Assembly (NCBI RefSeq): GCF_003015185.1
Contig: NZ_CP027860.1
Span: 5,797,001-5,861,000, forward strand
DNA length: 64,000 nt
Origin: Ahniella affigens
GTDB taxonomy: Bacteria; Pseudomonadota; Gammaproteobacteria; Xanthomonadales; Ahniellaceae
Direction: 5' to 3'
Of the stretch, positions 1-64,000 are shown one piece after another. The position numbers and the translations under genes were made by a program. Position 1 is the stretch's first letter. Every line of letters begins with the position of its first letter. A model generated the notes under the pieces. The model was not told where the DNA came from. It saw nothing but the letters and a program-made list of their open reading frames with translations, and did not search any database.

Positions 1-2
1 AT

Positions 3-137
3 GGCCTCGAGAACCCGACCAGCGAAAACCTCGCGCGCTGGATTTTTGACAAGTTGAAGCCGGTGTTGCCGTTGCTATCGGAAGTCGTCGTTTACGAAAC
101 GTGTACCTCCGGCTGCCGGTATCGCGGCGACGGTTGA
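3..137 (+). CDS. queD: 6-carboxy-5,6,7,8-tetrahydropterin synthase, C-terminal end (partial)
   Basis: Only the last 44 codons are in the window; the gene runs off the left edge. The visible part contains NPTSEN, then WIFDKLKP, then [11 protein letters not shown] with the conserved Glu and Cys-rich end typical of bacterial QueD (PTPS fold). In the family this enzyme makes 6-carboxytetrahydropterin from 7,8-dihydroneopterin triphosphate in queuosine/preQ0 synthesis. The next enzyme, queE, is in this window about 22 kb away (22104), so the queuosine genes are split. The gene is convergent with folA. Assignment is confident despite the short fragment because the C-terminal motif is highly specific. 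Confidence 0.85.
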
Positions 138-222
138 TGGTTGCGCCGCCAGGAACCAAACGCGAAAGTGCGTGACTCGGCGTACGCCTGAAGGTCCAGG
201 ATGGGCCGATTCAGACCCGTTT

Positions 223-729
223 TCAGGGTTCGACACGCCGATAATCGGCAAACTGAAATCCAAACGCGTGGTGGTCATCAGCGGCGTGCTCGGTGGATCG
301 TTCGAGTTGCCAATCTGACGCCGAAAAGGCGGGGAAGTAAGTGTCCGCCTGCGTCAACGTGGTGTGCACATGGGTCAACGCCATGAAGCGGGCGAGCGGC
401 AGGCACAGCGCATAAATCTCGCCCCCGCCTATCACCCAAAGCCGCTCAGAATCGCAATGCGCCAGCGCCGTTGCGAGATCCGGTACCCGGGTCATGCCGG
501 CAAAGGGCACTGCGTCATGGCGTGACAGCACCAAGTTCTGCCGCTTGGGCAACGAACGCCCCAACGACTCTGCGGTGCGCCGGCCCATGAGGATGGTTTG
601 CCCCTGAGTCAGCGCTTTGAAGCGTTTCAGATCGTCCGGCAGGTGCCAGGGCAGCTGGTTGTCAAATCCGATGGCGCGCGCCGAGTCGAGCGCGGCGATC
701 AGGGCGATTTCTGGGGGTCTTTGCATCAT
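223..729 (-). CDS. folA: dihydrofolate reductase
   Basis: A 168-residue protein, the usual length for chromosomal DHFR. It reduces dihydrofolate to tetrahydrofolate with NADPH in the cytoplasm. Visible family features are the N-terminal IALIAALD strand, GFDNQLPWHLPDDLKRF with the substrate-binding Asp and Trp, TILMGRRTAESLGR (NADP binding), and the WVIGGGEIY glycine motif. I chose the ATG at 729 because two ATGs are adjacent there (729 and 726) and the upstream TTG extension adds a non-family tail. The ribosome-binding site is weak. It stands alone, convergent with queD and divergent from the WYL regulator. Confidence 0.95.
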   Translation of the reverse strand: MMQRPPEIALIAALDSARAIGFDNQLPWHLPDDLKRFKALTQGQTILMGRRTAESLGRSLPKRQNLVLSRHDAVPFAGMTRVPDLATALAHCDSERLWVIGGGEIYALCLPLARFMALTHVHTTLTQADTYFPAFSASDWQLERSTEHAADDHHAFGFQFADYRRVEP

Positions 730-857
730 CCGCGCATTGAAGCACACGCCAGAAAACAAGAATACTGGCAAACTCAGAGTCGTTGAAATCCCTTGCGCCG
801 GTGGCCTGAAACACCCTGTGCGCCGTTTGTTCTGATCACTTTTTGCACCTATCCAAC

Positions 858-1829
858 ATGGACCGTTACGAACGAATTCTCAAACTGCACCGCATCCTCA
901 AAGTGGCCCGACTGCCGGTATCGCAGCAAAGGCTGATGGATGAGCTCGAGTGTTCGCGCGCAACGCTGTATCGCGACATCGCGTTTCTGCGCGATGGCCT
1001 GGGCGCGCCGATCGACTCGCACGACAACACCAGTTCCATCTTCTACAACCAAGACGAGGCCGAGACATTCGAGTTGCCTGGTCTGTGGCTGTCCAGTAGC
1101 GAACTCGAATCATTGATGGCCATGCATCAACTCTTGGCGCGCTCCAGCGGCGAAGTGCTGAGTGGTGCGCTGGCGCCGTTGCGAAGCCGGATCGAGCGAT
1201 TGCTCGATGAGCAGTACCAGGGCAAACGTTTTCCCATCGAACGGGTGCGCGTGACCCGGGCGCTGTCCCGGCAGATCGATGAAACCGTGTTCCGACGTGT
1301 CGCGAGCTCGGTGTTGGAGCGGCACCAGTTGAAGTTCCGCTACCGCGCCCGCAGTACCGGGTCGGAGACCGAACGAACCGTGTCGCCGCAGCGGCTCACC
1401 CACTATCGCGAGAATTGGTATCTCGATGCGTTCGATCCTGACCGCGACGCGCTACGCAGCTTTTCACTCGATCGGATTGTCGACCCGACGGTACTCGACA
1501 AAACCGCGATCGACGTGGCCGATGCCGAGCTCGATAAGCAGCTGGCATCGAGTTACGGCATTTTTTCCGGTCCGCCCAAGGCTTGGGCGACGATCCACTT
1601 CTCAGCCAAGGCGGCGCGTTGGGTGGCCGAGGAGCACTGGCATTCCAAGCAAGAGGGCCACTTCTTGCCCGACGGTCAGTATGAGCTCCGCGTGCCTTAC
1701 TCAAACGCGCGCGAACTGTTGATGGACGTGCTTCGGTACGGGCCCGACGCCCAGATCATTGCACCCGTGGCGCTGCGCGAAGAAGCCAAAATCCAACTGC
1801 GTCTGGCACTCAGCGAGTACGAGGCCTGA
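858..1829 (+). CDS. HTH and WYL-domain transcriptional regulator (YafY type)
   Basis: A 323-residue regulator. Residues about 1-60 form a DeoR-like winged helix-turn-helix (RLMDELECSRATLYRDIAFL is the recognition part). A helical linker follows, and the second half is a WYL domain with the NWYLDAFD core around residue 190 and a C-terminal WCX-like extension. WYL domains are thought to bind ligands such as nucleic acids or small molecules and often control DNA-damage or defence genes. Here the neighbours (folA, a surface protein) do not suggest a target. The start is the ATG at 858; a TTG at 843 would add five residues. Function beyond transcription control is not predictable. Confidence 0.85.
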   Translation: MDRYERILKLHRILKVARLPVSQQRLMDELECSRATLYRDIAFLRDGLGAPIDSHDNTSSIFYNQDEAETFELPGLWLSSSELESLMAMHQLLARSSGEVLSGALAPLRSRIERLLDEQYQGKRFPIERVRVTRALSRQIDETVFRRVASSVLERHQLKFRYRARSTGSETERTVSPQRLTHYRENWYLDAFDPDRDALRSFSLDRIVDPTVLDKTAIDVADAELDKQLASSYGIFSGPPKAWATIHFSAKAARWVAEEHWHSKQEGHFLPDGQYELRVPYSNARELLMDVLRYGPDAQIIAPVALREEAKIQLRLALSEYEA

Positions 1830-1920
1830 TGCGACGGTAAGCGCTGCACGTGTCTGATCGGGGCGGGACGTTGTTCACGTGGACAGGCGCCAATCGGCAA
1901 CCTGCCCACGCGTCGCGCGC

Positions 1921-4900
1921 TTACTCAAAACTGTTGGCAAACAGAGTATCCGGCAACACGGCTTGAAGGCAGTTTGAAAACTCGGACGTGCCGTCGCTGC
2001 CAGTGACCGTTGCCGACACAAAGACTGGGTTGCTCCCCAACGAGTCGGGCACGCTCACGCTAAAGCTCTCCTGACTGGTCGAGAAATTCACGCCTTGCAC
2101 GTGGACCAATTGCTCGGCTTCATTGCGCAAGGTGTTGTTGCAACTGCGGCTCAGGTAAAACGCGAGGTTTCGAGCCTGGGTGACGGGGTTACCCACATCC
2201 AAATTGCCGCTGACCGTGATCGTGCCGTTGCCGGGGTCCGGTATCGCAATGGTCAGCACCGGAGCGTTCTGCAGGCTGTTTGGTCCGGAGTCGAGATCAT
2301 CGACATCGTTCGGCGTCACGCCATCCGTATCCGTGCCATTCGCACTGAGGTCGATCGACAAACCCGTCTGGCCAACGAATTCATTGCCGAACAGACTGTT
2401 TGCCTGCGATCCCGGTGCGGTGCCCTGTTTTAAGACGATGCCGCGTTCGTTGAAGCGGAACACATTGGCCTCAAAGCCCGGGCCGCCGACATCCAGCAGG
2501 TCAACGCTGCTGAGTTCCAACGCGGTGCCGCTGTTGCCGTGATCCGACACCCCATCTGGTCCAACCCCAAACAGATTGTTGTTGATCGCACTCGAGTTGG
2601 CGGAGAACTCAGCGATCCGCACCGCAAAGCCTGCGCTGTTGCCGAACAGATTGCGATCCGCCAGATTGCCGCTGCCGATTTCCACTTTCTGACTGAGCGC
2701 CGACACCGCATTCACGTTTCCATTGGCGCTACCGTCCGGCGCTATGCCGAACCAGTTGCCACGGAGCACCAGCGATTGCTGGCCGGCGCAATTGATGGTG
2801 TCTTGATTGGTCGCAATGGCCGGGCCCTCGGCGCCGACGAATGCCAGCCCCCTAACCTCGATGCGCTCAGCCGTGCACGTCCTGAGAATATTGGCCTGGC
2901 TGCCGCCGTCGATTGCTACCTTGATGACCGCATTCGACCCCAGCGCGGCGCTGTTCGGGCTGGCGCCAGGTTCGGTGTAGGCATCGATCGTGAGGTTCTC
3001 GGTAATGATGGGTAACAGGCTCGTCAGGGGAATGGTGTGCGGACCATCGCCTGGAATACTGAAAATGATCTCTTGTGGTCCAGCGGTGCTGTTGGCGAGC
3101 GTAATCGCCTCGCGCAGCGAGCAATGGGTCCCATTGCAGGTGCCATCCGACGTATCGGTTGTCGTGTTGACCGTGAACTGCTCGATCGGGTCAGCCACGA
3201 CGCGGCACGCAGAAAACTCGGAGGTGCCATCCGGCCCCGTGGCGAGCGCCGTGATGAACTGGCCGACATTGACGGGGTCCTTCGTGTCGATGACAAACTC
3301 AAAGCTCTCGCCGGTGGTCTGGGTAAGATTCTGCGTGAGCACAGCGAGCAAGCGATCGCCTTCGCCATTGCCACTGCTGTCACATGAGGAATTGGCATAG
3401 ATGCTGATCTGATAGGGCACATTGATCGTGGTGGTGGTGACATCCAGGCTGCCTGCCACACGCACGCCAGTTGGCGTTTCAAAGGCTTCTGAGATCACCG
3501 GGAAATTCTGACCGCTGTTGGCGCCAAAATCGACGTCATTGCTGTCATTCGGCGAGACGCCTGGACTGTTGCCAAAATCGACCGCGAGTCCATCCTGGTC
3601 TAAGAACCGGTTGAAGGGGAAGAAAGCCGGGCCTGGGTTCGCGTCAGCGCGCGCACGAATTCCGACGCTGTTGAATCGGAATAAATTCGGAGCAGTCTCA
3701 GATCCAATCTGGAGGTTCAGCGGCCCGCCATTCAAGCCACCATCGAATTGAACGGCAGTGCTTTGCCCGCGATCCAGCGTACCGCTCTTGTCGGTGCCAA
3801 ACAGGTTGCCCAGGATCTGCATGCTGAGCGCCAGATCATCGACGCGAACCCCGCCTGCCGCAAAGACGTTGCGATCCTTCGGGTCCGTGCCGCCGATCAC
3901 GGCATCGGCACCCGACAGATTGACGCCGCCCTGACTCGCCACGGCAGTTACGCCGTCGGTTTGTAGGCCAAAGAAGTTTCCGATGACCTTCAGACGGGCC
4001 TTGTTGCCAATTGGGCACGTCGTGACAAAGTCTAAATTCGGCCCCCCAACCGGGTTCGCGCCAGTGAAGGCGAGTCCACGAATCACGACATCGTCGGCGC
4101 ACACGCGCAGCAGGTATTCAGGACTCAACGCCTGGCCGTGGATGCGGATCCGGGGCACGGCATTGCTGACGACCGGGTCAGTGTTGACGCTGGTACCGGC
4201 CTGCGAGTAGCCATCAATCGTCAGGGTCTCGGTGATTTCAGGGAGCGGCGCCGTCAGCGTGATCAATTGTTCGGACGTACCGGCAACCGGGATCGCAAAG
4301 CGCACGCCATCGGGCCCGGGTCGGTCATTGGCGGCAGTGATCGCTTCGCGCAGACTGCAGTGCGTATTGTCGCAGCCCGCGGCATCGGTCAGGTCATTCG
4401 TGCTGTTGACGGCAAACCCGGAGACGCTATCGATGTTGACGCACTCCGAGAACGGTGACGTGCCGTCCGGCCCGTCTACCGTCATCGTCAGCACGTACCC
4501 GACCGGAATGGTAATGCTCGGCGTCACATTGAACGCGAATGTCTCATTGGTGTTGCCGCGGATCGCCACGTCCTGGATACCAAGGAACAGTTCACCCTCT
4601 CCGTTGCCGCTGATATGGCAGCCGAACGATGCATACAGGCCGAGCCGATACAACTGCGGGGTGACCGACACGGGGGCATCGATCCGGCCTTCAATGTGGA
4701 GACCGCCGCTGATTCGTGAGACCGCCGAGATTTCCGGGTAGTTGGCCAGGCCGTTTGGGCCGGAATCGGCGTCGTCTGGGTCATTCGGCGGTACCGCAAT
4801 GCCGCCGTCAAAGGTAATGGGAATCTGGTTCGAATCCTGGATCACGTTGGCGTACAGCTGATTGTCCACGCCGCTCCCGCTCAATCGTATGGCAATATTG

Positions 4901-5730
4901 TTGAAGCGAAACCGATTCGGCGCCGCCGTGGTGCCAACCCGCACATTCGACGCGCTGATCGAAACCGCCGTGGTGTTGCCCAGGTCGACCGCCCCGGTTT
5001 CGCTCATGCCGAACAGGTTGCCGACGATGAACGTATTCACCGCGGCATTGTTGACTTGAATCCCGATGCTGTTCTTGCCGAACGCGTTGCGATCGGCCAG
5101 CGCCGTGGAGCCCACATTAGCCAGGGTATTGTCCAGACTGAGGCCGGAGTTGTTGCCCAGCGTCGCGTTGTTGGTGCTGTTCATCCCGACGTAATTGCCG
5201 TGAAACGCGGCGCCCGTGAGCGCCGACGGGCATGCCGCGCCAGCATTGGTCTTCCCGAAGCGAACCGCGGTACGGGTCCCCACGAAGCCGGTCAGGATCA
5301 GGCCGCGAATGGTCGTGTTGTTGGCGCAGACTGAGAGTCCAACTGCCGGGGCGCCAGCGGCGCCGCCGTCCAGCCGAATTCGAAGATTGGCGTTGCTGAA
5401 GGTCGGATCGGTGTTGTCTGACGTGCCATTCTGACTCTGCCCGTTGATCGTGAGCGGCTGGTTGATCGTCGGCAGCACCGTGTTTGGCCGGATCAGAATC
5501 TCGCCGCGCGCGGGAAGCGCGATCGCGAAATTGATGGTATCGGCAGTTGTCGTTGCATTGGCCGCCGTAATGGCTTCACGCAGACTGCAATGGGTGGTGT
5601 TGCAGGTGCCATCGTCGGCATCGTCGGCACTGTTGACGACCAAGGTTGCCGCCTGGGCGACACCAACACTGGCGCAAAGAAGGACCGACAGTGCGCCCTG
5701 CAGGCGCACCTTACTGATTGGCTGGGACAT
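1921..5730 (-). CDS. secreted CSLREA-domain right-handed beta-helix protein, three modules
   Basis: A 1269-residue exported protein. It begins with a signal peptide (hydrophobic LSVLLCASVGVAQA), then three long modules, each opening with a Cys-containing HCSLREAIT box near residues 48, 455 and 867. The period is therefore about 410 residues. Each module continues with DGYSQAGT-like text, N-rich beta-helix rungs such as NLFG, and ends with GPDGTSEFS-like text. CSLREA proteins are large surface or secreted proteins of unknown role. The C-terminus is DTLFANSFE, a short tail ending in Phe-Glu. The start is the ATG at 5730, because the GTG at 5757 would add residues ahead of a good signal peptide. 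It is divergent from the NtrX-like gene. Confidence 0.8.
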   Translation of the reverse strand: MSQPISKVRLQGALSVLLCASVGVAQAATLVVNSADDADDGTCNTTHCSLREAITAANATTTADTINFAIALPARGEILIRPNTVLPTINQPLTINGQSQNGTSDNTDPTFSNANLRIRLDGGAAGAPAVGLSVCANNTTIRGLILTGFVGTRTAVRFGKTNAGAACPSALTGAAFHGNYVGMNSTNNATLGNNSGLSLDNTLANVGSTALADRNAFGKNSIGIQVNNAAVNTFIVGNLFGMSETGAVDLGNTTAVSISASNVRVGTTAAPNRFRFNNIAIRLSGSGVDNQLYANVIQDSNQIPITFDGGIAVPPNDPDDADSGPNGLANYPEISAVSRISGGLHIEGRIDAPVSVTPQLYRLGLYASFGCHISGNGEGELFLGIQDVAIRGNTNETFAFNVTPSITIPVGYVLTMTVDGPDGTSPFSECVNIDSVSGFAVNSTNDLTDAAGCDNTHCSLREAITAANDRPGPDGVRFAIPVAGTSEQLITLTAPLPEITETLTIDGYSQAGTSVNTDPVVSNAVPRIRIHGQALSPEYLLRVCADDVVIRGLAFTGANPVGGPNLDFVTTCPIGNKARLKVIGNFFGLQTDGVTAVASQGGVNLSGADAVIGGTDPKDRNVFAAGGVRVDDLALSMQILGNLFGTDKSGTLDRGQSTAVQFDGGLNGGPLNLQIGSETAPNLFRFNSVGIRARADANPGPAFFPFNRFLDQDGLAVDFGNSPGVSPNDSNDVDFGANSGQNFPVISEAFETPTGVRVAGSLDVTTTTINVPYQISIYANSSCDSSGNGEGDRLLAVLTQNLTQTTGESFEFVIDTKDPVNVGQFITALATGPDGTSEFSACRVVADPIEQFTVNTTTDTSDGTCNGTHCSLREAITLANSTAGPQEIIFSIPGDGPHTIPLTSLLPIITENLTIDAYTEPGASPNSAALGSNAVIKVAIDGGSQANILRTCTAERIEVRGLAFVGAEGPAIATNQDTINCAGQQSLVLRGNWFGIAPDGSANGNVNAVSALSQKVEIGSGNLADRNLFGNSAGFAVRIAEFSANSSAINNNLFGVGPDGVSDHGNSGTALELSSVDLLDVGGPGFEANVFRFNERGIVLKQGTAPGSQANSLFGNEFVGQTGLSIDLSANGTDTDGVTPNDVDDLDSGPNSLQNAPVLTIAIPDPGNGTITVSGNLDVGNPVTQARNLAFYLSRSCNNTLRNEAEQLVHVQGVNFSTSQESFSVSVPDSLGSNPVFVSATVTGSDGTSEFSNCLQAVLPDTLFANSFE

Positions 5731-5899
5731 AACGACTACCTGTACGTGTAACGTCACCGTAGTGCGGAAGAAATCCCGTCACCACTAACCAAAGACAGGA
5801 ACTCGACCAGGCGCGATCGACTGAACTCGGGGTGACCAGACCCAAAAGGCGTGATCGCCCCGGATTGCCTAAATGCCACGCTTGCGCTTGAATGCAGCT

Positions 5900-7285
5900 A
5901 TGACTGGCGCTCACATTCTTGTTGTCGACGACGAACCCGATATCCGCGGCATGATCGAAGAGATCTTGCGCGATGAAGGGCATCGGGTAACCGCAGCTGG
6001 CGATTTGGCTGGTCTCAACCAAGCGCTCGCGTCGGGTCGCCCGGATGTGCTGCTGCTGGACGTTTGGCTGCCAGATGGCGATGGCGTGGCATGGCTACGG
6101 GACCGCCAGGCCGCCGGTGGTCTGGCCTGCCCGGTATTAATGATCTCCGGGCACGGCACCATTGAAACTGCGGTCGAAGCGGTCAAGCATGGCGCCTATG
6201 ACTTCCTTGAAAAGCCGGTATCGCTCGCCAAACTGCTGCACGGTGTGAATCGTGCATTGGACCTGGCCAAGCTTCGCCGCGAGAACGAGGGGCTCAGAAA
6301 GCAAGTCGCCTTGGATGCCCCGGTTGGCGACAGTTTTGCCATGCGCACGCTCCGCGCGCAGTTGGAGCGAGCCGCCGCGAGCGATCTGCCGGTGCTGATT
6401 CGCGGCGAGGTGGGCACGGGCAAAGAGACACTGGCGCGCTTCGTGCACGCTGCAAGCAGTCGGGCCGCCAACGCGTTCGTGCGCTTCGCGGCAGCGTCAC
6501 TGCCTCCTGAGCAACAACGCGTGGCCCTGTTCGGTGCCGAAATGGACAGCGTTATCAAACCGGGCGTGTTGGATCAGGCCCAAGGTGGCACGCTGTACCT
6601 CGATGAACTGATGGCGCTTGGTGAGGAAGTGCAGGCGCGGTTGTCCAAGGCGCTGGAGGCGGGACAGTTTCTGCGCGATGGTGGCAGTCGACCGCAAAAC
6701 ATCAATTTCCGACTGATCGCGTCCAGTTCGCGTGCCTTGGAGCGCGAGTTGCAGGCCGGACAGCTTCGCGAGGATTTGTATTACCAGCTCAACGTGCTGC
6801 AGGCGTCGGCCCCGCCGCTGCGTGACCGCCTGGACGATATTCCGGTACTGGTCCGCTATCTGGTCGACCTGATGGGCCGACGCGATCAACTGCCCGAGCG
6901 GCGTTTTACCGACGCGGCCTTGCAGGAGCTCCGCAAGCACCAATGGCCGGCCAATTTGCGAGAACTTCGCAATCTGCTGCAACGCGTGTTGATTCTGGGG
7001 CAGGGCGATGTCGAGGTCGAGGAAGTGCAGGCGGCCCTTGGCCTGCTGGTGCCAAATGGGCAAGCCAAGGCCAGCAATGAGGCGCCCATCGATCTGGGCG
7101 TCAGTCTGCGCGACGCTCGCGATCAGTTTGAGCGCCTGTATCTAATGCGACAAATGAAGCGCTGTGGCGGCAGCATGAGCAAGCTGGCGGCTAGCGCGGG
7201 GATGGAGCGCACGCATCTGTACCGCAAGTTTAAGGATCTGGGGATCGATCCAAAGGCGATGGATTTGGACGAGACGGCGGGCTAG
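5900..7285 (+). CDS. NtrX-like sigma-54-type response regulator lacking the GAFTGA loop
   Basis: A 461-residue protein in three parts. The receiver (residues 1-120) has the acidic pair D10/D11 and phosphoacceptor D54 in LLLDVWLPDGDG. The AAA+ domain (about 140-375) has Walker A GEVGTGKE, Walker B GGTLYLDEL and the arginine-rich LREDLYYQLNV. The Fis-type HTH is at the C-terminus (MSKLAASAGMERTHLYRKF). Where sigma-54 activators have ELFGHxxGAFTGA, this protein reads ALFGAEMDSVIKPGVLDQA, so the sigma-54 contact loop is missing, as described for NtrX proteins of some Alphaproteobacteria. No histidine kinase (NtrY) lies next to it. The start is the ATG at 5900, which fits the MTGAHILVVDDE start of the receiver. 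Confidence 0.85.
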   Translation: MTGAHILVVDDEPDIRGMIEEILRDEGHRVTAAGDLAGLNQALASGRPDVLLLDVWLPDGDGVAWLRDRQAAGGLACPVLMISGHGTIETAVEAVKHGAYDFLEKPVSLAKLLHGVNRALDLAKLRRENEGLRKQVALDAPVGDSFAMRTLRAQLERAAASDLPVLIRGEVGTGKETLARFVHAASSRAANAFVRFAAASLPPEQQRVALFGAEMDSVIKPGVLDQAQGGTLYLDELMALGEEVQARLSKALEAGQFLRDGGSRPQNINFRLIASSSRALERELQAGQLREDLYYQLNVLQASAPPLRDRLDDIPVLVRYLVDLMGRRDQLPERRFTDAALQELRKHQWPANLRELRNLLQRVLILGQGDVEVEEVQAALGLLVPNGQAKASNEAPIDLGVSLRDARDQFERLYLMRQMKRCGGSMSKLAASAGMERTHLYRKFKDLGIDPKAMDLDETAG

Positions 7286-7337
7286 TGTCGTGTTCTCCGC
7301 TGGCGGCATGGGCGCGACTGCTCGTCAGGGAGGGAAT

Positions 7338-7745
7338 ATGTGGCAGCGTTGGTTGGCACCTCGCAAACGTAGCAGTCGCCCGTGGCTGAGCACGGTTCTA
7401 TGGCCTTTGGTTGGTCTACTCATGACCAGCTCCGGCCTGGCTCAGGCCACAAACAGCGCGAATGCGGACCCGGGTCGCGCGGTTTACGACGCCCAGCATT
7501 GCGTGCGATGTCACGCCTTGGCGGGCAAGGGGAACCGGTTGCGCCCGCTGGACGACGTCGGCCTTCGGCTCGACGCGGCAGCGATTCGGGACCGCGTGAC
7601 GGCAGGCCCTTCGGTCGCCGACCAACTGGATAAGCGGGCACTCATGGCCAAGCAGAAATTCGCAAGATTGCCTTCAGCCGACTTGGACGCGCTCATTGCG
7701 TTTCTGGTCAAGCAGCAGGCGCCCGCGCCAACTGCGCCGAAGTAG
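7338..7745 (+). CDS. small c-type cytochrome
   Basis: A 135-residue exported protein. A basic N-terminus is followed by a hydrophobic segment (PLVGLLMTSSGLA), then one heme-binding motif CVRCH at residues 55-59. A candidate distal Met ligand lies in LMAKQKFARL near residue 110. The last helix (LDALIAFLVKQ) is typical of class I cytochrome c. It is expected in the periplasm or anchored to the inner membrane as an electron carrier; the partner is not evident. The ATG at 7338 is preceded by a strong AGGGAGGGA ribosome-binding site. The gene begins 52 bp after the NtrX-like gene and may be cotranscribed with it. Confidence 0.85.
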   Translation: MWQRWLAPRKRSSRPWLSTVLWPLVGLLMTSSGLAQATNSANADPGRAVYDAQHCVRCHALAGKGNRLRPLDDVGLRLDAAAIRDRVTAGPSVADQLDKRALMAKQKFARLPSADLDALIAFLVKQQAPAPTAPK

Positions 7746-7845
7746 CAACGCTCCAACCATCAGCAAGCACGCGGCAAATCGCCACAACTTCGCCCTGATT
7801 GGTGATTGCGCCGTCATTTGTTCCAGGCAAGATGCGGTATGCGTT

Positions 7846-7864
7846 CGATAGCGCCCCGCTATCG
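7846..7864. promoter_or_regulatory. perfect 8 bp hairpin upstream of the DUF1161 gene
   Basis: CGATAGCG, a CCC loop and CGCTATCG lie 23 bp ahead of the DUF1161 start codon. No T-run follows, so it is not a standard terminator. It could be an operator or a leader stem-loop; nothing else supports either reading. Confidence 0.35.
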
Positions 7865-7886
7865 ATCAGACTGACCGGAGAACTCC

Positions 7887-8150
7887 ATGCGTATTGCCCT
7901 GACCCTGATTGCCGCCTGCCTGCTGGCCGGCCAAGCCCATGCTGCCAAAGACTGCAACGAACTCAAGAGTGAGATCGAAGCGAAGTTGAACGCAAAAGGG
8001 GTGCAAGACTATTCCCTCGAGATCATCGCCGCCGCCGACGAGGCGAGCAATGGTGGCAAGATTGTGGGCAGCTGCGGCGGCGGCACGCAACGGATCGCCT
8101 ATCATCGCCCGGCCAAGACCGACACGGCAGCGGCTGCGCCACAGCAGTAA
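7887..8150 (+). CDS. DUF1161 family periplasmic protein
   Basis: An 87-residue protein with a clear signal peptide (MRIALTLIAACLLAGQAHA). The mature part reads KDCNELKSEIEAKLNAKGV, then YSLEIIAAADE, then KIVGSCGGGTQRIAYHR. This is the two-cysteine layout and the KxxGSCGxGTxxIxYxR end of DUF1161. The family is small, periplasmic and of unknown function; the two cysteines could form a disulfide. The start codon follows a GGAG site. It is monocistronic, with REP repeats immediately downstream. Confidence 0.8.
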   Translation: MRIALTLIAACLLAGQAHAAKDCNELKSEIEAKLNAKGVQDYSLEIIAAADEASNGGKIVGSCGGGTQRIAYHRPAKTDTAAAAPQQ

Positions 8151-8180
8151 GCCCTGCGCGCAGCGGGTGTGGGAGCGGGT

Positions 8181-8247
8181 GTGGGAGCGGCTTCAGCCGC
8201 GAACCGATCTTGCCGCAAGTTTGGTTCGGGCCTGAAGGCCCTCCCAC
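8181..8247. repeat. REP-like doublet 1
   Basis: A unit reading GTGGGAGCGGCTTCAGCCGC is followed 43 bp later by the inverted unit GGGCCTGAAGGCCCTCCCAC. Each unit is itself a small palindrome. This resembles the GTGGGAGCGG... REP family of Pseudomonas and its relatives arranged as a BIME. Confidence 0.75.
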
Positions 8248-8313
8248 AAAAGGCAACGCGACCTGCCCCAAGCGAAGTTTGGAGCGATGTTCTTCGTTGG
8301 ATCGATGGCTTTT

Positions 8314-8380
8314 GTGGGAGCGGCTTCAGCCGCGAACGGGGCTTGCGGCGATGTTAGTTCGGGTCTAGCGGCCTTCCTGC
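8314..8380. repeat. REP-like doublet 2
   Basis: The same GTGGGAGCGGCTTCAGCCGC unit recurs at 8314. It is followed at the same 43 bp spacing by a decayed inverted partner (GGGTCTAGCGGCCTTCCTGC). The equal spacing shows that the doublet, not the single unit, is what was duplicated. Confidence 0.7.
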
Positions 8381-8479
8381 ACCATGCGAGACAAAAACCC
8401 ACCCTCGCTTTCGCAAGGGCGGGGTCACATCATGCAGTCGCGATCAACACGATTGCACTGGGTGCCGTATTACCGGCAC

Positions 8480-9622
8480 TCAGGCCCGCAAGCTGACCAA
8501 CTGCTTCATCACACCATCCAAGCCACCGAACACGGTCAACTGTCCGATCTTCTCGGTGACTTTCTCCAGCGCCTCGAGCTCTTTCAAGCGCATCAGCACA
8601 GGATTCTCTTCCAGCATCCGGGCGGTGTTCAGCAAGTTGCGGGTCGCTGCGGTTTCTTCGCGCCGTTTGATCACGTTGGCTTGGGCCTGTTTCTCGGCCT
8701 CGACCACTTGGTTCAACAGCACCTTCATTTCGCCAGGCAAGATGACGTCTTTGATGCCGGCATTGACCAAACCGACACCAATGCTCGCCAGTCGCGGTTC
8801 GGCATACGCACGAATCGCACCGTCGAGCTCGCCCTTGTTGCCGAGCATCTGATCGAGCGTTCGCGTGCCGACTGCCTCGCGCAGGCCGAACTGCAAGGTG
8901 CGATAGACCGCGTCCTTCCAGTCGGTTGCCTGACGACGCATTAACATCGGATCCTGCACGCGGACTTCTGCGGCCAAATTCACGCGCAGCGACACCTTGT
9001 CCCGACTCAGAATCTCCTGACCCTGCACATCCAAAGCGAGCGAACGCAAGTCAATTGTTTCGATCGCCAGCATGCGGCCCAGTTTCCAGAAACCGTACAA
9101 ACCCGGATTCAGGGGTGTTTCGACTTTGCCGTTGACCAACAACAGTCCCAGATGATGCTCAGGAACTTCCTTCAGGATCAGATTGCTGGTCACCTCGGCG
9201 AGCAACTTGGCATGCTGCGGCTGGATCAAGAGCGCGATTAGGTCCGCGGGAATCCGAAAGTCATCAGCAATCGACTGCCGCTTGACCTCGAACTGCCACG
9301 GTGCGCGCCAGTAGTAGCGACGTGCGCCAGGCGGCAACACGGCGAACAGGCGGCCTTCGCGATAGACGAGACCCAACTCCTGATTGCCAATGTCCACCTG
9401 CTCAATCACTGGCGCCAATAAGCCACGATTCGCGAGGTACAGGGTATCAGCCTGCGCCAGATTGAATTCGCCAACACCAAGGTTCAGGACCTCAATCCGA
9501 ACATCCTTCTGGAACGTCCAGAGCCAGTGCGTGCCGGGCAACATGACCTCGGTCAATTGTCCACGCACGAACTTGAGTCCGCGTTGTGTGACGTCTAAAA
9601 CGATTCGTTTACGGAACAACAT
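8480..9622 (-). CDS. slipin family (SPFH/band 7) protein
   Basis: A 380-residue protein of the prohibitin/stomatin superfamily. After about 140 residues with a Gly/Pro-rich beta part, the SPFH core is visible (VEVR-like AAEVRVQDPMLM, LREAVGTRTLDQML, RLASIGVGLVNAGIKDVILP). A coiled-coil region follows (VVEAEKQAQANVIKRREETAATRNLLNTA), the slipin signature for oligomerisation. No strong N-terminal membrane helix is visible, so membrane association would be peripheral. The ATG at 9622 has an AAGGAG ribosome-binding site. Slipins organise membrane microdomains; a companion NfeD protease gene is absent here. Confidence 0.85.
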   Translation of the reverse strand: MLFRKRIVLDVTQRGLKFVRGQLTEVMLPGTHWLWTFQKDVRIEVLNLGVGEFNLAQADTLYLANRGLLAPVIEQVDIGNQELGLVYREGRLFAVLPPGARRYYWRAPWQFEVKRQSIADDFRIPADLIALLIQPQHAKLLAEVTSNLILKEVPEHHLGLLLVNGKVETPLNPGLYGFWKLGRMLAIETIDLRSLALDVQGQEILSRDKVSLRVNLAAEVRVQDPMLMRRQATDWKDAVYRTLQFGLREAVGTRTLDQMLGNKGELDGAIRAYAEPRLASIGVGLVNAGIKDVILPGEMKVLLNQVVEAEKQAQANVIKRREETAATRNLLNTARMLEENPVLMRLKELEALEKVTEKIGQLTVFGGLDGVMKQLVSLRA

Positions 9623-9725
9623 GGTGGTCTCCTTGTTATCGTTGTAGGAAGCAAGCAGGCGCCACCCACCAGCGGCGACTGCAGGAATGCATCCAGGCGA
9701 GATGCCCAGGATGCGATGGGGCGCT

Positions 9726-9748
9726 GAACCTCGCGAACCGCGAGGTTC
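9726..9748. promoter_or_regulatory. 10 bp perfect hairpin in the slipin leader
   Basis: GAACCTCGCG, an AAC loop and CGCGAGGTTC form a perfect stem about 100 bp upstream of the slipin start codon. On the minus strand the T-run precedes the stem instead of following it, so it is not an intrinsic terminator for slipin transcription. A leader structure or operator is possible. Confidence 0.35.
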
Positions 9749-10072
9749 AAGCAAAAAAGGTCCAGGGCCCACCCCGATCGGCGGACGGGTCGAAGGCTCG
9801 ATCCGGGTTCAGCAAACGGGCCGCCAGGCATCGATGTTGCAGCATGACAATCATCGAGCGTTGGCTTCGCGTTTGCCGTCACTGAACCGAAGTCGATCGA
9901 CGCAAGGTCCGAGTCAGGTGCCTGTTTGCATGCCCGATCTCGGTGCTGCTTGCGCGGCACGGATCTGATCAGGTCATGGCGGGTGCCATGGCGCTGACCG
10001 ACAGCAAACGAGGCCGTGAGTCCTGGAGGGCAATTGCTTGCCCGGTGTGCCAGGGTGTTGCCACCCGAAGCG

Positions 10073-10143
10073 GTTTTGGTGTGGGAATCGAACCCACAAC
10101 GATCGATTCTCAGTCGATTGCTCAACCATTGAGCTACCAAGGC
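10073..10143 (-). tRNA. tRNA-like sequence, probably a decayed tRNA
   Basis: Read on the minus strand, it has a perfect D-stem (GCTC...GAGC), a 5 bp anticodon stem ATCGA/TCGAT enclosing loop CTGAGAA (anticodon position GAG), a short variable loop, and a 5 bp T-arm GTGGG-TTCGATT-CCCAC. The acceptor stem pairs only partly (about 5 of 7) and no CCA is encoded. A GAG (Leu) anticodon with a short class I variable loop would be abnormal. I read it as a remnant, or a foreign tRNA, and not as a working gene. Confidence 0.5.
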
Positions 10144-10208
10144 TGGAGGATGAATCAGGGCTCGAACCTGTCCGCCAAAGGCGACGCGCCGACCGCGTTC
10201 AACCGATC
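10143..10208 (-). tRNA. second tRNA-like remnant abutting the first
   Basis: On the minus strand, a 66 nt stretch ends in TTCATCC-T-CCA. It contains a T-arm-like ACAGG-TTCGAGC-CCTGA and a 5' GGATCGG that can partly pair with the 3' end. The anticodon arm is not well formed. It ends exactly where the next tRNA-like sequence begins, as in a tandem array. Evidence is weak and rests on the T-arm and 3' CCA. Confidence 0.3.
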
Positions 10209-10336
10209 CTGCAAACCATCACATGGCCCGGTACGGTAGACGGCAATGCCGGTACCGCCAGGTGGCGTTAGGACGCCACTGTCGCTTGAGCACATGCAAT
10301 GAACTTGCGCTGTTGCCACCGCAAACACGAAGGGTG

Positions 10337-10460
10337 CCTCTGAACAAGTTCAGAGGTGCCGCGGGCCATGAATCGCCCGCCCAGAATCGAGCAGCGAAGG
10401 GCCCGTTTCAGTGTGGGTCTGAAAGTCCACTACGGACTGACGCAGACCCTTCCATGTCGT
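10337..10460. repeat. structured intergenic element, copy A
   Basis: It comprises hairpin CCTCTGAA-CAAG-TTCAGAGG (10337-10356), hairpin GCGGGC...GCCCGC (10361-10380) and a two-part stem GGGTCTG...CAGACCC enclosing AGTCC...GGACT (10415-10449). The last part aligns without gaps to 30149-30194 (34 of 46 bases identical by eye), and the first hairpin has a partner at 30111. On the minus strand the homologous part can be read as WKGLRQSVVDFQTHTETG, so a coding origin cannot be excluded. Function unknown. Confidence 0.55.
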
Positions 10461-10534
10461 GCAGTGGTTCCGATTCCAAGCGACGCCAAACCGGATCCAG
10501 GTTCGGTGACGCTCAGATCGAATATTCAAGACAC

Positions 10535-10558
10535 AAAAAAAGCTGCGTCGCCGGCAGC
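10535..10558 (-). terminator. intrinsic terminator of the predicted small RNA
   Basis: On the minus strand, GCTGC-CGGCGAC-GCAGC is followed at once by seven T residues. The stem is short (5 bp) but GC-rich, with a classic U-tract. Confidence 0.7.
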
Positions 10559-10733
10559 CTTGTGTGTCGTTCAAGGTGCAGGCACTTCGCCTGCAAAACA
10601 GTGCGAAGTCAGCGGGGATGGACGCCAGCAAACACACTGGCGCGGCAGCCTGGGCGCTGCCCAATTTGCTTTAGCGATGTCGGTGTGAAGTGGGTCATAA
10701 GTGAGAAAGGGAGAGGACGAAGATTCCTCGGTG
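10535..10733 (-). ncRNA. predicted small RNA (~200 nt)
   Basis: The minus strand has a near-consensus sigma-70 promoter at 10740-10767 and an intrinsic terminator at 10535-10558. The enclosed transcript would be about 200 nt. It is rich in hairpins: GGCAGC/GCTGCC, CGCCAG/CTGGCG, ACTTCGC/GCGAAGT and CCTTG/CAAGG, then the terminator stem. No open reading frame with family features fills it. The length resembles 6S RNA, but I could not convince myself of the 6S closing stem and bubble. It lies downstream of, and in the same direction as, the amidohydrolase gene. Confidence 0.55.
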
Positions 10734-10739
10734 GCGCGC

Positions 10740-10767
10740 ATCGTATGCGCAAAAATAAGTTTGTCAA
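10740..10767 (-). promoter_or_regulatory. sigma-70-type promoter of the predicted small RNA
   Basis: The minus strand carries TTGACA (10767-10762), a 16 nt spacer rich in A/T and TACGAT (10745-10740). The -35 is a perfect consensus hexamer and the -10 matches 5 of 6. This is rare by chance in such GC-rich DNA. The start site would be near 10733. Confidence 0.65.
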
Positions 10768-10774
10768 GCGTTTT

Positions 10775-10801
10775 TTATCGCGCAACCTGCGTGCGCGATA
10801 A
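10775..10801. promoter_or_regulatory. 9 bp inverted repeat just upstream of the small RNA promoter
   Basis: TTATCGCGC, a 9 nt spacer and GCGCGATAA lie 8 bp upstream of the -35 hexamer. There is no T-run in a terminator position for either strand. Its place suggests an activator or repressor site; the binding protein is unknown. Confidence 0.4.
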
Positions 10802-10869
10802 TTTGCTGATACTTGGATTGATAGGCACGAATGATCCGGATGCAACCCGCTGCTTTGGCCGAAGTTCGC

Positions 10870-12249
10870 CTACGGGGTCGCGGTTGCGGTGTCGACGGGC
10901 GCACCATCCAGCTTGTAAACCTTGCCGGATTTCATGACCAAGTCGACGCGTTGTAACAAGTCGATGTAGCGCAACACATCGCCTTTGACGGCGACGATGT
11001 CGGCATACTTGCCAACGCTGATGCTGCCGAGATCGCTCGTCTGCTTCATCATTACGGCTGGCCACCACGTCGCCCCACGGATCGCTTCCATCGGGCTGAT
11101 CCCCATCACGCGCACCCAGATATCGAGCTCGTTCCACGTGCTCTGGCAATGGAACTTGAGTGGAATCCCGGAGTCGGTGCCGATCATCAGCACCACACCG
11201 CTCTGACGAAGCTGTTCGATCTTGCGTGCCAGCGTCACTTTGCGGAGCGGGGTGATCTGGAAGTAGCCGATCTGCTCGGGATGCGCGATGGATTGCTGGA
11301 TGTCGGCAATCGTGTCGGGTTTCAACCCGCGCTGCCAACAGTTGTTGTCCAGTGCTTCGGGGTGGTCGCGAACGTAATCGTAGTTGTAGAGGCCTTCGAC
11401 GGTTGGCGTCCAGAACAACGGGCCCTTGCTCATTTGCGCGGTGCGTTCCCGGATCGCGCGGATGACATCGTCCGGGTACTCAGGCGCCGTCGCGAGGCCG
11501 GTGTGTTCGAAATTGTCGACGCCATATTTCAGGCCAATGCGGATCTCTTCAGGTCGGTGCGCGTGCGCGACCACCGGGAGTTGATGCTGGTGCGCCTCGT
11601 CCACGACGGCAGCCACTTCATCATCGCTCATCTCATCCTGGTCGATCAGCTTGATCACATCAACGCCCGCTGCTGCCAGCTGCTGCACTTTGCGTCTGGC
11701 ATCCTTGGCGTCCGCAACACCCCAGCGAAAGGCTTCGGTGCCTGGATACGGTTTCTTCTGAATGAATGGTCCCGAGATGAACAGCCGTGGGCCGGGAATA
11801 ATCCCGTCGCGGATGCGTTGCCGCGTGCTCAGGCTGGCTTCCAATGGTGCGCCCAGGTCGCGTGCGGACGTGACACCGGCGAGCAGCAATTGCTCTGCGC
11901 TCGCGGGCATGATCTCGTCCGCCAGCCGGTTCAGGTAGGTCTTGTCCCAATGAGTGTAGTCCGAGTGACCGTTCAGCATCAGGTGGACATGCATGTCCCA
12001 GAGGCCCGGCAACACGCTCATGCCCTCGGTGGAAATCACGCGGTAATTGCTTGGGACCGGCAGGTTGGACTGTGTGCCGATTGCCGTGATCCGCTCGCCG
12101 TCGATCAGCACGACGCTATCTTGAATCGGCGGCGCGCCGAGTCCGTCAATCAGCGTGCCGCCGACGAGCGCGATGTGGTCGCCGGCCATTGCATGGCCAA
12201 CACTCGCGGCAAGAAGCGCTATCAGACACGACCAGCGACAACGACTCAT
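10870..12249 (-). CDS. secreted amidohydrolase family metal-dependent hydrolase
   Basis: A 459-residue protein with a signal peptide (CLIALLAASVGHAMA). It is followed by a composite beta-sandwich/TIM barrel of the amidohydrolase superfamily (imidazolonepropionase/prolidase-like). Metal ligands visible are HVH in LPGLWDMHVHL, a Lys in DVIKLIDQDE, His in VVAHAHRPEE and NFEHTG, and the Asp in IGTDSGIPLKF. A C-terminal GKYADIVAVKGD closes the domain. Such exported enzymes hydrolyse peptides or amides; the substrate is not predictable. The ATG at 12249 follows GAGG and fits the signal peptide. It is probably transcribed from the region between it and amgK, or as a unit with amgK (107 bp gap). Confidence 0.85.
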   Translation of the reverse strand: MSRCRWSCLIALLAASVGHAMAGDHIALVGGTLIDGLGAPPIQDSVVLIDGERITAIGTQSNLPVPSNYRVISTEGMSVLPGLWDMHVHLMLNGHSDYTHWDKTYLNRLADEIMPASAEQLLLAGVTSARDLGAPLEASLSTRQRIRDGIIPGPRLFISGPFIQKKPYPGTEAFRWGVADAKDARRKVQQLAAAGVDVIKLIDQDEMSDDEVAAVVDEAHQHQLPVVAHAHRPEEIRIGLKYGVDNFEHTGLATAPEYPDDVIRAIRERTAQMSKGPLFWTPTVEGLYNYDYVRDHPEALDNNCWQRGLKPDTIADIQQSIAHPEQIGYFQITPLRKVTLARKIEQLRQSGVVLMIGTDSGIPLKFHCQSTWNELDIWVRVMGISPMEAIRGATWWPAVMMKQTSDLGSISVGKYADIVAVKGDVLRYIDLLQRVDLVMKSGKVYKLDGAPVDTATATP

Positions 12250-12356
12250 CAGCGAACCTCGATACGATGCAAAGCGAGCGCCCGAGCGTACCGCTTGTCG
12301 TCGATCGCAGCTTGGCGCGCTGCAACATCGGCAGCGCGATTCGGCATTGCGTCGAA

Positions 12357-13367
12357 TCAGGCCTCTTCCAGCTGCCTCGGCTGGGTCAGATCGATGCCTG
12401 CGGTCTTGTCGGCCAGCCACTCCGAAAACGGACCGAGTTCCTTGTTCTTGCCCGCTACGTCCAGCACATACTGCAGGACTCTCGGCAGATCTTTCAGATA
12501 GCCCGACTTGCCGTCGCGGTAATTGAGGCGCGCAAAGATGCCGAGCACTTTGATGTGGCGCTGCAGGCCCATCCAATCGAACCAACGCTTGAAGCGTAGC
12601 TCCTTGTCGGCAATGACGCCGGCCTTGCTCAGGCGGTCACGATACTGATTGATCCAGACCAGGACTTTCTCTTGCGGCCATTCGATGTAGCAGTCACGCA
12701 CCAGCGACACGAGGTCATAGGTGATCGGGCCCTTGACGGCATCCTGAAAATCCAGAATGCCCGGATTGTCCCAGCCGCGCTTCATCAAATTGCGGCTGTG
12801 GTAATCGCGATGCACGAACGCTTGCGGCTGTTCGAGCGCTGATGCGACCAACTTTTCGAACATGCGCTCGATGATCATGCGTTCGCTCGCCTTGATCGTC
12901 AGGCCCAGGTGCCGTTCGAGAAACCATTCCGGGAACAGGTTCATTTCGGCCCGCAGTCGCGCTTCATCGTAAACCGGCAGATCATCCGCCTTGACCCGCT
13001 GCTGCATGCCAAACAAGGCGCTGATCGCATCGCGGTAGAGCTCGTCGACCGTCTCCGCATTGAGCACGTCGAGGTAGGTGATGTCGCCCAGATCGCTCAT
13101 CAGGATGAAGCCGTTGGCCAAGTCCTGGTAGAAGATTTCCGGTGCGTTCAAGGACGCATTACGCAAACGTTTGGCGATGTTGATCCAGGGCAAGACATCC
13201 TCGCGCTCCGGCGGCGCGTTCATGATGATGAAGCTTTGGTTTTGGCTCACTGCGCGCAAGTAGCTGCGAAAGCTCGCATCGCCGGCCAAAGGCGTGATCT
13301 TGACCTTGGCGTCGTTGAGCTGGCTGCGAGCCCAGTTTTGCAGCAATTGTTCGCGCTTGCGATCCAT
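12357..13367 (-). CDS. amgK: AmgK-like aminoglycoside phosphotransferase-fold sugar kinase
   Basis: A 336-residue kinase of the APH fold. Signals are GDASFRSYLRA near the N-terminus, the FILMSDLGDITYLDVL hinge, catalytic loop FVHRDYHSRNLM, and metal-binding GILDFQDAVKGP. This pattern matches AmgK, the anomeric kinase that makes MurNAc/GlcNAc 1-phosphate in the cell-wall recycling route of Pseudomonas and Xanthomonadales. The partner uridylyltransferase MurU usually sits beside it but is not found here. The ATG at 13367 starts MDRKREQ; the longer upstream frame has no family match. It is divergent from speA. Confidence 0.8.
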   Translation of the reverse strand: MDRKREQLLQNWARSQLNDAKVKITPLAGDASFRSYLRAVSQNQSFIIMNAPPEREDVLPWINIAKRLRNASLNAPEIFYQDLANGFILMSDLGDITYLDVLNAETVDELYRDAISALFGMQQRVKADDLPVYDEARLRAEMNLFPEWFLERHLGLTIKASERMIIERMFEKLVASALEQPQAFVHRDYHSRNLMKRGWDNPGILDFQDAVKGPITYDLVSLVRDCYIEWPQEKVLVWINQYRDRLSKAGVIADKELRFKRWFDWMGLQRHIKVLGIFARLNYRDGKSGYLKDLPRVLQYVLDVAGKNKELGPFSEWLADKTAGIDLTQPRQLEEA

Positions 13368-13637
13368 CCGAATTCCAGTCCTGTTGAAAACAAAAGTCGC
13401 CAAAGCCCAGAACACCGACGCTGTCCCGGGCCAGATCATGGCCGGTGCGTGGCACCCAAGGTTGACGCAGTGCATCCCCGATTCTAGCGCGGCGAGCCTA
13501 GCGCTCGTGTGCCGGCCGTCATCATCGACGCAGATTGGCTGGCTTTGGGCTGCCTGAATGAACGCTAAGGCGCTTCTGCGGGGTTGGTGCGCTATCGCTA
13601 CACTACGCGGCCCATTTTCCGGCCGGGAGCCAAGACC

Positions 13638-15512
13638 ATGACCTGGACCGCCGCGCAAGCGCGTCAAACCTACTCCATTCCCTACTGGGGCGATGGTTAC
13701 GTCGATGTCGACAGTCAGGGGCGTTTGCTGATGCAACCGCTGGGGCCCGGCGGCCCGAAACTGGCGCTGCCGGAAGTCATTCGGGCAGCGGCAACACAAG
13801 GGCTGAAACTACCGATACTGCTGCGTTTTTCTGACGTGCTTGGGCATCGGCTCGGGCGCATGCAGGCCGCATTTCAAAAAGCGATGCAGGAGTGCCACTA
13901 CGACGGTCGCTACACCGCGGTGTATCCGATCAAGGTGAATCAAAACCGTTCGGTTGTGAGCGAACTCGTGGCGGCCGGGCATCAGGGTTTTGGCCTCGAG
14001 GCCGGCAGCAAACCAGAGCTCATTGCGGTGCTGGCGCTGTCACGTGGCGGCGTGGTTGTGTGCAATGGCTACAAAGATCGCGAATATATTCGGCTGGCGC
14101 TGATTGGCCGCAAACTCGGGCTCGATGTCTTTATCGTCATCGAAAAGCCGAGCGAGCTTGCAATGGTCATCGAGGAAGCGCGTAATCTCGGTGTCGATCC
14201 GCTGATTGGCGTGCGGATGCGGCTTGTGTCGATCGGCGCTGGCAAATGGCAAAACACAGGTGGCGACAAGGCCAAGTTTGGCCTGAATCCCGGGCAGCTG
14301 ATGCAGTTGCTCGCCGATCTCGACGCCGCCGGCCTTCGCCACAGTTTGAAGCTCATGCATTTTCACATGGGCTCGCAGATCTCGAATGTTCGCGACATCG
14401 CCGGCGGGATGCGCGAGGCCGTCTGCTATTTCGTGCAGCTGCAGAAGCTGGGCTTTGACGTGCGCTACATCGATGTAGGGGGTGGTCTGGGCGTCGACTA
14501 TGAGGGCACACGCTCGCGCAGTTTCTGCTCCATCAACTACGGCATGGAGCAATACGCGCGGACGATTGTCGAGCCGGTCGCAGAGGCGTGCCGGCTGCAC
14601 GGCATTGCGCCACCGCACATGATCACCGAGGCCGGTCGCGCGATGACTGCGCATCATGCCGTGTTGATCACGAATGTCAGCGAGGTGGAGCTGGCGCCTG
14701 AGGGTACGGTGCCAGCGCTCGGCGAGCACGAGTGCCTGCCGCTCAAGCATCTGCGCGAAATCCACGATGCGCGTGATTCGCGCCCGCCGCTGGAGCTCTA
14801 TCACGAGGCCCAGCACTATCTGGCGGAAGGGCAGGGGCTGTTTGCCGAAGGTCAAATCGGTTTGACCGAGCGTGCGGCGCTCGACCAGCTGTTCTACGCG
14901 ATCTCACACGCCGTGCGCGCGCGCCTGAAACACGACGAGCGCGCGCATCGGGAAGTGCTCGACGAATTGAACGACAAGCTCACCGACAAGTACTTCGTCA
15001 ACTTCTCGGTGTTTCAGTCGATGCCCGATATTTGGGCGATTGATCAAGTGTTCCCGATCGTGCCGATTGACCGGCTGAACGAAATGCCGGAGCGGCGCGG
15101 GGTCATTGCGGATCTGACGTGCGATTCGGACGGCCGCATAGACCACTACGTCGATTCGGAAGGCCTGGACACCAGTCTGCCGCTGCACGCAATGCAGGAC
15201 GGGCGGTCGTATCTCCTGGGATTCTTCCTGGTCGGTGCGTACCAGGAGACGCTCGGCGACCTGCATAACCTGTTTGGCGACACCGATACCGTGGATGTGC
15301 GCGTCGACGGCGAGCGCTTTGAGCTCAGCAATGCCCGCGGCGGCGACACGGCCGACAAGGTGCTGGGCTATGTCGGATTTGATCCGAATGAGCTCCGGGC
15401 GGCCTTCCGTGCCAAGCTCGCTCAGGCTGGATTGCCGTCCGATGAGGTGCAGCGCCTGTCAGCCGATTTGAACGCGGGTCTGACGGCGTATACCTACCTG
15501 CAGCACGATTGA
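13638..15512 (+). CDS. speA: biosynthetic arginine decarboxylase
   Basis: A 624-residue PLP enzyme (alanine racemase fold III), full length for SpeA. Key features are YPIKVNQNR with the PLP lysine near residue 100, HFHMGSQISN, YIDVGGGLGVDYEGT (glycine loop for phosphate), ITEAGRAMTAHH, and the C-terminal ADLTCDSDGRID segment with the catalytic Cys region. It converts arginine to agmatine, the first step of putrescine synthesis. The start at 13638 follows CCGGGAGCC. It is apparently monocistronic, with no agmatinase gene beside it. Confidence 0.95.
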   Translation: MTWTAAQARQTYSIPYWGDGYVDVDSQGRLLMQPLGPGGPKLALPEVIRAAATQGLKLPILLRFSDVLGHRLGRMQAAFQKAMQECHYDGRYTAVYPIKVNQNRSVVSELVAAGHQGFGLEAGSKPELIAVLALSRGGVVVCNGYKDREYIRLALIGRKLGLDVFIVIEKPSELAMVIEEARNLGVDPLIGVRMRLVSIGAGKWQNTGGDKAKFGLNPGQLMQLLADLDAAGLRHSLKLMHFHMGSQISNVRDIAGGMREAVCYFVQLQKLGFDVRYIDVGGGLGVDYEGTRSRSFCSINYGMEQYARTIVEPVAEACRLHGIAPPHMITEAGRAMTAHHAVLITNVSEVELAPEGTVPALGEHECLPLKHLREIHDARDSRPPLELYHEAQHYLAEGQGLFAEGQIGLTERAALDQLFYAISHAVRARLKHDERAHREVLDELNDKLTDKYFVNFSVFQSMPDIWAIDQVFPIVPIDRLNEMPERRGVIADLTCDSDGRIDHYVDSEGLDTSLPLHAMQDGRSYLLGFFLVGAYQETLGDLHNLFGDTDTVDVRVDGERFELSNARGGDTADKVLGYVGFDPNELRAAFRAKLAQAGLPSDEVQRLSADLNAGLTAYTYLQHD

Positions 15513-15614
15513 ACGCGGCGGGCGCCTGGTATTCCTGGGCGCCAGTTGCCAAAACCGTGCGAATTCACCCGCCGACGTATTGACCGCCAGCCAACGCTTG
15601 GGCTTAATTCAGGG

Positions 15615-15833
15615 ATGGACTACCGACAGCAAGACGATGTGCGCGCACTGACCGAGCGGTTCGAGCAACTGCTGGCGGTCTGTGTCCGGCTGAATGACGA
15701 AAACAAGAGCCTCAAAGCCAGCCAGGAGGCGCTGGCCGCCGAGCGCGCCAACTTGCTCGCCAAGAATGAGCAGGCGCGCTCCCGGGTCGAGGCCATGATT
15801 GCGCGTCTCAAGTCTTTGGAGCAGAACGGATGA
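15615..15833 (+). CDS. TIGR02449 family coiled-coil protein
   Basis: A 72-residue protein that is nearly all coiled coil (LTERFEQLLAVCVRLNDENKSL, then LLAKNEQARSRVEAMIARLKSLE). This short family (TIGR02449, also called ZapB-like by position) is typically encoded directly before zapA in gammaproteobacteria. Its stop overlaps the zapA start (ATGA, 15830-15833), showing translational coupling. A cell-division role is inferred from context. The ATG at 15615 is preceded by CAGGG. Confidence 0.8.
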   Translation: MDYRQQDDVRALTERFEQLLAVCVRLNDENKSLKASQEALAAERANLLAKNEQARSRVEAMIARLKSLEQNG

Positions 15834-16135
15834 GTGCTGACCCGATTTCGGTCCATATCCTTGATCGCGATTACCTGGTTGCCTGTGCCCCGGAAGAGCG
15901 CGCCGGGTTGATCGAGGCGGCGCGTCTGCTCGATGGGCGCATGCGTGATCTGCGTCAGGCCAGTCGCAGTGCGCCGGCTGACCGTTTGGCGGTTATGGCG
16001 GCATTGAATCTCGCCCACGAGTTGTTGCAAGTCCGCGAATCCCAGAAATCTGGCGATCATGCGCTGAACCAGGACCTGAGCCAGCTTCGGTTCAAGCTCG
16101 ATGCCGCCCTGAACGGTCTGGCCAAGCTCGGCTAA
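15830..16135 (+). CDS. zapA: cell division protein ZapA
   Basis: A 101-residue protein of the ZapA family. It has ISVHILDRDYLVACAPEER (N-terminal beta domain), LIEAARLLDGRMRDLR, RLAVMAALNLAHELL (the conserved MAALNL helix) and a C-terminal coiled coil. ZapA bundles FtsZ filaments at the division site. It overlaps the upstream TIGR02449 gene by 4 bp. In many relatives 6S RNA follows zapA; here the 3' region holds only a palindromic repeat. Confidence 0.9.
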   Translation: MSADPISVHILDRDYLVACAPEERAGLIEAARLLDGRMRDLRQASRSAPADRLAVMAALNLAHELLQVRESQKSGDHALNQDLSQLRFKLDAALNGLAKLG

Positions 16136-16159
16136 CCCGGTAGCGATCAGTACGCCGTG

Positions 16160-16233
16160 GGGCAGACACGGGGGGCTGCCCCTGCAAGTTTCGCGATGAC
16201 GCCCACCCGTAGGGGCGGCCCCCTGCGTCTGCC
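16160..16233. repeat. GGGCAGAC palindromic repeat, double copy
   Basis: The left arm (GGCAGACACGGGGGGCTGCC) and right arm (GGGGCGGCCCCCTGCGTCTG) are inverted copies about 20 bp apart. They belong to the same family as the single palindromes at 20919, 28775 and 62510. It lies between zapA and ybgC. Confidence 0.65.
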
Positions 16234-16372
16234 TTGGCCCTGGCCGTGCGCGCACCCCGGTTTGTGCGCCATATCACCCAAATTTCATAAAAAACATCGG
16301 CATTTGTCCAAAACCTGAACCAATTCCTAATTTGACGCCGCAAGTGTTTGATTTGGCTGTTAGACTTTGGTC

Positions 16373-16786
16373 ATGTCGACGAATGCCCCCTTCTCCTGGC
16401 CGGTGCGGGTCTACTACGAGGACACCGATGCTGGTGGCGTGGTCTACCACGCCAACTACCTGCGCTTCTTTGAGCGGGCGCGGACGGAGTGGCTGCGCGC
16501 GAAGGGCATCAACCAGTCCCAATTTGCTGCTGCGACGGGATTTCTCTTCGTACTCAGCGAGGTTTCGGTATCCTTCCGCCGCCCGGCGCGGCTCGACGAT
16601 GAATTATCGGTCAGCTGCGATCTGATCGAGGCCCGGGCGGCCAGTCTGCGCTTCCAGCAGAAGCTGGTCCGAAGTTCGGATCAGGAACAGCTGGTCCAGC
16701 TCGAATGTCGTGTTGCCCTGATCGATGCCGCCAGCTTCAAGCCGGCGGTTCTTCCTGCATTTCTGAAAGAGAGTCTGCTCGCATGA
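16373..16786 (+). CDS. ybgC: acyl-CoA thioesterase of the Tol-Pal operon
   Basis: A 137-residue hotdog-fold thioesterase. The catalytic signature YYEDTDAGGVVYHANYLRFFERAR near residue 15 is diagnostic of YbgC/4-hydroxybenzoyl-CoA thioesterases. YbgC is cytoplasmic, interacts with phospholipid-synthesis enzymes and is encoded first in the tol-pal operon. The ATG at 16373 fits the family start. The stop codon overlaps tolQ by 4 bp (ATGA at 16783). Confidence 0.93.
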   Translation: MSTNAPFSWPVRVYYEDTDAGGVVYHANYLRFFERARTEWLRAKGINQSQFAAATGFLFVLSEVSVSFRRPARLDDELSVSCDLIEARAASLRFQQKLVRSSDQEQLVQLECRVALIDAASFKPAVLPAFLKESLLA

Positions 16787-17469
16787 CGTCTGAATTGAAT
16801 CTGTTTGCGCTGATTTTGGGCGCCAGCCTGCCGGTCAAATTGGTCATGGGTCTGCTGCTCGCTGCTTCGGTTGCGTCCTGGACCATCATTTTTGCGAAAA
16901 GCCGCCTGCTGGGCGATGCCGACAAGCGCACGCGCGAATTTGAAGACCGTTTCTGGTCGGGCACCGACATGGCGGGCTTGTTCAAGGACGTGAGCACCAA
17001 AGGCGGCGATAGCACCGGGCTTGAGAGCATTTTCGAAGCCGGCTTCCGGGAGTTCGCGCGGCTGCGGTCCCGCAAGCAGATGGACTCACGAATCATGGTC
17101 GAAGGCGCACAGCGCGCGATGCGCGCGGCCTCGGGTCGCGAAATGGATCGGCTGGAACATCGCCTGGAGTTTCTCGCCAGCGTCGGTTCCATCAGTCCTT
17201 ACGTGGGCCTGTTCGGCACGGTGTGGGGCATCATGATCGCGTTCCAAGGCTTGGCCAACGTCAAAGAAGCCACCATCGCGATGGTCGCGCCAGGTATTTC
17301 GGAGGCGCTGATCGCCACCGCCATGGGTTTGTTCGCGGCGATTCCGGCGGTTTGGGCGTACAACCGGTTTGCCACCAAGGCCGATCGTTTGGCCTCGCGT
17401 TATGACGTGTTCCAGGAAGAGTTCTCGGCAATTCTGCAGCGCCAGGCGCATGTCGAGGAAAACCGCTGA
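16783..17469 (+). CDS. tolQ: Tol-Pal system proton channel subunit TolQ
   Basis: A 228-residue inner-membrane protein of the MotA/TolQ/ExbB family. It has three membrane segments: one at residues 17-37 and two after residue 130 (SVGSISPYVGLFGTVWGIM; ALIATAMGLFAAIPAVWAYN). The conserved GLFGTVWGIM and the Thr/Pro helix line the proton path. It works with TolR and TolA to energise outer-membrane constriction at division. The start overlaps ybgC. Confidence 0.95.
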   Translation: MTSELNLFALILGASLPVKLVMGLLLAASVASWTIIFAKSRLLGDADKRTREFEDRFWSGTDMAGLFKDVSTKGGDSTGLESIFEAGFREFARLRSRKQMDSRIMVEGAQRAMRAASGREMDRLEHRLEFLASVGSISPYVGLFGTVWGIMIAFQGLANVKEATIAMVAPGISEALIATAMGLFAAIPAVWAYNRFATKADRLASRYDVFQEEFSAILQRQAHVEENR

Positions 17470-17533
17470 ATGAACACCGAATCGAGTCAGCGCTCGGGAA
17501 CCCGCGCCATGCACGCCGTTCGTTGAGGCACCT

Positions 17534-17968
17534 ATGGCCAACAATCGACGTCACAAACGCAAACTGAAAGCCGAGATCAACGTCGTGCCGTATATCGACG
17601 TGATGCTGGTGCTGCTGATCATTTTCATGGTCACCGCGCCGCTGATGAATCTTGGTGTGGATATCGAGTTGCCGGAGTCGAATGCGAAGACGCTGAGCGT
17701 GGATTCCGAGCCCGTGCAAGTCAGCATCGATGCCAAAGGCAATCTCTATCTGACGCTCGGCAAAGCTGAACGCGAAGCCATCGACGAGGAGACTCTGGTC
17801 AGAAAGATTTCAGCTTACGTTGCCCAGAATCCCAAAGTGCCAGTGCTCATCGGTGGTGACCAGAGCATCGAGTACGGCAAAGTGTTCGAAGTGATGGTGT
17901 TGTTGCAGCAGGCAGGCGTGCCGAAAGTCGGCTTGATGAGCCGCCCCTTGGAACAGAAGGCGAAGTAG
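17534..17968 (+). CDS. tolR: Tol-Pal system protein TolR
   Basis: A 144-residue ExbD/TolR protein with one N-terminal membrane helix. The proton-carrying Asp lies in NVVPYIDVMLVLLIIFMV (D near residue 22). The periplasmic domain ends with GVPKVGLMSRP. It forms the stator with TolQ. GAGG precedes the ATG at 17534. There are 64 bp between tolQ and tolR, the only sizeable gap in this part of the operon. Confidence 0.95.
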   Translation: MANNRRHKRKLKAEINVVPYIDVMLVLLIIFMVTAPLMNLGVDIELPESNAKTLSVDSEPVQVSIDAKGNLYLTLGKAEREAIDEETLVRKISAYVAQNPKVPVLIGGDQSIEYGKVFEVMVLLQQAGVPKVGLMSRPLEQKAK

Positions 17969-17975
17969 GGCATTC

Positions 17976-18908
17976 ATGGACCAGAACGAGCAAACCTGGA
18001 AAGCGTTCGGACTCGCCGTGCTGGTGCACGGGGTCGCGCTGCTGCTCGTGTTCATGGGGCTTTTGATGAGCGGGCGCTCTGAGGCCGTCCGCGCCGAGGG
18101 CGTGGTCATTGAGGCGAGTCTGGTCGATCTGACGACGAAACCCAGTCAAAACACCGTTTCGCGCCCACGCCAGCCAGTGCCGAAGCCGCCGACGCCGAAA
18201 GCCGTCGAAACGCCCAAGCAAACGCCCCAACCGGATCCCGAGCAGCCAGACCCGGCGCGCGTCAAACGCTCGGAAGACACGATCAACCAAGAAAAGGTCA
18301 AGCTTGCTGCCGATGCATTGGAGCAAGCCGAGAAAGAACAGGAAGAGCGCATCCAAAAAGAGCAGGTCGATCTGACCCAGCCCGAGGATGAGCTGGCAAA
18401 GATGGAGCGCGAGCGCCAGAAACAGCTCGACGACATTCGCAAGCTGCGCGAAGAGGCTGAGAAAAAGCGCAAGCTGGAAGCGCAGCGCCTCGCCCAATTG
18501 GAAGAAGCCAACCGCCAGAAAATGGCGCAAAAGCAGCGTGAGGATGATCTCGCGCGAATGGCGCAACTCGCTGCTGAAGAGCAACAGAAATCGGGTCTCG
18601 GCGGGACGGACAATTCGTTGGCAGCGCAATATGCCGCCGCGATCGTCAACAAGGTCCGCAGCAACTGGATTCGTCCGGAGTCCGACGAGCAGATCAAATG
18701 TGTGGTCAATATCGTCCAGGTTCCTTATGGGCGCATCATCTCGGCCAACGTCGTGCCGCCCTGCTATCTCAGTGAGCCCGTCCGACGTTCGTTGGAAGCC
18801 GCCGTACTGCGCTCCGACCCACTCCCCTATCAAGGATTCGAATCGGTGTTCAGCCGATCGATCAACTTCACCTTCTGTGATCCGGAGAACCTATGCACGC
18901 CTCGTTGA
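17976..18908 (+). CDS. tolA: cell envelope integrity protein TolA
   Basis: A 310-residue protein. It has an N-terminal membrane helix (FGLAVLVHGVALLLVFMGLL), a Pro-rich stretch (residues 50-85) and a long charged coiled coil rich in Lys, Glu and Gln (about 90-205). The globular C-terminal domain has SNWIRP and paired cysteines, typical of TolA_C/TonB-like folds. It spans the periplasm and links TolQR to TolB/Pal. It starts 7 bp after tolR and ends inside the tolB start region. Confidence 0.93.
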   Translation: MDQNEQTWKAFGLAVLVHGVALLLVFMGLLMSGRSEAVRAEGVVIEASLVDLTTKPSQNTVSRPRQPVPKPPTPKAVETPKQTPQPDPEQPDPARVKRSEDTINQEKVKLAADALEQAEKEQEERIQKEQVDLTQPEDELAKMERERQKQLDDIRKLREEAEKKRKLEAQRLAQLEEANRQKMAQKQREDDLARMAQLAAEEQQKSGLGGTDNSLAAQYAAAIVNKVRSNWIRPESDEQIKCVVNIVQVPYGRIISANVVPPCYLSEPVRRSLEAAVLRSDPLPYQGFESVFSRSINFTFCDPENLCTPR

Positions 18909-20209
18909 TGTCCCGTCTGCTGATCCTCTTACTGGGTCTTGCAATCAGTCTGGCGAGTCAGGCTCAGCTGAACCTCGAAATCACGAATCCGAACGTTGCG
19001 GCCCGTCCCATCGCCGTAGTTCCGATCCAATATCAAGGGGCAGGAATGCCACTTGATACCGACATTTCAGGTGTCATCACGGCCGACTTGAATCGCAGTG
19101 GCCAGTTCTATGTGCTGGAGCGCTCAAAAATCACGGAATTCCCGACCCGCGACACCGAAGTCGACTTTCAGGAATGGAACACACTGAAGCAGGACTACCT
19201 GGTGGTCGGTCGTGTGTTGGATGCGGAGTCAGGCGCATTGCGCGTCGAGTTCGAGTTGTTTGACGTTGCCAAGAAGCAGCGTCTGCTCGCCCAGGCGGTG
19301 GGTGCCCGTGCGAGCAGCCTGCGTGCAACCGCGCACCAAATTGCCGATATCGTTTACGAGAAGATCACCGGCGTCCGCGGCGCGTTCTCCACCCGCATCG
19401 CTTATGTGACCCAAAAGGGCTTGTCACCAAAAATTTCATATTCGGTCATGGTGGCCGATTCGGACGGCTACAACCCGGTTCCGGTGATCAGTTGGCACAC
19501 CCCGTTCCTGTCGCCGGCCTGGTCGCCGGATGGTCGGAAACTGGCGTATGTGAGCTTCGAGCGCGGTAATTCCGCCATATACATTCACGAGTTGACCACC
19601 GGCAAGCGCGAAATGATTGCCTCCTACCGCGGAATCAACGGCGCGCCGGCATTCTCGCCGGATGGCTCGAAGTTGGCGCTGACGCTGTCGCAATCGGGGA
19701 ATCCCGAGATCTACGTCATGGACTTGGCAACCCGCCGGAGCACGCAGCTCACCCGACACTATGCCATTGATACGGAACCAGTCTGGACCCAGGACGGCCA
19801 ATTCATCATCTTTACGTCCGACCGCGCGGGTAAACCGCAGCTGTACCAAATCCCGGCTGCCGGGGGCGAACCGACCCGAATTACCTTCCAGGGCGAATAC
19901 AATGCGCGCGCCTCTCTGGCCAACGACGGCAAGCTGATCGCTATGGCGCAGGGCAACAAGAACGTGTATCGTATTGTAGTTTTAGACCGAAGTCGCGGCG
20001 GCGCTGGCGAGGTGCGAGAGCTCTCTCCAGGCAACTTGGATGAATCGCCGAGCTTCGCTCCGAATGGGAGCATGATTTTGTACGCAGCCCGCGAGGATAA
20101 GCGGGACGTACTCTACGCCGTATCCGCCGACGGGCGCGTGCGGCAGCGATTGGTGCTGGCTGATGGTGACGTACGCTCTCCAGCGTGGTCGCCCTTCCGT
20201 CAGCGCTGA
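18893..20209 (+). CDS. tolB: Tol-Pal system translocation protein TolB
   Basis: A 438-residue periplasmic protein. A signal peptide (LLILLLGLAISLASQAQ) precedes the TolB_N domain (residues 25-165), followed by a six-bladed WD40-like beta-propeller. Blade motifs are PAWSPDGRKLAYVSF, PAFSPDGSKLALTLS, PVWTQDGQFIIFTSD and PSFAPNGSMILYAA. I chose the ATG at 18893 because GGAGA lies 5 bp upstream. A second ATG at 18908 overlaps the tolA stop (TGATG) and would shorten the signal peptide by five residues. TolB binds Pal and TolA. Confidence 0.93.
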   Translation: MHASLMSRLLILLLGLAISLASQAQLNLEITNPNVAARPIAVVPIQYQGAGMPLDTDISGVITADLNRSGQFYVLERSKITEFPTRDTEVDFQEWNTLKQDYLVVGRVLDAESGALRVEFELFDVAKKQRLLAQAVGARASSLRATAHQIADIVYEKITGVRGAFSTRIAYVTQKGLSPKISYSVMVADSDGYNPVPVISWHTPFLSPAWSPDGRKLAYVSFERGNSAIYIHELTTGKREMIASYRGINGAPAFSPDGSKLALTLSQSGNPEIYVMDLATRRSTQLTRHYAIDTEPVWTQDGQFIIFTSDRAGKPQLYQIPAAGGEPTRITFQGEYNARASLANDGKLIAMAQGNKNVYRIVVLDRSRGGAGEVRELSPGNLDESPSFAPNGSMILYAAREDKRDVLYAVSADGRVRQRLVLADGDVRSPAWSPFRQR

Positions 20210-20282
20210 TCGTTCGGCCGTTTTTACGGCCGGCAGCACCAAAGCTTTGGCAACACACCTATAAACCTCTGAGGAAACCAAG

Positions 20283-20795
20283 ATGAATAACCCGACCCGT
20301 ATCCTGCTGGCAGTTGCTTTGGCGGCTTCGTTGGCCGCTTGTAAGAAAGAAGTCAAAGAGACCCCGGTTGCAAACAACGACCAACCGGTCAAGGAACAGC
20401 CGCCGGTCAACACTGTTGACGATGGCAAGTTCTCTCGCGAGGACCTGAACAGCGATCCGTGCCTGCGTCAGCGCGTGGTGTACTTCGACTTCGATCGCGC
20501 CGACATCAAGGCCGAAGCTGAAGCCATTCTGACCTGCCACGCCAAGTTCCTGCAGGACGTGCCGGATTCGGCCATGAGCCTGGAAGGTCACGCTGATGAG
20601 CGCGGCACGCAGGAATACAACCTGGGTCTCGGTGAGCGTCGCGGCAATGCCGTGTCGCAGGCGCTGCAGGCTAAGGGTGGTTCGGCTGCCCAGATCACGG
20701 TCGTCTCCTTCGGTGAAGAGCGCCCGACCTGCGCCGACTCGACGGAAGACTGCTGGGGCAAGAACCGCCGCGTCGAAATCGTCTACACCAAGTAA
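20283..20795 (+). CDS. pal: peptidoglycan-associated lipoprotein Pal
   Basis: A 170-residue lipoprotein. The signal peptide ends at lipobox LAAC (Cys near 20). A short linker follows, then an OmpA domain with VVYFDFDRADIK, LEGHADERGTQEYNLGLGERR (peptidoglycan-binding Asp and Arg) and GKNRRVEIVYTK. Two extra cysteines in CADSTEDC may form a disulfide. It anchors the outer membrane to peptidoglycan. A GAGGAAACC site precedes the ATG. An intrinsic terminator follows 25 bp after the stop, so the operon likely ends here. Confidence 0.95.
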   Translation: MNNPTRILLAVALAASLAACKKEVKETPVANNDQPVKEQPPVNTVDDGKFSREDLNSDPCLRQRVVYFDFDRADIKAEAEAILTCHAKFLQDVPDSAMSLEGHADERGTQEYNLGLGERRGNAVSQALQAKGGSAAQITVVSFGEERPTCADSTEDCWGKNRRVEIVYTK

Positions 20796-20821
20796 TTTTT
20801 TACTCGGTTGAGATTCGCAAA

Positions 20822-20847
20822 CCCCCGCTCCGGCGGGGGTTTTTTTT
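20822..20847 (+). terminator. intrinsic terminator after pal
   Basis: CCCCCGC-TCCG-GCGGGGG is followed by eight T residues. It is a textbook terminator that separates pal from cpoB, which in many relatives are cotranscribed. Confidence 0.93.
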
Positions 20848-20918
20848 GGGGCATCACCAACTCATTTGGCAGCCACGTCGGTCTGCAGATCAGGCCGAAG
20901 ACGGGAAGACGCCAACCT

Positions 20919-20953
20919 CCGTAGGGGCAGACCCCGTGTCTGCCCTTACGGGA
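20919..20953. repeat. GGGCAGAC palindromic repeat
   Basis: GTAGGGGCAGACCCCGTGTC continues into TGCCCTTACGG, an inverted repeat with arms GGGCAGAC/GTCTGCCC extended by CCGTA/TACGG. Same family as 16160, 28775 and 62510. The rest of the 20848-21126 gap shows nothing else. Confidence 0.7.
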
Positions 20954-21126
20954 TCAAGGAACCGCGCTGAACGAATCGCCAATGCTGAATCTCTGGCAAA
21001 CCCGTTCCCGCAACTGGGAACGTTGCCGCGTCGGTGACGATCAAAAGCACAGAAAATCCAGCTCTTGAACGGCTTGTTCAGCTGTTTTGCGGCACAATCA
21101 CGGTCTGATCTTCGAAGGAGCGCTCG

Positions 21127-22098
21127 ATGAAGTATTCATGGCTTTTGGCCACGCTGGTGGTGTTCAGTCTCAGCATTGCAATGCCAGAGGCGTCGGCTCA
21201 GGGGCGGCTCAGTCTTTCCGAGCGGGTGGCCAAGCTGGAAGCAGATGCCGCCAAGGACAACAACCAGGCGTCGATTGATCTCCTGAACCGACTGAACGAA
21301 CTTCAGGCTGAGGTACAGACCCTGCGTGGAATGGTCGAGCAGCAGGCGTTTCAGCTTGAAGAGCTGAAGAACCGCAACCGCGACTTGTACGCCGATCTCG
21401 ATTCGCGCCTGGCCCGTCTGGAAGGCAATCCGGCCGCCGTGAGCCCGCCGCCGGTAGTACCCGCTCTAGCCGACGGCCAAACGCAGGACTTGTCGGTGCC
21501 ACCACCGCAGCCGCCCGCCGATCCGAACCAATTGGCAATGGAGCCGATCTCGCGCCCGTCCAGCCCACCGCCCGTCACGGATACCCTGCCGGTCGCACCC
21601 AGTCAGACGGCCCCAGCAGTCGATCCGCTGGCCACGCCAACGCCGACTGCGCCCGTGGCGCCGCCGCCGAGCAACAGCGCTGTCGGCACCACCATGATTC
21701 CCCAGGCTGGCGAGCAGCAGGCCTACGACGCCGCGTTCGCCGCATTACGCGAAGGTCGTTACGCTGAATCGGCACGTCGGTTTTCCAGCTTTCTGGAGCA
21801 GTTTCCGAACGGCGATCTGGCCGACAACGCGACTTACTGGCTCGGCGAGTCCTACTACGTGACTCAGAACTACCGTATTGCGCTCGACACCTTTCGGGCA
21901 TTGTTGAACCAATTCCCGGACAGCGCCAAAGCGCCGGATGCGGCCCTCAAAGTCGGCTATTGCCACTACGAACTGCGCGAATGGCCCGAGGCCGAACGCC
22001 AATTGAACGATGTCATGGCCCGCTACCCGAATACCGTGGTCGCCCGTTTGGCGCAAAGCCGTTTGAACGCGCTCCGCCTGGAAGGCCGTCGGCCTTAA
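21127..22098 (+). CDS. cpoB: cell division coordinator CpoB (YbgF)
   Basis: A 323-residue periplasmic protein. A signal peptide is followed by the trimerising coiled coil (LSERVAKLEADAAKDNNQAS through residues 30-95). A Pro-rich linker (about 100-190) leads to C-terminal TPR repeats with AYDAAFAALREGRYAESARR, YWLGESYYVTQNYRIALD and KVGYCHYELREWPEAERQL. CpoB coordinates peptidoglycan synthesis with Tol-driven constriction. GAAGGAG precedes the ATG at 21127. It follows the pal terminator and so must have its own promoter or be read through. Confidence 0.9.
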   Translation: MKYSWLLATLVVFSLSIAMPEASAQGRLSLSERVAKLEADAAKDNNQASIDLLNRLNELQAEVQTLRGMVEQQAFQLEELKNRNRDLYADLDSRLARLEGNPAAVSPPPVVPALADGQTQDLSVPPPQPPADPNQLAMEPISRPSSPPPVTDTLPVAPSQTAPAVDPLATPTPTAPVAPPPSNSAVGTTMIPQAGEQQAYDAAFAALREGRYAESARRFSSFLEQFPNGDLADNATYWLGESYYVTQNYRIALDTFRALLNQFPDSAKAPDAALKVGYCHYELREWPEAERQLNDVMARYPNTVVARLAQSRLNALRLEGRRP

Positions 22099-22103
22099 GC
22101 CGT

Positions 22104-22796
22104 ATGACAGAGGCGCTCGAAGCGAGTCGACTCGTCGTCGACGATCAACCTGAGCTTGAGCGCCTCAAAATCACCGAGGTGTTCCTGTCGTTGCAGGGCG
22201 AAGCCCGGGACGTCGGCTGGCCAACCACCTTCATCCGCCTGACTGGTTGCCCGCTGCGCTGCACGTACTGCGATACCACCTACTCGTTCTTCGGTGGTAC
22301 GTGGCGGCAGATCGACGATCTGGTCGACGAAGCCACCCAGAACGGCGCCCGCCACGTCTGTGTGACCGGCGGCGAACCGCTGTCGCAAAAACGCTGCCTG
22401 ATCCTGCTGAAAAAGCTCTGCGACGCCGGGTTCCTGGTGTCACTCGAAACGTCGGGTGCGATCGATATCAGCGCCGTGGATTCACGGGTGTCTAGGGTCT
22501 TGGATCTGAAAACCCCCAGTTCGGGCGAAATGGCGCGCAACCGCCTGGCGAATCTGCCGCTGCTGACCGCGCACGACCAGGTGAAATTCGTCATTGGCGA
22601 CCGCGCCGATTACGACTGGTCGGTGCAGATGCTCAAGACGCACAACCTTGCGCAACGCGCCGAAGTGCTGTTCTCGCCAAGTCACGGCCAGATCACGGCC
22701 ACCGAACTCGCTGATTGGATCATTGCCGACCGCCTGCCGGTCCGGTTCCAATGGCAATTGCACAAGCAACTCTGGGGCGAAACCCCCGGCAAGTAA
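22104..22796 (+). CDS. queE: 7-carboxy-7-deazaguanine synthase
   Basis: A 230-residue radical SAM enzyme. The variant cluster motif GCPLRCTYCDTTYSF binds the iron-sulfur cluster and SAM. FLSLQGEARDVGWPTTFIR and HVCVTGGEPL are QueE-specific. It converts 6-carboxytetrahydropterin to 7-carboxy-7-deazaguanine for queuosine. It begins 6 bp after cpoB, the usual Xanthomonadales order. queC, which often follows, is not present. The ATG at 22104 gives a short N-terminal extension of about 25 residues. Confidence 0.92.
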   Translation: MTEALEASRLVVDDQPELERLKITEVFLSLQGEARDVGWPTTFIRLTGCPLRCTYCDTTYSFFGGTWRQIDDLVDEATQNGARHVCVTGGEPLSQKRCLILLKKLCDAGFLVSLETSGAIDISAVDSRVSRVLDLKTPSSGEMARNRLANLPLLTAHDQVKFVIGDRADYDWSVQMLKTHNLAQRAEVLFSPSHGQITATELADWIIADRLPVRFQWQLHKQLWGETPGK

Positions 22797-22902
22797 CCGC
22801 CATCATCCCGTCGGGCGCCGCGCCCTGGTCCAGAAGTCAGCATGTTCGGGACCTCGCGAATGAGGCAAACTCGGCAGTTCCATCTGAAAGGAGTGCGACA
22901 CC

Positions 22903-24648
22903 ATGCGTCGATTGACCCTGTTGCTACCGGTATTGCTGGTCGCCTGCAGCGAGGCACCACCGCCGCCCGCAGCGCCGCCTGCGCCGGCAGCACCCACCTA
23001 CACCCCTCTCAAGGTCGCGCTCACCGACAATCATCAGCTGCAGAGCGCGATCACGGCCGAGGACTACGCGTTGCATATCAAGACGCTGTCGTCTGATGAA
23101 TACGAAGGCCGGGATCCGGGCAGCCTGGGCGAACGCCTGACGATGAACTATCTGGAAAACGAACTCCGTCGCATCGGTTATCTGCCGGCAGTCGGCGTGG
23201 ATGGCGCCTGTGCGAGCTTTCCGTGCGAGCACGCGAGCTACTTCCAGCGTGTGCCAATGGTGTCGACCACCACCGATCCGGCGACCAGCCTGACGATCCA
23301 AGTCGGTGATCAGACCCAGACCCTGAACATGGGCAAGGAAATGGTCATTGGTACGCGCAGTGGCGAAGCCGAGATCAAGATTGACGGTTCTGACCTGGTG
23401 TTCGTCGGCTATGGCGTCAATGCGCCAGAAGCCAACTGGAACGACTACGCCAACGTCGATGTCAAAGGCAAGACGGTGGTGGTCATGGTCAATGACCCGG
23501 GCTTTCTCCGAAAGGACGAGTCGCTGTTCAAAGGTCGCGCGATGACCTACTACGGTCGTTGGACGTACAAGTTCGAAGAGGCTGCGCGTCAGGGCGCGAA
23601 GGCGGCGCTGATCATTCATGACACCGAACCGGCTGCATACGGTTGGGATGTGGTCGTCAGTTCCTGGGGTGGTGCGCAGCATGATCTGCCGAAGTCGGAA
23701 GATCCCGAACCCCGTCTGACCGCGCAAGGTTGGATCAGCCTTGACACCGCGAAGGCGCTGTTCACCGCAGCGGGTCTCGATTTCGATGCCGAACGGAACC
23801 GTGCCGATCAAGCGGGCTTCACCGCCGTGCCGATGAACGCCAAGCTGAGTGGCGAGATCAAGAGCACCATCACCAACGATGCATCGAACAATGTGGTTGC
23901 AGTCCTCCCGGGCACGGAGTTCCCGAACGAGTCTGTGGTCTACAGCATGCACTGGGATCATCTCGGCAAGGATGAATCGCTGAAGGGCGATCAGATCTTC
24001 AATGGCGCGATCGACAATGCGACGGGCGTTGCCGCCGCGTTGGAAATTGCCGCGGCCTTTGCGGCTGCCGAAGAAAAGCCGAAGCGCTCGGTCGTGTTGT
24101 TGTTCACCACGCTCGAAGAATCAGGTTTGCTTGGTTCGCGCTACTTCGTCAAGCATCCCGCCGTGCCACTGGAAACCATGGCCGGCGTCATCAACATGGA
24201 TGCGATTCCGTTCATCGGTCGCACCAAGGATTTCAGCGTGGCCGGCTGGGATCAGAACAGTTTGCAGGATCTGATGGGCGAGGTGCTGAAGGCGCAGAAT
24301 CGCGTGCCGGCACCGGAATCGAATCCAGAACGCGGCTACTATTTCCGATCTGACCACTTCAACTTTGCGCGCGCTGGCGTGCCTGCGTTGCATGCCGGTG
24401 CCGGTTCCGAACACGTGGCCTACGGTACGGCCTATGTCGATGAGATCAACAAGAAGTACGACGAGGTGGCCTACCACCAGCCGCCGGACGAATTTGATCC
24501 GGAGTGGGATTACGCCGGTGCGATGGAAGACGTGAACGCTTATTACGCACTCGGTCAGCGCTTGGCCTATGGTCGCGAATGGCCAACGTGGCGCGAAAAC
24601 AGCGAGTTCCGCGCAGCCCGCGAAGCATCCGCCAAGGCGCGGCCCTGA
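22903..24648 (+). CDS. M28 family metallopeptidase lipoprotein
   Basis: A 581-residue lipoprotein: the signal peptide ends in LLVACS, followed by a Pro/Ala linker. A PA-like insert (around residues 140-230, GDQTQTLNMGKEMVIG) lies within the M28 zinc peptidase fold. Ligands seen are His in VVYSMHWDHLG, Asp in GAIDNATGVAAALEIA, Glu pair in TTLEESGLLGSRYF, Asp in VINMDAIPFIG and His in RSDHFNFARAGVPALH. It is probably a periplasmic aminopeptidase. It ends 3 bp before the glycerophosphotransferase-like gene, so it may lead that operon. GAAAGGAG precedes the start. Confidence 0.9.
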   Translation: MRRLTLLLPVLLVACSEAPPPPAAPPAPAAPTYTPLKVALTDNHQLQSAITAEDYALHIKTLSSDEYEGRDPGSLGERLTMNYLENELRRIGYLPAVGVDGACASFPCEHASYFQRVPMVSTTTDPATSLTIQVGDQTQTLNMGKEMVIGTRSGEAEIKIDGSDLVFVGYGVNAPEANWNDYANVDVKGKTVVVMVNDPGFLRKDESLFKGRAMTYYGRWTYKFEEAARQGAKAALIIHDTEPAAYGWDVVVSSWGGAQHDLPKSEDPEPRLTAQGWISLDTAKALFTAAGLDFDAERNRADQAGFTAVPMNAKLSGEIKSTITNDASNNVVAVLPGTEFPNESVVYSMHWDHLGKDESLKGDQIFNGAIDNATGVAAALEIAAAFAAAEEKPKRSVVLLFTTLEESGLLGSRYFVKHPAVPLETMAGVINMDAIPFIGRTKDFSVAGWDQNSLQDLMGEVLKAQNRVPAPESNPERGYYFRSDHFNFARAGVPALHAGAGSEHVAYGTAYVDEINKKYDEVAYHQPPDEFDPEWDYAGAMEDVNAYYALGQRLAYGREWPTWRENSEFRAAREASAKARP

Positions 24649-24651
24649 TCG

Positions 24652-25611
24652 ATGCGGGTCGCCTACTTTTACGCCAATCCCTTCCACCACGCCATGCTGG
24701 CGCCGGTGGAAACGGCACTCGGCAATCAGGTTGAGTCGCGCCGCTTCAGCTCGCTGGATGCGATGCGCGAGTTCGCGCCCGATGTGGTGGTGCTGGCCGA
24801 GAATCCGAGTCACCAGGCGAAGCGGGCCGCGCCGAATGCCCGCATCGTCTGGACTCGCCATGGCTTTGCGAACAAACGCTATCTGGGCTACTCGATGGCC
24901 GGCTGCGATTACGCCTGCCTGTCGAGTGCGTGGCTCAAGCAGTATTACCGCGATCAGGGCCTGCGTGCCGGCATCGATGAATGGGTGACCGGCTTCGTAC
25001 CAATGGATGCGCTGTATCGCCGTTTGCAAAGGGCGGCACCACGGTCCACTAAAACCCTGCTGTATGCCCCGACCTTCAATCCAAACATGGCGTCGGTGCG
25101 CCCACTGGGAAAATCCTGGGCGAGTGACCTGCGGCGCGCGTATCCGGAACTCAATATCGTCATCAAGCCGCATCCGCACACGGCGAAGGAACAGCCCATG
25201 TGGCTGGCGCGATGGCAGTCCTGGGCCGAGGCCGATTCGGGAATCCAGCTGATCCAGGACGGCAATCAGGATGTTTACGAGCTGATGCCGGACGCGGATA
25301 TTCTGCTCACGGATGCATCGAGCGTGATGTTCTATTTCCTCGCGCTCGATCGCCCGATCATTCTGGTCGACAACCCACTCCGGTTCGAAGATCGGCAGCG
25401 TTTCAAGCCCGACGCTGAAGAATGGGCTTGGCGCGATATCGGTCAGCGCATCGAGACCGGCGACGCCCTGACGGCCGCGGTGGCGAGCGCCCTGGAAACG
25501 CCGAGCCGGTTTGCGGAGGCCAGGCAGCAGCGTGCGCAGCAGATTTTCGGCGATCTGTTTGACGGCCGTGCGGCCGAGCGTGTCGCCCAGCATATCCTGG
25601 CGCTGGCATGA
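24652..25611 (+). CDS. CDP-glycerol glycerophosphotransferase family protein (TagB/TagF-like)
   Basis: A 319-residue protein. The family core is visible: TRHGFANKRYLGY, LLYAPTFNPNMASVRP (the YAPT box), VIKPHPHT, and ADILLTDASSVMFYFLALDR followed by PIILVDNP. Members transfer polyol-phosphate units from CDP-activated donors to glycan or lipid acceptors (teichoic-acid-like polymers or capsule). It lacks membrane segments and is shorter than TagF, so it may add one or few units. It starts 3 bp after the M28 gene, and its stop overlaps the next start by 4 bp. Acceptor and donor are unknown. Confidence 0.8.
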   Translation: MRVAYFYANPFHHAMLAPVETALGNQVESRRFSSLDAMREFAPDVVVLAENPSHQAKRAAPNARIVWTRHGFANKRYLGYSMAGCDYACLSSAWLKQYYRDQGLRAGIDEWVTGFVPMDALYRRLQRAAPRSTKTLLYAPTFNPNMASVRPLGKSWASDLRRAYPELNIVIKPHPHTAKEQPMWLARWQSWAEADSGIQLIQDGNQDVYELMPDADILLTDASSVMFYFLALDRPIILVDNPLRFEDRQRFKPDAEEWAWRDIGQRIETGDALTAAVASALETPSRFAEARQQRAQQIFGDLFDGRAAERVAQHILALA

Positions 25612-26291
25612 AGGCGGCGACCACGGCTTTGATCGCTGCCGCCGGGGTGGGCAGTCGGCTCGGCCTCGGGCCAAAGGCGTTTCTCCGCCTTGGCGCGCAA
25701 AGCCTGCTGGCGCGCGTCGCGCATACGGCGACCGCCGTGGCCGACACCATCGTCGCGGCGATTCCACCGGGTTCGGACGCCGAGGCGCGTGCCGAGTTGC
25801 CCGGTCATGTGCGGCTGATTCATGGCGGCGAGTCCCGTCAGCAGTCCTTTGCGCAGCTTTTGGCCGAGGCGCACAGCGAGTACGTTCTGTTGCTGGATAT
25901 CGCTCGGCCACTCGTGTCGGCGGACTTATGCCAGCGTGTGCTCAACGCTGCCGCGCGCCATGGCGCGGCGGGCGCCTATGTCCCGGCGCTGGTGCCCGCA
26001 GCCCGTGTGGATGCGGAGGGTGGTGTCGTACAGGCCTATGCGGCCGATCAGTACCACCTGCCGCAAATGCCGCAGGCGTTCCGGCGCACCATCTTGATCG
26101 ATGTGTTGGCGCGCGCGAAAGCGCAAGGCTTGCAGCGTCAGACCGTTTGGCAATTGGCAGTCGAACTTGGCGTCCGCCTGCAGGCAGTGCGCGGCGAGCC
26201 TGGCAATATCAAAATCACAGAACCGGTAGACTGGGCTCTGGCACAATGTCTGATTGACGCACCAACATCAATCTCAAGAAGCGACGTATGA
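25608..26291 (+). CDS. IspD/TarI-like cytidylyltransferase
   Basis: A 227-residue nucleotidyltransferase. It has the CTP-binding loop AAGVGSRLG with R17 and the PK pair P22-K23. HGGESRQQSF, LLLDIARPLV and NIKITEPVDWALAQ all match the IspD/TarI family. IspD itself makes CDP-methylerythritol and normally sits with ispF and ftsB. Here it lies instead between a glycerophosphotransferase-like gene and a RuBisCO-like gene, with 4 bp overlaps on both sides. I therefore infer activation of a polyol phosphate (for example ribitol or glycerol phosphate) as the CDP derivative. A methylerythritol role cannot be excluded from sequence alone. Confidence 0.75.
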   Translation: MKAATTALIAAAGVGSRLGLGPKAFLRLGAQSLLARVAHTATAVADTIVAAIPPGSDAEARAELPGHVRLIHGGESRQQSFAQLLAEAHSEYVLLLDIARPLVSADLCQRVLNAAARHGAAGAYVPALVPAARVDAEGGVVQAYAADQYHLPQMPQAFRRTILIDVLARAKAQGLQRQTVWQLAVELGVRLQAVRGEPGNIKITEPVDWALAQCLIDAPTSISRSDV

Positions 26292-27544
26292 GTTCAGAAT
26301 CCCTGTCAACCGAGCACGCGGAGTGGTTCCGCTGGTCCGATGAATTGAATCGCGCGGACTATGTTTTCGCGCGCTACCGCATTGTCACGGCACAGGCGGT
26401 CGAGGTCGTGGCGTTGGCCATGGCGCGCGAGCAAAGTGCGTGCACGACGACACTGCCCATTGGTGATCTGGACTTGCGCGCGCACACGGCGCGGGTGGTG
26501 TCGATCGATAATCATGGTCCGAGCGATGTCCGGGCGCTGCCGCGGTATCGGCTGACGACGTCGGTCTACGCCGATGTGGCCCAGGCGGAACAGGCGCACG
26601 CCTATGAAGTCGAGATCGCGTATCCGATTGCCAATTTGAAGCCGACGGCGAGCTGCCTGCTGAATCATTGCTACGGCGAGATTGCGCGTCTTGGTTTTCT
26701 TGATGCGGCCAAGCTGTTGTCGCTGGACTTGCCGACGAGCTTTGAAGTGCAGTTTCCCGGTCCTCGCCTGGGCGCCTCCGGTTTTCGCGCCAAAGTCGGC
26801 GCCAAAGACCGTCCGTTCTTTTGTCGATCCACCCGTCCGGCCGTGGGACTCAATAACGCGCAGTTGCTGCAGGTGATCGAGCCGGTCTTGCGCGGTGGCT
26901 TTGATGCCATCAAGGACGATGAGCTCTCCGAAGACATTGCTCCATCACGCGTCGAAGAGCGCTATCGCGGCATGGCCGAAACTCGCGCGCGCCTCGTCGC
27001 CGAGACGGGCGAGAACAAAGTGCTGTTTGCGAATCTGATTGCCGAGGATCAGTTCGAACCGATCGCCGCGTGTGCGCTTCGACATGGCATCGACGGCGTG
27101 CTGGTCGCGCCAGGATTGAACGGGTTCGGTGCCATTCGCCGCGCGCGCGAACTGGGATTCATCGTGCTCGCGCATAATGCCGGCGTGGATGGTTTGGTGC
27201 GCCCGTTGCATGTCGGCATCAGCGAAGCGGTATGGACCCAACTCTGCCGACTCAGTGGCGCCGACCTGATCATGATGCCTGGCGAATTTGGTGGCGGCAC
27301 CGCCGTACGCACCGCTAACACTGCCGAGGCCGCCGTCATCGACGCGTGCATTCGACCCATGAGCGGCCACGCTGCCGCATTGCCGGTGCTCGCTGGCGGC
27401 AAACGCCCGGAGCGCCTGCCGATCTATCAGAGCATTGTGGGCAGCGACGACTACTTCCTGATCATTGCGACGGCAGTGGACGATCATCCGGAAGGACTGG
27501 AAGTGGGCGCCAGAGCGTTTCGGCAGGCGGCAACTGGGGCGTGA
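26288..27544 (+). CDS. RuBisCO-like protein (form IV type)
   Basis: A 418-residue protein with the RuBisCO large-subunit layout: an N-terminal domain to about residue 140, then a TIM barrel. The carbamylation and metal motif is kept: GGFDAIKDDELSED gives K209, D211 and E212 (K201, D203, E204 in spinach). N126 in LLNHCYG matches N123. Other catalytic residues differ: STRPAVGL replaces TIKPKLGL, GADLIMMPG replaces GDHIHAGT (His lost), and no loop-6 lysine is present. This is the pattern of non-carboxylating RuBisCO-like proteins, some of which are enolases or isomerases acting on sugar phosphates. It overlaps the cytidylyltransferase gene (ATGA at 26288). The substrate is unknown. Confidence 0.85.
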   Translation: MSSESLSTEHAEWFRWSDELNRADYVFARYRIVTAQAVEVVALAMAREQSACTTTLPIGDLDLRAHTARVVSIDNHGPSDVRALPRYRLTTSVYADVAQAEQAHAYEVEIAYPIANLKPTASCLLNHCYGEIARLGFLDAAKLLSLDLPTSFEVQFPGPRLGASGFRAKVGAKDRPFFCRSTRPAVGLNNAQLLQVIEPVLRGGFDAIKDDELSEDIAPSRVEERYRGMAETRARLVAETGENKVLFANLIAEDQFEPIAACALRHGIDGVLVAPGLNGFGAIRRARELGFIVLAHNAGVDGLVRPLHVGISEAVWTQLCRLSGADLIMMPGEFGGGTAVRTANTAEAAVIDACIRPMSGHAAALPVLAGGKRPERLPIYQSIVGSDDYFLIIATAVDDHPEGLEVGARAFRQAATGA

Positions 27545-27726
27545 TGACGGGTTGATGTCCTATGGCGTCATCCTTGTGCCGTCAGAACATCCTCCCTCAT
27601 TGTCCATGCTGCGACAAATCTCCGATGAAGCAAGGCCTTTGGGTCGTTTGCTGCATATTGCCCCCAAAACCTCATCTCGAAATTACGCGAAGCCCGGGCC
27701 ACGTTCGTTATCAAAAGCCCCAAGAA

Positions 27727-28395
27727 CTAACTTGATGGGAAAAGAAGGATTTTGGTTCTCTCAAGCACGTCCTTTCCAATCTCAATCAGCTGATAGTACG
27801 TCGCTGGGTAACCATCAGCGACCTTCACATTGTGGAGTTGAAGTATATGTCGATCAAATCTGTTCTCTGCTGAGTCAGCATCGCTTGTACCGGCCGGATG
27901 GCTTGCACCCAGAGCGTTTGCAACTCTCTTGATCAAGATCTCGCGCGAGATCCATAGTTGGGGGTGTTCGTCGATACCAGATGGAACCTCATAGATACCG
28001 CAAGCGAGCCACTCAGTAAAACTCAGTTGCGAATCTTGGCCAACTGGTGGACCCGCTTTGTATATAGTATCGAGCTCTTCAGCCGACAACGCTCTATTTA
28101 CAAATGTCAATCCCTTCAGCTGCACGCCCGGACTGTCAACCCCGCTGGCCAGCGGTAACTGAACGCGCCTACTGCCCTTAAGAACTTGCTTTACCTTCTT
28201 CGGCGTCGAATAGTTCGCGAAGCCGAGGCTAGTGCCGCTCTCATTTGCAAGCTCATCAACAAATTTTTTCATGTCGACCCAGACTCGAAGCGAGTGGGAA
28301 AGATCCAGAAAACTCACTGGATCCTTGTGCTTTAGTGCCAATGTGTGGTGGCGGCTTAGACGAGCGTATTGGAGCCTAACGTGTGCGACGTCCAT
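27727..28395 (-). CDS. hypothetical protein, base composition unlike neighbours
   Basis: A 222-residue protein I do not recognise. It has no signal peptide or membrane helix. Charged N-terminal half (MDVAHVRLQYARLSRHHTLA; VWVDMKKFVDELANE), a LTFVNRALSAEELDTIY stretch, and the C-terminal YQLIEIGKDVLERTK look like a soluble alpha/beta protein. Codon use is visibly more A/T-rich than in flanking genes, suggesting transfer. The ATG at 28395 has an AGGAG site 5 bp upstream; the longer frame from 28455 has none. It lies alone and converges with the RuBisCO-like gene. No function assigned. Confidence 0.6.
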   Translation of the reverse strand: MDVAHVRLQYARLSRHHTLALKHKDPVSFLDLSHSLRVWVDMKKFVDELANESGTSLGFANYSTPKKVKQVLKGSRRVQLPLASGVDSPGVQLKGLTFVNRALSAEELDTIYKAGPPVGQDSQLSFTEWLACGIYEVPSGIDEHPQLWISREILIKRVANALGASHPAGTSDADSAENRFDRHILQLHNVKVADGYPATYYQLIEIGKDVLERTKILLFPSS

Positions 28396-28798
28396 CGGGA
28401 CTCCTGGCGGCATTCGTGGGCGAGTAGTCGTCTGCGTGCAAATACACGCTGCCAATGCCTTGCCAGTATATATGCCTAGGTATTAGGAAGGAACGTTTGG
28501 TAGCCGGACACCACCTAAGGCATTCCCGTACTTATCGGGCAAAGCTTTCATACTTTGGGTTCGCCGCCGATGGGTTCAATTGAACTAGGAAACACGAATC
28601 TACCTGATGCGCGTTGATATCAGCAGAACAGGTGGCATGCCCCTTCCTCGGACGAAGTCGTCAACCCTGAAAGATTCCGCACGGAAAGTTGATCAATGGT
28701 GCCGCAATGATGTTCATCACCCAAACGTTCGACAGGGGATTCAGCTAGAGAAGGATGGTCAAATGGAACCAGCGTCGGGCAGGCGTCCTCGTCTGCCC
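28396..28798. other. intergenic region
   Basis: About 400 bp, relatively A/T-rich like the orphan gene beside it. It ends in a GGGCAGAC-type palindrome at 28775. No gene, tRNA or clear terminator was seen; it may be the rest of a transferred segment. Confidence 0.5.
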
Positions 28799-28805
28799 CT
28801 ACGAT
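28775..28805. repeat. GGGCAGAC palindromic repeat
   Basis: GGGCAGGCGTCCTCGTCTGC followed by CCCTACG, the imperfect palindrome of the family seen at 16160, 20919 and 62510. Its end touches the stop codon of the next gene (28799). Confidence 0.6.
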
Positions 28806-30091
28806 TTTTTGCCGAACGGCCACTTGATCTTGCCGAGCAGGCTCTTGTCCGGCTCGGGTTGCACGGGTGCGCGTTGTTTGGCTTGCCACTCTAGTTCGCC
28901 AATCAGGTCGTACGCATTTACCATGTTGAACACGTCGTCCATGCTCGATCCGGCTTCCTGCGCGATTTCATTCAGGCGGCGGCCGGGGCCGAGCATGATG
29001 TCGGCGATGCGGCCGTGGTGGCGGAAGTTGCGGGAAACATTGACCGGGCGTTTGATGCGGAACGTGCCGGCGGGATCAAACTTGCGGGCAAGATGACCGG
29101 TGCCGCGCAATACCTGATCCAGCCAGCGCAGGTCATCGTACGGAAAGCTCGTTTCCTGCTGGCGGATATCCGTGAGTTCCCGGGTCGTCAGCACACGCAG
29201 CGCCTTGAGGCTGATTGGCTGCTGGCAATAACTCGCGGCGTCAGCGAGGTCGCCCTTCAGGAACACCACTTGATTCTTCGGATCCAGGGTCAACGCTGGC
29301 AGGCCGGGCTGGGTCAGCTGCGATGGCGCCGCGACGTCGGTCCCAGTCAGGATCTCGCGCAGCCCCAGGGCCCCGCGGTCATCGTCGTCCTTGACGAAAC
29401 GCAGCATGTCCTCGTCACTAAAGCGCTCGCCGCTCATGCCCCGCACACTGTCGCCTTGCCGCGCTTCCGCTCGGCGGCCAGTATTCAGCACAGCCTGGAT
29501 GGTCACGCCTTCGTTCAGAGTGACGGCGGGCTTTGGGGCAATCTTCTGGGCGTCGGGATTGTCTTTCAGCACTTCGTCGAGCCCGGCGGCGATGTTCAGG
29601 TCGAGCTTCTGCCGATTCTGCTTCTGGTCAGACGCCACCTCGGCGGCGGTGGCTTCGGCGCGGGCGCGGGCACGCGACCAGAACTCATTGCCGGAGGATT
29701 CCTCAGACGACGACTCCTGCGTGGAGCGGTAGTAGAAATCTTCGTCCGCATGCTCGATGTTGGTCGTCGGTCGAATCGACGGCCGCGCCGCGCCCCGCAT
29801 GACCTCGACAAAGCTCTCAAGCTTGAACGGAACATGCAGAATAAATGCGGCATCCTCGTTTTCACCTTCGTGCACCACGACGGCGCAGCGCACCCCGGAG
29901 GCCTGCGCACGCGCACGCGCGGCCTGGCCGGCAAGCTCGCGCGGATCGACCACAATCAGATCGGCGATGTCTTCAGCGCCCCACTTCCAGTTTTGGCCAA
30001 GAATCGGCATGGCCCGGCGCAGCAGCAGCCGCATATGTGCGGTCAGCTCGTCAGAAACGCCTACCACCGCGATGATCTTATCGTTGGACAT
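28799..30091 (-). CDS. hypothetical protein with pseudo-receiver domain and C-terminal winged-helix-like part
   Basis: A 430-residue protein. Residues 1-115 read like a response-regulator receiver (IIAVVGVSDELTAHMRLLLR; DLIVVDP; CAVVVHEG; LHVPFKLESFVEVM) but without the usual acidic pair and with an altered end, so I call it a pseudo-receiver. A long charged, probably disordered linker follows (about 115-225). The last 90 residues (RIADIMLGPGRRLNEIAQEA, MDDVFNMVNAYDLIGELEW) resemble a small winged helix. It sits directly downstream of pilE on the same strand, so a role in pilus control is possible. I do not recognise the family. Confidence 0.65.
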   Translation of the reverse strand: MSNDKIIAVVGVSDELTAHMRLLLRRAMPILGQNWKWGAEDIADLIVVDPRELAGQAARARAQASGVRCAVVVHEGENEDAAFILHVPFKLESFVEVMRGAARPSIRPTTNIEHADEDFYYRSTQESSSEESSGNEFWSRARARAEATAAEVASDQKQNRQKLDLNIAAGLDEVLKDNPDAQKIAPKPAVTLNEGVTIQAVLNTGRRAEARQGDSVRGMSGERFSDEDMLRFVKDDDDRGALGLREILTGTDVAAPSQLTQPGLPALTLDPKNQVVFLKGDLADAASYCQQPISLKALRVLTTRELTDIRQQETSFPYDDLRWLDQVLRGTGHLARKFDPAGTFRIKRPVNVSRNFRHHGRIADIMLGPGRRLNEIAQEAGSSMDDVFNMVNAYDLIGELEWQAKQRAPVQPEPDKSLLGKIKWPFGKKS

Positions 30092-30110
30092 GGGTCACCT
30101 TCAGTTCCGT

Positions 30111-30196
30111 TTGCCAAGGAGACTCTGAACCACTTCAGAGTCCGGACCGGTGCCGGACTCTGTGTGAGTCTGAACGTCCAGAATGGACTTCTTCAA
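30111..30196. repeat. structured intergenic element, copy B
   Basis: Hairpin GACTCTGAA-CCAC-TTCAGAGTC (30111-30132), then TCCGG/CCGGA (30131-30147), then GTCC-AGAAT-GGAC inside 30149-30194. The last part aligns to copy A at 10410-10455. The outermost pair of the first hairpin differs from copy A in a compensating way (C-G in A, A-T in B). It lies about 20 bp upstream of the 30091 start codon, in the leader of that gene if read on the minus strand. Confidence 0.55.
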
Positions 30197-30359
30197 ACCG
30201 TTCCAAAGCAAGCCCCGCGCGCATCCATTGCCGATCACATCCGGGTGGATGCGAATCGTAGCCAGTCCGGCAACAGTGGCTAGTGTCCGATTTGGCTCAC
30301 GCGCCTGCAAGCATTTGTCACGCGGGGGCCGTTCAGCGAGATTGGGTGATCGCTCGGTT

Positions 30360-30773
30360 CTACCAGCAGGGCTTCGGCAGCTGCTCATTCCGACCCAAGG
30401 TGAGCGGCGTACAGGAGACGCCTTCCTGTTGGTCATCAGCCTGTTCCGGCGCCGCATCGGCAATCAAACGGTAGCCACCGATCTCATCGAGCTGGATTTG
30501 CACCGCATACCAACGGGCCGACGGGTGGTTGCTGATCAAACCCGCTACACCAAGGGTCGCGGCATCGGCAAATTCAGGGTGCTCGGCCCGCCAGCGCTCT
30601 TCGCGCATCTGCAGGTCAAGCAGCAGCGACTGCACTTCCACGCGTCGAGATTCGCGCACAAATCTGGCGTACGAGGGATAGGCAAGCGCCGCCAGAATCA
30701 TGATGATCAGCATCGCGATCAGGACTTCGATCAGACTGAACCCGCGGGCTGGCACGAGCGGTCGGTGGGTCAT
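30360..30773 (-). CDS. pilE: type IV pilin-like protein (minor pilin PilE)
   Basis: A 137-residue prepilin. The class III signal is seen as RGFSLIEVLIAMLIIMILAA with cleavage after the Gly and Glu at +5. The hydrophobic helix continues into LAYPSYARFVRESRRVEVQS, typical of PilE-type minor pilins. Two cysteines near the C-terminus (CTPLTLGRNEQLPKPC) form the expected D-region. It faces away from fimT-pilW-pilX-pilV. The start MTHRPLVPA gives a normal short leader, though no good ribosome-binding site is seen. Confidence 0.85.
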   Translation of the reverse strand: MTHRPLVPARGFSLIEVLIAMLIIMILAALAYPSYARFVRESRRVEVQSLLLDLQMREERWRAEHPEFADAATLGVAGLISNHPSARWYAVQIQLDEIGGYRLIADAAPEQADDQQEGVSCTPLTLGRNEQLPKPCW

Positions 30774-31168
30774 CGGGAGAGGTCGGTTGGCAAGTCGGAT
30801 GGGTGAGTCTGGCAGGCGTGTCGCTGGTAGGCGTGCCACCGGAACCCGGTCGATGATAGCGGCCTTCACCAGGCCGAAGGCCAATCCGACCAACCGGCGT
30901 CCGGAGGGATGTGCGCTCGGGCACAGCCTGATGGCGCCGGAATGGGCAAGCTGGGCTGGTGCCGGATTCGGCGAGCTTGGCTGGTGTCGCGACGAGGTTG
31001 GGCCAGCCCGGTTGGCTGGGCCGGCTCCGCTTGTCGGCCTTGTCCGGGCGTTTGTCGGTGCTGTCTTGATCGGGCGTCCCGGGCGCCTTAGCTTGCCCGA
31101 TGGCGAGCTGCTCGCGGCAGTTGTCTAAGCTGTTCAGAATTGTTTCGTTACGGGAGTCAGTGGTTGCA
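30774..31168. other. divergent intergenic region between pilE and fimT
   Basis: About 395 bp, very G/C-rich, with imperfect GCTTGGCTGG/GGTTGGCTGG direct repeats around 30945-31020. It should hold the promoters of both pilin units, but I could not pick out a convincing -24/-12 or -35/-10 box. Confidence 0.45.
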
Positions 31169-31741
31169 ATGATCGATCGTTTGAACCAGCGCGGCGTTAC
31201 GCTCACCGAATTGATGGTGGCGTTGGCGGTGCTTGCGATTCTGGCGGTCATGGCGGCGCCTGGCTTTTCCGACTACTTCCACAAGGCGCGGATGCGCGGT
31301 GCTGGTGAGGCGCTCGCTGACTTGCTGACCGAGGCGCGCACCGAGGCCATCAAGCGCGACCGCCAGGTCGCAGTCAGCATCGTTGGCTCGGGCGAATCCT
31401 GGTGTGCCGGCGCACGTGCCGCCGAAAACCCCAGTCAAGGCGCCATGATCCCACCAGCCGAGCCCTGCGATTGTGCGAACGGCAATGCGTGCAACATAGG
31501 TGGCAACCCGATGCGGGTCGTCAGCGACGATTTTGACTCGGTGACGCTTGCCAGCAATCAGCAAGCGATTGTGTTTGACGGCAAGCTGGGCACGCTGACC
31601 AGCATGACGCCAACCCGGGTCACCTTGACTGGCCCGGAGCCGCGGTTCAGTCTGCGCGTTGAAGTGGGGCCGATGGGCCTCGCGGCTTTGTGTGTGCCGG
31701 CCGAGAGTGCGCCCCTTTCTGGAATCGGCCAATGTCCATGA
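31169..31741 (+). CDS. fimT: minor pilin FimT/GspH-like
   Basis: A 190-residue prepilin: RGVTLTELMVALAVLAILAV with Glu at +5, then APGFSDYFHKARMRGAGEAL and LADLLTEARTEAIKRDRQVAV, the GspH/FimT signature. A cysteine-rich centre (CDCANGNAC) is present. It primes pilus assembly as part of the minor pilin complex. It starts the fimT-pilW-pilX-pilV series; its stop overlaps the pilW start region. In Xanthomonadales FimT has also been linked to DNA binding for uptake (known for the family, not tested here). Confidence 0.85.
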   Translation: MIDRLNQRGVTLTELMVALAVLAILAVMAAPGFSDYFHKARMRGAGEALADLLTEARTEAIKRDRQVAVSIVGSGESWCAGARAAENPSQGAMIPPAEPCDCANGNACNIGGNPMRVVSDDFDSVTLASNQQAIVFDGKLGTLTSMTPTRVTLTGPEPRFSLRVEVGPMGLAALCVPAESAPLSGIGQCP

Positions 31742-32457
31742 GCCGCCGTCCAACTGGCTTCACACTGACCGAGCTCATGGTCGCACTGACCTTGGGGCTC
31801 CTGGTCATTGGCTCGGCAACGGCGTTGCTGGTGGCCACGTTGGATGCGAACGGCCGCAACATCCGGGCCACGCGTCTAACCCAAGAGATTCGGGCGATTT
31901 CGGACGTCGTCAGCGCCGAGCTCCGGCGTGCCCGTTACCACCCCGACGCGCTGCTGAATCTGGGCGAGAACGGCGATGACGACGATGGTGATGGGCGCGT
32001 GACGCGACTCGACAATATCTTTGCAACCAACCCGTTCGAGACGATACGCGTTTCCGGCCAGGGGCAAATAGACGACGGGGACGCCACCACGATCGATGGC
32101 AGCTGTATCCAATTTGCTTACGGCGCTGCCAACGGCGATGCGTTTCACACGATCTCGCTCGTGCAGATCGGCGATCGCGGAGTCGTCCGAATGAACCGTC
32201 AGGCGAACAGTTTTCCGGCTTGTGGCACCGGCGCCAATCTGAGTTCGGCCCAGGTCGATATCGATGTTCTGGCGTTCAATTTTGATGCGGCCGACAGTCA
32301 GACCGACCCCGACTACGACACGATCCGCGTCAGCATTCGCGGTCGCCTCGTGGGCGACCCGGATACACGCCGCCAGTTCGTCGAGTCCATTCGGCTGCGT
32401 GCGCCGATCATGCCGCCGGCCCCCGTGCTGCCGCCCGAACGTCTGGCGAGGAATTGA
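31732..32457 (+). CDS. pilW: minor pilin PilW
   Basis: A 241-residue prepilin: TGFTLTELMVALTLGLLVIG, then a long helix. Its body contains an acidic loop GENGDDDDGDGRVTRLD near residue 85 that resembles a calcium-binding DxDxDG loop. ATGs at 31732 and 31738 are both possible; the first has GGAATC at better distance, the second overlaps the fimT stop as ATGA. It is followed directly by pilX. Confidence 0.85.
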   Translation: MSMSRRPTGFTLTELMVALTLGLLVIGSATALLVATLDANGRNIRATRLTQEIRAISDVVSAELRRARYHPDALLNLGENGDDDDGDGRVTRLDNIFATNPFETIRVSGQGQIDDGDATTIDGSCIQFAYGAANGDAFHTISLVQIGDRGVVRMNRQANSFPACGTGANLSSAQVDIDVLAFNFDAADSQTDPDYDTIRVSIRGRLVGDPDTRRQFVESIRLRAPIMPPAPVLPPERLARN

Positions 32458-32460
32458 GTG

Positions 32461-34128
32461 ATGGCCACGCGCATTGATGGTTCATGCCCGGTTCGCTGCC
32501 AATCGGCCACGCGGCAGCAGGGCGCGGTGCTGCTGGTCGCAATTGTGCTGCTGTTGGTGTTGTCATTATTTTCGTTGGCGGCAGTCCGGGTTGGCTTGAG
32601 CGAGCAGCTCAGTTCTGGCAATGACTTTCGCGCGCGACTGACCCGGCAGATGGCCGAAGGCGGCATCAGCCATGCGCGCGCCAGCCTGTCCCTGCTTGAT
32701 GCCCGCCTGCGTCCGGATGCCGGCGCCGAAGTCGATCCGCAGTTCTGGCAGGCTTGCGCTGCTGACGATACGAGCTTTCCGTGTGGCGCCGAGCGCAACA
32801 CGGCGCGGCGGGCACGGATGTATCGCTTCATTGGTGGGCACGATCTGAATGGCGACGGGCGCACCACGGTGTTTGAGCAGCGCTCGGTGCCGCTCGCCAA
32901 ATTGGCCCAGGGCGCGTCCTTCTTTGTGCCGGCAACGGGTTCGCCGATTGCCGCCAACAGCTTCCCGACCGAGTATGCCGTGGGCGCGCTGTTGTGCCGA
33001 TTGCCGAAACCAACGATCGCCGAGACGGTCGCCCCAGGGTGCACCCTGAATCCCGCTGAGGCCGTGAATCAGGTTGCATACACCCTGGTCTCGCGCGCGG
33101 CGCTGCCGGGTGAGTCGAGCACGGCGACAATCGTCACGGCGGTGTCAGTCAAGCCGGAGCTCAAGATCAATCCAAATCTGCCGGCGCTGGTGGCAACAGG
33201 TGGCATCACCGGTCTGGGCAGCAGTACCTTGGTGAGTGCGCCAGCGATGGCAGGCAATAACGGCCAGCCTGTGTCCTTGTTCTCACCCACCGATTTCGAC
33301 GGCACCGAAGGCACGTGGCAGAGTTGCCGATCTGACCAATATCGCCCAGTCGCCGCAGACCCGGCCGACCCCGCAAACGGTTCCGGTGGCCTGGTGGCCG
33401 GTGGCAACGGCCCGGCGGACTGTGGCAGCGGTGGCTTCTGCGCCTGCCCGGGCGGCGCCGAAAATCTATCGGGCGCTGACCAAGGCTTCGGTCATGAAGA
33501 GGGCGCCGATATTCTCGACAATGATGCCGAGAGTCGAAGCCGCGGGCCCTTGCCACCGTTCCCGTGCGATCTATTTGCGTATGCGTTGCAGACAGAGCCG
33601 GTTCGCGATGATCGCGACGGCGATGGCCGTTGCGAGCAGGGCGTCGATCTGGATCAGGATCTGGTCAACGACCGTGTACAGGCATACATGGATGTGCAAG
33701 GCGCCAGTGTACAGTCGTGCGCATCGCTCGGCCCCCAAACCCATGGCCTGGTCTGGATCAAGCAAGGCAAGGACGGCAATATGGCCGATTGTCAGCTGCC
33801 CGCCGGCCAAATCGGGCAGCCGGGCAACAACCTCGTGCTGGTCATTGATGGGCCGTTCAAGCCTCGGACGGGTACCAAAATCTTTGGCCTGGTACTGACG
33901 CGCGATCCGGCAATCCAATTGGATGTGGCCCGAGGCGGGCGTGCCGGCCTTGACACCGGAACTGGTCAGTCCAAGGTGGTTGGCGCTCTGGTTCTGGAAG
34001 GCGGTGGGCGGGTGTTCGGTACCAACGATGTCATCCAGCTGGCGTCCTTTCGGACGCCACCGACGCACACGCAGTACCCGCCGGTAGTCGAGATTCCCGG
34101 CAGTTGGACCGACCAATACAGTTTCTGA
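32461..34128 (+). CDS. pilX: oversized minor pilin PilX
   Basis: A 555-residue protein. The N-terminus RQQGAVLLVAIVLLLVLSLF and the following GLSEQLSSGNDFRARLTRQMAE match the PilX N-terminal domain. Usual PilX proteins have about 150-200 residues, so some 350 residues are extra. The extra part has two calcium-loop-like motifs (DLNGDGRTTVFE near residue 130; DDRDGDGRCEQGVDLDQD near 385), many paired cysteines and a Gly-rich section. It may act as a tip adhesin in place of PilY1, which is absent. GAGG precedes the ATG at 32461, 3 bp after the pilW stop. Confidence 0.8.
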   Translation: MATRIDGSCPVRCQSATRQQGAVLLVAIVLLLVLSLFSLAAVRVGLSEQLSSGNDFRARLTRQMAEGGISHARASLSLLDARLRPDAGAEVDPQFWQACAADDTSFPCGAERNTARRARMYRFIGGHDLNGDGRTTVFEQRSVPLAKLAQGASFFVPATGSPIAANSFPTEYAVGALLCRLPKPTIAETVAPGCTLNPAEAVNQVAYTLVSRAALPGESSTATIVTAVSVKPELKINPNLPALVATGGITGLGSSTLVSAPAMAGNNGQPVSLFSPTDFDGTEGTWQSCRSDQYRPVAADPADPANGSGGLVAGGNGPADCGSGGFCACPGGAENLSGADQGFGHEEGADILDNDAESRSRGPLPPFPCDLFAYALQTEPVRDDRDGDGRCEQGVDLDQDLVNDRVQAYMDVQGASVQSCASLGPQTHGLVWIKQGKDGNMADCQLPAGQIGQPGNNLVLVIDGPFKPRTGTKIFGLVLTRDPAIQLDVARGGRAGLDTGTGQSKVVGALVLEGGGRVFGTNDVIQLASFRTPPTHTQYPPVVEIPGSWTDQYSF

Positions 34129-34130
34129 TC

Positions 34131-34664
34131 ATGCGAAACCGCCAGCGCCCCCGAGGATTCTCCCTGATCGAAGTGCTGATTGCCGTGGTCGTGTTGTCGA
34201 CCGGCATGCTTGCACTAGCGGCACTGCAATCCACGATCACGCGCAACAGCGTGGCCGCCAAGGCACGCTCGCAGGCGGTGGCCGCCGCGAACGACGTGCT
34301 CGATCTGGCCCGCGAACGAGCCAGTCGCGACGAGAATGGCTTTGAGAATCTGCAAAGCACCGGACTTCAGGACTGGGTCGTGCCCGACATCGCTCGCGAT
34401 GGCGGGTCACCACAACGATTTCAAAAGCGCCTGACGGTGACGCGACTCGTGGCTGGCGGTCCGGGCGACCCGTGCAGCGCTGACGCGCCTTGCTTTCGTG
34501 TGTTGGCCGCAAACCAATCGGCGCCCAACGACACGGTCGGACTTAAGCAGGTCGATGTGGATATTCAATGGGTCGACGACGCTGGCATCACGCAGTCCGT
34601 GCGGGTATCCGATCTCATTTACGACGTCCCTCGCACCGCGCAGTACGGTCTGCTGCAGCCCTGA
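34131..34664 (+). CDS. pilV: minor pilin PilV
   Basis: A 177-residue prepilin: RGFSLIEVLIAVVVLSTGML with Glu +5, then LAALQSTITRNSVAAKARSQAV, typical of PilV. Two cysteines in GDPCSADAPCF. It starts 3 bp after the pilX stop. The order fimT-pilW-pilX-pilV differs from the common fimT-pilV-pilW-pilX-pilY1-pilE. It is the last gene of the unit and converges with the SDR gene at 34734. Confidence 0.85.
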   Translation: MRNRQRPRGFSLIEVLIAVVVLSTGMLALAALQSTITRNSVAAKARSQAVAAANDVLDLARERASRDENGFENLQSTGLQDWVVPDIARDGGSPQRFQKRLTVTRLVAGGPGDPCSADAPCFRVLAANQSAPNDTVGLKQVDVDIQWVDDAGITQSVRVSDLIYDVPRTAQYGLLQP

Positions 34665-34733
34665 CTCAGGTGCGGGGCGAGTCCTGGTCTGCGCCGTTCA
34701 TCGCACGGGCACCGTCCGGGGATCGACCGCGCG

Positions 34734-35510
34734 TCAGGCCAGGTAACCGCCGTCGACCGCAAAGCTCGCCCCGGTGACATAGCTCGCAGCGGGTGAGGCC
34801 AGGAACAGAATCGTCGGTGCAATCTCATGAGGCTCGGCGGCGCGGCCCAGCGGAATTGTGCGGGTGAGTTGCGCCATCAGTTTTTCGTTCTGTGTCAGTG
34901 CTGACGCGAACTTCGTGTCCGTCAGCCCAGGCAACACCGCATTGACGCGGATCTTGTCGGCCGCCAGCTCTTTGGCAAACCCTTCGGTCATCGACAGAAT
35001 GCCGGCTTTGGTCATCGAATAAATACCCTGGCCAGGCGCGGCGCGGCGCCCGTTGACCGACGCAATATTGACGATGGCGCCGCCGCCTCGGCTCTTCAGG
35101 ATCTGTGCCGCTTTGACCGTGCAATAAAAGTAGCCGCGCAGATTCACTTCGACGGTCTTCTCAAACGCGCTCATTGGCATGTCGACCATGGTGCCGTAGT
35201 AAGGATTCGTCGCCGCATTGTTAACCAGTACATCCAGCCCGTAGCCGCGATCGATGATTTTTTCGAACAGGCGGTCCATCGAGGCGATATCGCCGATATG
35301 CGCTTCGATGGCGTTCGCCACGCCGCCGCTGGCCCGGATCGACTGGACGACTTCCTCGCAGGCCTCCAGTTTGCGCGAACTGACCAGGACATGCGCGCCG
35401 CAGGCCGCAAACAGGCGGGCGGTGGCTTCGCCGATCCCGCGGCTGGCGCCGGTAATGAGTACGGTTTTGCCGGTGAAATCGGTCAAGGAGGACGGCAGCA
35501 TGGGGGTCAT
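34734..35510 (-). CDS. short-chain dehydrogenase/reductase
   Basis: A 258-residue classical SDR: cofactor loop TGASRGIG, NNAATNPYYG, catalytic Ser in IVNIASVNG and YSMTKAG (Tyr and Lys). The C-terminal ASYVTGASFAVDGGY matches FabG-like enzymes. Some relatives reduce 2-keto or 3-ketoacyl substrates; the substrate here is not predictable. ATGs at 35510 and 35501 are both possible. It is divergent from a second SDR 54 bp away. Confidence 0.88.
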   Translation of the reverse strand: MTPMLPSSLTDFTGKTVLITGASRGIGEATARLFAACGAHVLVSSRKLEACEEVVQSIRASGGVANAIEAHIGDIASMDRLFEKIIDRGYGLDVLVNNAATNPYYGTMVDMPMSAFEKTVEVNLRGYFYCTVKAAQILKSRGGGAIVNIASVNGRRAAPGQGIYSMTKAGILSMTEGFAKELAADKIRVNAVLPGLTDTKFASALTQNEKLMAQLTRTIPLGRAAEPHEIAPTILFLASPAASYVTGASFAVDGGYLA

Positions 35511-35563
35511 CGCAGCGATTCGGTAGACTGGGGGCTTCCGATCATAAACGCTGAGAGCAGAGT

Positions 35564-36370
35564 ATGAGCAAACGGGCTTTGATTACGGGCGCGGCTTCTG
35601 GCCTGGGGCTGGCTCTGGCCAAGCGCTACGCGCAGGCAGGCTATGCCATTGCAGTGGCCGATTTGAACCTCGACAAGGCTGAAGCCGCCGTGGCCGAGTT
35701 GGGCGGTTCTGGCGCTGGGCATTTTGCTGTGGCGGTCGATGTGGGCCATGACGACAGCATGGCCGCTTTGGCCAATTCCGTCGCCACACATTGGCCTGAA
35801 GGCTTTGATGTGCTGATCAACAATGCCGGGGTTGCAACTGCCGGCAGTGTTGCCGATTCCAGTCTGGAGGACTGGGACTGGGTCATGAACATCAATCTGA
35901 TGGGCGTCGTGCGGGGCATGAAGACGTTCGTGCCGATGTTCAAGGCACGCAAGTCGGGTCTGATTCTGAGCACGGCGTCTTACGCTGCGCTCGCGGGTGC
36001 GCCGAACATCGCAAGCTACGGCACGTCGAAAGCGGCGGTGGTCGCGGTGTCTGAAATGCTTCGCGCGGAGCTGGTCGACCATGGCATTCGTGTGGGCGTG
36101 ATCTGCCCGAGTTTCTTCAAGACCAATCTGCTCGACAATGCCCGCGGTGATCAACGGTTCAAGGCGGTCGCCGGCCATCTGATGGAGACATCGAACTTCA
36201 CCGCTGCCGACGTCGCCGAATACGCCTTCCAAGCCGGCGAGAAGGGGCAGTTCATGATCATCCCGACGGGCCCTGAGCGGACACGCTGGCGGATCAAGCG
36301 CTGGTTTCCGGAGTACTACTTCAAACAGCTGATGAAGTTCACACGAGCAATGCGGGTGAAGACAAAATGA
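35564..36370 (+). CDS. SDR family oxidoreductase
   Basis: A 268-residue SDR: TGAASGLGLALAKRYAQAG, NNAGVATAGSV, Ser in LILSTASYAA and YGTSKAAVVAVSE. The C-terminal PERTRWRIKRWFPEYYFKQL is basic and aromatic, as in SDRs that act at membranes or on lipids. Its stop overlaps the rlmI start (ATGA at 36367), so it is in an operon with rlmI and bioF. The link between these functions is not clear. Confidence 0.87.
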   Translation: MSKRALITGAASGLGLALAKRYAQAGYAIAVADLNLDKAEAAVAELGGSGAGHFAVAVDVGHDDSMAALANSVATHWPEGFDVLINNAGVATAGSVADSSLEDWDWVMNINLMGVVRGMKTFVPMFKARKSGLILSTASYAALAGAPNIASYGTSKAAVVAVSEMLRAELVDHGIRVGVICPSFFKTNLLDNARGDQRFKAVAGHLMETSNFTAADVAEYAFQAGEKGQFMIIPTGPERTRWRIKRWFPEYYFKQLMKFTRAMRVKTK

Positions 36371-37572
36371 CCACCGAGATCGAATATCCGGCGCTATTTC
36401 TGAAGCGCGGCGAAGATGCGCGGCTGAAGCAGGGCCATGTCTGGGTGTTCAGCAATGAAGTCGATACCGCGCGCTCGCCACTGAACGAATTCGAGCCCGG
36501 CGAGCGCGTCGCGATCGTGGATGCCAGTGGCCGGCTGATCGGACTTGGTTACATCAATCCACATGCGTTGATCTGCGCGCGGCTTCTCGTGCGTGGGGCC
36601 GAACACGGCATCGACCGCTCGCTGATCTCACATCGCCTGAACGTCGCGGCGTCTTTGCGCGCGATGCAGTATGACGAGCCGTATCATCGGCTGGTGTTCG
36701 GTGAAAGCGATGGTTTGCCGGGGCTGGTGATCGACCGCTTTGGTCCCGTGCTGGTCGGCCAGATTGGCACGCTTGGTATGGAGCAACTGAAGCCCGAGAT
36801 TGAAGCCGCCATCCAGAAGACCTTGAAGCCAGAGGTGCTGGTATGGAAGAACCAGGGCAGTGTCCGACAGCTGGAGAATCTGCCGGAGTATGTCGAGGTG
36901 GCGATCGGGTCGCTGCCAACCACGGTGATTGCGCGCGAACATGGCGTGGACTATGCCATCGACGTTGAGCACGGACAGAAGACGGGGTTCTTTTACGATC
37001 AACGTGACAATCGCGGCAGCTTGGCACGTCTCGTCGATGGCAAGCGTGTTCTGGATTTGTTCTCTTATGTGGGCGCCTGGGGCCTGGCTGCGGCGCGATT
37101 TGGTGCGAGTGAGGTGCTGGCGGTCGATGTCAGTGATGCCGCGGTTGAACGAGTCCGCGCCAATGCCGATCGCAATGGCTTTGCCGACCGCGTGCGGGCG
37201 GAATCGGCCGATGCGTTTGAGTTCTTGAAACACCTCCGGCAACAACGTGAGCGCTTTGATGTGGTCATCGTCGACCCGCCAGCATTCAGCAAACGGAAGA
37301 AGGATTTCGCGGAAGCGCGTCTCGCGTATCGGCGAATCAACGAAATGGCCATGCAGGTATTGGCCCGCGATGGTTTGCTGGTGTCCTGCTCGTGCTCGTA
37401 TCACATGCCATACAGTGAGTTGATCAGCCAGATCAACCAAGGCGCGCGACATCTCGATCGCCAGGCCCTGGTGTTGAAGCGTTTGCAGCAGAGTGCCGAT
37501 CACCCGGTCGTGCCAGCCATTCCCGAAACGGAATATCTGAAAGGGGCGCTGCTTCGGGTGCTGCCGAGCTGA
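36367..37572 (+). CDS. rlmI: class I SAM-dependent rRNA methyltransferase (RlmI-like)
   Basis: A 401-residue enzyme with an N-terminal PUA domain (LKQGHVWVFSNEV), EEHAD middle part and a Rossmann methyltransferase. It has VLDLFSYVGAWGLAAARFGA (SAM), VIVDPPAFSKRKKDF (catalytic DPP) and LVSCSCSYHM with the catalytic Cys. RlmI makes m5C1962 in 23S rRNA. It overlaps the SDR upstream and bioF downstream (TGATG at 37570). Confidence 0.88.
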   Translation: MTTEIEYPALFLKRGEDARLKQGHVWVFSNEVDTARSPLNEFEPGERVAIVDASGRLIGLGYINPHALICARLLVRGAEHGIDRSLISHRLNVAASLRAMQYDEPYHRLVFGESDGLPGLVIDRFGPVLVGQIGTLGMEQLKPEIEAAIQKTLKPEVLVWKNQGSVRQLENLPEYVEVAIGSLPTTVIAREHGVDYAIDVEHGQKTGFFYDQRDNRGSLARLVDGKRVLDLFSYVGAWGLAAARFGASEVLAVDVSDAAVERVRANADRNGFADRVRAESADAFEFLKHLRQQRERFDVVIVDPPAFSKRKKDFAEARLAYRRINEMAMQVLARDGLLVSCSCSYHMPYSELISQINQGARHLDRQALVLKRLQQSADHPVVPAIPETEYLKGALLRVLPS

Positions 37573-38777
37573 TGAATCAGCGTCCGCTGGTTGCCGACCG
37601 ATTGCGGCAAAGCGTTGCCGAGCGCGAGGCGGCGTCGTTGCGCCGCCAGCTTCGCACGGTGACGGCGCAACAGGGCAACTGGATCTGGGTAGATGGTCAG
37701 CGCTTGCTGAACTTTGCGAGCAACGACTATCTCGGGCTCGCTCAGGCGCCTGAGCTCGCGGCGGCGATGCAGCAAGCGATCCAAACGTGGGGCAGTGGCG
37801 CGACGGCGGCGCATTTGCTCGGTGGCCATCGCGAACCCCATGCAGCGTTAGAGCGTTATGCTGCGCAGTGGTTAGGATATCCGCGTGCGCTGTTGTTCTC
37901 GACGGGCTACATGGCGAACCTCGCAGTGCTCGATACGTGCCTGCAATCCCACGACCTCTGTGTGCAGGATCGCTTGAATCATGCGTGTCTGCTGGATGGC
38001 GCCAGGCTCGCCGGTGCGCACTTGAAGCGCTACCGGCATCAGGATCTGGCACACGCCGAAGCCTTGCTTGCCGCCGACCCCGAACGTGCCGCGATGCTGG
38101 TCAGCGATGCCGTGTTCAGTATGGACGGCGATCAGGTCGATGTGCGGGCAATCACTGCTGTGGCTGAACGGCAGCAGGCGCTGTTGTTCCTCGACGACGC
38201 GCATGGTTTTGGCGTGCTTGGACGGGAGGGGCGGGGCACCGTTGCGGCGGCTGGATTGGGGGTCGAATCCGTGCCACTGCAGATGCTCACGTTGGGCAAG
38301 GCCATGGGCTCATTCGGGGCGCTCGTGGTTGGCACCGATGCGTTGATCGATGCGCTGGTGCAATTGGCGCGGCCATTTCTGTTTACGACTGCGATGCCAC
38401 CCGCCGTCGCAGCAGCGAGTCTGGCGGCGATGCAAACCGCGCGTGCAGAGCCGTGGCGGCAGGAAACCCTGCATCGGCGGATTGACGTGTTCCGCACCGA
38501 AGTTGCTGGCTTGGGCTATACACTCATGGCATCACAGACTGCCATTCAGCCAATCTTGATTGGCGAAGCGGGCAAGGCCTTGCAATGCGCCGCGGCCTTG
38601 GCCGAGCGCGGATTCTACGCGCCTGCCATCCGCTACCCGACGGTGCCCAAGGGTGAGGCCAGACTACGAATCACTTTGTCAGCAAGCCATACCGAAGCTG
38701 AACTAGCGGCGCTGATTGAGGCGCTGCGCCAATTGAACGACCAATCATTCATGAACGAGCCAAGTGCGGCTGGCTAG
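37572..38777 (+). CDS. bioF: 8-amino-7-oxononanoate synthase
   Basis: A 401-residue PLP enzyme of the alpha-oxoamine synthase family. Features are NFASNDYLGLAQ, GSGATAAHLLGGH, LFSTGYMANLAVL, SDAVFSMDGDQ, LFLDDAHGFGVLGREGRG and the PLP lysine in LTLGKAMGSFGA. It joins pimeloyl-ACP and alanine in biotin synthesis. Other bio genes are absent; it is coupled to rlmI by a 1 bp overlap. Confidence 0.9.
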   Translation: MNQRPLVADRLRQSVAEREAASLRRQLRTVTAQQGNWIWVDGQRLLNFASNDYLGLAQAPELAAAMQQAIQTWGSGATAAHLLGGHREPHAALERYAAQWLGYPRALLFSTGYMANLAVLDTCLQSHDLCVQDRLNHACLLDGARLAGAHLKRYRHQDLAHAEALLAADPERAAMLVSDAVFSMDGDQVDVRAITAVAERQQALLFLDDAHGFGVLGREGRGTVAAAGLGVESVPLQMLTLGKAMGSFGALVVGTDALIDALVQLARPFLFTTAMPPAVAAASLAAMQTARAEPWRQETLHRRIDVFRTEVAGLGYTLMASQTAIQPILIGEAGKALQCAAALAERGFYAPAIRYPTVPKGEARLRITLSASHTEAELAALIEALRQLNDQSFMNEPSAAG

Positions 38778-38819
38778 CATCCACATCCTTTTTGGGAAGC
38801 TGCACTGAGCAAGGAGTTC

Positions 38820-39557
38820 ATGATGAAGAAGTTGCTGTCTGTGGCCATGCTGGCCGCGCTGTCGTTTGCGGCCCAGGCCGAGGAAGGCTGGTCGGGTACG
38901 GGTGAGTTTGGTCTGGTGTTGTCGCGTGGCAATGCCGATACCGATACGCTGAACGCCAAGCTGGCGCTGAAGCACGAAGACGAATCGTGGTTGCACGAAG
39001 TGGCGGTCTCGGCGCTGCGTGCCGAAGCCAATGATGTGCGTACCGCTGATCGCTTCGAACTCGGCGGCAAGTCGGGTTACAAATTCAACGAACGGCATTA
39101 TCTTGCCGGCGTGGCGCGTTACGAGAACGACGACTTCTCGCCTTACGAAAACCAATGGACCGTGGCGGTGACCTACGGTGTGCATGCCATCAACAGCGAC
39201 GCCACCAAGCTCACCTTCGAAATCGGCCCGGGTTACCGTCGTTTCGATCCAGCGCCGTTTGTATTCAGCGAGACGCCGCTGATTGTGATTGACGAAGGTT
39301 CGGACAGTGAGTTCATGATGCGCGGCTTTGCCGACTTCAACCACAAGTTCAACGACAGCACGTCGATCTACAATACCTTCCTGGTGGAGTCGGGTTCGGA
39401 CAACACCTTCATGCAAGATGACATCGGCGTGCTCGTGAAGATGTCGGAAGCGCTGGCATTGAAGGCGGGTTTCCAAGTGCGTCACAACAATGACGTGCCG
39501 CCAGACGCTGACAAGACGGACACGCTGACCACGATCAACGTGGTGTACGGGTTCTAA
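38820..39557 (+). CDS. DUF481 family outer-membrane protein
   Basis: A 245-residue protein with signal peptide (LLSVAMLAALSFAAQA), then alternating beta-strands. It has SGTGEFGLVLSRGNADTDTL (DUF481 start), GGKSGYKFNERHYLAG, and ends in a terminal aromatic (NVVYGF), as expected of an outer-membrane beta-barrel. The family (YdiY-like) is of unknown function, sometimes acid-induced. AAGGAG precedes the tandem ATGs at 38820/38823. Monocistronic. Confidence 0.85.
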   Translation: MMKKLLSVAMLAALSFAAQAEEGWSGTGEFGLVLSRGNADTDTLNAKLALKHEDESWLHEVAVSALRAEANDVRTADRFELGGKSGYKFNERHYLAGVARYENDDFSPYENQWTVAVTYGVHAINSDATKLTFEIGPGYRRFDPAPFVFSETPLIVIDEGSDSEFMMRGFADFNHKFNDSTSIYNTFLVESGSDNTFMQDDIGVLVKMSEALALKAGFQVRHNNDVPPDADKTDTLTTINVVYGF

Positions 39558-39640
39558 AACGCGTCTGCAAAGCTGAGTGCGGCGGTGCCAGGTATGGCGG
39601 TAGCGTGTGACGAGAGTTCCACCCAGTTGCCGCAGCCGCA

Positions 39641-39716
39641 TCGCAAGTAGCCCTCTCCCCAGCCCTCTCCCACTCGCGTGGGAGAGGGAGCGCTCCCTCC
39701 CCTGCGGTCGCTGAGA
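39641..39716. repeat. MITE-like repeat, left half only
   Basis: Starts CGCAAGTAGCCCTCTCCCC and has the CCCACTCGCGTGGGAGAGGG hairpin, then breaks off before the right terminal repeat. The complete copies are at 44551 and 60245. The rest of the 39558-39818 gap shows nothing else. Confidence 0.65.
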
Positions 39717-39818
39717 AGACACAGGCATATCGATTTGCGATGGGTCGTTTGATTTCCGCCGCAGACATCTTTGATCTGGCGTCAGACAAAAAGCGTCGGG
39801 AACCGTCGTGTGCTCTGG

Positions 39819-41270
39819 TCAAGCCGAACGTGGCATTAAGCTCTGCAGCTCCAGCCACGCGGCCTCGAAATCGGCGACCAATCCGCCCATGTCCGAAACT
39901 GCCTCGGGGCTTGCGAGCAAGCCGACGTGAACCCGGCCGTTGTAGCTCTGCACGGTGACGTTCAGACCGAGTCCATGCGTGACAATCGAGACCGGCACAT
40001 AGCTCAACATGGCCGCCCCAGCGAGATACAGCGGCACTTGCGGACCCGGTACATTCGACACCACCAGATTCGCAATTGGCGGCAGTCGGTCTGCGAGTTT
40101 CTGCTTGGAATAGAGCTGGGTGAGTGACTTGACGAGCCACGGCCAACCGATGGCTGGGAAATCGGTGGGTAGCACGCCTTTCATGCCGGTCGCGCCTGAC
40201 TTCATCCGGGCACTATTGGCCAAGATCGCGGCAAAGCGCTTGTCCGCCTGCGCAAGGTGGGTCGGCAAGTCCATCAGCGTCATCGCAACCTGGTTGTTGG
40301 CGCTCGCATCGCCACTCGCGCGTAGCGATACCGGAATCGCGGCGACCAGACTTTTCTTCGGCAAGGCTTTGGCACGCTTCAGATAGCGGCGCATCGCGCC
40401 GGTCACGATTGCGAGCACGGCGTCGTTGATGCTTGCGCCGTGCAGCTTGCTGAACAGTTTCAGTGCCGGCAATGGCAAATCCAGACTCCCGAAACAGCGC
40501 TCTGCCGTGATGCTCGCATTGAACGGCGTTCGGGGCGCCAGGCTCAGGCCGGGCATCGCGCTCGTCGCCTTGCTGTCCGCCTTCGGCGTTTTGCCTTCCG
40601 TGCGCGCCGACTTGCTTTGGTTCCGGAACAATTGCCAGGCATCCGGAACGCGCTTCGCCAGATCAACGGCCTGGGCAAGTTGATGACTGAGTGCGCCCGT
40701 CAGGGCTTCGGCCAATCCCAGCTTCACGCTGCTGCGTTTGGTCTTTGGTGCGGGGTCGCGTTTCGCGTCGGGACTTAGATCCAGAATCGCGTTCGCGAGC
40801 GCCACGGCGCCCTGGCCGTCTACGGCAGCGTGGTGCACCTTTGAATAGAGTGCGATGACCTCATGACCAGGGACCGTTTGCAGCGACTTGCCGAGCCCGG
40901 TGAAGACGACCATCTGCCACAGCGGCAGGCTGCGATCGAGCAGTTCGGCATGAAGACTCGCAACGCGCGCGTGCAACGTTTCGAGGTCTGCAGGCGCCGA
41001 CAGGCGTTCGTGCAAGACTTGCTGTTTCATGTCCACCTTATCGGCATGCTGCCAATACGGCGTCAGCACATTCAGGGGCAAGAACTGCACAATGCGCGTG
41101 AGCGCCGGGGCGAGTTCCAGGCGTTCCCGCAGATGCTTCCGCAGGCGCTCGGCGAAGCCACGGCCTTGACCCTTCGGGACTGACAGTAAATGCACTGAGC
41201 CCACATGCATCGGCATTTCCGGGCGTTCCATGAACAGGAACGCAGAGTCGATCGTGCTCAGTGATTTCAT
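39819..41270 (-). CDS. wax ester synthase/diacylglycerol acyltransferase family protein
   Basis: A 483-residue acyltransferase. The catalytic HHAAVDG motif (HHxxxDG) is in VIALYSKVHHAAVDGQGAVA near residue 135. NDAVLAIVTGAMRRYL and VSNVPGPQVPLYLAGA are further WS/DGAT signatures. It joins acyl-CoA to fatty alcohol or diacylglycerol to make storage lipid. The insert around residues 170-235 is basic and low in complexity. GGGAGGGG precedes the ATG at 41270. Confidence 0.88.
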   Translation of the reverse strand: MKSLSTIDSAFLFMERPEMPMHVGSVHLLSVPKGQGRGFAERLRKHLRERLELAPALTRIVQFLPLNVLTPYWQHADKVDMKQQVLHERLSAPADLETLHARVASLHAELLDRSLPLWQMVVFTGLGKSLQTVPGHEVIALYSKVHHAAVDGQGAVALANAILDLSPDAKRDPAPKTKRSSVKLGLAEALTGALSHQLAQAVDLAKRVPDAWQLFRNQSKSARTEGKTPKADSKATSAMPGLSLAPRTPFNASITAERCFGSLDLPLPALKLFSKLHGASINDAVLAIVTGAMRRYLKRAKALPKKSLVAAIPVSLRASGDASANNQVAMTLMDLPTHLAQADKRFAAILANSARMKSGATGMKGVLPTDFPAIGWPWLVKSLTQLYSKQKLADRLPPIANLVVSNVPGPQVPLYLAGAAMLSYVPVSIVTHGLGLNVTVQSYNGRVHVGLLASPEAVSDMGGLVADFEAAWLELQSLMPRSA

Positions 41271-41323
41271 GGTGCGCCCCTCCCAGAGCTGTGCCCGGAG
41301 TATGTCCAGAGTTTGGTGCAAAG

Positions 41324-41354
41324 AAAAAGCCCCCGGCTTGCGCCGGGGGCTTTC
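41324..41354. terminator. bidirectional intrinsic terminator
   Basis: GCCCCCGGC-TTGC-GCCGGGGGC is flanked by A-run and T-rich ends (AAAAA before, TTT after). On the minus strand it is followed by TTTTTC, placing it 27 bp after the S8 peptidase stop. Confidence 0.88.
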
Positions 41355-41380
41355 AGATCAGGCCAGGCCTGAAAGATCGA

Positions 41381-43567
41381 TCAGAACGTCACGGACCAAG
41401 AGTTGATGTAGCCCGTGTCACCAGCGGCGTTGTCATTGACGCGCAGGTTCCAGGTGCCATTCAACGCTTCCGACGACAGGTTCAGCGTGACCGTCTTGTT
41501 GACGTTGTCAGTGCCACCGCCCGTGCGGTTGTGGATGTTGTACAGCGTGCCATCCGGCGCCACGAGGTCGACCTTCAGGTCGCCCTGGTAGGTGTGCACG
41601 ATCGCCACCGTCACCGAGGCATTGCTTGGGGCATTGCCGCTGCGGCCGGAGACCACAATCGGGCTGTTGACCGTCGTGTTGTCGCCAATCGTGACGTCGT
41701 TGGTGTTGGTGTAGGTCTGCGTGCCGCCACCGCCGCCGCCCGTCGTGTAGCTGCCGACCAGGCTCAGGCCACTGAAGGCCGAGTAGGCTTTCAGACGCAC
41801 GTAGTAGGTACCAGCCGACGGGGTTGCGAACGTGCAGGCTTCGGTGTTGCCCGAGGCGTACGGACGGCAGTCATAGACGGTGTCGGTCGGTGCCGAACCA
41901 AACTTGACGTACATATCGGAGTCACCCGTGCCACCCGAGGTGTTGAACGTCAGGTTGGTGGCGCCTGCTGGCACGACCATCGTGTAGTTCAGCGAATTGC
42001 CAGCGGCGGCAGCGAGGCCGGTCACGGCAACACCGTTGCTCAGCACCGTGCCGGTCGCGGCCGGAGTGGTAGCCGTGGCGGTGTTCGAGTAGCCGGAGTT
42101 GTTGCCAGCGCCGTCATAAGCACGAACGCGGAAGCTGTAGCTCGTCGAGGCGGCGAGGCCGGTGCTCGAGAAGCTGTTCGAGGTCGCGGTGCCGACTTCA
42201 GCGAAGGCCGTGCAACCTGCGCCCGAGCAGCGTTCCACCTTGTAACCCGCGAGGCCCGAGCCACCGGTATCGGTCGAAGCCGTCCAGCTCAGGTTGATCT
42301 GGCTGCTGCTTGCGGCCGTTGCGGCGGCGCTGGCCGGGTTGCTCGGCGCCGTCGTGTCTGGCGTCGTGCTGCCCGAGAACAGCGAGTACAGCAGGCGGTT
42401 CGGCGAGCCGGTGCCTGGGCTGGTCACCTTGTTCGGGGTCGAGCCGTTCAGCACGGCAGCCGTTGCGGCCGACACCGAAGCGGTTGGGTTGTCAGCGAGG
42501 TACAGGGCGACGACGCCAGCCACGTGTGGCGAGGCCATCGAGGTACCGCTGATCGTGTTGGTCGCCGACGTGCCGGTGTACCAGGACGACAGGATGTTCG
42601 AGCCTGGCGCGAAGATGTCGAGGCAGGTGCCGAAGTTCGAGAAGCTCGAACGGGCGTCGGTGTTGGTTGTCGAACCAACGGTGATGGCGGCTGCAGCGCG
42701 CGCTGGCGAGTAGTTGCAGGCATTCGCGTTGTCGTTACCAGCGGCCACGACGACGATCACACCGGCGTTGCTGACGGCCGTGATGGCGTCATCGAGTGCT
42801 TGCGAGGCGCCGCCACCCAAGCTCATGTTGGCCACAGCGGGCTTGACATGGTTCGTGCGGACCCAGTCGACGCCGCCGATCACGCCGGAGTTGGTGCCCG
42901 AGCCGTCGCAACCCAGCACGCGGACCGGGTGAACCGTCACGCCCTTGGCGATACCGTAGGTCGTGCCGCCGACCGTACCGGCCACGTGTGTACCGTGACC
43001 ATTACAGTCATTCGTGCCGTTGGCGTCGGAGATCGCGGTGAAGCCATTGCCCATGCGACCCGTGAACTGCGTGTGCGTGCCGAGCACGCCGGTGTCGATG
43101 ATGTACGCGTGGACGTTCGAGGCCGTGGTGTTGTACGTGTACGAGCTGTTCAGTGGCAGATCGCGCTGGTCGGTACGGTCGATGCCCCAGGTCGCGCCGG
43201 TTTGCGTCGCGTTGGCATAAACATAGCCGTCTTCTTCGATATAGGCGATGCGATCATCATTCAGCATCGACACCAGCGCCTTGTCATCGGCTTTGATCAC
43301 AAAGCCGCGGAGCGCAGCGTTGAAGGTTCGAAACACTTGCGCTTTGTGAGCCGCGGCGATTGAGTTGGCAACGGATGCGATGCTCGGTTTGGCGCTGTTG
43401 CGCTCGACCGACAACGAAGCCACTTGGTCTTTCAGCACCACAATATACTGGCCTTGCACCGGACGTTGGGCATAGCGCAGTTCAGCAGCGGCCATTGCCG
43501 AGGTGGCAAAAGCCATGGTGACCGCGGAGGCGGCCAGAGTTTGCTTGAGCAAGGTACGACGCTTCAT
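41381..43567 (-). CDS. secreted S8 (subtilisin-like) serine protease with FN3, PPC and P-domains
   Basis: A 728-residue exported protease. An RR-containing signal peptide ([20 protein letters not shown]) is followed by an I9 inhibitor propeptide ([20 protein letters not shown]). The catalytic domain has Asp in [12 protein letters not shown], His in [14 protein letters not shown] and Ser in [18 protein letters not shown]-terminal parts are a fibronectin type III domain (about 400-495), a pre-peptidase PPC domain (about 500-600), a Gly linker, and a P/proprotein-convertase domain ending in [10 protein letters not shown]. Xanthomonadales secrete such proteases by the type II route. GGGAGAAC precedes the ATG at 43567. 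Confidence 0.9.
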
Positions 43568-44023
43568 TTCCACTGTTCTCCCTTTGATTTGCGATGGATT
43601 GAGCTTCTTCACGTTCCAGCATGTTGTGGTGGGGTACAAACCTAGGCAGACATATCCTGGTCAGGTCCGACGCGCGGATCCGACGGCAAAGCAGCGTGTG
43701 TCCACTCGGGTTTGTCCCTGGCCTGCGGTTTGTGTCAAACCGTCAAGGCGGCGCGGACCATAGACCAGAGTTTTCGAAAATTCACGCTGCTATGCGTCAA
43801 AAGTCACGGCAAAGCGTGAAGGTAGTGTGATAGGGAGCGGCCCGCTCGGCGCGAATTCCTTTTGAATCAGTGCGCTGGTCGATGCAGACGCATTGAAAAA
43901 ATTTTCTGTCATTTCGGTCTTGCGACGGACGAGAGGTATTCGTCACCATCTCGTTTTGTGACCAAGGTGCTCTGTTCAATAGCGGCGAGGTCTTTGTGCT
44001 GCACGCTAGATGGAACCCCCAAC
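43568..44023. other. divergent intergenic region
   Basis: About 455 bp between the S8 protease and the small membrane protein, with a relatively A/T-rich middle (43765-43990). It should hold both promoters. I could not name a specific site. Confidence 0.45.
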
Positions 44024-44449
44024 ATGACCGACCCTTTTGCGTCTCCAACGCAGTACGTTAAAGCGGAACCGCCCGCGACCGCGCATCCCATGGCCAAGGC
44101 CGCCCGCTGGATCTGGGCATATCTCGCGGTGGCACCGCTGGGACTGAGTCTCGACTACTTGGTCCCATTTCTGCCCAACAATGCGGTGTTCGCATTTGTC
44201 CGGCAGTTGCCTGGGATCAATATCGTGTTCTGGTTTGCCGCCGGACTCGCCTGCCTCGTCGTGTTTTGGCAGATGGGCCGCAACCTGGCAGTGGCCTTTT
44301 GGATCGGCTGGCCCGCGGCGCTGCTCTATTGCTTCGCCCGAGCGTTCATCTACCCCGGTGGTTGGTCACATTTTGGTGCGCCGATGGCGGTTGTGGTGCT
44401 CGCAGCGTGCCTGCTGCCGGGAATCGCGCTCTGGCAAACGCGCCGGTAA
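44024..44449 (+). CDS. small multi-pass membrane protein, hypothetical
   Basis: A 141-residue protein with about four membrane helices (WIWAYLAVAPLGLSLDYLVP; NIVFWFAAGLACLVVFWQM; VAFWIGWPAALLYCFARAF; MAVVVLAACLLPGIALW). The N-terminal 25 residues are polar. No family recognised. The ATG at 44024 is the first that gives a sensible start; the upstream frame has no homology-like features. Monocistronic. Confidence 0.65.
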   Translation: MTDPFASPTQYVKAEPPATAHPMAKAARWIWAYLAVAPLGLSLDYLVPFLPNNAVFAFVRQLPGINIVFWFAAGLACLVVFWQMGRNLAVAFWIGWPAALLYCFARAFIYPGGWSHFGAPMAVVVLAACLLPGIALWQTRR

Positions 44450-44791
44450 GCTGTCTGTAGGGCGTGTTGTGGCGCCTTGGGTTTGGGTCTGAAGCCCGGA
44501 GCGTGAACCTCGCTTCTGTTTACTCGGCAATTGGCATGTGATGACCCTGTCGATCGCAAGTAACCCCCTCCCCGGGCCCCCGCGCCGCGATCGCGGGGGA
44601 GGGAGCGCTCCCTCTCCCGCGCGAGTGGGAGAGGGCTGGGGAGAGGGCTACTTGCCACACTGTGCCGTCGCGAAAGATTCCGCATCCTCACCAACCGCCT
44701 GATGTACGACTATGCGCACGTTCGATGCGACCAGCGCTCTTGCAATCGCTTTACCGGATCACCGGACCCTAGCCAATTGCCGGGCGACAAC
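44450..44791. other. convergent intergenic region with a MITE-like repeat
   Basis: About 340 bp between convergent genes. It contains the complete MITE-like element at 44551-44656. Nothing else seen. Confidence 0.6.
44551..44656. repeat. MITE-like repeat, complete copy
   Basis: Left end CGCAAGTAACCCCCTCCCC and right end GGGGAGAGGGCTACTTGCC are terminal inverted repeats. Inside lie GCGATCGC and CCCTCTCCC/GGGAGAGGG palindromes. Same family as 60245 (complete) and 39641 (half). Confidence 0.75.
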
Positions 44792-45355
44792 TCAAACCGG
44801 CCCTTCCGTCTGCGCCAGATACAGGTACGCCATCAATTCCTTGCATTTGTCGCGACCCGCGAGCCAATTGCGAATCTCACGCGCACGTTCGTAGTCCTCG
44901 CCCAGCTGCGTTTTCCAGCGCTCTTCAGCGCGCCGACGAGCCTCTTCCTGGCGCAGCTTGGTTTGCCAGCCCGGTTCAAATACGCGGGTCAAGAGGCCAG
45001 CGCGGGCGAGATGCTCGACTAAGATCCACTCGCCGCGATCCAGCCAGACCGCATCGCAATGCGCACACAGGTCGACTTGATTCTTGCTGTCCGAACTGAA
45101 TCGGAACTTGGTCATGAAGCCCCGGCACGACGGGCAGCGCAGCATGGCCTGGGACTCCGATGTGGCCTTTGCCTGGTCAACGCGATCGGGCGAGGCATCC
45201 ACCTTGGCGCCTTCGAGTGTCGCCCGCCAGCTTCGGTAATGCTGGAGCAGCAGTAGCGATCCGTGGCAGCTTCGGCACGTGTGGGCGGGTAGCCCTTGCT
45301 GCAGTTCGGTGGCGACCAGTTCGGATTCCTGACAGCTGGGGCAATTCGACAGCAT
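44792..45355 (-). CDS. zinc-ribbon (TFIIB-type) protein
   Basis: A 187-residue protein. Two zinc-binding pairs: CPSCQES...CRSCHGS at the N-terminus and CPSCRGF...CAHCDAVWLDRGE in the middle, the latter matching the zf-TFIIB domain. The rest is a charged helix (QEEARRRAEERWKTQLGEDY). Function unknown; members are thought to bind nucleic acid or protein. The ATG at 45355 follows CAGGAG. Confidence 0.75.
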   Translation of the reverse strand: MLSNCPSCQESELVATELQQGLPAHTCRSCHGSLLLLQHYRSWRATLEGAKVDASPDRVDQAKATSESQAMLRCPSCRGFMTKFRFSSDSKNQVDLCAHCDAVWLDRGEWILVEHLARAGLLTRVFEPGWQTKLRQEEARRRAEERWKTQLGEDYERAREIRNWLAGRDKCKELMAYLYLAQTEGPV

Positions 45356-45621
45356 GGGCAACTCCTGAGGCAAAGGACCGACGACGATCGATCGGCTGAC
45401 GCTGGTTTGATCACAGACACAACGCAAAATCCGCGCCGCCCGTGTCATGACCGCCCCGATGGTAGCCCGTGCGGCCGGACGAACAAGCGGCCCGATCGGC
45501 GGTGGAAACCGTCGCCGGGCTTCGGTCTGTCTCGGACGCTGAGACGGGGCCACCGGAGGATCAATCAATCGCCGCGCCGACGCTGCGATCGTCCTTCTTC
45601 CGAAATCTAGGGAAACGTCAG

Positions 45622-45873
45622 ATGCATGCCGCTCGCACAGAACACTTCAACTCACGTCGCGAATACCGCCGCCAATCGACCGATCCCGTCGCGCGCGCCC
45701 TGGTGGCGGCGCGTCTCCGTTGTCCCTACTGCTTCTGGTTTCTGCTTGGGCTCGGCCTGATGGTCAGTGTGCCGGGGCTGGCGCATACCGAGACGCCAGT
45801 CGGTGCATTGTGGCTTTGGTTGGTGTTAGTGCCGCTGGCTTCGGCGTTGCTGCGCCGGGTCTTGCTCCGCTGA
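45622..45873 (+). CDS. small membrane protein, hypothetical
   Basis: An 83-residue protein. A basic N-terminus (REYRRQSTDPVARALVAARL) is followed by two hydrophobic segments (CPYCFWFLLGLGLMVSVPGL; ALWLWLVLVPLASALLRR). A CPYC pair is at the membrane edge. No family recognised. The start at 45622 follows GGGAAACG. Small size makes it uncertain. Confidence 0.5.
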   Translation: MHAARTEHFNSRREYRRQSTDPVARALVAARLRCPYCFWFLLGLGLMVSVPGLAHTETPVGALWLWLVLVPLASALLRRVLLR

Positions 45874-45888
45874 GCGAGGCCTTTCCGT

Positions 45889-46569
45889 TCAGTCCTGGCT
45901 TCGTGGCGTGGGGGCCCGAACCGGTTTCAGACTATCGGCGATGCGCCAGAGGTACAGGCTGGCGAGGGTGCGGTGCGGCGACCAGTCTTGGCCCAGTTCC
46001 AGCAAGGCCTTGGGCTTTGGCATCTCGTCGAGCTCCAGCAACACTTGGGCCCCTTTGCGGACCCCCAGGTCGTCGATCGGAAACACATCGGGCCGGCCCA
46101 GGCGAAAGATCAGCATCATTTCCACCGTCCAGCGGCCAATACCGCGGACTTGCGTCAGCCGTTCGATCAGCTCCTCATCGCTGAGGTAACGCAAGCTGCG
46201 AGCGTTTGGCACGACGCCGAGTTGGGCTTTCTCGGCCAGGTCCTTCAGCGCCAGTGCCTTGTTGCCCGACACCCCGCAAGCGCGCAACCCTTCGGCGGGC
46301 GCCCGAGCCAAGTTGTCGGCAGTCATCCGGCCCTTAGCGTCCTGGCAATGCTGCGCGCGCACGCGGCCGACGATCGTCGCGGCGGCCTTGCCACTGAGCT
46401 GCTGGTACAGGATGGCGTTGGCCAGCGCGTCGACCGGATCAAACGGACGGTGCCAGTCCACGTCGATCTGGATTTTGCGCATCCAAGCCTTGAATCGCGG
46501 CTCGGCCTTCCGCAGGCTACGGTGGGCGCTTTCCAGGTCGAAGCCGCGGGGGTGATTGATCTTGGGCAT
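45889..46569 (-). CDS. AlkA-like DNA-3-methyladenine glycosylase
   Basis: A 226-residue HhH-GPD glycosylase. YQQLSGKAAATIVGRV and LTQVRGIGRWTVEMMLIF (helix-hairpin-helix) lead to the catalytic Asp in GRPDVFPIDDLGVRKG. It lacks the N-terminal domain of E. coli AlkA, as in the short AlkA/Mag group. It removes alkylated bases from DNA. It ends close to the preceding + strand gene. Downstream of the DUF2007 gene by 4 bp, so probably cotranscribed with it. Confidence 0.85.
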   Translation of the reverse strand: MPKINHPRGFDLESAHRSLRKAEPRFKAWMRKIQIDVDWHRPFDPVDALANAILYQQLSGKAAATIVGRVRAQHCQDAKGRMTADNLARAPAEGLRACGVSGNKALALKDLAEKAQLGVVPNARSLRYLSDEELIERLTQVRGIGRWTVEMMLIFRLGRPDVFPIDDLGVRKGAQVLLELDEMPKPKALLELGQDWSPHRTLASLYLWRIADSLKPVRAPTPRSQD

Positions 46570-46573
46570 GTGT

Positions 46574-46837
46574 TCAGGCGATTCCGGGGTTCAGTTCGGG
46601 CCAAGGCAGCAACCGTCCCGGAATCGGCGGATTCAGGGTATCCAGCCAGTCGGCTAGCGCCGCAGTCGCGGCCGGCCAGTCCGCTTCCGGAACCAGCACC
46701 CGGACCAGGCCGGGCATCATCCCGAATGAGCCAGACAAGGCATCGCCCACGACGATTGCAGCAAAAGACTCTGACTCCAGGTAGTCCCGGACCAGGCAGG
46801 CGTCGATGACCGTCTCAGCTTCATAAAGGCAGCGCAT
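46574..46837 (-). CDS. DUF2007 family protein
   Basis: An 87-residue protein: MRCLYEAETVIDACLVRDYL, ESFAAIVVGDALSGSFG and VRVLVPEADWPAATAAL match DUF2007 (putative signal-transducing, ferredoxin-like fold). Function unknown. It is just upstream of the glycosylase gene, 4 bp away. The start MRCLYEAE fits the family. Confidence 0.75.
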   Translation of the reverse strand: MRCLYEAETVIDACLVRDYLESESFAAIVVGDALSGSFGMMPGLVRVLVPEADWPAATAALADWLDTLNPPIPGRLLPWPELNPGIA

Positions 46838-47037
46838 GGCCAGACCATGCCCGGGTGGGCCAGGAAACACAAGGCCCGGAATGCCGGTCCAGGGTTGATG
46901 TCGTGATCCGGAAATCACAATTTGTTGCATGCGGTCTGACGCTCGCCAAAACCCAGGAATGATTCGCAAACAGTTGATCTGAAATGCAGATTGGCGCACA
47001 CTCTGGCCGTCTGTCTGACATGCTTCGGGGAAGAAAC

Positions 47038-50000
47038 ATGCGAATTAAGCTTGGGGTCTGGTCACTGATCCTCTCACTGGCCTCACTGAGCGTCGCTGCT
47101 CAGGACTACCGATACGACGTGTATCTCGACACCGATGCGAATGCATCGACGGGGTGTACGGTTACCTCTCCGGGTGGGACCGTCAGCGGTGTCGAAGCGC
47201 GTGTCCGCGCCGATATCACGAATGTCACCGTCACGGGCAGCACGGTTTCCGTCTGCAGCGCGGGCACCTTCCCCGCGGGCGAGGCGCTGCCTGCTCCGTA
47301 TGCAGTCGGCCTGAATAACGGCACGGCCGGCGCCGATGTCATCGAAATGGGTACGCCAGCCACACTGGCTCCCGCCGGTGCCACGGTTCCGGTTTACGCC
47401 ATTGGCTGGAACGGCGCCAGCACGGCGTCCGATATTCTGGCAACGACTACCGGACTGGCCGGTGGCCCGCCGATTCTCCTCGGATTCCCGGTCAACAATA
47501 TTCCGACGATGGGCCTATTAGGCCTGGGACTGCTGGTCCTGGTGCTCGCGGTTTTCGGCATGAAGCGCATCCGCCTGGCCGCCCGCGCGAGCTTGGCGTC
47601 GATTGGCCTGCTGATGATGGCCGGCGCCGTTTGGGCCGCCGCCTACACGGTCGACGGGCAAGTGGGTGATTGGACCGGCGAGACCCCGATTGCCGTTGAC
47701 CCAGCGGGCGACGGCAGTAGTGTCGACTCCGGCATCGATATCCGGGCGCTGTTTGCGGGCTTCGAAGCCGGCAAGCTGTTCCTCCGCATTGACGTGACCG
47801 ATGTCGAGAATCAACCACCGGTCGCCAACCCCGTTACGGCAACGCTGCTGGAAGACGCAGCGCCGCAAACGATCACGCTGAGTGGTAGTGACCTGGACGG
47901 TGATCCGCTGACCTTCACGGTCGCGACCAGCCCGACGAAGGGCACGCTCGGCGCCGTGACGCCAATTAACACCACGTCGGCCTCGGTCCAGTACACCGTG
48001 ACGCCGAACGCCAACGGCGCCGACAGCTTCACGTACCGCGCTAACGACGGCTTCGTGAATTCGCCTGATGCGACCGTCAGCCTGACGATCACGCCGGTCA
48101 ATGACATTCCGACCTTCACCTCGCAGAATCCCCCCGCTGTGAACGAAGATGCCGGACCACAAACAGCGCCCGTGGCCTCGGGCCTCAGTGCCGGTCCAGC
48201 CGATGAAAGCGGGCAGACGATTGCGTTCACGATCACGAACAACACTAATCCAGCGCTGTTCAACGGCGTGCCGACGATCAACGCGGCTGGTCAGCTCAGC
48301 TACACCCCGGCGGCGAACGTCAGCGGCACGGCGCAACTCACGTTTACCGCGCAGGACAATGGCGGCACCGCAAACGGCGGTGTCGATACATCGGCGCCAG
48401 CCACGATCACCGTGACCGTGAATGCCGTCAATGATGCGCCGAGCTTCACGGCGGGCGCCAATCAAACAGCTTTGGAAGACGCACCCGCCGTCACCGTCGC
48501 CGGTTGGGCGACTGCCATCTCGCCGGGTCCGGCGGACGAAGCAGGGCAGACGCTGACCTTCAATGTCACGGCCAACACCAACACGGCGCTATTTTCTGTG
48601 CAGCCAGCGGTCAATCCGACCAACGGTAATCTGACCTATACCCTGGCGCCGAATGCCAATGGTGTGGCGACGATCAGTCTGACGCTGAGCGACAACGGCG
48701 GTACGGCGAATGGCGGTCAGGACACGTCTGCGGCGCAGACCTTCACGATCACCGTTACGGCCGTCAACGACGTGCCGAGCTTTACGTCGAGTGGCAACGT
48801 CACGGTGCTCAAAGACACCGGCGGCAATACCATTCCGAACTGGGCCACGGCAATCAGCGCCGGTCCGGCCGATGAAGCGGGTCAGACCGTCAATTTCCAG
48901 ATCACCAACAACACGAACGCCGGGCTGTTCTCGGTGGCCCCGGCTGTTTCGGCAACCGGCACGCTGACGTTCACCACCGCTGCGAACGCCAATGGCTCGG
49001 CGACGATCACGATTCGTATTGCCGACAACGGCGGCGTTGCGAATGGCGGCGTCGACACATCGGCCACGCAGACCTTCGATATCACGCTGACGCCGGTCAA
49101 TGACGCACCGAGCTTCACCCCGGGCGCTAACCAGACGGTGCTGGAAGATGCTGGCGCACAGACGGTTGCCGCGTGGGCCACTGCGATTAGCGCCGGTCCG
49201 CCCGACGAGGCTGGTCAGGTGCTGACCTTCAACGTCACGGGCAACACGAACCCAGCGCTGTTCAGTGCTGCTCCGGCAGTCAATCCGACCACGGGTAACC
49301 TGACTTACACGCCGGCCGCCAACGCCAACGGCATCGCCTCGATCACGCTGACGCTGAGCGACAATGGCGGCACTGCCAACGGTGGCAACGACACCAGCGC
49401 GCCGATCACGTTCACCATTACCGTTACCGCGGTGAACGACGTCCCGAGCTTTGCCGCTGGTGCAAACCAGAGCGTCCTGGAAGATGCGGGCGCGCAAACG
49501 TCGGCTGGTTGGGCCACCGCGATCTCGGCGGGTCCGGCGGATGAATCCGGCCAGACGCTCAGCTTTGCTGTGACTGGCAACACCAATGCGGGCCTGTTCA
49601 GTGTTGCGCCTGCGGTCGATCCGACTGGCACGCTGACCTACACCCCTGCCGCAAACACCTCGGGCGTGGCCACGATTACCCTGCGCATCTCGGACAATGG
49701 CGGCACCGCAAATGGTGGTGTCGACACCAGCGCCACGCAGAACTTCACGATCACGGTTTCTTCGGTCAATGACGCGCCAAGCTTCGTCGCAGGTGCCAAT
49801 CAGACCGTGGCCGAAGATGCCGGCGCGCAGACCGTTGCCGGATGGGCGACGGCCATTTCGCCGGGACCGGCAGATGAGTCGGGTCAGACCGTGACGTTTA
49901 ATGTGGCCTCGAACAGCAATGCGGCACTCTTCAGTACGGCGCCAGCCGTCAGCCCGACCGGTACGCTGACTTACACCCCAGCGGCGAATGCCAACGGTTC

Positions 50001-53000
50001 TGCCACCATCGGTCTCGCGCTGCAAGACAATGGCGGCACGGCGAACGGCGGTATCGACACGAGCGCTACGCAGACGTTCACGATCACGGTGACCGCGGTC
50101 AATGATGCGCCAGTCAACACAGTGCCTGGCGCGCAATCGGTTGGTACGGGCGCGACCCTGACGTTTACGACGGGCGGCGGCAATGCGATCTCGATTGCAG
50201 ACATAGATGCCGCAGCCGGCCCAGTCATCACGACGGTCAGCACAACGCTCGGCACGCTGTCGGCAACCGCCACCAATGGCGCGATCGTCACCGGCAGCGG
50301 CACGGCTTCGGTGTCGATCACCGATGTGGTGGCCGACGTCAACGCTACGCTGCAAACGTTGAGCTTCACCAGCGGCACGGGTGGCACCGGCACGATCACG
50401 GTGCTGACCAACGACCAGGGCAATACCGGCACACCGGGCGCGCAGAGCGATTCGGACAGCTTCGCGATCAATGTCGACTCGCCGCCAACCGTTTCGTCGA
50501 CCACGCCTGCCAACGGCAGTACGGTTGCCAACAACACGCCGCTGACCATCAACTTCAGCGAGTCGATTGTCGCCACCATTGGATCGGTGACGCTGACTTG
50601 CGGCGGCCCGAATCTGATCACCGGCGGCACCACGGGTACCGGCGTCACTGTGCTGAACCCGACGTACACGGCGCCGCTGCCAGCGGGCCCGTGCACCATG
50701 ACGATCATCGCCGGCAACATCACCGATTCCGACACGATTGATCCGCCCGACAACATGGTGAGCACGGTCACGGTGAACTTCACCGTCGATGCAGCGCCGA
50801 GCGTCAGCAACGTCGTGCCGGCCAATGGTGCGACCAATCAGCCGGTGAACTCGACCGTCGCGGTTACGTTCAATGAACCGGTTAACTTGGCTGCGGGTGC
50901 GTTCACGTTGGATTGCGGTGGCGCACAGCCCTTTACGGCCGTCCCCGCACTGCCGGCGACCAACACGACGTCAGTGACGCTCACGCCATCCTCGTCGCTT
51001 CCGGCCGCGACAAGCTGCACCGTTACGGTGTTGGCTGCGCTGGTCAACGACACCGACACGGCTGATCCGCCGGCCAACCTCGCCGCCAATTTCGTCAGCA
51101 CCTTCACGACGGATGCTGCGCCGACTGTGACCGGCGGCACGCCTGCGACGGGTGCGACAAACGTTGCGACCACGAGCCTCGTGACCTTTACCTTCAGTGA
51201 GAACGTGGATGCTGGCCCGGGTGCCGCAATTACCGTGGAATGCCCGATTGGCTCCCCGGTTGCAGGTACTGTGTCTGGTACCGGTACCTCGACACTGACC
51301 TTCACGCCGTCTGGCGCGATGCCGGTCAACACCGCGTGTCGTGCGACCGCAGTGGCCGCGAATATCAACGACTCCGATGTGGCAGATCCACCCGGACTCC
51401 TGGCCGCTGATGTGTCGCGCACGTTCACCACGGATGCCCCGCCGAGCGTGCTGAGCACCACGCCAGCTGCCGGTTCCACGGGCGTTGCGGCGACGAGCAC
51501 CATCACCGTCAACTTCTCCGAATCGGTAGCGTTCGACACGACTGCCAATGCCGCGAACACCAGCTTCGACTTCGAGTGCCCAGCGGGCACGCCGACCAAC
51601 TTCACTGTTTCGACCGCATCGCCGGCCGCTTCGGTGGTGTTGGATCCGCTCGATTCCGCGCTCGCCGGCCAGACCTGCACGTTGTCGGTGCGCGCGCTCG
51701 GCATTGCGGACGCCGACCTTGGCGATCCGCCGAACAACATGGTGGCTGACTTCGTTGCTACCTACACGTTTGCCGGTGTCGCCAACGACGACGCCGCAAC
51801 CGTGACGCCGCATCTGACCTACGCAGCACCTGTGAGCGTCACCGCCAACGACATCTTGGGCGCCGAAACCATCACCGGCTTCGGCCCGACCTTGGTCACG
51901 GCTAACGGCACGGTTCCGAACGGAACGAACGCGATCACAGCCGGTGGCGCGGGTGGCCGCATCATCCTGCAGGCGAATGGTGCCTACACGTTCTACCCGG
52001 ATGCGGGCGACACAACGGCCGCCGGTACGGTGACGTTCTTCTACACACTCAGTGGCGGTGATACCGCCCAGGTCACCTTGACCTTCGAGAACGAAGAGCT
52101 GGCTTGGTTCGTTGATGGCAGTGCCAGCGGCACGGTCTGCACGGGCTCCAACGTTGGTACGCAGGCTTGCCCATCCGCAAACTTCGCTGGCGTCAGTGCT
52201 CACACCACGAACGACGTGATCTTCGTCGACTCAGGTACGTACACCGGCACGCAGACGACGCTGGCTAACGGTGTGTTGTTGCTCGGTAACGGCTCGACAT
52301 CCACGATCAGCGCGTTGCTGGCAGCCCGAACGCCAGTGGCGAATGCGATTACGCCAGTGCCGGGATCTGATTTCGCCCCGTACAACGCACTAAACGGTGC
52401 CGCGCCCGTGTTGACCTGTACCAATGTCACCTGTGTGACCGCCGGGACTGGGGTAACGCTGCGCGGCTTCACGATCGGCGATTCCGGTGCAACCGGTACC
52501 GACCTTGCAGCCACCAACTTCGGGACGCTGACGGTAGACCAGGTCCTCCTGAACGGTACGGGCCGCGCGCTGAACTTGGCGACTGGTACGATTGCTGGCG
52601 CGGGCTTCACCGGCGTGGCCTCTACCTCGGGTGCGCAAGGCATCAACCTGTCGGCAATTGCCGGTACCTTGAACCTGGGTGGCACCACGATCAGTGGCAG
52701 CTCGGGACAAGGCATCAACATGGCCGGCATCACGGGTACCGTGAACACGGGTGGCACGTCGGTGACCGCCACGACCACGCAAGGCATCTTGGTCGGTACC
52801 TCTACGGGTGACGTCAACTTCGGCAACACCACGGTCTCGGCCAGCACGGACTGCGTCAGTCTGCAGAACAACAGCGCCGGTACGCGCACGTTCGGCACAC
52901 TGACCATTGGCACCTGCGGTGCCGTTGGTTTCCTGCACGCAACCGGTGGTGGTGCCGTGACGGTCACGGGCGCCACAAATATCACGGGTGTCGCAGCGAC

Positions 53001-55206
53001 CTTTGCGGGCATGTCGATCGATGCGAATACCACTGCGTTGACGTTCAACGGCGTGACCATCAACAAGGCCACGGCGGGCACCGGCCTCACCATTACCGGT
53101 TCATCCGGCGCCTTCAACGCGGGCGTCCTGTCGGTGACGACGAGTTCTGGCACTGGTGTGATCTACAGCACCTCGGCAGGTGGCTTGACGGCGGCAGCAG
53201 GATCGACCATTGCCGCAACAAACGGGCCGGCGATCACCTCTGCGACTGGCACCAACTGGAGCGGCACCTTCACGACGGTGTCGTCAACGAACAGTGCGAC
53301 CGCTGGTATTGACCTGAACGGCATCTCCGGAACCTTGGCGATGAACGGCGGTTCGATCACGGGCTCAACCGGAATCGGATTCGCGGGTGTCGGTACGCTC
53401 GGTACCACGACCTATGCAGGTTCCATCACGAAGGCGACGGCTGGCAAATTGGTCAGCCTTACCGGAGCTGGCGCAGGTACCGTAACGCTCAGCGGCGCGT
53501 TGAGCTGTACGAGCACGTGTACCGGTATCGACGTGTTGAACCGCAACGCGGGCACCTACACGTTCAGTAACGCTTCGAAGACGGTGACCACGGGCACCAG
53601 TGCGGCGGTCACGCTGACCAACAACACGGGCGCCTCGATCCTGTTCTCGGGTGGCGGTCTGGCGATCACGACCACTTCTGGCGCTGGCTTCGCCGCAACG
53701 GGTGGTGCGAACTCGATCGAAGTGACTGGTACGGGCAATGTCATTTCGTCCACCACCGGACGCGCGTTGGAAGTAACGAACTCGACGATCGGTGCTGCCG
53801 GCTTGACGTTCCAGAGCGTGTCGGTCAACGGTGCGACGAACGGCATCCTGCTGAACAATACGGGCAGCACAGCCGGTCTGACTGTCACAGGTGTGGCGGC
53901 TGCGGCCTCTGGCGGCACGATCCAGAATACGACCGCCAACGGTATCCGTCTGATCAGCACGCGCTCACCGTCGTTCAATCTGATGAGCATCAACAGCACC
54001 GTGGGCAGCGGCATCAAGGGCACCGGCGGCGTCACCAACTTCTCGCTGACGAACTCGACCATTTCGAATTCCAATGATGCGGCGGCGGACGGTGCGAATA
54101 CGGTGGACGAAGCCAACGTGGCATTCAACGACAATCAAGGTGGCACCGAATCCAACTTGACGGGCACCGTCACGATCACCGGTAATACGCTGACGCTGGC
54201 GCGCTATCACGGCATCGACATCTTCAACTATGCCGGCACGATCAGCTCGGCCAACATCAGCAACAACACGATCACCAGTGACACAGTGGGGGCCAATACC
54301 CTGGGTTCCGGTATTCGCCTGATTGCCTTCGGGTCAGCGACGACCGTTGCCAGCGTGACCTCGGCCACGATCAATAACAACATCGTGACGAACTTCCCGA
54401 CCGGCGCCGGCATCATGGCGCAGGGCGGCAATGCCAACGCTGGCGGTCCGAGTACGGGTGTCATTGGTAACGCCGCCAACGCGGCGCAGACCATCACGAT
54501 CACGAACAATCGTGTCAGTGGTCAGAGTGCGGCGAACCGCATCAACACCCAGGCAATCCTCACCGTGGTGAATGGTCGCGGTACCGGCCGATTCGATGTG
54601 TCGAGCAACGGTACTTTGGCCAACCCAGTCCAGCACACGACAGGAACGTCGTTTGCCGGTTCGTCGTTCGGCAACAGCACGGCGGTCGCGACCTTCAACA
54701 ACAATGTGCTGGTTTCCAATAACCAAGTTGGCGCGCAGGGCTTCGGTATCGGCACTGGTATCTTGTCGGTGGCAACCGAAACACCGACTTACACCGTCGA
54801 CATCACGAACAACAACATTTCGCAGACTGACGGGAACGGCATTCTGCTGGTGGCGCGTGATGCCACCAGCACCCTGCGCAGCAAGATACAAACGAACACC
54901 GTCGCCGCGCCGTTGGGCGGGGTCCGACCGGGTATTCGAGTCGATTCGGGCAATGCGTCGGCCGGCACTGACGAGAACGTCTGCGTCAATCTGTCCGGCA
55001 ACACCAGCGCAGGCAGCGGCGGCACAAACGGTATCGGTCTCCGCAAGCAGGGGGTAGTAACCACGACGCACGACTTTGGCGTCCACAACATGGTTGCGAC
55101 CACAACACCGGCTGTTGAAGCACATGTCGCCGGGCAGAATCCAGCCGGCAACGGCGTGCTGCTGATTTCGGCGACAAGCGGCTTTAGTAACTGCAACAAT
55201 CCTTGA
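47038..55206 (+). CDS. giant adhesin-like secreted protein with cadherin-like repeats and C-terminal beta-helix
   Basis: A 2722-residue protein. Signal peptide, then a small domain (25-150). At residues 155-180 there is an IPTM-GLLGLGLLVLVLAVFG segment resembling an IPTL-CTERM sorting signal, and at 175 a second signal-peptide-like stretch (MKRIRLAARASLASIGLLMM then AGAVWAAA). Next come a cadherin-like domain (about 250-360), six tandem repeats of about 111 residues with VND ends (48104-50100), four Big_5-like Ig domains opening with PANGAT/TPATGAT (50490-51780), and a right-handed beta-helix to the end. No LPXTG or FE tail. Probably surface-exposed. The ATG at 47038 follows GGGGAAG. Confidence 0.8.
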   Translation: MRIKLGVWSLILSLASLSVAAQDYRYDVYLDTDANASTGCTVTSPGGTVSGVEARVRADITNVTVTGSTVSVCSAGTFPAGEALPAPYAVGLNNGTAGADVIEMGTPATLAPAGATVPVYAIGWNGASTASDILATTTGLAGGPPILLGFPVNNIPTMGLLGLGLLVLVLAVFGMKRIRLAARASLASIGLLMMAGAVWAAAYTVDGQVGDWTGETPIAVDPAGDGSSVDSGIDIRALFAGFEAGKLFLRIDVTDVENQPPVANPVTATLLEDAAPQTITLSGSDLDGDPLTFTVATSPTKGTLGAVTPINTTSASVQYTVTPNANGADSFTYRANDGFVNSPDATVSLTITPVNDIPTFTSQNPPAVNEDAGPQTAPVASGLSAGPADESGQTIAFTITNNTNPALFNGVPTINAAGQLSYTPAANVSGTAQLTFTAQDNGGTANGGVDTSAPATITVTVNAVNDAPSFTAGANQTALEDAPAVTVAGWATAISPGPADEAGQTLTFNVTANTNTALFSVQPAVNPTNGNLTYTLAPNANGVATISLTLSDNGGTANGGQDTSAAQTFTITVTAVNDVPSFTSSGNVTVLKDTGGNTIPNWATAISAGPADEAGQTVNFQITNNTNAGLFSVAPAVSATGTLTFTTAANANGSATITIRIADNGGVANGGVDTSATQTFDITLTPVNDAPSFTPGANQTVLEDAGAQTVAAWATAISAGPPDEAGQVLTFNVTGNTNPALFSAAPAVNPTTGNLTYTPAANANGIASITLTLSDNGGTANGGNDTSAPITFTITVTAVNDVPSFAAGANQSVLEDAGAQTSAGWATAISAGPADESGQTLSFAVTGNTNAGLFSVAPAVDPTGTLTYTPAANTSGVATITLRISDNGGTANGGVDTSATQNFTITVSSVNDAPSFVAGANQTVAEDAGAQTVAGWATAISPGPADESGQTVTFNVASNSNAALFSTAPAVSPTGTLTYTPAANANGSATIGLALQDNGGTANGGIDTSATQTFTITVTAVNDAPVNTVPGAQSVGTGATLTFTTGGGNAISIADIDAAAGPVITTVSTTLGTLSATATNGAIVTGSGTASVSITDVVADVNATLQTLSFTSGTGGTGTITVLTNDQGNTGTPGAQSDSDSFAINVDSPPTVSSTTPANGSTVANNTPLTINFSESIVATIGSVTLTCGGPNLITGGTTGTGVTVLNPTYTAPLPAGPCTMTIIAGNITDSDTIDPPDNMVSTVTVNFTVDAAPSVSNVVPANGATNQPVNSTVAVTFNEPVNLAAGAFTLDCGGAQPFTAVPALPATNTTSVTLTPSSSLPAATSCTVTVLAALVNDTDTADPPANLAANFVSTFTTDAAPTVTGGTPATGATNVATTSLVTFTFSENVDAGPGAAITVECPIGSPVAGTVSGTGTSTLTFTPSGAMPVNTACRATAVAANINDSDVADPPGLLAADVSRTFTTDAPPSVLSTTPAAGSTGVAATSTITVNFSESVAFDTTANAANTSFDFECPAGTPTNFTVSTASPAASVVLDPLDSALAGQTCTLSVRALGIADADLGDPPNNMVADFVATYTFAGVANDDAATVTPHLTYAAPVSVTANDILGAETITGFGPTLVTANGTVPNGTNAITAGGAGGRIILQANGAYTFYPDAGDTTAAGTVTFFYTLSGGDTAQVTLTFENEELAWFVDGSASGTVCTGSNVGTQACPSANFAGVSAHTTNDVIFVDSGTYTGTQTTLANGVLLLGNGSTSTISALLAARTPVANAITPVPGSDFAPYNALNGAAPVLTCTNVTCVTAGTGVTLRGFTIGDSGATGTDLAATNFGTLTVDQVLLNGTGRALNLATGTIAGAGFTGVASTSGAQGINLSAIAGTLNLGGTTISGSSGQGINMAGITGTVNTGGTSVTATTTQGILVGTSTGDVNFGNTTVSASTDCVSLQNNSAGTRTFGTLTIGTCGAVGFLHATGGGAVTVTGATNITGVAATFAGMSIDANTTALTFNGVTINKATAGTGLTITGSSGAFNAGVLSVTTSSGTGVIYSTSAGGLTAAAGSTIAATNGPAITSATGTNWSGTFTTVSSTNSATAGIDLNGISGTLAMNGGSITGSTGIGFAGVGTLGTTTYAGSITKATAGKLVSLTGAGAGTVTLSGALSCTSTCTGIDVLNRNAGTYTFSNASKTVTTGTSAAVTLTNNTGASILFSGGGLAITTTSGAGFAATGGANSIEVTGTGNVISSTTGRALEVTNSTIGAAGLTFQSVSVNGATNGILLNNTGSTAGLTVTGVAAAASGGTIQNTTANGIRLISTRSPSFNLMSINSTVGSGIKGTGGVTNFSLTNSTISNSNDAAADGANTVDEANVAFNDNQGGTESNLTGTVTITGNTLTLARYHGIDIFNYAGTISSANISNNTITSDTVGANTLGSGIRLIAFGSATTVASVTSATINNNIVTNFPTGAGIMAQGGNANAGGPSTGVIGNAANAAQTITITNNRVSGQSAANRINTQAILTVVNGRGTGRFDVSSNGTLANPVQHTTGTSFAGSSFGNSTAVATFNNNVLVSNNQVGAQGFGIGTGILSVATETPTYTVDITNNNISQTDGNGILLVARDATSTLRSKIQTNTVAAPLGGVRPGIRVDSGNASAGTDENVCVNLSGNTSAGSGGTNGIGLRKQGVVTTTHDFGVHNMVATTTPAVEAHVAGQNPAGNGVLLISATSGFSNCNNP
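48104..50100 (+). repeat. six tandem ~333 bp coding repeats
   Basis: Within the adhesin gene, the text VND-x-PSF...NQT-x-LEDAG...WATAIS...GPADE...DNGGTANGG-x-DTSA...T recurs six times at 333-336 bp spacing (repeat borders near 48428, 48763, 49098, 49431, 49764 and 50097). DNA identity is high in places but not perfect. Confidence 0.85.
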
Positions 55207-55215
55207 GCTTGGCAA

Positions 55216-55247
55216 GGCCCTGGCTGCGCGACAGCGCAGCCAGGGCC
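55216..55247 (+). terminator. 14 bp perfect stem-loop after the adhesin gene
   Basis: GGCCCTGGCTGCGC-GACA-GCGCAGCCAGGGCC lies 9 bp after the stop codon. No T-run follows. It could be a rho-assisted terminator or a 3' end stabiliser. Confidence 0.5.
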
Positions 55248-55249
55248 CA

Positions 55250-55597
55250 AGCAGATGTCATTGATGGGGCAACCAGCACGAAAGGGGGAGGCAAAGCGAA
55301 GTAGCCATGCGATTCGCGGGATCATTCTTAGTGATCCCGATACACGTTCATCGTTGCTGCCAGCTACCGCCTTCGGGATCAGCGAGCAATCGAAACGCGT
55401 ATTCAGGGCTTGGCGAGGCACCCACTCGCTTGTGCCGCCGCGCCGCAAGGCTCAATCACCAAGTATGCACAGCAGGGCGCCTTGTCCGGGAGAGGCGGAA
55501 GACGATTGCGAGCTGGTAGGCGCACCAATGGCCTGGCCGTTGCGCCGGGGACTTACCAGACCGCCAACTAAGGCAAACAACCAATGAGGAGATCAAG
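55250..55597. other. leader region of the tail-collar cluster
   Basis: About 350 bp before the first collar gene. It contains a GGGATCA/TGATCCC hairpin near 55318. No gene was seen, and no promoter could be named with confidence. A GAGGAG site at its end serves the 55598 start. Confidence 0.45.
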
Positions 55598-56104
55598 ATG
55601 GCGGAACCCTTCTTGTCTGAAATCAGAATCATGAGTTTCGTGTTCCCTCCAAAGGGCTGGGCACTTTGCAACGGGCAGTTACTCCCGATCAATCAGAATC
55701 AGGCCCTGTTCTCGCTGCTCGGCACGACCTTCGGCGGCGACGGCCGGGTGAACTTTGGCTTGCCTGACCTGCGCGGGCGTACGCCGATCCATGTCGGTAG
55801 TGGACATACCTTGGGCGAACGCGGTGGCGAGCAGGCTCACACCTTAAGCATTGCCGAAATACCGCAGCACACTCATGTCTGGAACGCCAACGGCGTCACG
55901 GCCACAACGAACACGCCAACAGCGACTTCGGTCTTGGCGAATTCGACTGGCGAAAACGTTTGGGGCCCGGGCACCAATCTGCAGGCGATGTCACCGACCA
56001 CCGTCGGAAACACCGGCGGCTCGCAAGCGCATCTCAACATGCAGCCCTTCCTCACCCTGAGCTTCTGCATTGCGCTGCAGGGCATCTTCCCATCCGCAAC
56101 CTGA
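55598..56104 (+). CDS. tail-collar domain (Mdp-type) protein 1
   Basis: A 168-residue protein. Collar signature: MAEPFLSEIRIMSFVFPPKG, WALCNGQLLPINQNQALFSL, LGTTFGGDGRVNFGLPDLRG and the end PFLTLSFCIALQGIFPSAT. It resembles microcystin-dependent protein (Mdp) and phage tail-fibre collars. The variable middle (IAEIPQHTHVWNANG) is where relatives bind ligands. GAGGAG precedes the ATG. First of three related genes in a row. Confidence 0.85.
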   Translation: MAEPFLSEIRIMSFVFPPKGWALCNGQLLPINQNQALFSLLGTTFGGDGRVNFGLPDLRGRTPIHVGSGHTLGERGGEQAHTLSIAEIPQHTHVWNANGVTATTNTPTATSVLANSTGENVWGPGTNLQAMSPTTVGNTGGSQAHLNMQPFLTLSFCIALQGIFPSAT

Positions 56105-56116
56105 GGAGACCGAACC

Positions 56117-56626
56117 ATGGCACAACCTTATGTCGGTGAGATCCGCATGTTCGCGGGAAACTTCGCGCCCGCGGGCTGGATGTTCTGCGAGGGACAGCTG
56201 CTGCCGATCTCGGAGAACGAAACACTGTTTCAGTTGATTGGCACAACGTATGGCGGTGACGGTGAGTCAACGTTTGCGCTGCCCGATCTGCGCGGACGCC
56301 TCCCGATCCACCAGGGCAATGGCTTCATCCTTGCTGAAACCGGTGGTGTCGAGGAAGTGACGTTGACCGTCCAGCAGATCCCCGCGCACTCCCATCCCGC
56401 ACTCGCGTCCGGAAATACGGGAACCGGTGCGGTTGCTCAAGGAAACTCGCTCAGCGGGTTGTCGGTGGCCAGCAACTCGGCCTATGGCACTGACGCACCC
56501 CGAACGAACATTTCACCCGTGAGCATTTCCTCCGTCGGCGGCAATCAGCCCCACACGAACTTCCAGCCGTATTTGTGTGTGGACTTCATCATTTCCCTCT
56601 TTGGCATCTTCCCAAGCCAAACCTGA
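56117..56626 (+). CDS. tail-collar domain (Mdp-type) protein 2
   Basis: A 169-residue paralogue of the neighbour: YVGEIRMFAGNFAPAGWMFC, EGQLLPISENETLFQLIGTT, YGGDGESTFALPDLRGRLPI and end IISLFGIFPSQT. The variable part (IPAHSHPALASGNTGTGAVA) differs from protein 1. It is 12 bp after gene 1 and has a GAGG site before the ATG. Not a simple recent duplication, since the middle parts diverge. Confidence 0.85.
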   Translation: MAQPYVGEIRMFAGNFAPAGWMFCEGQLLPISENETLFQLIGTTYGGDGESTFALPDLRGRLPIHQGNGFILAETGGVEEVTLTVQQIPAHSHPALASGNTGTGAVAQGNSLSGLSVASNSAYGTDAPRTNISPVSISSVGGNQPHTNFQPYLCVDFIISLFGIFPSQT

Positions 56627-56639
56627 TCCGGAGACTTCT

Positions 56640-57161
56640 ATGGCAGATCCATTTGTAGCTGAAATCAGGATTTTCCCGTTCAACTTCGCGCCTCGGGGCT
56701 GGGCTTGGTGTGATGGCCAGCTGTTGCCGCTGTCCCAAAACACCGCGCTGTTCTCGTTGCTTGGAACCACTTATGGGGGCAACGGCAAGAGCAATTTCGC
56801 ACTGCCAGACTTGCAGGGACGAGCGCCGATGCACCCGGGTCAAGGCCCTGGTCTGTCGCTGCACGACCTCGGTGAGACCGGAGGGTCCGAGACGGTGTCG
56901 TTGTTGGAAAGCGAAATGCCATCGCACAGTCACGGCCTCAATGTGTCGCAGGCTGATGGCTCTTCGCGTGTGCCTGCCGCCAATCAACCGGCAACCGGTA
57001 TTGGTGTCAGCATGTACGCAAATGCCGGTGGACCGATTGTCGCGCTCAATGACAATAGTTTGGCTCCAGCCGGTGGCGACAACCCGCATAACAATCTGAT
57101 GCCGTACCTGACGTTCTACTTCTGTATCGCGTTGCAGGGCGTTTTCCCACCTCGAACCTAG
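56640..57161 (+). CDS. tail-collar domain (Mdp-type) protein 3
   Basis: A 173-residue third paralogue: FVAEIRIFPFNFAPRGWAWC, DGQLLPLSQNTALFSLLGTT, YGGNGKSNFALPDLQGRAPM and end FCIALQGVFPPRT. The start at 56640 is the ATG after CCGGAG; the longer upstream reading overlaps gene 2. The variable part contains MPSHSHGLNVSQADG. Confidence 0.85.
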   Translation: MADPFVAEIRIFPFNFAPRGWAWCDGQLLPLSQNTALFSLLGTTYGGNGKSNFALPDLQGRAPMHPGQGPGLSLHDLGETGGSETVSLLESEMPSHSHGLNVSQADGSSRVPAANQPATGIGVSMYANAGGPIVALNDNSLAPAGGDNPHNNLMPYLTFYFCIALQGVFPPRT

Positions 57162-57171
57162 GAGTCACATC

Positions 57172-57696
57172 ATGCTTCGACGCCAATTCATTGCCCAAAC
57201 CGGCCTACTTGCCGCGGTGGCGGTCCCAACGGCCTCGGTCGCAGCCCATGCTGGTCTGGAAATGCTGTCCGCGTCCAACGAGTGGACCTTGCTCAGCGCG
57301 TCCGGTGGCGGCCAGTGTGGTCCGAGCCATGCCTGTCAGCAGGGCACGGTGCAAATCTTGGTTGAGCCGCAATACAGCGTTGCCGGGTTGAATGCGACGG
57401 CACGTTTGTGGTTTCAGACTGATCATGGCCAGGCCGCAATTGAATTGGCGTCGTTTGCAGTAAACGGCAACAGCCAGCGTTTCCGTTTTGTTGCGGATGC
57501 CGAGCGCCTCTTTGCCCTTGAGGGCGAGACGTCGGCTGAAGACCCCAAAGCGCAATGCCTGCTTGCCGAGAACGGACTCGGTCACCTCGGCGTGGGACAG
57601 CACTGGTTGGTGCTTCATGCCAAAGGTGCGTCGCCAACGCATCCAGAAGCCGACTCGGTCCTGGCACGCGTCCGACTCCAAGTCCAAACAGTTTGA
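57172..57696 (+). CDS. secreted hypothetical protein with Tat-like signal
   Basis: A 174-residue protein. The N-terminus MLRRQFIAQTGLLAAVAVPT is twin-arginine-like, with cleavage after AHA. The rest is beta-rich (GTVQILVEPQYSVAGLNATA; RLWFQTDHGQAAIELASFAV). One or two cysteine pairs (CGPSHAC). No family recognised. It follows collar gene 3 by 10 bp and is followed by an intrinsic terminator, so it ends that transcript. Confidence 0.7.
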   Translation: MLRRQFIAQTGLLAAVAVPTASVAAHAGLEMLSASNEWTLLSASGGGQCGPSHACQQGTVQILVEPQYSVAGLNATARLWFQTDHGQAAIELASFAVNGNSQRFRFVADAERLFALEGETSAEDPKAQCLLAENGLGHLGVGQHWLVLHAKGASPTHPEADSVLARVRLQVQTV

Positions 57697-57711
57697 CTTC
57701 TGCTTCAACCT

Positions 57712-57745
57712 TGGCCCGTCTGAATCCCAGGCGGGCCAGTTTTTA
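57712..57745 (+). terminator. intrinsic terminator inside the surface cluster
   Basis: TGGCCCGTCTG-AATCC-CAGGCGGGCCA (11 pairs, including one G-T) is followed by GTTTTTA. It separates the collar genes from the acetyltransferase and glycosyltransferase genes. Confidence 0.85.
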
Positions 57746-57763
57746 TGAATGCAAAGGGTGCCG

Positions 57764-58330
57764 ATGAGCGCTTCCGACACGCACCAGCAATCCGTTGAGC
57801 ACATTGGGCGAGCACTAAGCACGGCATTGCAGCATGCAGACCCGAGCCTGACGATCCGGCTTGAGCGTGCTGAGGACGCCGAAACGCTCTGTCATCTGTA
57901 CCAAGAGTTTCGGTGGCATGAGCTGATGCACGTGCCGTGGCCCGAGGCTGCCAAGATGGCGTTTCTCGCCGAGCAATTCCGTTTGCAGGCGGATCACTAC
58001 CGAAAACACTATGACTGCGCACGGTTCTGGGTGGTTTGCCACGAAAGCAAGGTGATTGGGCGTCTGTATCTCCATCGGTCCCCTAGTGAATTTCGCCTGA
58101 TGGACATCATGTTGTTTGAGCGCTGCCGAGGCAAAGGGTTTGGGCGCGTCATGATCGACTGCCTGCTCACCGAGTGCCAGGCACTGTGCTTGCCCATAAG
58201 CTTGCACGTCGAGCGCGAGAATCCTGCCCGAGATTTCTACCTGCGTCGCGGCTTCGAACTGGATGAAGATCGCGGCACATATCTGTTCATGGTTTGGCGG
58301 CCAATGATCGTCGCTGCGGCCACGGACTAG
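57764..58330 (+). CDS. GNAT family N-acetyltransferase
   Basis: A 188-residue protein. The GNAT fold is visible as TIRLERAEDAETLCHLYQEF, FWVVCHESKVIGRLYLH, the acetyl-CoA loop RCRGKGFGRVMIDCLL (R/Q-x-x-G-x-G), and PARDFYLRRGFELDEDRG. Substrate unknown; a surface-sugar or protein modification is inferred from the neighbours. The ATG at 57764 follows AAAGGG; two upstream ATGs (57745, 57749) lie in the terminator. Confidence 0.85.
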   Translation: MSASDTHQQSVEHIGRALSTALQHADPSLTIRLERAEDAETLCHLYQEFRWHELMHVPWPEAAKMAFLAEQFRLQADHYRKHYDCARFWVVCHESKVIGRLYLHRSPSEFRLMDIMLFERCRGKGFGRVMIDCLLTECQALCLPISLHVERENPARDFYLRRGFELDEDRGTYLFMVWRPMIVAAATD

Positions 58331-58374
58331 GCATTCGTCGATACATTCCCGTCGATCCGGGTCGGCGGCTTCTC

Positions 58375-58395
58375 GCCCTGGGGTCAGGGCTTTTG
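58375..58395 (+). terminator. possible weak intrinsic terminator
   Basis: GCCCTG-GGGT-CAGGGC is followed by TTTTG, between the GNAT and the next gene. The stem is short and the T-run only four, so partial termination at most. Confidence 0.4.
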
Positions 58396-58415
58396 CCTGC
58401 ACAAGGAGTACGCAT

Positions 58416-58973
58416 ATGACTGTAACGAGTCCGATTCCGGTACCACTGTCGATCATTTCAGCGCACTATGGTTTCAGTACGGGGACTGCCCAAGCGCAGA
58501 TCGCAATTGGCAAGCAACATTTCGCGCAGCAAACGCCGTCTGGACAAGGGCAGTATTGGTTCCTAGTCATCGACCGCAGCAATCTCAATGTGGTTTACAA
58601 CCAGTTGCAAGCTGCGTCGGACCAGGCGCCGCCCATCCAGCAATTCAATAACCCGAACTACATCTTGGTGGTGGCGACGCTCGCCGTCGGCTTCAATCAT
58701 CAGCCGCAAGGCGCCTTGTTCAAATTCCTTGATCTGAACGGCGCCGGCCGACAACTCCGCCGCATCGATCAATTGGCGCAACAGTTTGGTTGCGGCTCGC
58801 TTGGCACGTTTGGCTACGCGCTGGTCAGTGTGCTCGGTGACTTGAATCAGCCTGGCTACGAGCTCAGCGACGTCAACGGCCCGGCCTGGGCACCGATTCT
58901 CACCGTGCAACTGATGCCGTTCCAAGTGTCTGGTGGCGTGCTGTACACGCCGGTCGAACTCAGTAACGCATGA
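58416..58973 (+). CDS. hypothetical protein
   Basis: A 185-residue soluble protein of unknown family: YWFLVIDRSNLNVVYNQLQA, YILVVATLAVGFNHQPQGAL, and FGCGSLGTFGYALVSVLGDL. The order of a strand with an ILVVA segment, then a late GTFGYALVSVLG, loosely recalls ILEI-type lectin-like domains, but I would not assign that. AAGGAG precedes the ATG at 58416. Its stop overlaps the glycosyltransferase start (ATGA at 58970), so the two are coupled and probably act together. Confidence 0.65.
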   Translation: MTVTSPIPVPLSIISAHYGFSTGTAQAQIAIGKQHFAQQTPSGQGQYWFLVIDRSNLNVVYNQLQAASDQAPPIQQFNNPNYILVVATLAVGFNHQPQGALFKFLDLNGAGRQLRRIDQLAQQFGCGSLGTFGYALVSVLGDLNQPGYELSDVNGPAWAPILTVQLMPFQVSGGVLYTPVELSNA

Positions 58974-60205
58974 GTCAAGCCGCCCCGGGAGCGTCGCGCC
59001 GCCGATTGTTGATCGCCGGTTGGCACCGGCCGGGGACGGGCTTCACGCGGGTGCTGGATGCGCTCGTGCAGCGGTTTGTGACCCAGGTGGATATCACCTG
59101 GGTCGCGATTGGCGACACCGGTCCCGAACGCCTGCTTCAGCCTGGCGTGCAGTTGATTCCGGTGCCGATGGGCGTCGGCGATTCCGTCGGCGCGTACTTG
59201 ATCCGAGACCGCCTCGACGCGCTCGCGCCCGACGCGATCTTTGCGCTCAACGATCTGTGGTACCTGGAGCACTACGCCCGCGTGCTCGGGCCCGTGCTCG
59301 GATCGATTCCACTGATTGGCTATTTGCCGCTCGATGGCGATATCCCGGACGATCTGGTGCTCCCCGATCTTTCTGCCTACCGGACACTCTGCACGTACAC
59401 CCGCTACGCCGCCGACAATCTTCGCAGTTCGATTCAACGTGCCGGCATGGCAATCAACGTCGCCATCGCCGGACACGGCGTTGCGCGAGCGCAGTTTCAA
59501 CCCGCCGAAACGGTCCGTCGCGTCGACTTTGCCATCACCGAACGACTATCCCTGGCCCAGTCGCTGTTTGCGCTCAACGAACCCACCTGTGTCGTTCTGA
59601 ATGCGAGCCGGCCAGATCCGCGCAAACGCATTGACCTCGGCCTGCTCGGGTTGGCGGCGTACCGTGCTCAAGGTGGGAGTGATGTGCGTCTGTGCTTGCA
59701 TCAGGCCATTGCGCACGAATCCATGGCCGAGGCGCTGCGCGCCCAGATTCGCGAATTGAATCTGGAGTCCGCGATCATCTGGTGGCCCAAGGAGCCTGGT
59801 CCGATTTCGGATCAAGCATTGACCGAGCTCTATAACGCCTGCGCGCTCGGGTTGAATACCAGTGCGGGTGAAGGCTTCGGCCTGGTGAGCTTCGAACACG
59901 CCGCGTGTGGCGTGCCGCAACTGCTGCCCGACCTGCCGCCGCTCCGCGAACTCTGGCAGGACGCTGCGATCCTGCTCGGACCACCGGTGCGCGTGCGCAC
60001 CCGTTGGTCGCCGTTGCTGATGAGCGAACTGCAGCCAGATCACGTTGCCGACGGATTCAAGAACGTGCTAACGGATCCGAAGCAATACCAAGCACTCAGC
60101 CACGCCGCCTTGGCCCGGGCCAATGCACCTGCGTTCGAATGGGACAGCGTGGCGGCCGATATTGCGGGGCTAATACCCGAGGTGTTTGGCAATACTGGGG
60201 CGTGA
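58970..60205 (+). CDS. GT4-family glycosyltransferase
   Basis: A 411-residue GT-B enzyme. N-terminal part: LLIAGWHRPGTGFTRVLDAL; C-terminal part: VVLNASRPDPRKRIDLGLLG (start of the GT4 core), and LGLNTSAGEGFGLVSFEHAA, the E-x7-E nucleotide-sugar site. The AACGVPQ sequence follows. It has no membrane helix. It may glycosylate a cell-surface product or one of the collar proteins, inferred only from context. It is coupled to the upstream gene. Confidence 0.85.
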   Translation: MSQAAPGASRRRLLIAGWHRPGTGFTRVLDALVQRFVTQVDITWVAIGDTGPERLLQPGVQLIPVPMGVGDSVGAYLIRDRLDALAPDAIFALNDLWYLEHYARVLGPVLGSIPLIGYLPLDGDIPDDLVLPDLSAYRTLCTYTRYAADNLRSSIQRAGMAINVAIAGHGVARAQFQPAETVRRVDFAITERLSLAQSLFALNEPTCVVLNASRPDPRKRIDLGLLGLAAYRAQGGSDVRLCLHQAIAHESMAEALRAQIRELNLESAIIWWPKEPGPISDQALTELYNACALGLNTSAGEGFGLVSFEHAACGVPQLLPDLPPLRELWQDAAILLGPPVRVRTRWSPLLMSELQPDHVADGFKNVLTDPKQYQALSHAALARANAPAFEWDSVAADIAGLIPEVFGNTGA

Positions 60206-60244
60206 TTCTTGGGCGCTCTGGAAACTCCAATTGGCTGTTGACGC

Positions 60245-60370
60245 CGATCGCAAGTAGCCCGCTCCCCGGCCCTCTCCCACTCGCGTGGGAGAGGGAGGTT
60301 GCTCTCCCGCGCGCGATGTGGCTCCCTCTCCCGCGATCGCGGGGGAGGGTTGGGGAGGGGGCTACTTGCG
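60245..60370. repeat. MITE-like repeat, complete copy
   Basis: Begins CGCAAGTAGCCCGCTCCCC and ends GGGGAGGGGGCTACTTGCG, a perfect outer inverted repeat. Inside are several GGGAGAGGG/CCCTCTCCC palindromes. Complete copies: here and 44551; half copy: 39641. It is about 126 bp, with no open reading frame. Confidence 0.8.
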
Positions 60371-60472
60371 AAAATCTGGCGTCGATAGAACGTCGCGCCA
60401 GAACTGCCGACTCAACGCGCAGACAAGCGTCGCAGCGTGACAATCAACAGGCCAACCGAAACCATCCAACGC

Positions 60473-60754
60473 TTAGTTAAACACCGCCTCAAACAAGCGC
60501 CCACGCTTATCAGGCTGGATCGGCGTCAGAAAGATCGCCATCTTGCCAAGCGACTCATGCTCCAGTTCATAAATGCCTTGCGGCAAATGCGCACTGGGAT
60601 GCGAAAAAGTCAGCGAAAACGCCTGTGGCCGCGGTGACGGCGATTTCAACCGGACCACTTCGATCAACTGGATGCTGCCACCCGTGCTGACGTTGAACGC
60701 GGTGTTCAATGCCGCATCGAATTGTTCAGGTGCCACGGATTGAAGATCGAGCAT
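60473..60754 (-). CDS. DUF6916-like small protein
   Basis: A 93-residue protein: LQSVAPEQFDAALNTAFNVS, GSIQLIEVVRLKSPSPRPQA, FSLTFSHPSAHLPQGIYELE, HESLGKMAIFLTPIQPDKRG and end LFEAVFN, which I read as the DUF6916 pattern. Function unknown; I believe such genes often lie near collar-type genes. It has no signal peptide. The ATG at 60754 follows GGGGACC. It is divergent from xthA. Confidence 0.65.
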   Translation of the reverse strand: MLDLQSVAPEQFDAALNTAFNVSTGGSIQLIEVVRLKSPSPRPQAFSLTFSHPSAHLPQGIYELEHESLGKMAIFLTPIQPDKRGRLFEAVFN

Positions 60755-60892
60755 GAGGGTCCCCAGACTTGGAAAGCCCGAGTGTAGCCAGCGCTGCAAA
60801 GCGCGGGCAATGGGACGGATCGGCGGTACGCGTCCGACAGTCCGCCAAGCGGGAGCATGCGCCGTGCCGCCGATACGCGATAACATTCACCC

Positions 60893-61654
60893 ATGAAAAT
60901 CGCCTCCTGGAACGTGAACTCGCTGAAGGCCCGCATGGAACACGTGCAGGCCTGGTTGGAATCGGCCAAACCGGACGTGCTGGCCATGCAGGAAATCAAG
61001 ATGGAAAGCCATCTGTTTCCGGAGCAGGCCTTTCAGGCGCTCGGCTATCACTGTCTGGCGAATGGCCAGAAAACCTACAACGGCGTGGCGATCATCGCGA
61101 AAACGCCGATGCAGGATGTGATCACGCAGATTCCGAACTTTGCCGACGAGCAACGCCGCGTGCTGGCCGCGACGATCGGCGATCTTCGGGTCATCGATCT
61201 GTATGTGGTCAATGGCCAGGAAGTCGGCTCCGAAAAGTATCAGTACAAGCTCAACTGGCTCGAAGCGCTGCAGCGTTGGCTGGAAGACGAAGCAGCGCGG
61301 TATCCGAATCTGGTGGTGCTCGGCGACTTCAACATTGCACCCGATGACCGCGACGTGCACGACCCCGAGGCCTGGCACGAATCGGTGCTGTGCTCCACCG
61401 CTGAGCGGAATGCCTACAAGCGCTTGCTCGACCTGGGGCTATTAGACAGCTACCGCGAACTTGATGACAACGGTGGCGTGTTCTCGTGGTGGGACTATCG
61501 ACAGGCAGCCTTTCGCCGAAATCTGGGCCTGCGCATCGACCTGGTGCTGATCAGTCAGGCGCTTCGCGGGCAACTGAAAGCGGCCGGCATCGACCGCGAA
61601 CCGCGCAAATGGGACAAACCGAGCGACCACGCGCCGGTATGGGTCGAGCTATGA
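60893..61654 (+). CDS. xthA: exodeoxyribonuclease III
   Basis: A 253-residue AP endonuclease/exonuclease of the EEP family: MKIASWNVNSLKARMEHVQA, VLAMQEIKM (metal Glu), NGVAIIAKTP, LVVLGDFNIAPDDRDVHDP (DxN), GLRIDLVLIS and SDHAPVWVEL (catalytic Asp-His). It repairs abasic sites. Its stop overlaps the UPF0149 gene (ATGA at 61651). Confidence 0.93.
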   Translation: MKIASWNVNSLKARMEHVQAWLESAKPDVLAMQEIKMESHLFPEQAFQALGYHCLANGQKTYNGVAIIAKTPMQDVITQIPNFADEQRRVLAATIGDLRVIDLYVVNGQEVGSEKYQYKLNWLEALQRWLEDEAARYPNLVVLGDFNIAPDDRDVHDPEAWHESVLCSTAERNAYKRLLDLGLLDSYRELDDNGGVFSWWDYRQAAFRRNLGLRIDLVLISQALRGQLKAAGIDREPRKWDKPSDHAPVWVEL

Positions 61655-62448
61655 GTGAACAGCCGCCCTATGGCTTGACCGACATTGAGCTCGACGAACT
61701 GAACGAATATCTGGCCGAGCATCCGGGCCCGTATCAGTTCGGGCTCGATGCCGCGCACGGTCTGCTGAGCGCGGTGGTCGTGGCGCCAGAACCGATTGCG
61801 GCGTCGGAATGGCTGCCGGTCCTGATCAGTGACGATGGCGAGATTGCCGATGCCGACACCAACAATCGCGTGTTGACCTTGATCGTGCGCCTTTACAACA
61901 GCATCGTGCAGGAGTTGGAGGCGTTCAGCTACCAACCGATTTACGCCGAGGTGGAAGACGAGCAAGGTCTTGCGCGTCTGTCGCCCCGTGGTTGGTGCGA
62001 GGGCTTTGCGGCCGGAATCGATTTGCGCTCCGAGATTTGGGGCACCCGTCTGGGCAGCGACCCACGTTTGCTCGAAATCATGGACCCGATCATTCGCCTC
62101 TCGGCAGAAGAGGGCGTACTCGATATCGACGTGGTCGGCGAACCAGGCTCGGCCCACGAACGAGGCGACGAGTTACCGTTGCCGGGTGAGCAACCTTGGC
62201 ATGAGCAGGCTTCGGACGACGCGCTGCCGGATGAAGCCGGCGACGACCCACCGGCAAGCGATAACCCCTGGCAACATTTGCTCGAACCGATGTCCGAGCC
62301 CGACTACGACGCGGCATTAAACGCGGTGGCCGCCGCCGTGGCCGACATCCAGCAGTATTGGCGCGATCATCAACCCCGGCAAGACGAATCGTTCGATGCC
62401 GACAATCCATTGCTGCGCCGAAAGCGCGATGGGCAGTGGGTGCATTGA
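61651..62448 (+). CDS. UPF0149/YecA family protein
   Basis: A 265-residue protein. The YgfB/YecA fold is seen as LTDIELDELNEYLAE, GLDAAHGLLSAVVVAPEPIA, SEWLPVLISDDGEIADADTN, and LSPRGWCEGFAAGIDLR with the conserved WCEGF. The C-terminal third is acidic and low in complexity (residues 165-210), longer than the family norm. No C-terminal SEC-C zinc motif is seen. It is coupled to xthA. Function unknown. Confidence 0.8.
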   Translation: MSEQPPYGLTDIELDELNEYLAEHPGPYQFGLDAAHGLLSAVVVAPEPIAASEWLPVLISDDGEIADADTNNRVLTLIVRLYNSIVQELEAFSYQPIYAEVEDEQGLARLSPRGWCEGFAAGIDLRSEIWGTRLGSDPRLLEIMDPIIRLSAEEGVLDIDVVGEPGSAHERGDELPLPGEQPWHEQASDDALPDEAGDDPPASDNPWQHLLEPMSEPDYDAALNAVAAAVADIQQYWRDHQPRQDESFDADNPLLRRKRDGQWVH

Positions 62449-62509
62449 GGTGGGTGGGGGCCATGGTTGCGCAATTCGACCAGCGTTGTGACAGCTTCGC
62501 AGCGCCGAA

Positions 62510-62540
62510 CGGGCAGACACTGGGGTCTGCCCCTACGACC
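62510..62540. repeat. GGGCAGAC palindromic repeat
   Basis: GGGCAGACACTGGGGTCTGC then CCCTACG, the fourth member of the family. Overlaps the end of the next minus-strand gene. Confidence 0.65.
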
Positions 62541-63015
62541 GAGGGCGGGTTGCATGCAAGAGTCTTCGAAGCTGGGTGATCTTGCCCGAGTCAGCTCTGA
62601 TGCCATAGCGCGGCAAGGTCTCGAGAATCTCCAGCCAGCGCGTGAGAAATGTGGGATTCCCTTGCAGGTTCTGTTTAGCGATTCGCCACTTGGCGAAACA
62701 GGCGCGTTGCTCTCGTTCCAGCCCAACCCGAATTGCATGGCATTCTTCGCACATTGACGGAGCCGACTGCAGGGGCTTTTTAAGCACTTCTAATGCGTGC
62801 TTCTGATCTTCAGCAGAGAACACGCATGCGCGCTTACACACTCGGCACTGGTATGGCCTGTGCGAATAGAACTCATCGATCAGCGCCATCGGACAAGCGA
62901 GCGCCGCTTCAGACCACTTCGAATAGTCAATGCGAACATCGCTGTTTGGCTTCGGACGGACCTTGCGGGCAACGCGAAGCACGAACTCAAGCTCGACAGG
63001 CACATTGCGATTCAT
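62533..63015 (-). CDS. hypothetical zinc-ribbon-like protein
   Basis: A 160-residue protein. One CxxC pair in YQCRVCKRACVF and another in SMCEECHAIRVG could bind zinc. The N-terminal half (VPVELEFVLRVARKVRPKPN) and the C-terminal half (TRWLEILETLPRYGIRADSG) are charged. No family recognised with confidence. The ATG at 63015 gives MNRNVPVEL; ribosome-binding site weak. Its 3' end overlaps a palindromic repeat. Confidence 0.6.
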   Translation of the reverse strand: MNRNVPVELEFVLRVARKVRPKPNSDVRIDYSKWSEAALACPMALIDEFYSHRPYQCRVCKRACVFSAEDQKHALEVLKKPLQSAPSMCEECHAIRVGLEREQRACFAKWRIAKQNLQGNPTFLTRWLEILETLPRYGIRADSGKITQLRRLLHATRPRS

Positions 63016-63022
63016 ACAAATC

Positions 63023-63229
63023 TCAAGTCCATGCGAAGTAGTCGGTGAACGGTCGCCAATAGGCTATCCCATCTAACGCCAACCCGATCTGCAGCCAATC
63101 ATCACGAATTCGTCTGGCGGCGTCGCGGCTCGGCAAGCGAAAAAAAGTGATAACGCGCCTAACCCAAACGCTGAGCCATAACGGGTGCGTCGAGCTTAAG
63201 CGACACGGTATCCACTCCGGATGGCTCAT
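63023..63229 (-). CDS. possible small hypothetical protein
   Basis: About 68 residues: MSHPEWIPCRLSSTHPLWLS, VWVRRVITFFRLPSRDAARR, DDWLQIGLALDGIAYW. No family, no signal peptide and no clear ribosome-binding site. It lies between two better-supported genes on the same strand, which is the only reason to list it. It may be noncoding. Confidence 0.3.
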   Translation of the reverse strand: MSHPEWIPCRLSSTHPLWLSVWVRRVITFFRLPSRDAARRIRDDWLQIGLALDGIAYWRPFTDYFAWT

Positions 63230-63273
63230 TAGGCGGCAGCCGTACAACTCGGCGCTGCAGGAACTATAGCCAA

Positions 63274-63669
63274 TCACTCGTTCGCTTCATAAAGCATAAA
63301 CGCCACCGAAACTGCGACGCCGTCAACGTTGGTCTTGATGTCGAGCGGCGTGCCAACCTTGCCTGAAAAGGATTGGCCCGAGTCGTGTTTGTCTTGTGGG
63401 GCCGTATTGGTTTCAGGTTTCAGTGAGACTGCAACCGTATACGTACCATCAGCCGAAATCGTCGGCACCAGCACGAGTTGGTATTGCTCCAATGCCTGCG
63501 CAAGTGGGAGCCCAGAAACGACAAACTCAGCAGTCCGTATGATCCGAGAGCGTTCCGCGCTGACCAGGACAGCTTCATAGTTTGCTCGGTATGCGGCCTC
63601 GGCAACATCGAACCCAGCCATGAACGCAACCGCAATCAAGGCCGCGAAAACCGACTTTGTGTTTGCCAT
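63274..63669 (-). CDS. secreted hypothetical protein
   Basis: A 131-residue protein with signal peptide (KSVFAALIAVAFMAGFDVAE, cleavage near AEA). The mature part is beta-rich: LVLVPTISADGTYTVAVSLK and DGVAVSVAFMLYEANE. No family recognised. The ATG at 63669 follows GGGAGTACGTC; the longer frame from 63702 lacks this support. Confidence 0.65.
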   Translation of the reverse strand: MANTKSVFAALIAVAFMAGFDVAEAAYRANYEAVLVSAERSRIIRTAEFVVSGLPLAQALEQYQLVLVPTISADGTYTVAVSLKPETNTAPQDKHDSGQSFSGKVGTPLDIKTNVDGVAVSVAFMLYEANE

Positions 63670-64000
63670 GACGTACTCCCGAATTTGGCCCAAACGTATC
63701 ACATCGTTCGCACGGGTCCCGCAGTCGCCTTGCGAGCCACCACTAGTGGGCGGGCATGGCCAAGCAGCCGGTACCTCGGCATCACGATTCGAGATTCAGC
63801 AAGTCCGGCGGGCAGCGCACGCCTTTTTCGGATTAGTTGAGTCGGGTGAGTGCCAAAACTCCGCATGTGACACAAGGGCCTCGCGTGATGGCAAACGCGC
63901 GGAAGCGACGTTATTGCAGCGCGTGCCGCAGTTTCCGGAACTCCACTGAAGACATACTCTTGATTTGACGCTAGGGGCAAACGCGACGCACGCCGAACGA
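63670..64000. other. terminal region without recognised gene
   Basis: About 330 bp to the window edge. Short frames exist on both strands but show no family features, signal peptide or ribosome-binding site. A gene may begin beyond the edge. Confidence 0.4.

Follow-up and report, generated by a model that had tools for sequence, protein, structure and literature searches.

To our knowledge, every role described for a RuBisCO-like protein (RLP) is one of salvage or catabolism, namely methionine salvage, the MTA-isoprenoid shunt, and apionate catabolism. Substrates with a single phosphate are already usual among these proteins, as with MtnW and OiaX. Phosphodiester glycan pathways are encoded by PA1088-PA1091 (P. 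aeruginosa b-type flagellin) and cd0241-cd0244 (C. difficile Type A), where a CDP-X synthase is combined with a phosphotransferase of the Glyphos_transf type. We describe a locus of Ahniella affigens in which a predicted pair of this kind adjoins an RLP gene. It differs from the two known loci, which have a PA1090-type nucleotidyltransferase, a HAD phosphatase, and a methyltransferase, in that its synthase is IspD-like and the RLP takes the place of the phosphatase and methyltransferase. An RLP outside the named clades in such a CDP-X gene setting appears to be new: the setting is unreported for RLPs in the literature searched, where no co-mention of "RubisCO-like protein" and "cytidylyltransferase" was found.

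The window, meaning the whole stretch of DNA analyzed, is 64,000 nucleotides of contig NZ_CP027860.1 (positions 5,797,001 to 5,861,000). Its relevant features are collected in Table 1. The M28 peptidase gene is probably co-transcribed with the three genes that follow it and is probably unrelated to them in function.

Table 1. Features at and near the RLP locus, in window coordinates
Feature	Position	Strand	Basis or remark
tolB-pal-cpoB-queE			upstream in window; gene content of a gammaproteobacterium
Predicted lipoprotein M28 peptidase	22903..24648	+	Pfam Peptidase_M28, 150.8 bits; ends 3 bases before P0003
Predicted CDP-X phosphotransferase P0003, Glyphos_transf family	24652..25611	+	319 aa; PF04464, 67.5 bits
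ATGA 4-bp overlap, P0003/P0002	25608-25611	+	sequence read directly
IspD-like cytidylyltransferase P0002	25608..26291	+	227 aa; Pfam IspD, 108.8 bits
ATGA overlap, P0002 stop/P0001 start	26288..26291	+	sequence read directly
RuBisCO-like protein (RLP) gene P0001	26288..27544	+	418 aa; Pfam PF00016, alignments, tree

The RLP gene has an intact frame, and its G+C at the three codon positions (0.68/0.48/0.71) is coding-like and matches that of the neighboring genes. The product is a member of the RuBisCO superfamily, as Pfam RuBisCO_large matches the catalytic barrel domain over residues 168-415 (74.1 bits, E 1.5e-20; cutoff 30.1), and this is the sole PF00016 match within the complete genome. 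Most invariant columns that define the fold are kept, and the C-terminal ~40 residues (helix region) are absent compared with the other RLPs aligned. An AlphaFold2 model built from a two-row alignment had a mean pLDDT of 47 and was left unused for fold searches. Directly behind the gene, at 27550-28800, G+C falls to 0.52-0.54, possibly marking a foreign insert; a frame of 242 aa on the minus strand of this stretch (27727-28455) matches nothing in Pfam.

Active-site residues were read from an alignment of 45 RuBisCO and RLP rows, with a form I row as the ruler; the 44 rows aligned with the Ahniella RLP included forms I and II and MtnW, NonPhoto, OiaX/3nwr, and Photo-type RLPs. Retention of the metal ligands K209, D211, and E212 (RuBisCO K201, D203, and E204), claimed in an earlier note on this DNA, was confirmed, and H296 (H294) is kept as well. 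By these residues, the protein appears to retain a metal site with a carbamylatable lysine, which supports the metal binding that the note had proposed. The losses listed there were also found in the alignment: K175 is R183, in contrast to the Lys of the 44 other rows; K177 is A185; H325 and H327 are L327 and M329; K334 of loop 6 is A339, leaving the lysine without a counterpart in a loop 3 residues longer than in the other rows; and the glycine triplet G403-405 is A394-T395-A396 (ATA). In addition, R295 is N297, S379 is A369, and N123 is E131, a Glu found among the rows tabulated otherwise only in Photo RLPs, L035, and L026 (the latter two also RLPs). T53 and G371 are probably the counterparts of T65 and G381. 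Direct reading of the codons gave CGT for R183, GCC for A185, and GCG ACG GCA for the triplet (394-396), so single sequencing errors cannot account for the pattern, and an error at K175 was dropped as an explanation.

Losses of H327, R295, the loop-6 lysine, and K177 are unremarkable, because MtnW-, NonPhoto-, and Photo-type RLPs share them; what appears distinctive in this sequence is the K175R change, the ATA triplet, the absent C-terminus, and the extreme divergence. Where forms I-III have K175, K177, R295, H327, K334, and GGG, it has R, A, N, M, A, and ATA, and it scores 127.4 bits against the model for carboxylating RuBisCO (TIGR03326; cutoff 497.45). It is thus predicted to be no carboxylase, and the exclusion of carboxylation in the earlier note stands. 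Of the two phosphate sites of RuBisCO, T65, W66, K334, G381, G403, and G404 make up one and R295, H327, and S379 the other. The triplet is changed, as had been noted, but had been placed in the second phosphate site, whereas it forms part of the C1-phosphate site of RuBisCO. With the R295/H327/S379 set gone and the glycine-triplet set reduced, neither phosphate site is intact, and for this reason the suggestion of a substrate with only one phosphate was dropped.

We then placed the protein among the RLP clades, and the align-and-tree check put forward with the earlier note left it in no named clade. It misses every NCBIfam equivalog cutoff widely, while an OiaX used as positive control passes the OiaX cutoff (779.8 versus 700). 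In AU tests, joining it to any of four sets was rejected: MtnW and the broad OiaX/3nwr set (each p 0.026), NonPhoto (p 0.029), and the OiaX pair (p 0.001). Joining it to Photo was not rejected (p 0.084). These p values are modest and carry the model's long-branch risk. Placement among the methionine-salvage enolases had been named as an example of a result that would undo the claim, and it fails on scores as well (119 versus 409 and 96 versus 513.6 bits). MtnW/YkrW, the 2,3-diketo-5-methylthiopentyl-1-phosphate enolase, is like the Ahniella protein in its RLP fold, KDDE motif, and lack of the carboxylation residues, but has K175, an intact glycine triplet, and a Lys at N123 that is absent here. 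OiaX, the 3-oxo-isoapionate-4-phosphate decarboxylase, likewise shares the RLP fold and metal triad but keeps K175, R295, K334, and GGG, all lost from our protein, which scores 110.9 bits against OiaX. The IV-NonPhoto clade (3qfw, Rhodospirillum type) is recognized by Q or H at E204 and a KPx-G motif; at the E204 position the Ahniella RLP has E212.

In the maximum-likelihood (ML) tree, the Ahniella RLP is sister to L026 (P0005, genome G071), a protein of another gammaproteobacterial family with 32-34% identity to it (support 96/86), and the two group with L035 and the IV-Photo clade at 96/93. The terminal branch of the Ahniella protein measures 2.6 changes per site, so this position needs caution. 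L026 shares the Glu at N123, the Asn at R295 (HNA), and the GGK and YQS-VGS-D motifs, but differs in keeping K175 and S379, in having GSA for ATA and a full C-terminus, and in its gene neighborhood. We regard the Ahniella protein, on its sequence, as a very divergent RLP outside the named clades. The subgroup suggested earlier is only tentatively drawn, with a single sister that keeps K175.

The joint clade and the AU result would also fit a fast-evolving RLP with the IV-Photo function, as would the Glu at N123 and the top PDB matches, which are Photo RLPs (best 127 bits). The IV-Photo RLPs of Chlorobium tepidum (1ykw) and Rhodopseudomonas palustris (RLP2, 2qyg) further share the KDDE metal motif and, like the Ahniella protein, lack H327, R295, and the loop-6 lysine. 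The tree, however, puts the protein with L026 outside Photo, and the K175 and GGSD/PGRG motifs by which IV-Photo is recognized are absent, with Arg for K175 and ATA for the triplet. Loop 6 is also longer, the C-terminal helix is missing, and the operon holds CDP-X genes, whereas the Photo-type RLP gene taken for comparison (L054) stands beside photosynthesis genes and idi. Altogether, we consider a Photo function very improbable.

Several other RLPs merit separate mention. L054, on the Thiodictyon plasmid pTs485, is a Photo-type RLP encoded immediately after idi and a gene of the YjbQ family in a photosynthesis cluster, a context that hints at isoprenoid metabolism for Photo-type RLPs. Four NonPhoto-type gammaproteobacterial RLPs (L009, L010, L038, and L041) carry, judged by eye, a fused cupin-like C-terminal part of ~150 aa (ELRYFELEPGGYTS.EKHLHTHVIIGARG...VHQLRN), resembling in one chain the RLP and downstream cupin of the MTA-isoprenoid shunt. 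L019 (G026:C1:185977-186884) is an RLP gene that seems to be broken into two neighboring parts read in different frames and may be a pseudogene.

Proteins like the Ahniella RLP proved rare. Scanning 84,980 genomes by peptide pattern returned a single relative, at 24% identity. When 369 genomes were sampled from the class and 398 from the phylum, L026 was the best match (E 6e-51), with nothing nearer. No further such protein was found in ten sampled genomes of the family (source included) or among 60 sampled relatives, and no relative was encoded on viral contigs. Relatives at 40-60% identity may exist elsewhere.

This isolation bears on the main rival to a catalytic role, that the RLP is degenerating or non-catalytic, either serving a structural or regulatory purpose or being lost. 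The K175R change, alteration of both phosphate sites, the missing C-terminus, and a long terminal branch with no near relative found all point in that direction. Yet the frame is intact and the codon composition normal, and the metal ligands are all retained, as are H296 and the majority of the invariant columns that define the fold; moreover, R183, A185, and the triplet need many base changes, throughout which the frame has stayed open. Loss of catalysis is therefore, in our judgment, unlikely, if not lightly set aside.

The two upstream genes point to a possible setting for the RLP, one that the earlier note had passed over. P0003 scores well above the Glyphos_transf cutoff of 22.1, bears the motifs HG, KPHP, and TD-SS, of which HG and KPHP are common to FgtA, and matches the phosphotransferase part of P. 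aeruginosa FgtA/PA1091 at 30% over 331 columns. The proposed donor of FgtA is a CDP-activated (dimethyl)threonine and its target the flagellin glycan (PMC11833859). Neither P0002-like nor P0001-like genes occur at the loci of other P0003 relatives (L076-L079).

P0002 keeps the CTP and catalytic residues R20, K27, S88, D106, R109, and K213 in alignment and has lost D139-T140 and R157 (E. coli numbering), of which T140 and R157 bind methylerythritol; in E. coli IspD, T140 bonds the methylerythritol hydroxyls (PMC3111433). Its score against the IspD equivalog model TIGR00453 (114.9 bits) is below the cutoff of 181.3, and a separate canonical IspD (211.6 bits) is encoded elsewhere in the genome. 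By score and residues, then, P0002 appears to belong to the IspD family without being a MEP cytidylyltransferase. We had considered a MEP/isoprenoid shunt in which the RLP supplies DXP to IspD, and dropped it in view of the missing MEP-binding residues of P0002 and the presence of the canonical enzyme.

Among sampled relatives, P0003 found matches only at E 1e-11, outside the family, and no P0002 relative at E 1e-25 occurred in 100 sampled genomes; the lack of near relatives of all three proteins in sampled relatives fits a joint gain. That both junctions in a row overlap by 4 bp, and that all three genes are absent from relatives, suggests one functional unit, which argues against an RLP acting independently on a sugar-phosphate or other small molecule and overlapping the CDP-X genes by accident. 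Such independence would agree with an association seen at one locus only and with the varied settings of RLP relatives, many of which have a four-carbon acid sugar kinase beside them; we hold it to be distinctly unlikely.

A search of 299 phylum genomes recovered three relatives of P0002 (35-45%), all from one small class (48 genomes). The DT-to-VP change is common to P0002 and all three of these nearest relatives, and in two cases, G507 and G494, the relative adjoins a TPR-LicD gene, starting 4 bp behind it in G507 and overlapping it by 20 bp in G494. LicD/fukutin-type enzymes move phospho-groups from CDP donors. The arrangement in G507 and G494 is like that of ISPD (CRPPA) and fukutin (ribitol-phosphate), the animal pair of this kind (PMC9010444), with an IspD-like CDP-polyol synthase and a LicD/fukutin-type transferase; the trio of the window differs from that pair in its Glyphos_transf transferase and the added RLP. 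With Glyphos_transf here and LicD in G507 and G494, members of the P0002 subfamily thus stand beside CDP-X phosphotransferases from two families that are not related. None of the P0002 relatives has an RLP gene next to it, and no RLP was detectable with the Ahniella RLP in the 48 genomes of their class, so the RLP would be an addition particular to the lineage of the window.

Long repeat proteins are encoded in both G507 and the window. In G507, the P0002 relative and TPR-LicD gene are followed by a very long surface-type protein (L084:10122-17241; DUF4347, Calx-beta, and Ig repeats), which may be a target of phospho-decoration. In the window, a protein of 2740 aa (46984-55206) that carries bacterial Ig and cadherin-like repeats is a possible surface target, and phage-tail-collar proteins and a group 1 glycosyltransferase come after it (58970-60205).

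From the observed gene order, overlaps, fold families, residues, and tree position, we infer one shared pathway, as well as the activities of P0002, P0003, and the RLP, the order of steps, and the nature of X. In this model, the RLP makes or rearranges a sugar-like precursor of a CDP-activated phospho-group destined for a surface glycan or protein, a reading we favor tentatively, at just under an even chance. A metal held by carbamylated K209, D211, and E212 would allow the RLP to enolize a keto-sugar-like compound, which would then be isomerized, epimerized, or split to give X-phosphate or its precursor. P0002 would join X-phosphate and CTP to form CDP-X, and P0003 would pass X-phosphate from CDP-X to the acceptor. 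Conjecturally, E131 (Photo-like) and R183 are the likeliest proton-transfer groups.

Catalysis by the RLP is suggested by its retained metal site, and its partnership with the CDP-X genes by gene order at one locus. Supporting this pathway are the ATGA overlaps at both junctions, the intact metal ligands, the CTP site of P0002 without T140 and R157 together with the TPR-LicD genes beside its relatives, and the resemblance of P0003 to the FgtA phosphotransferase part, for which a CDP-activated donor is proposed. The gene of the sister RLP L026 is flanked by those of a GAPDH-type dehydrogenase and an aldo/keto reductase, a sugar-phosphate setting that fits as well. Against the pathway, the trio was seen in a single genome, which leaves the link resting on one locus; the class of the P0002 relatives has no RLP detectable with the Ahniella protein in 48 genomes, so an RLP is not generally needed to make the X of those relatives; and the loss of K175, both phosphate sites, and the C-terminal region may mean that the protein is inactive. 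That an RLP with a rebuilt active site (R183, E131, and no recognizable phosphate site), probably acting on a new substrate, has a biosynthetic role and provides the building block for a CDP donor used in phosphodiester decoration of a surface glycan or protein is possible, though clearly short of an even chance.

If the proposed pathway is correct, gene order with CDP-X synthesis and transfer would give RLPs a role in surface decoration, and the RuBisCO fold would be doing chemistry without the lysine that all other RLPs examined have kept. The compound activated by P0002 would then be a direct lead to the product of the RLP.
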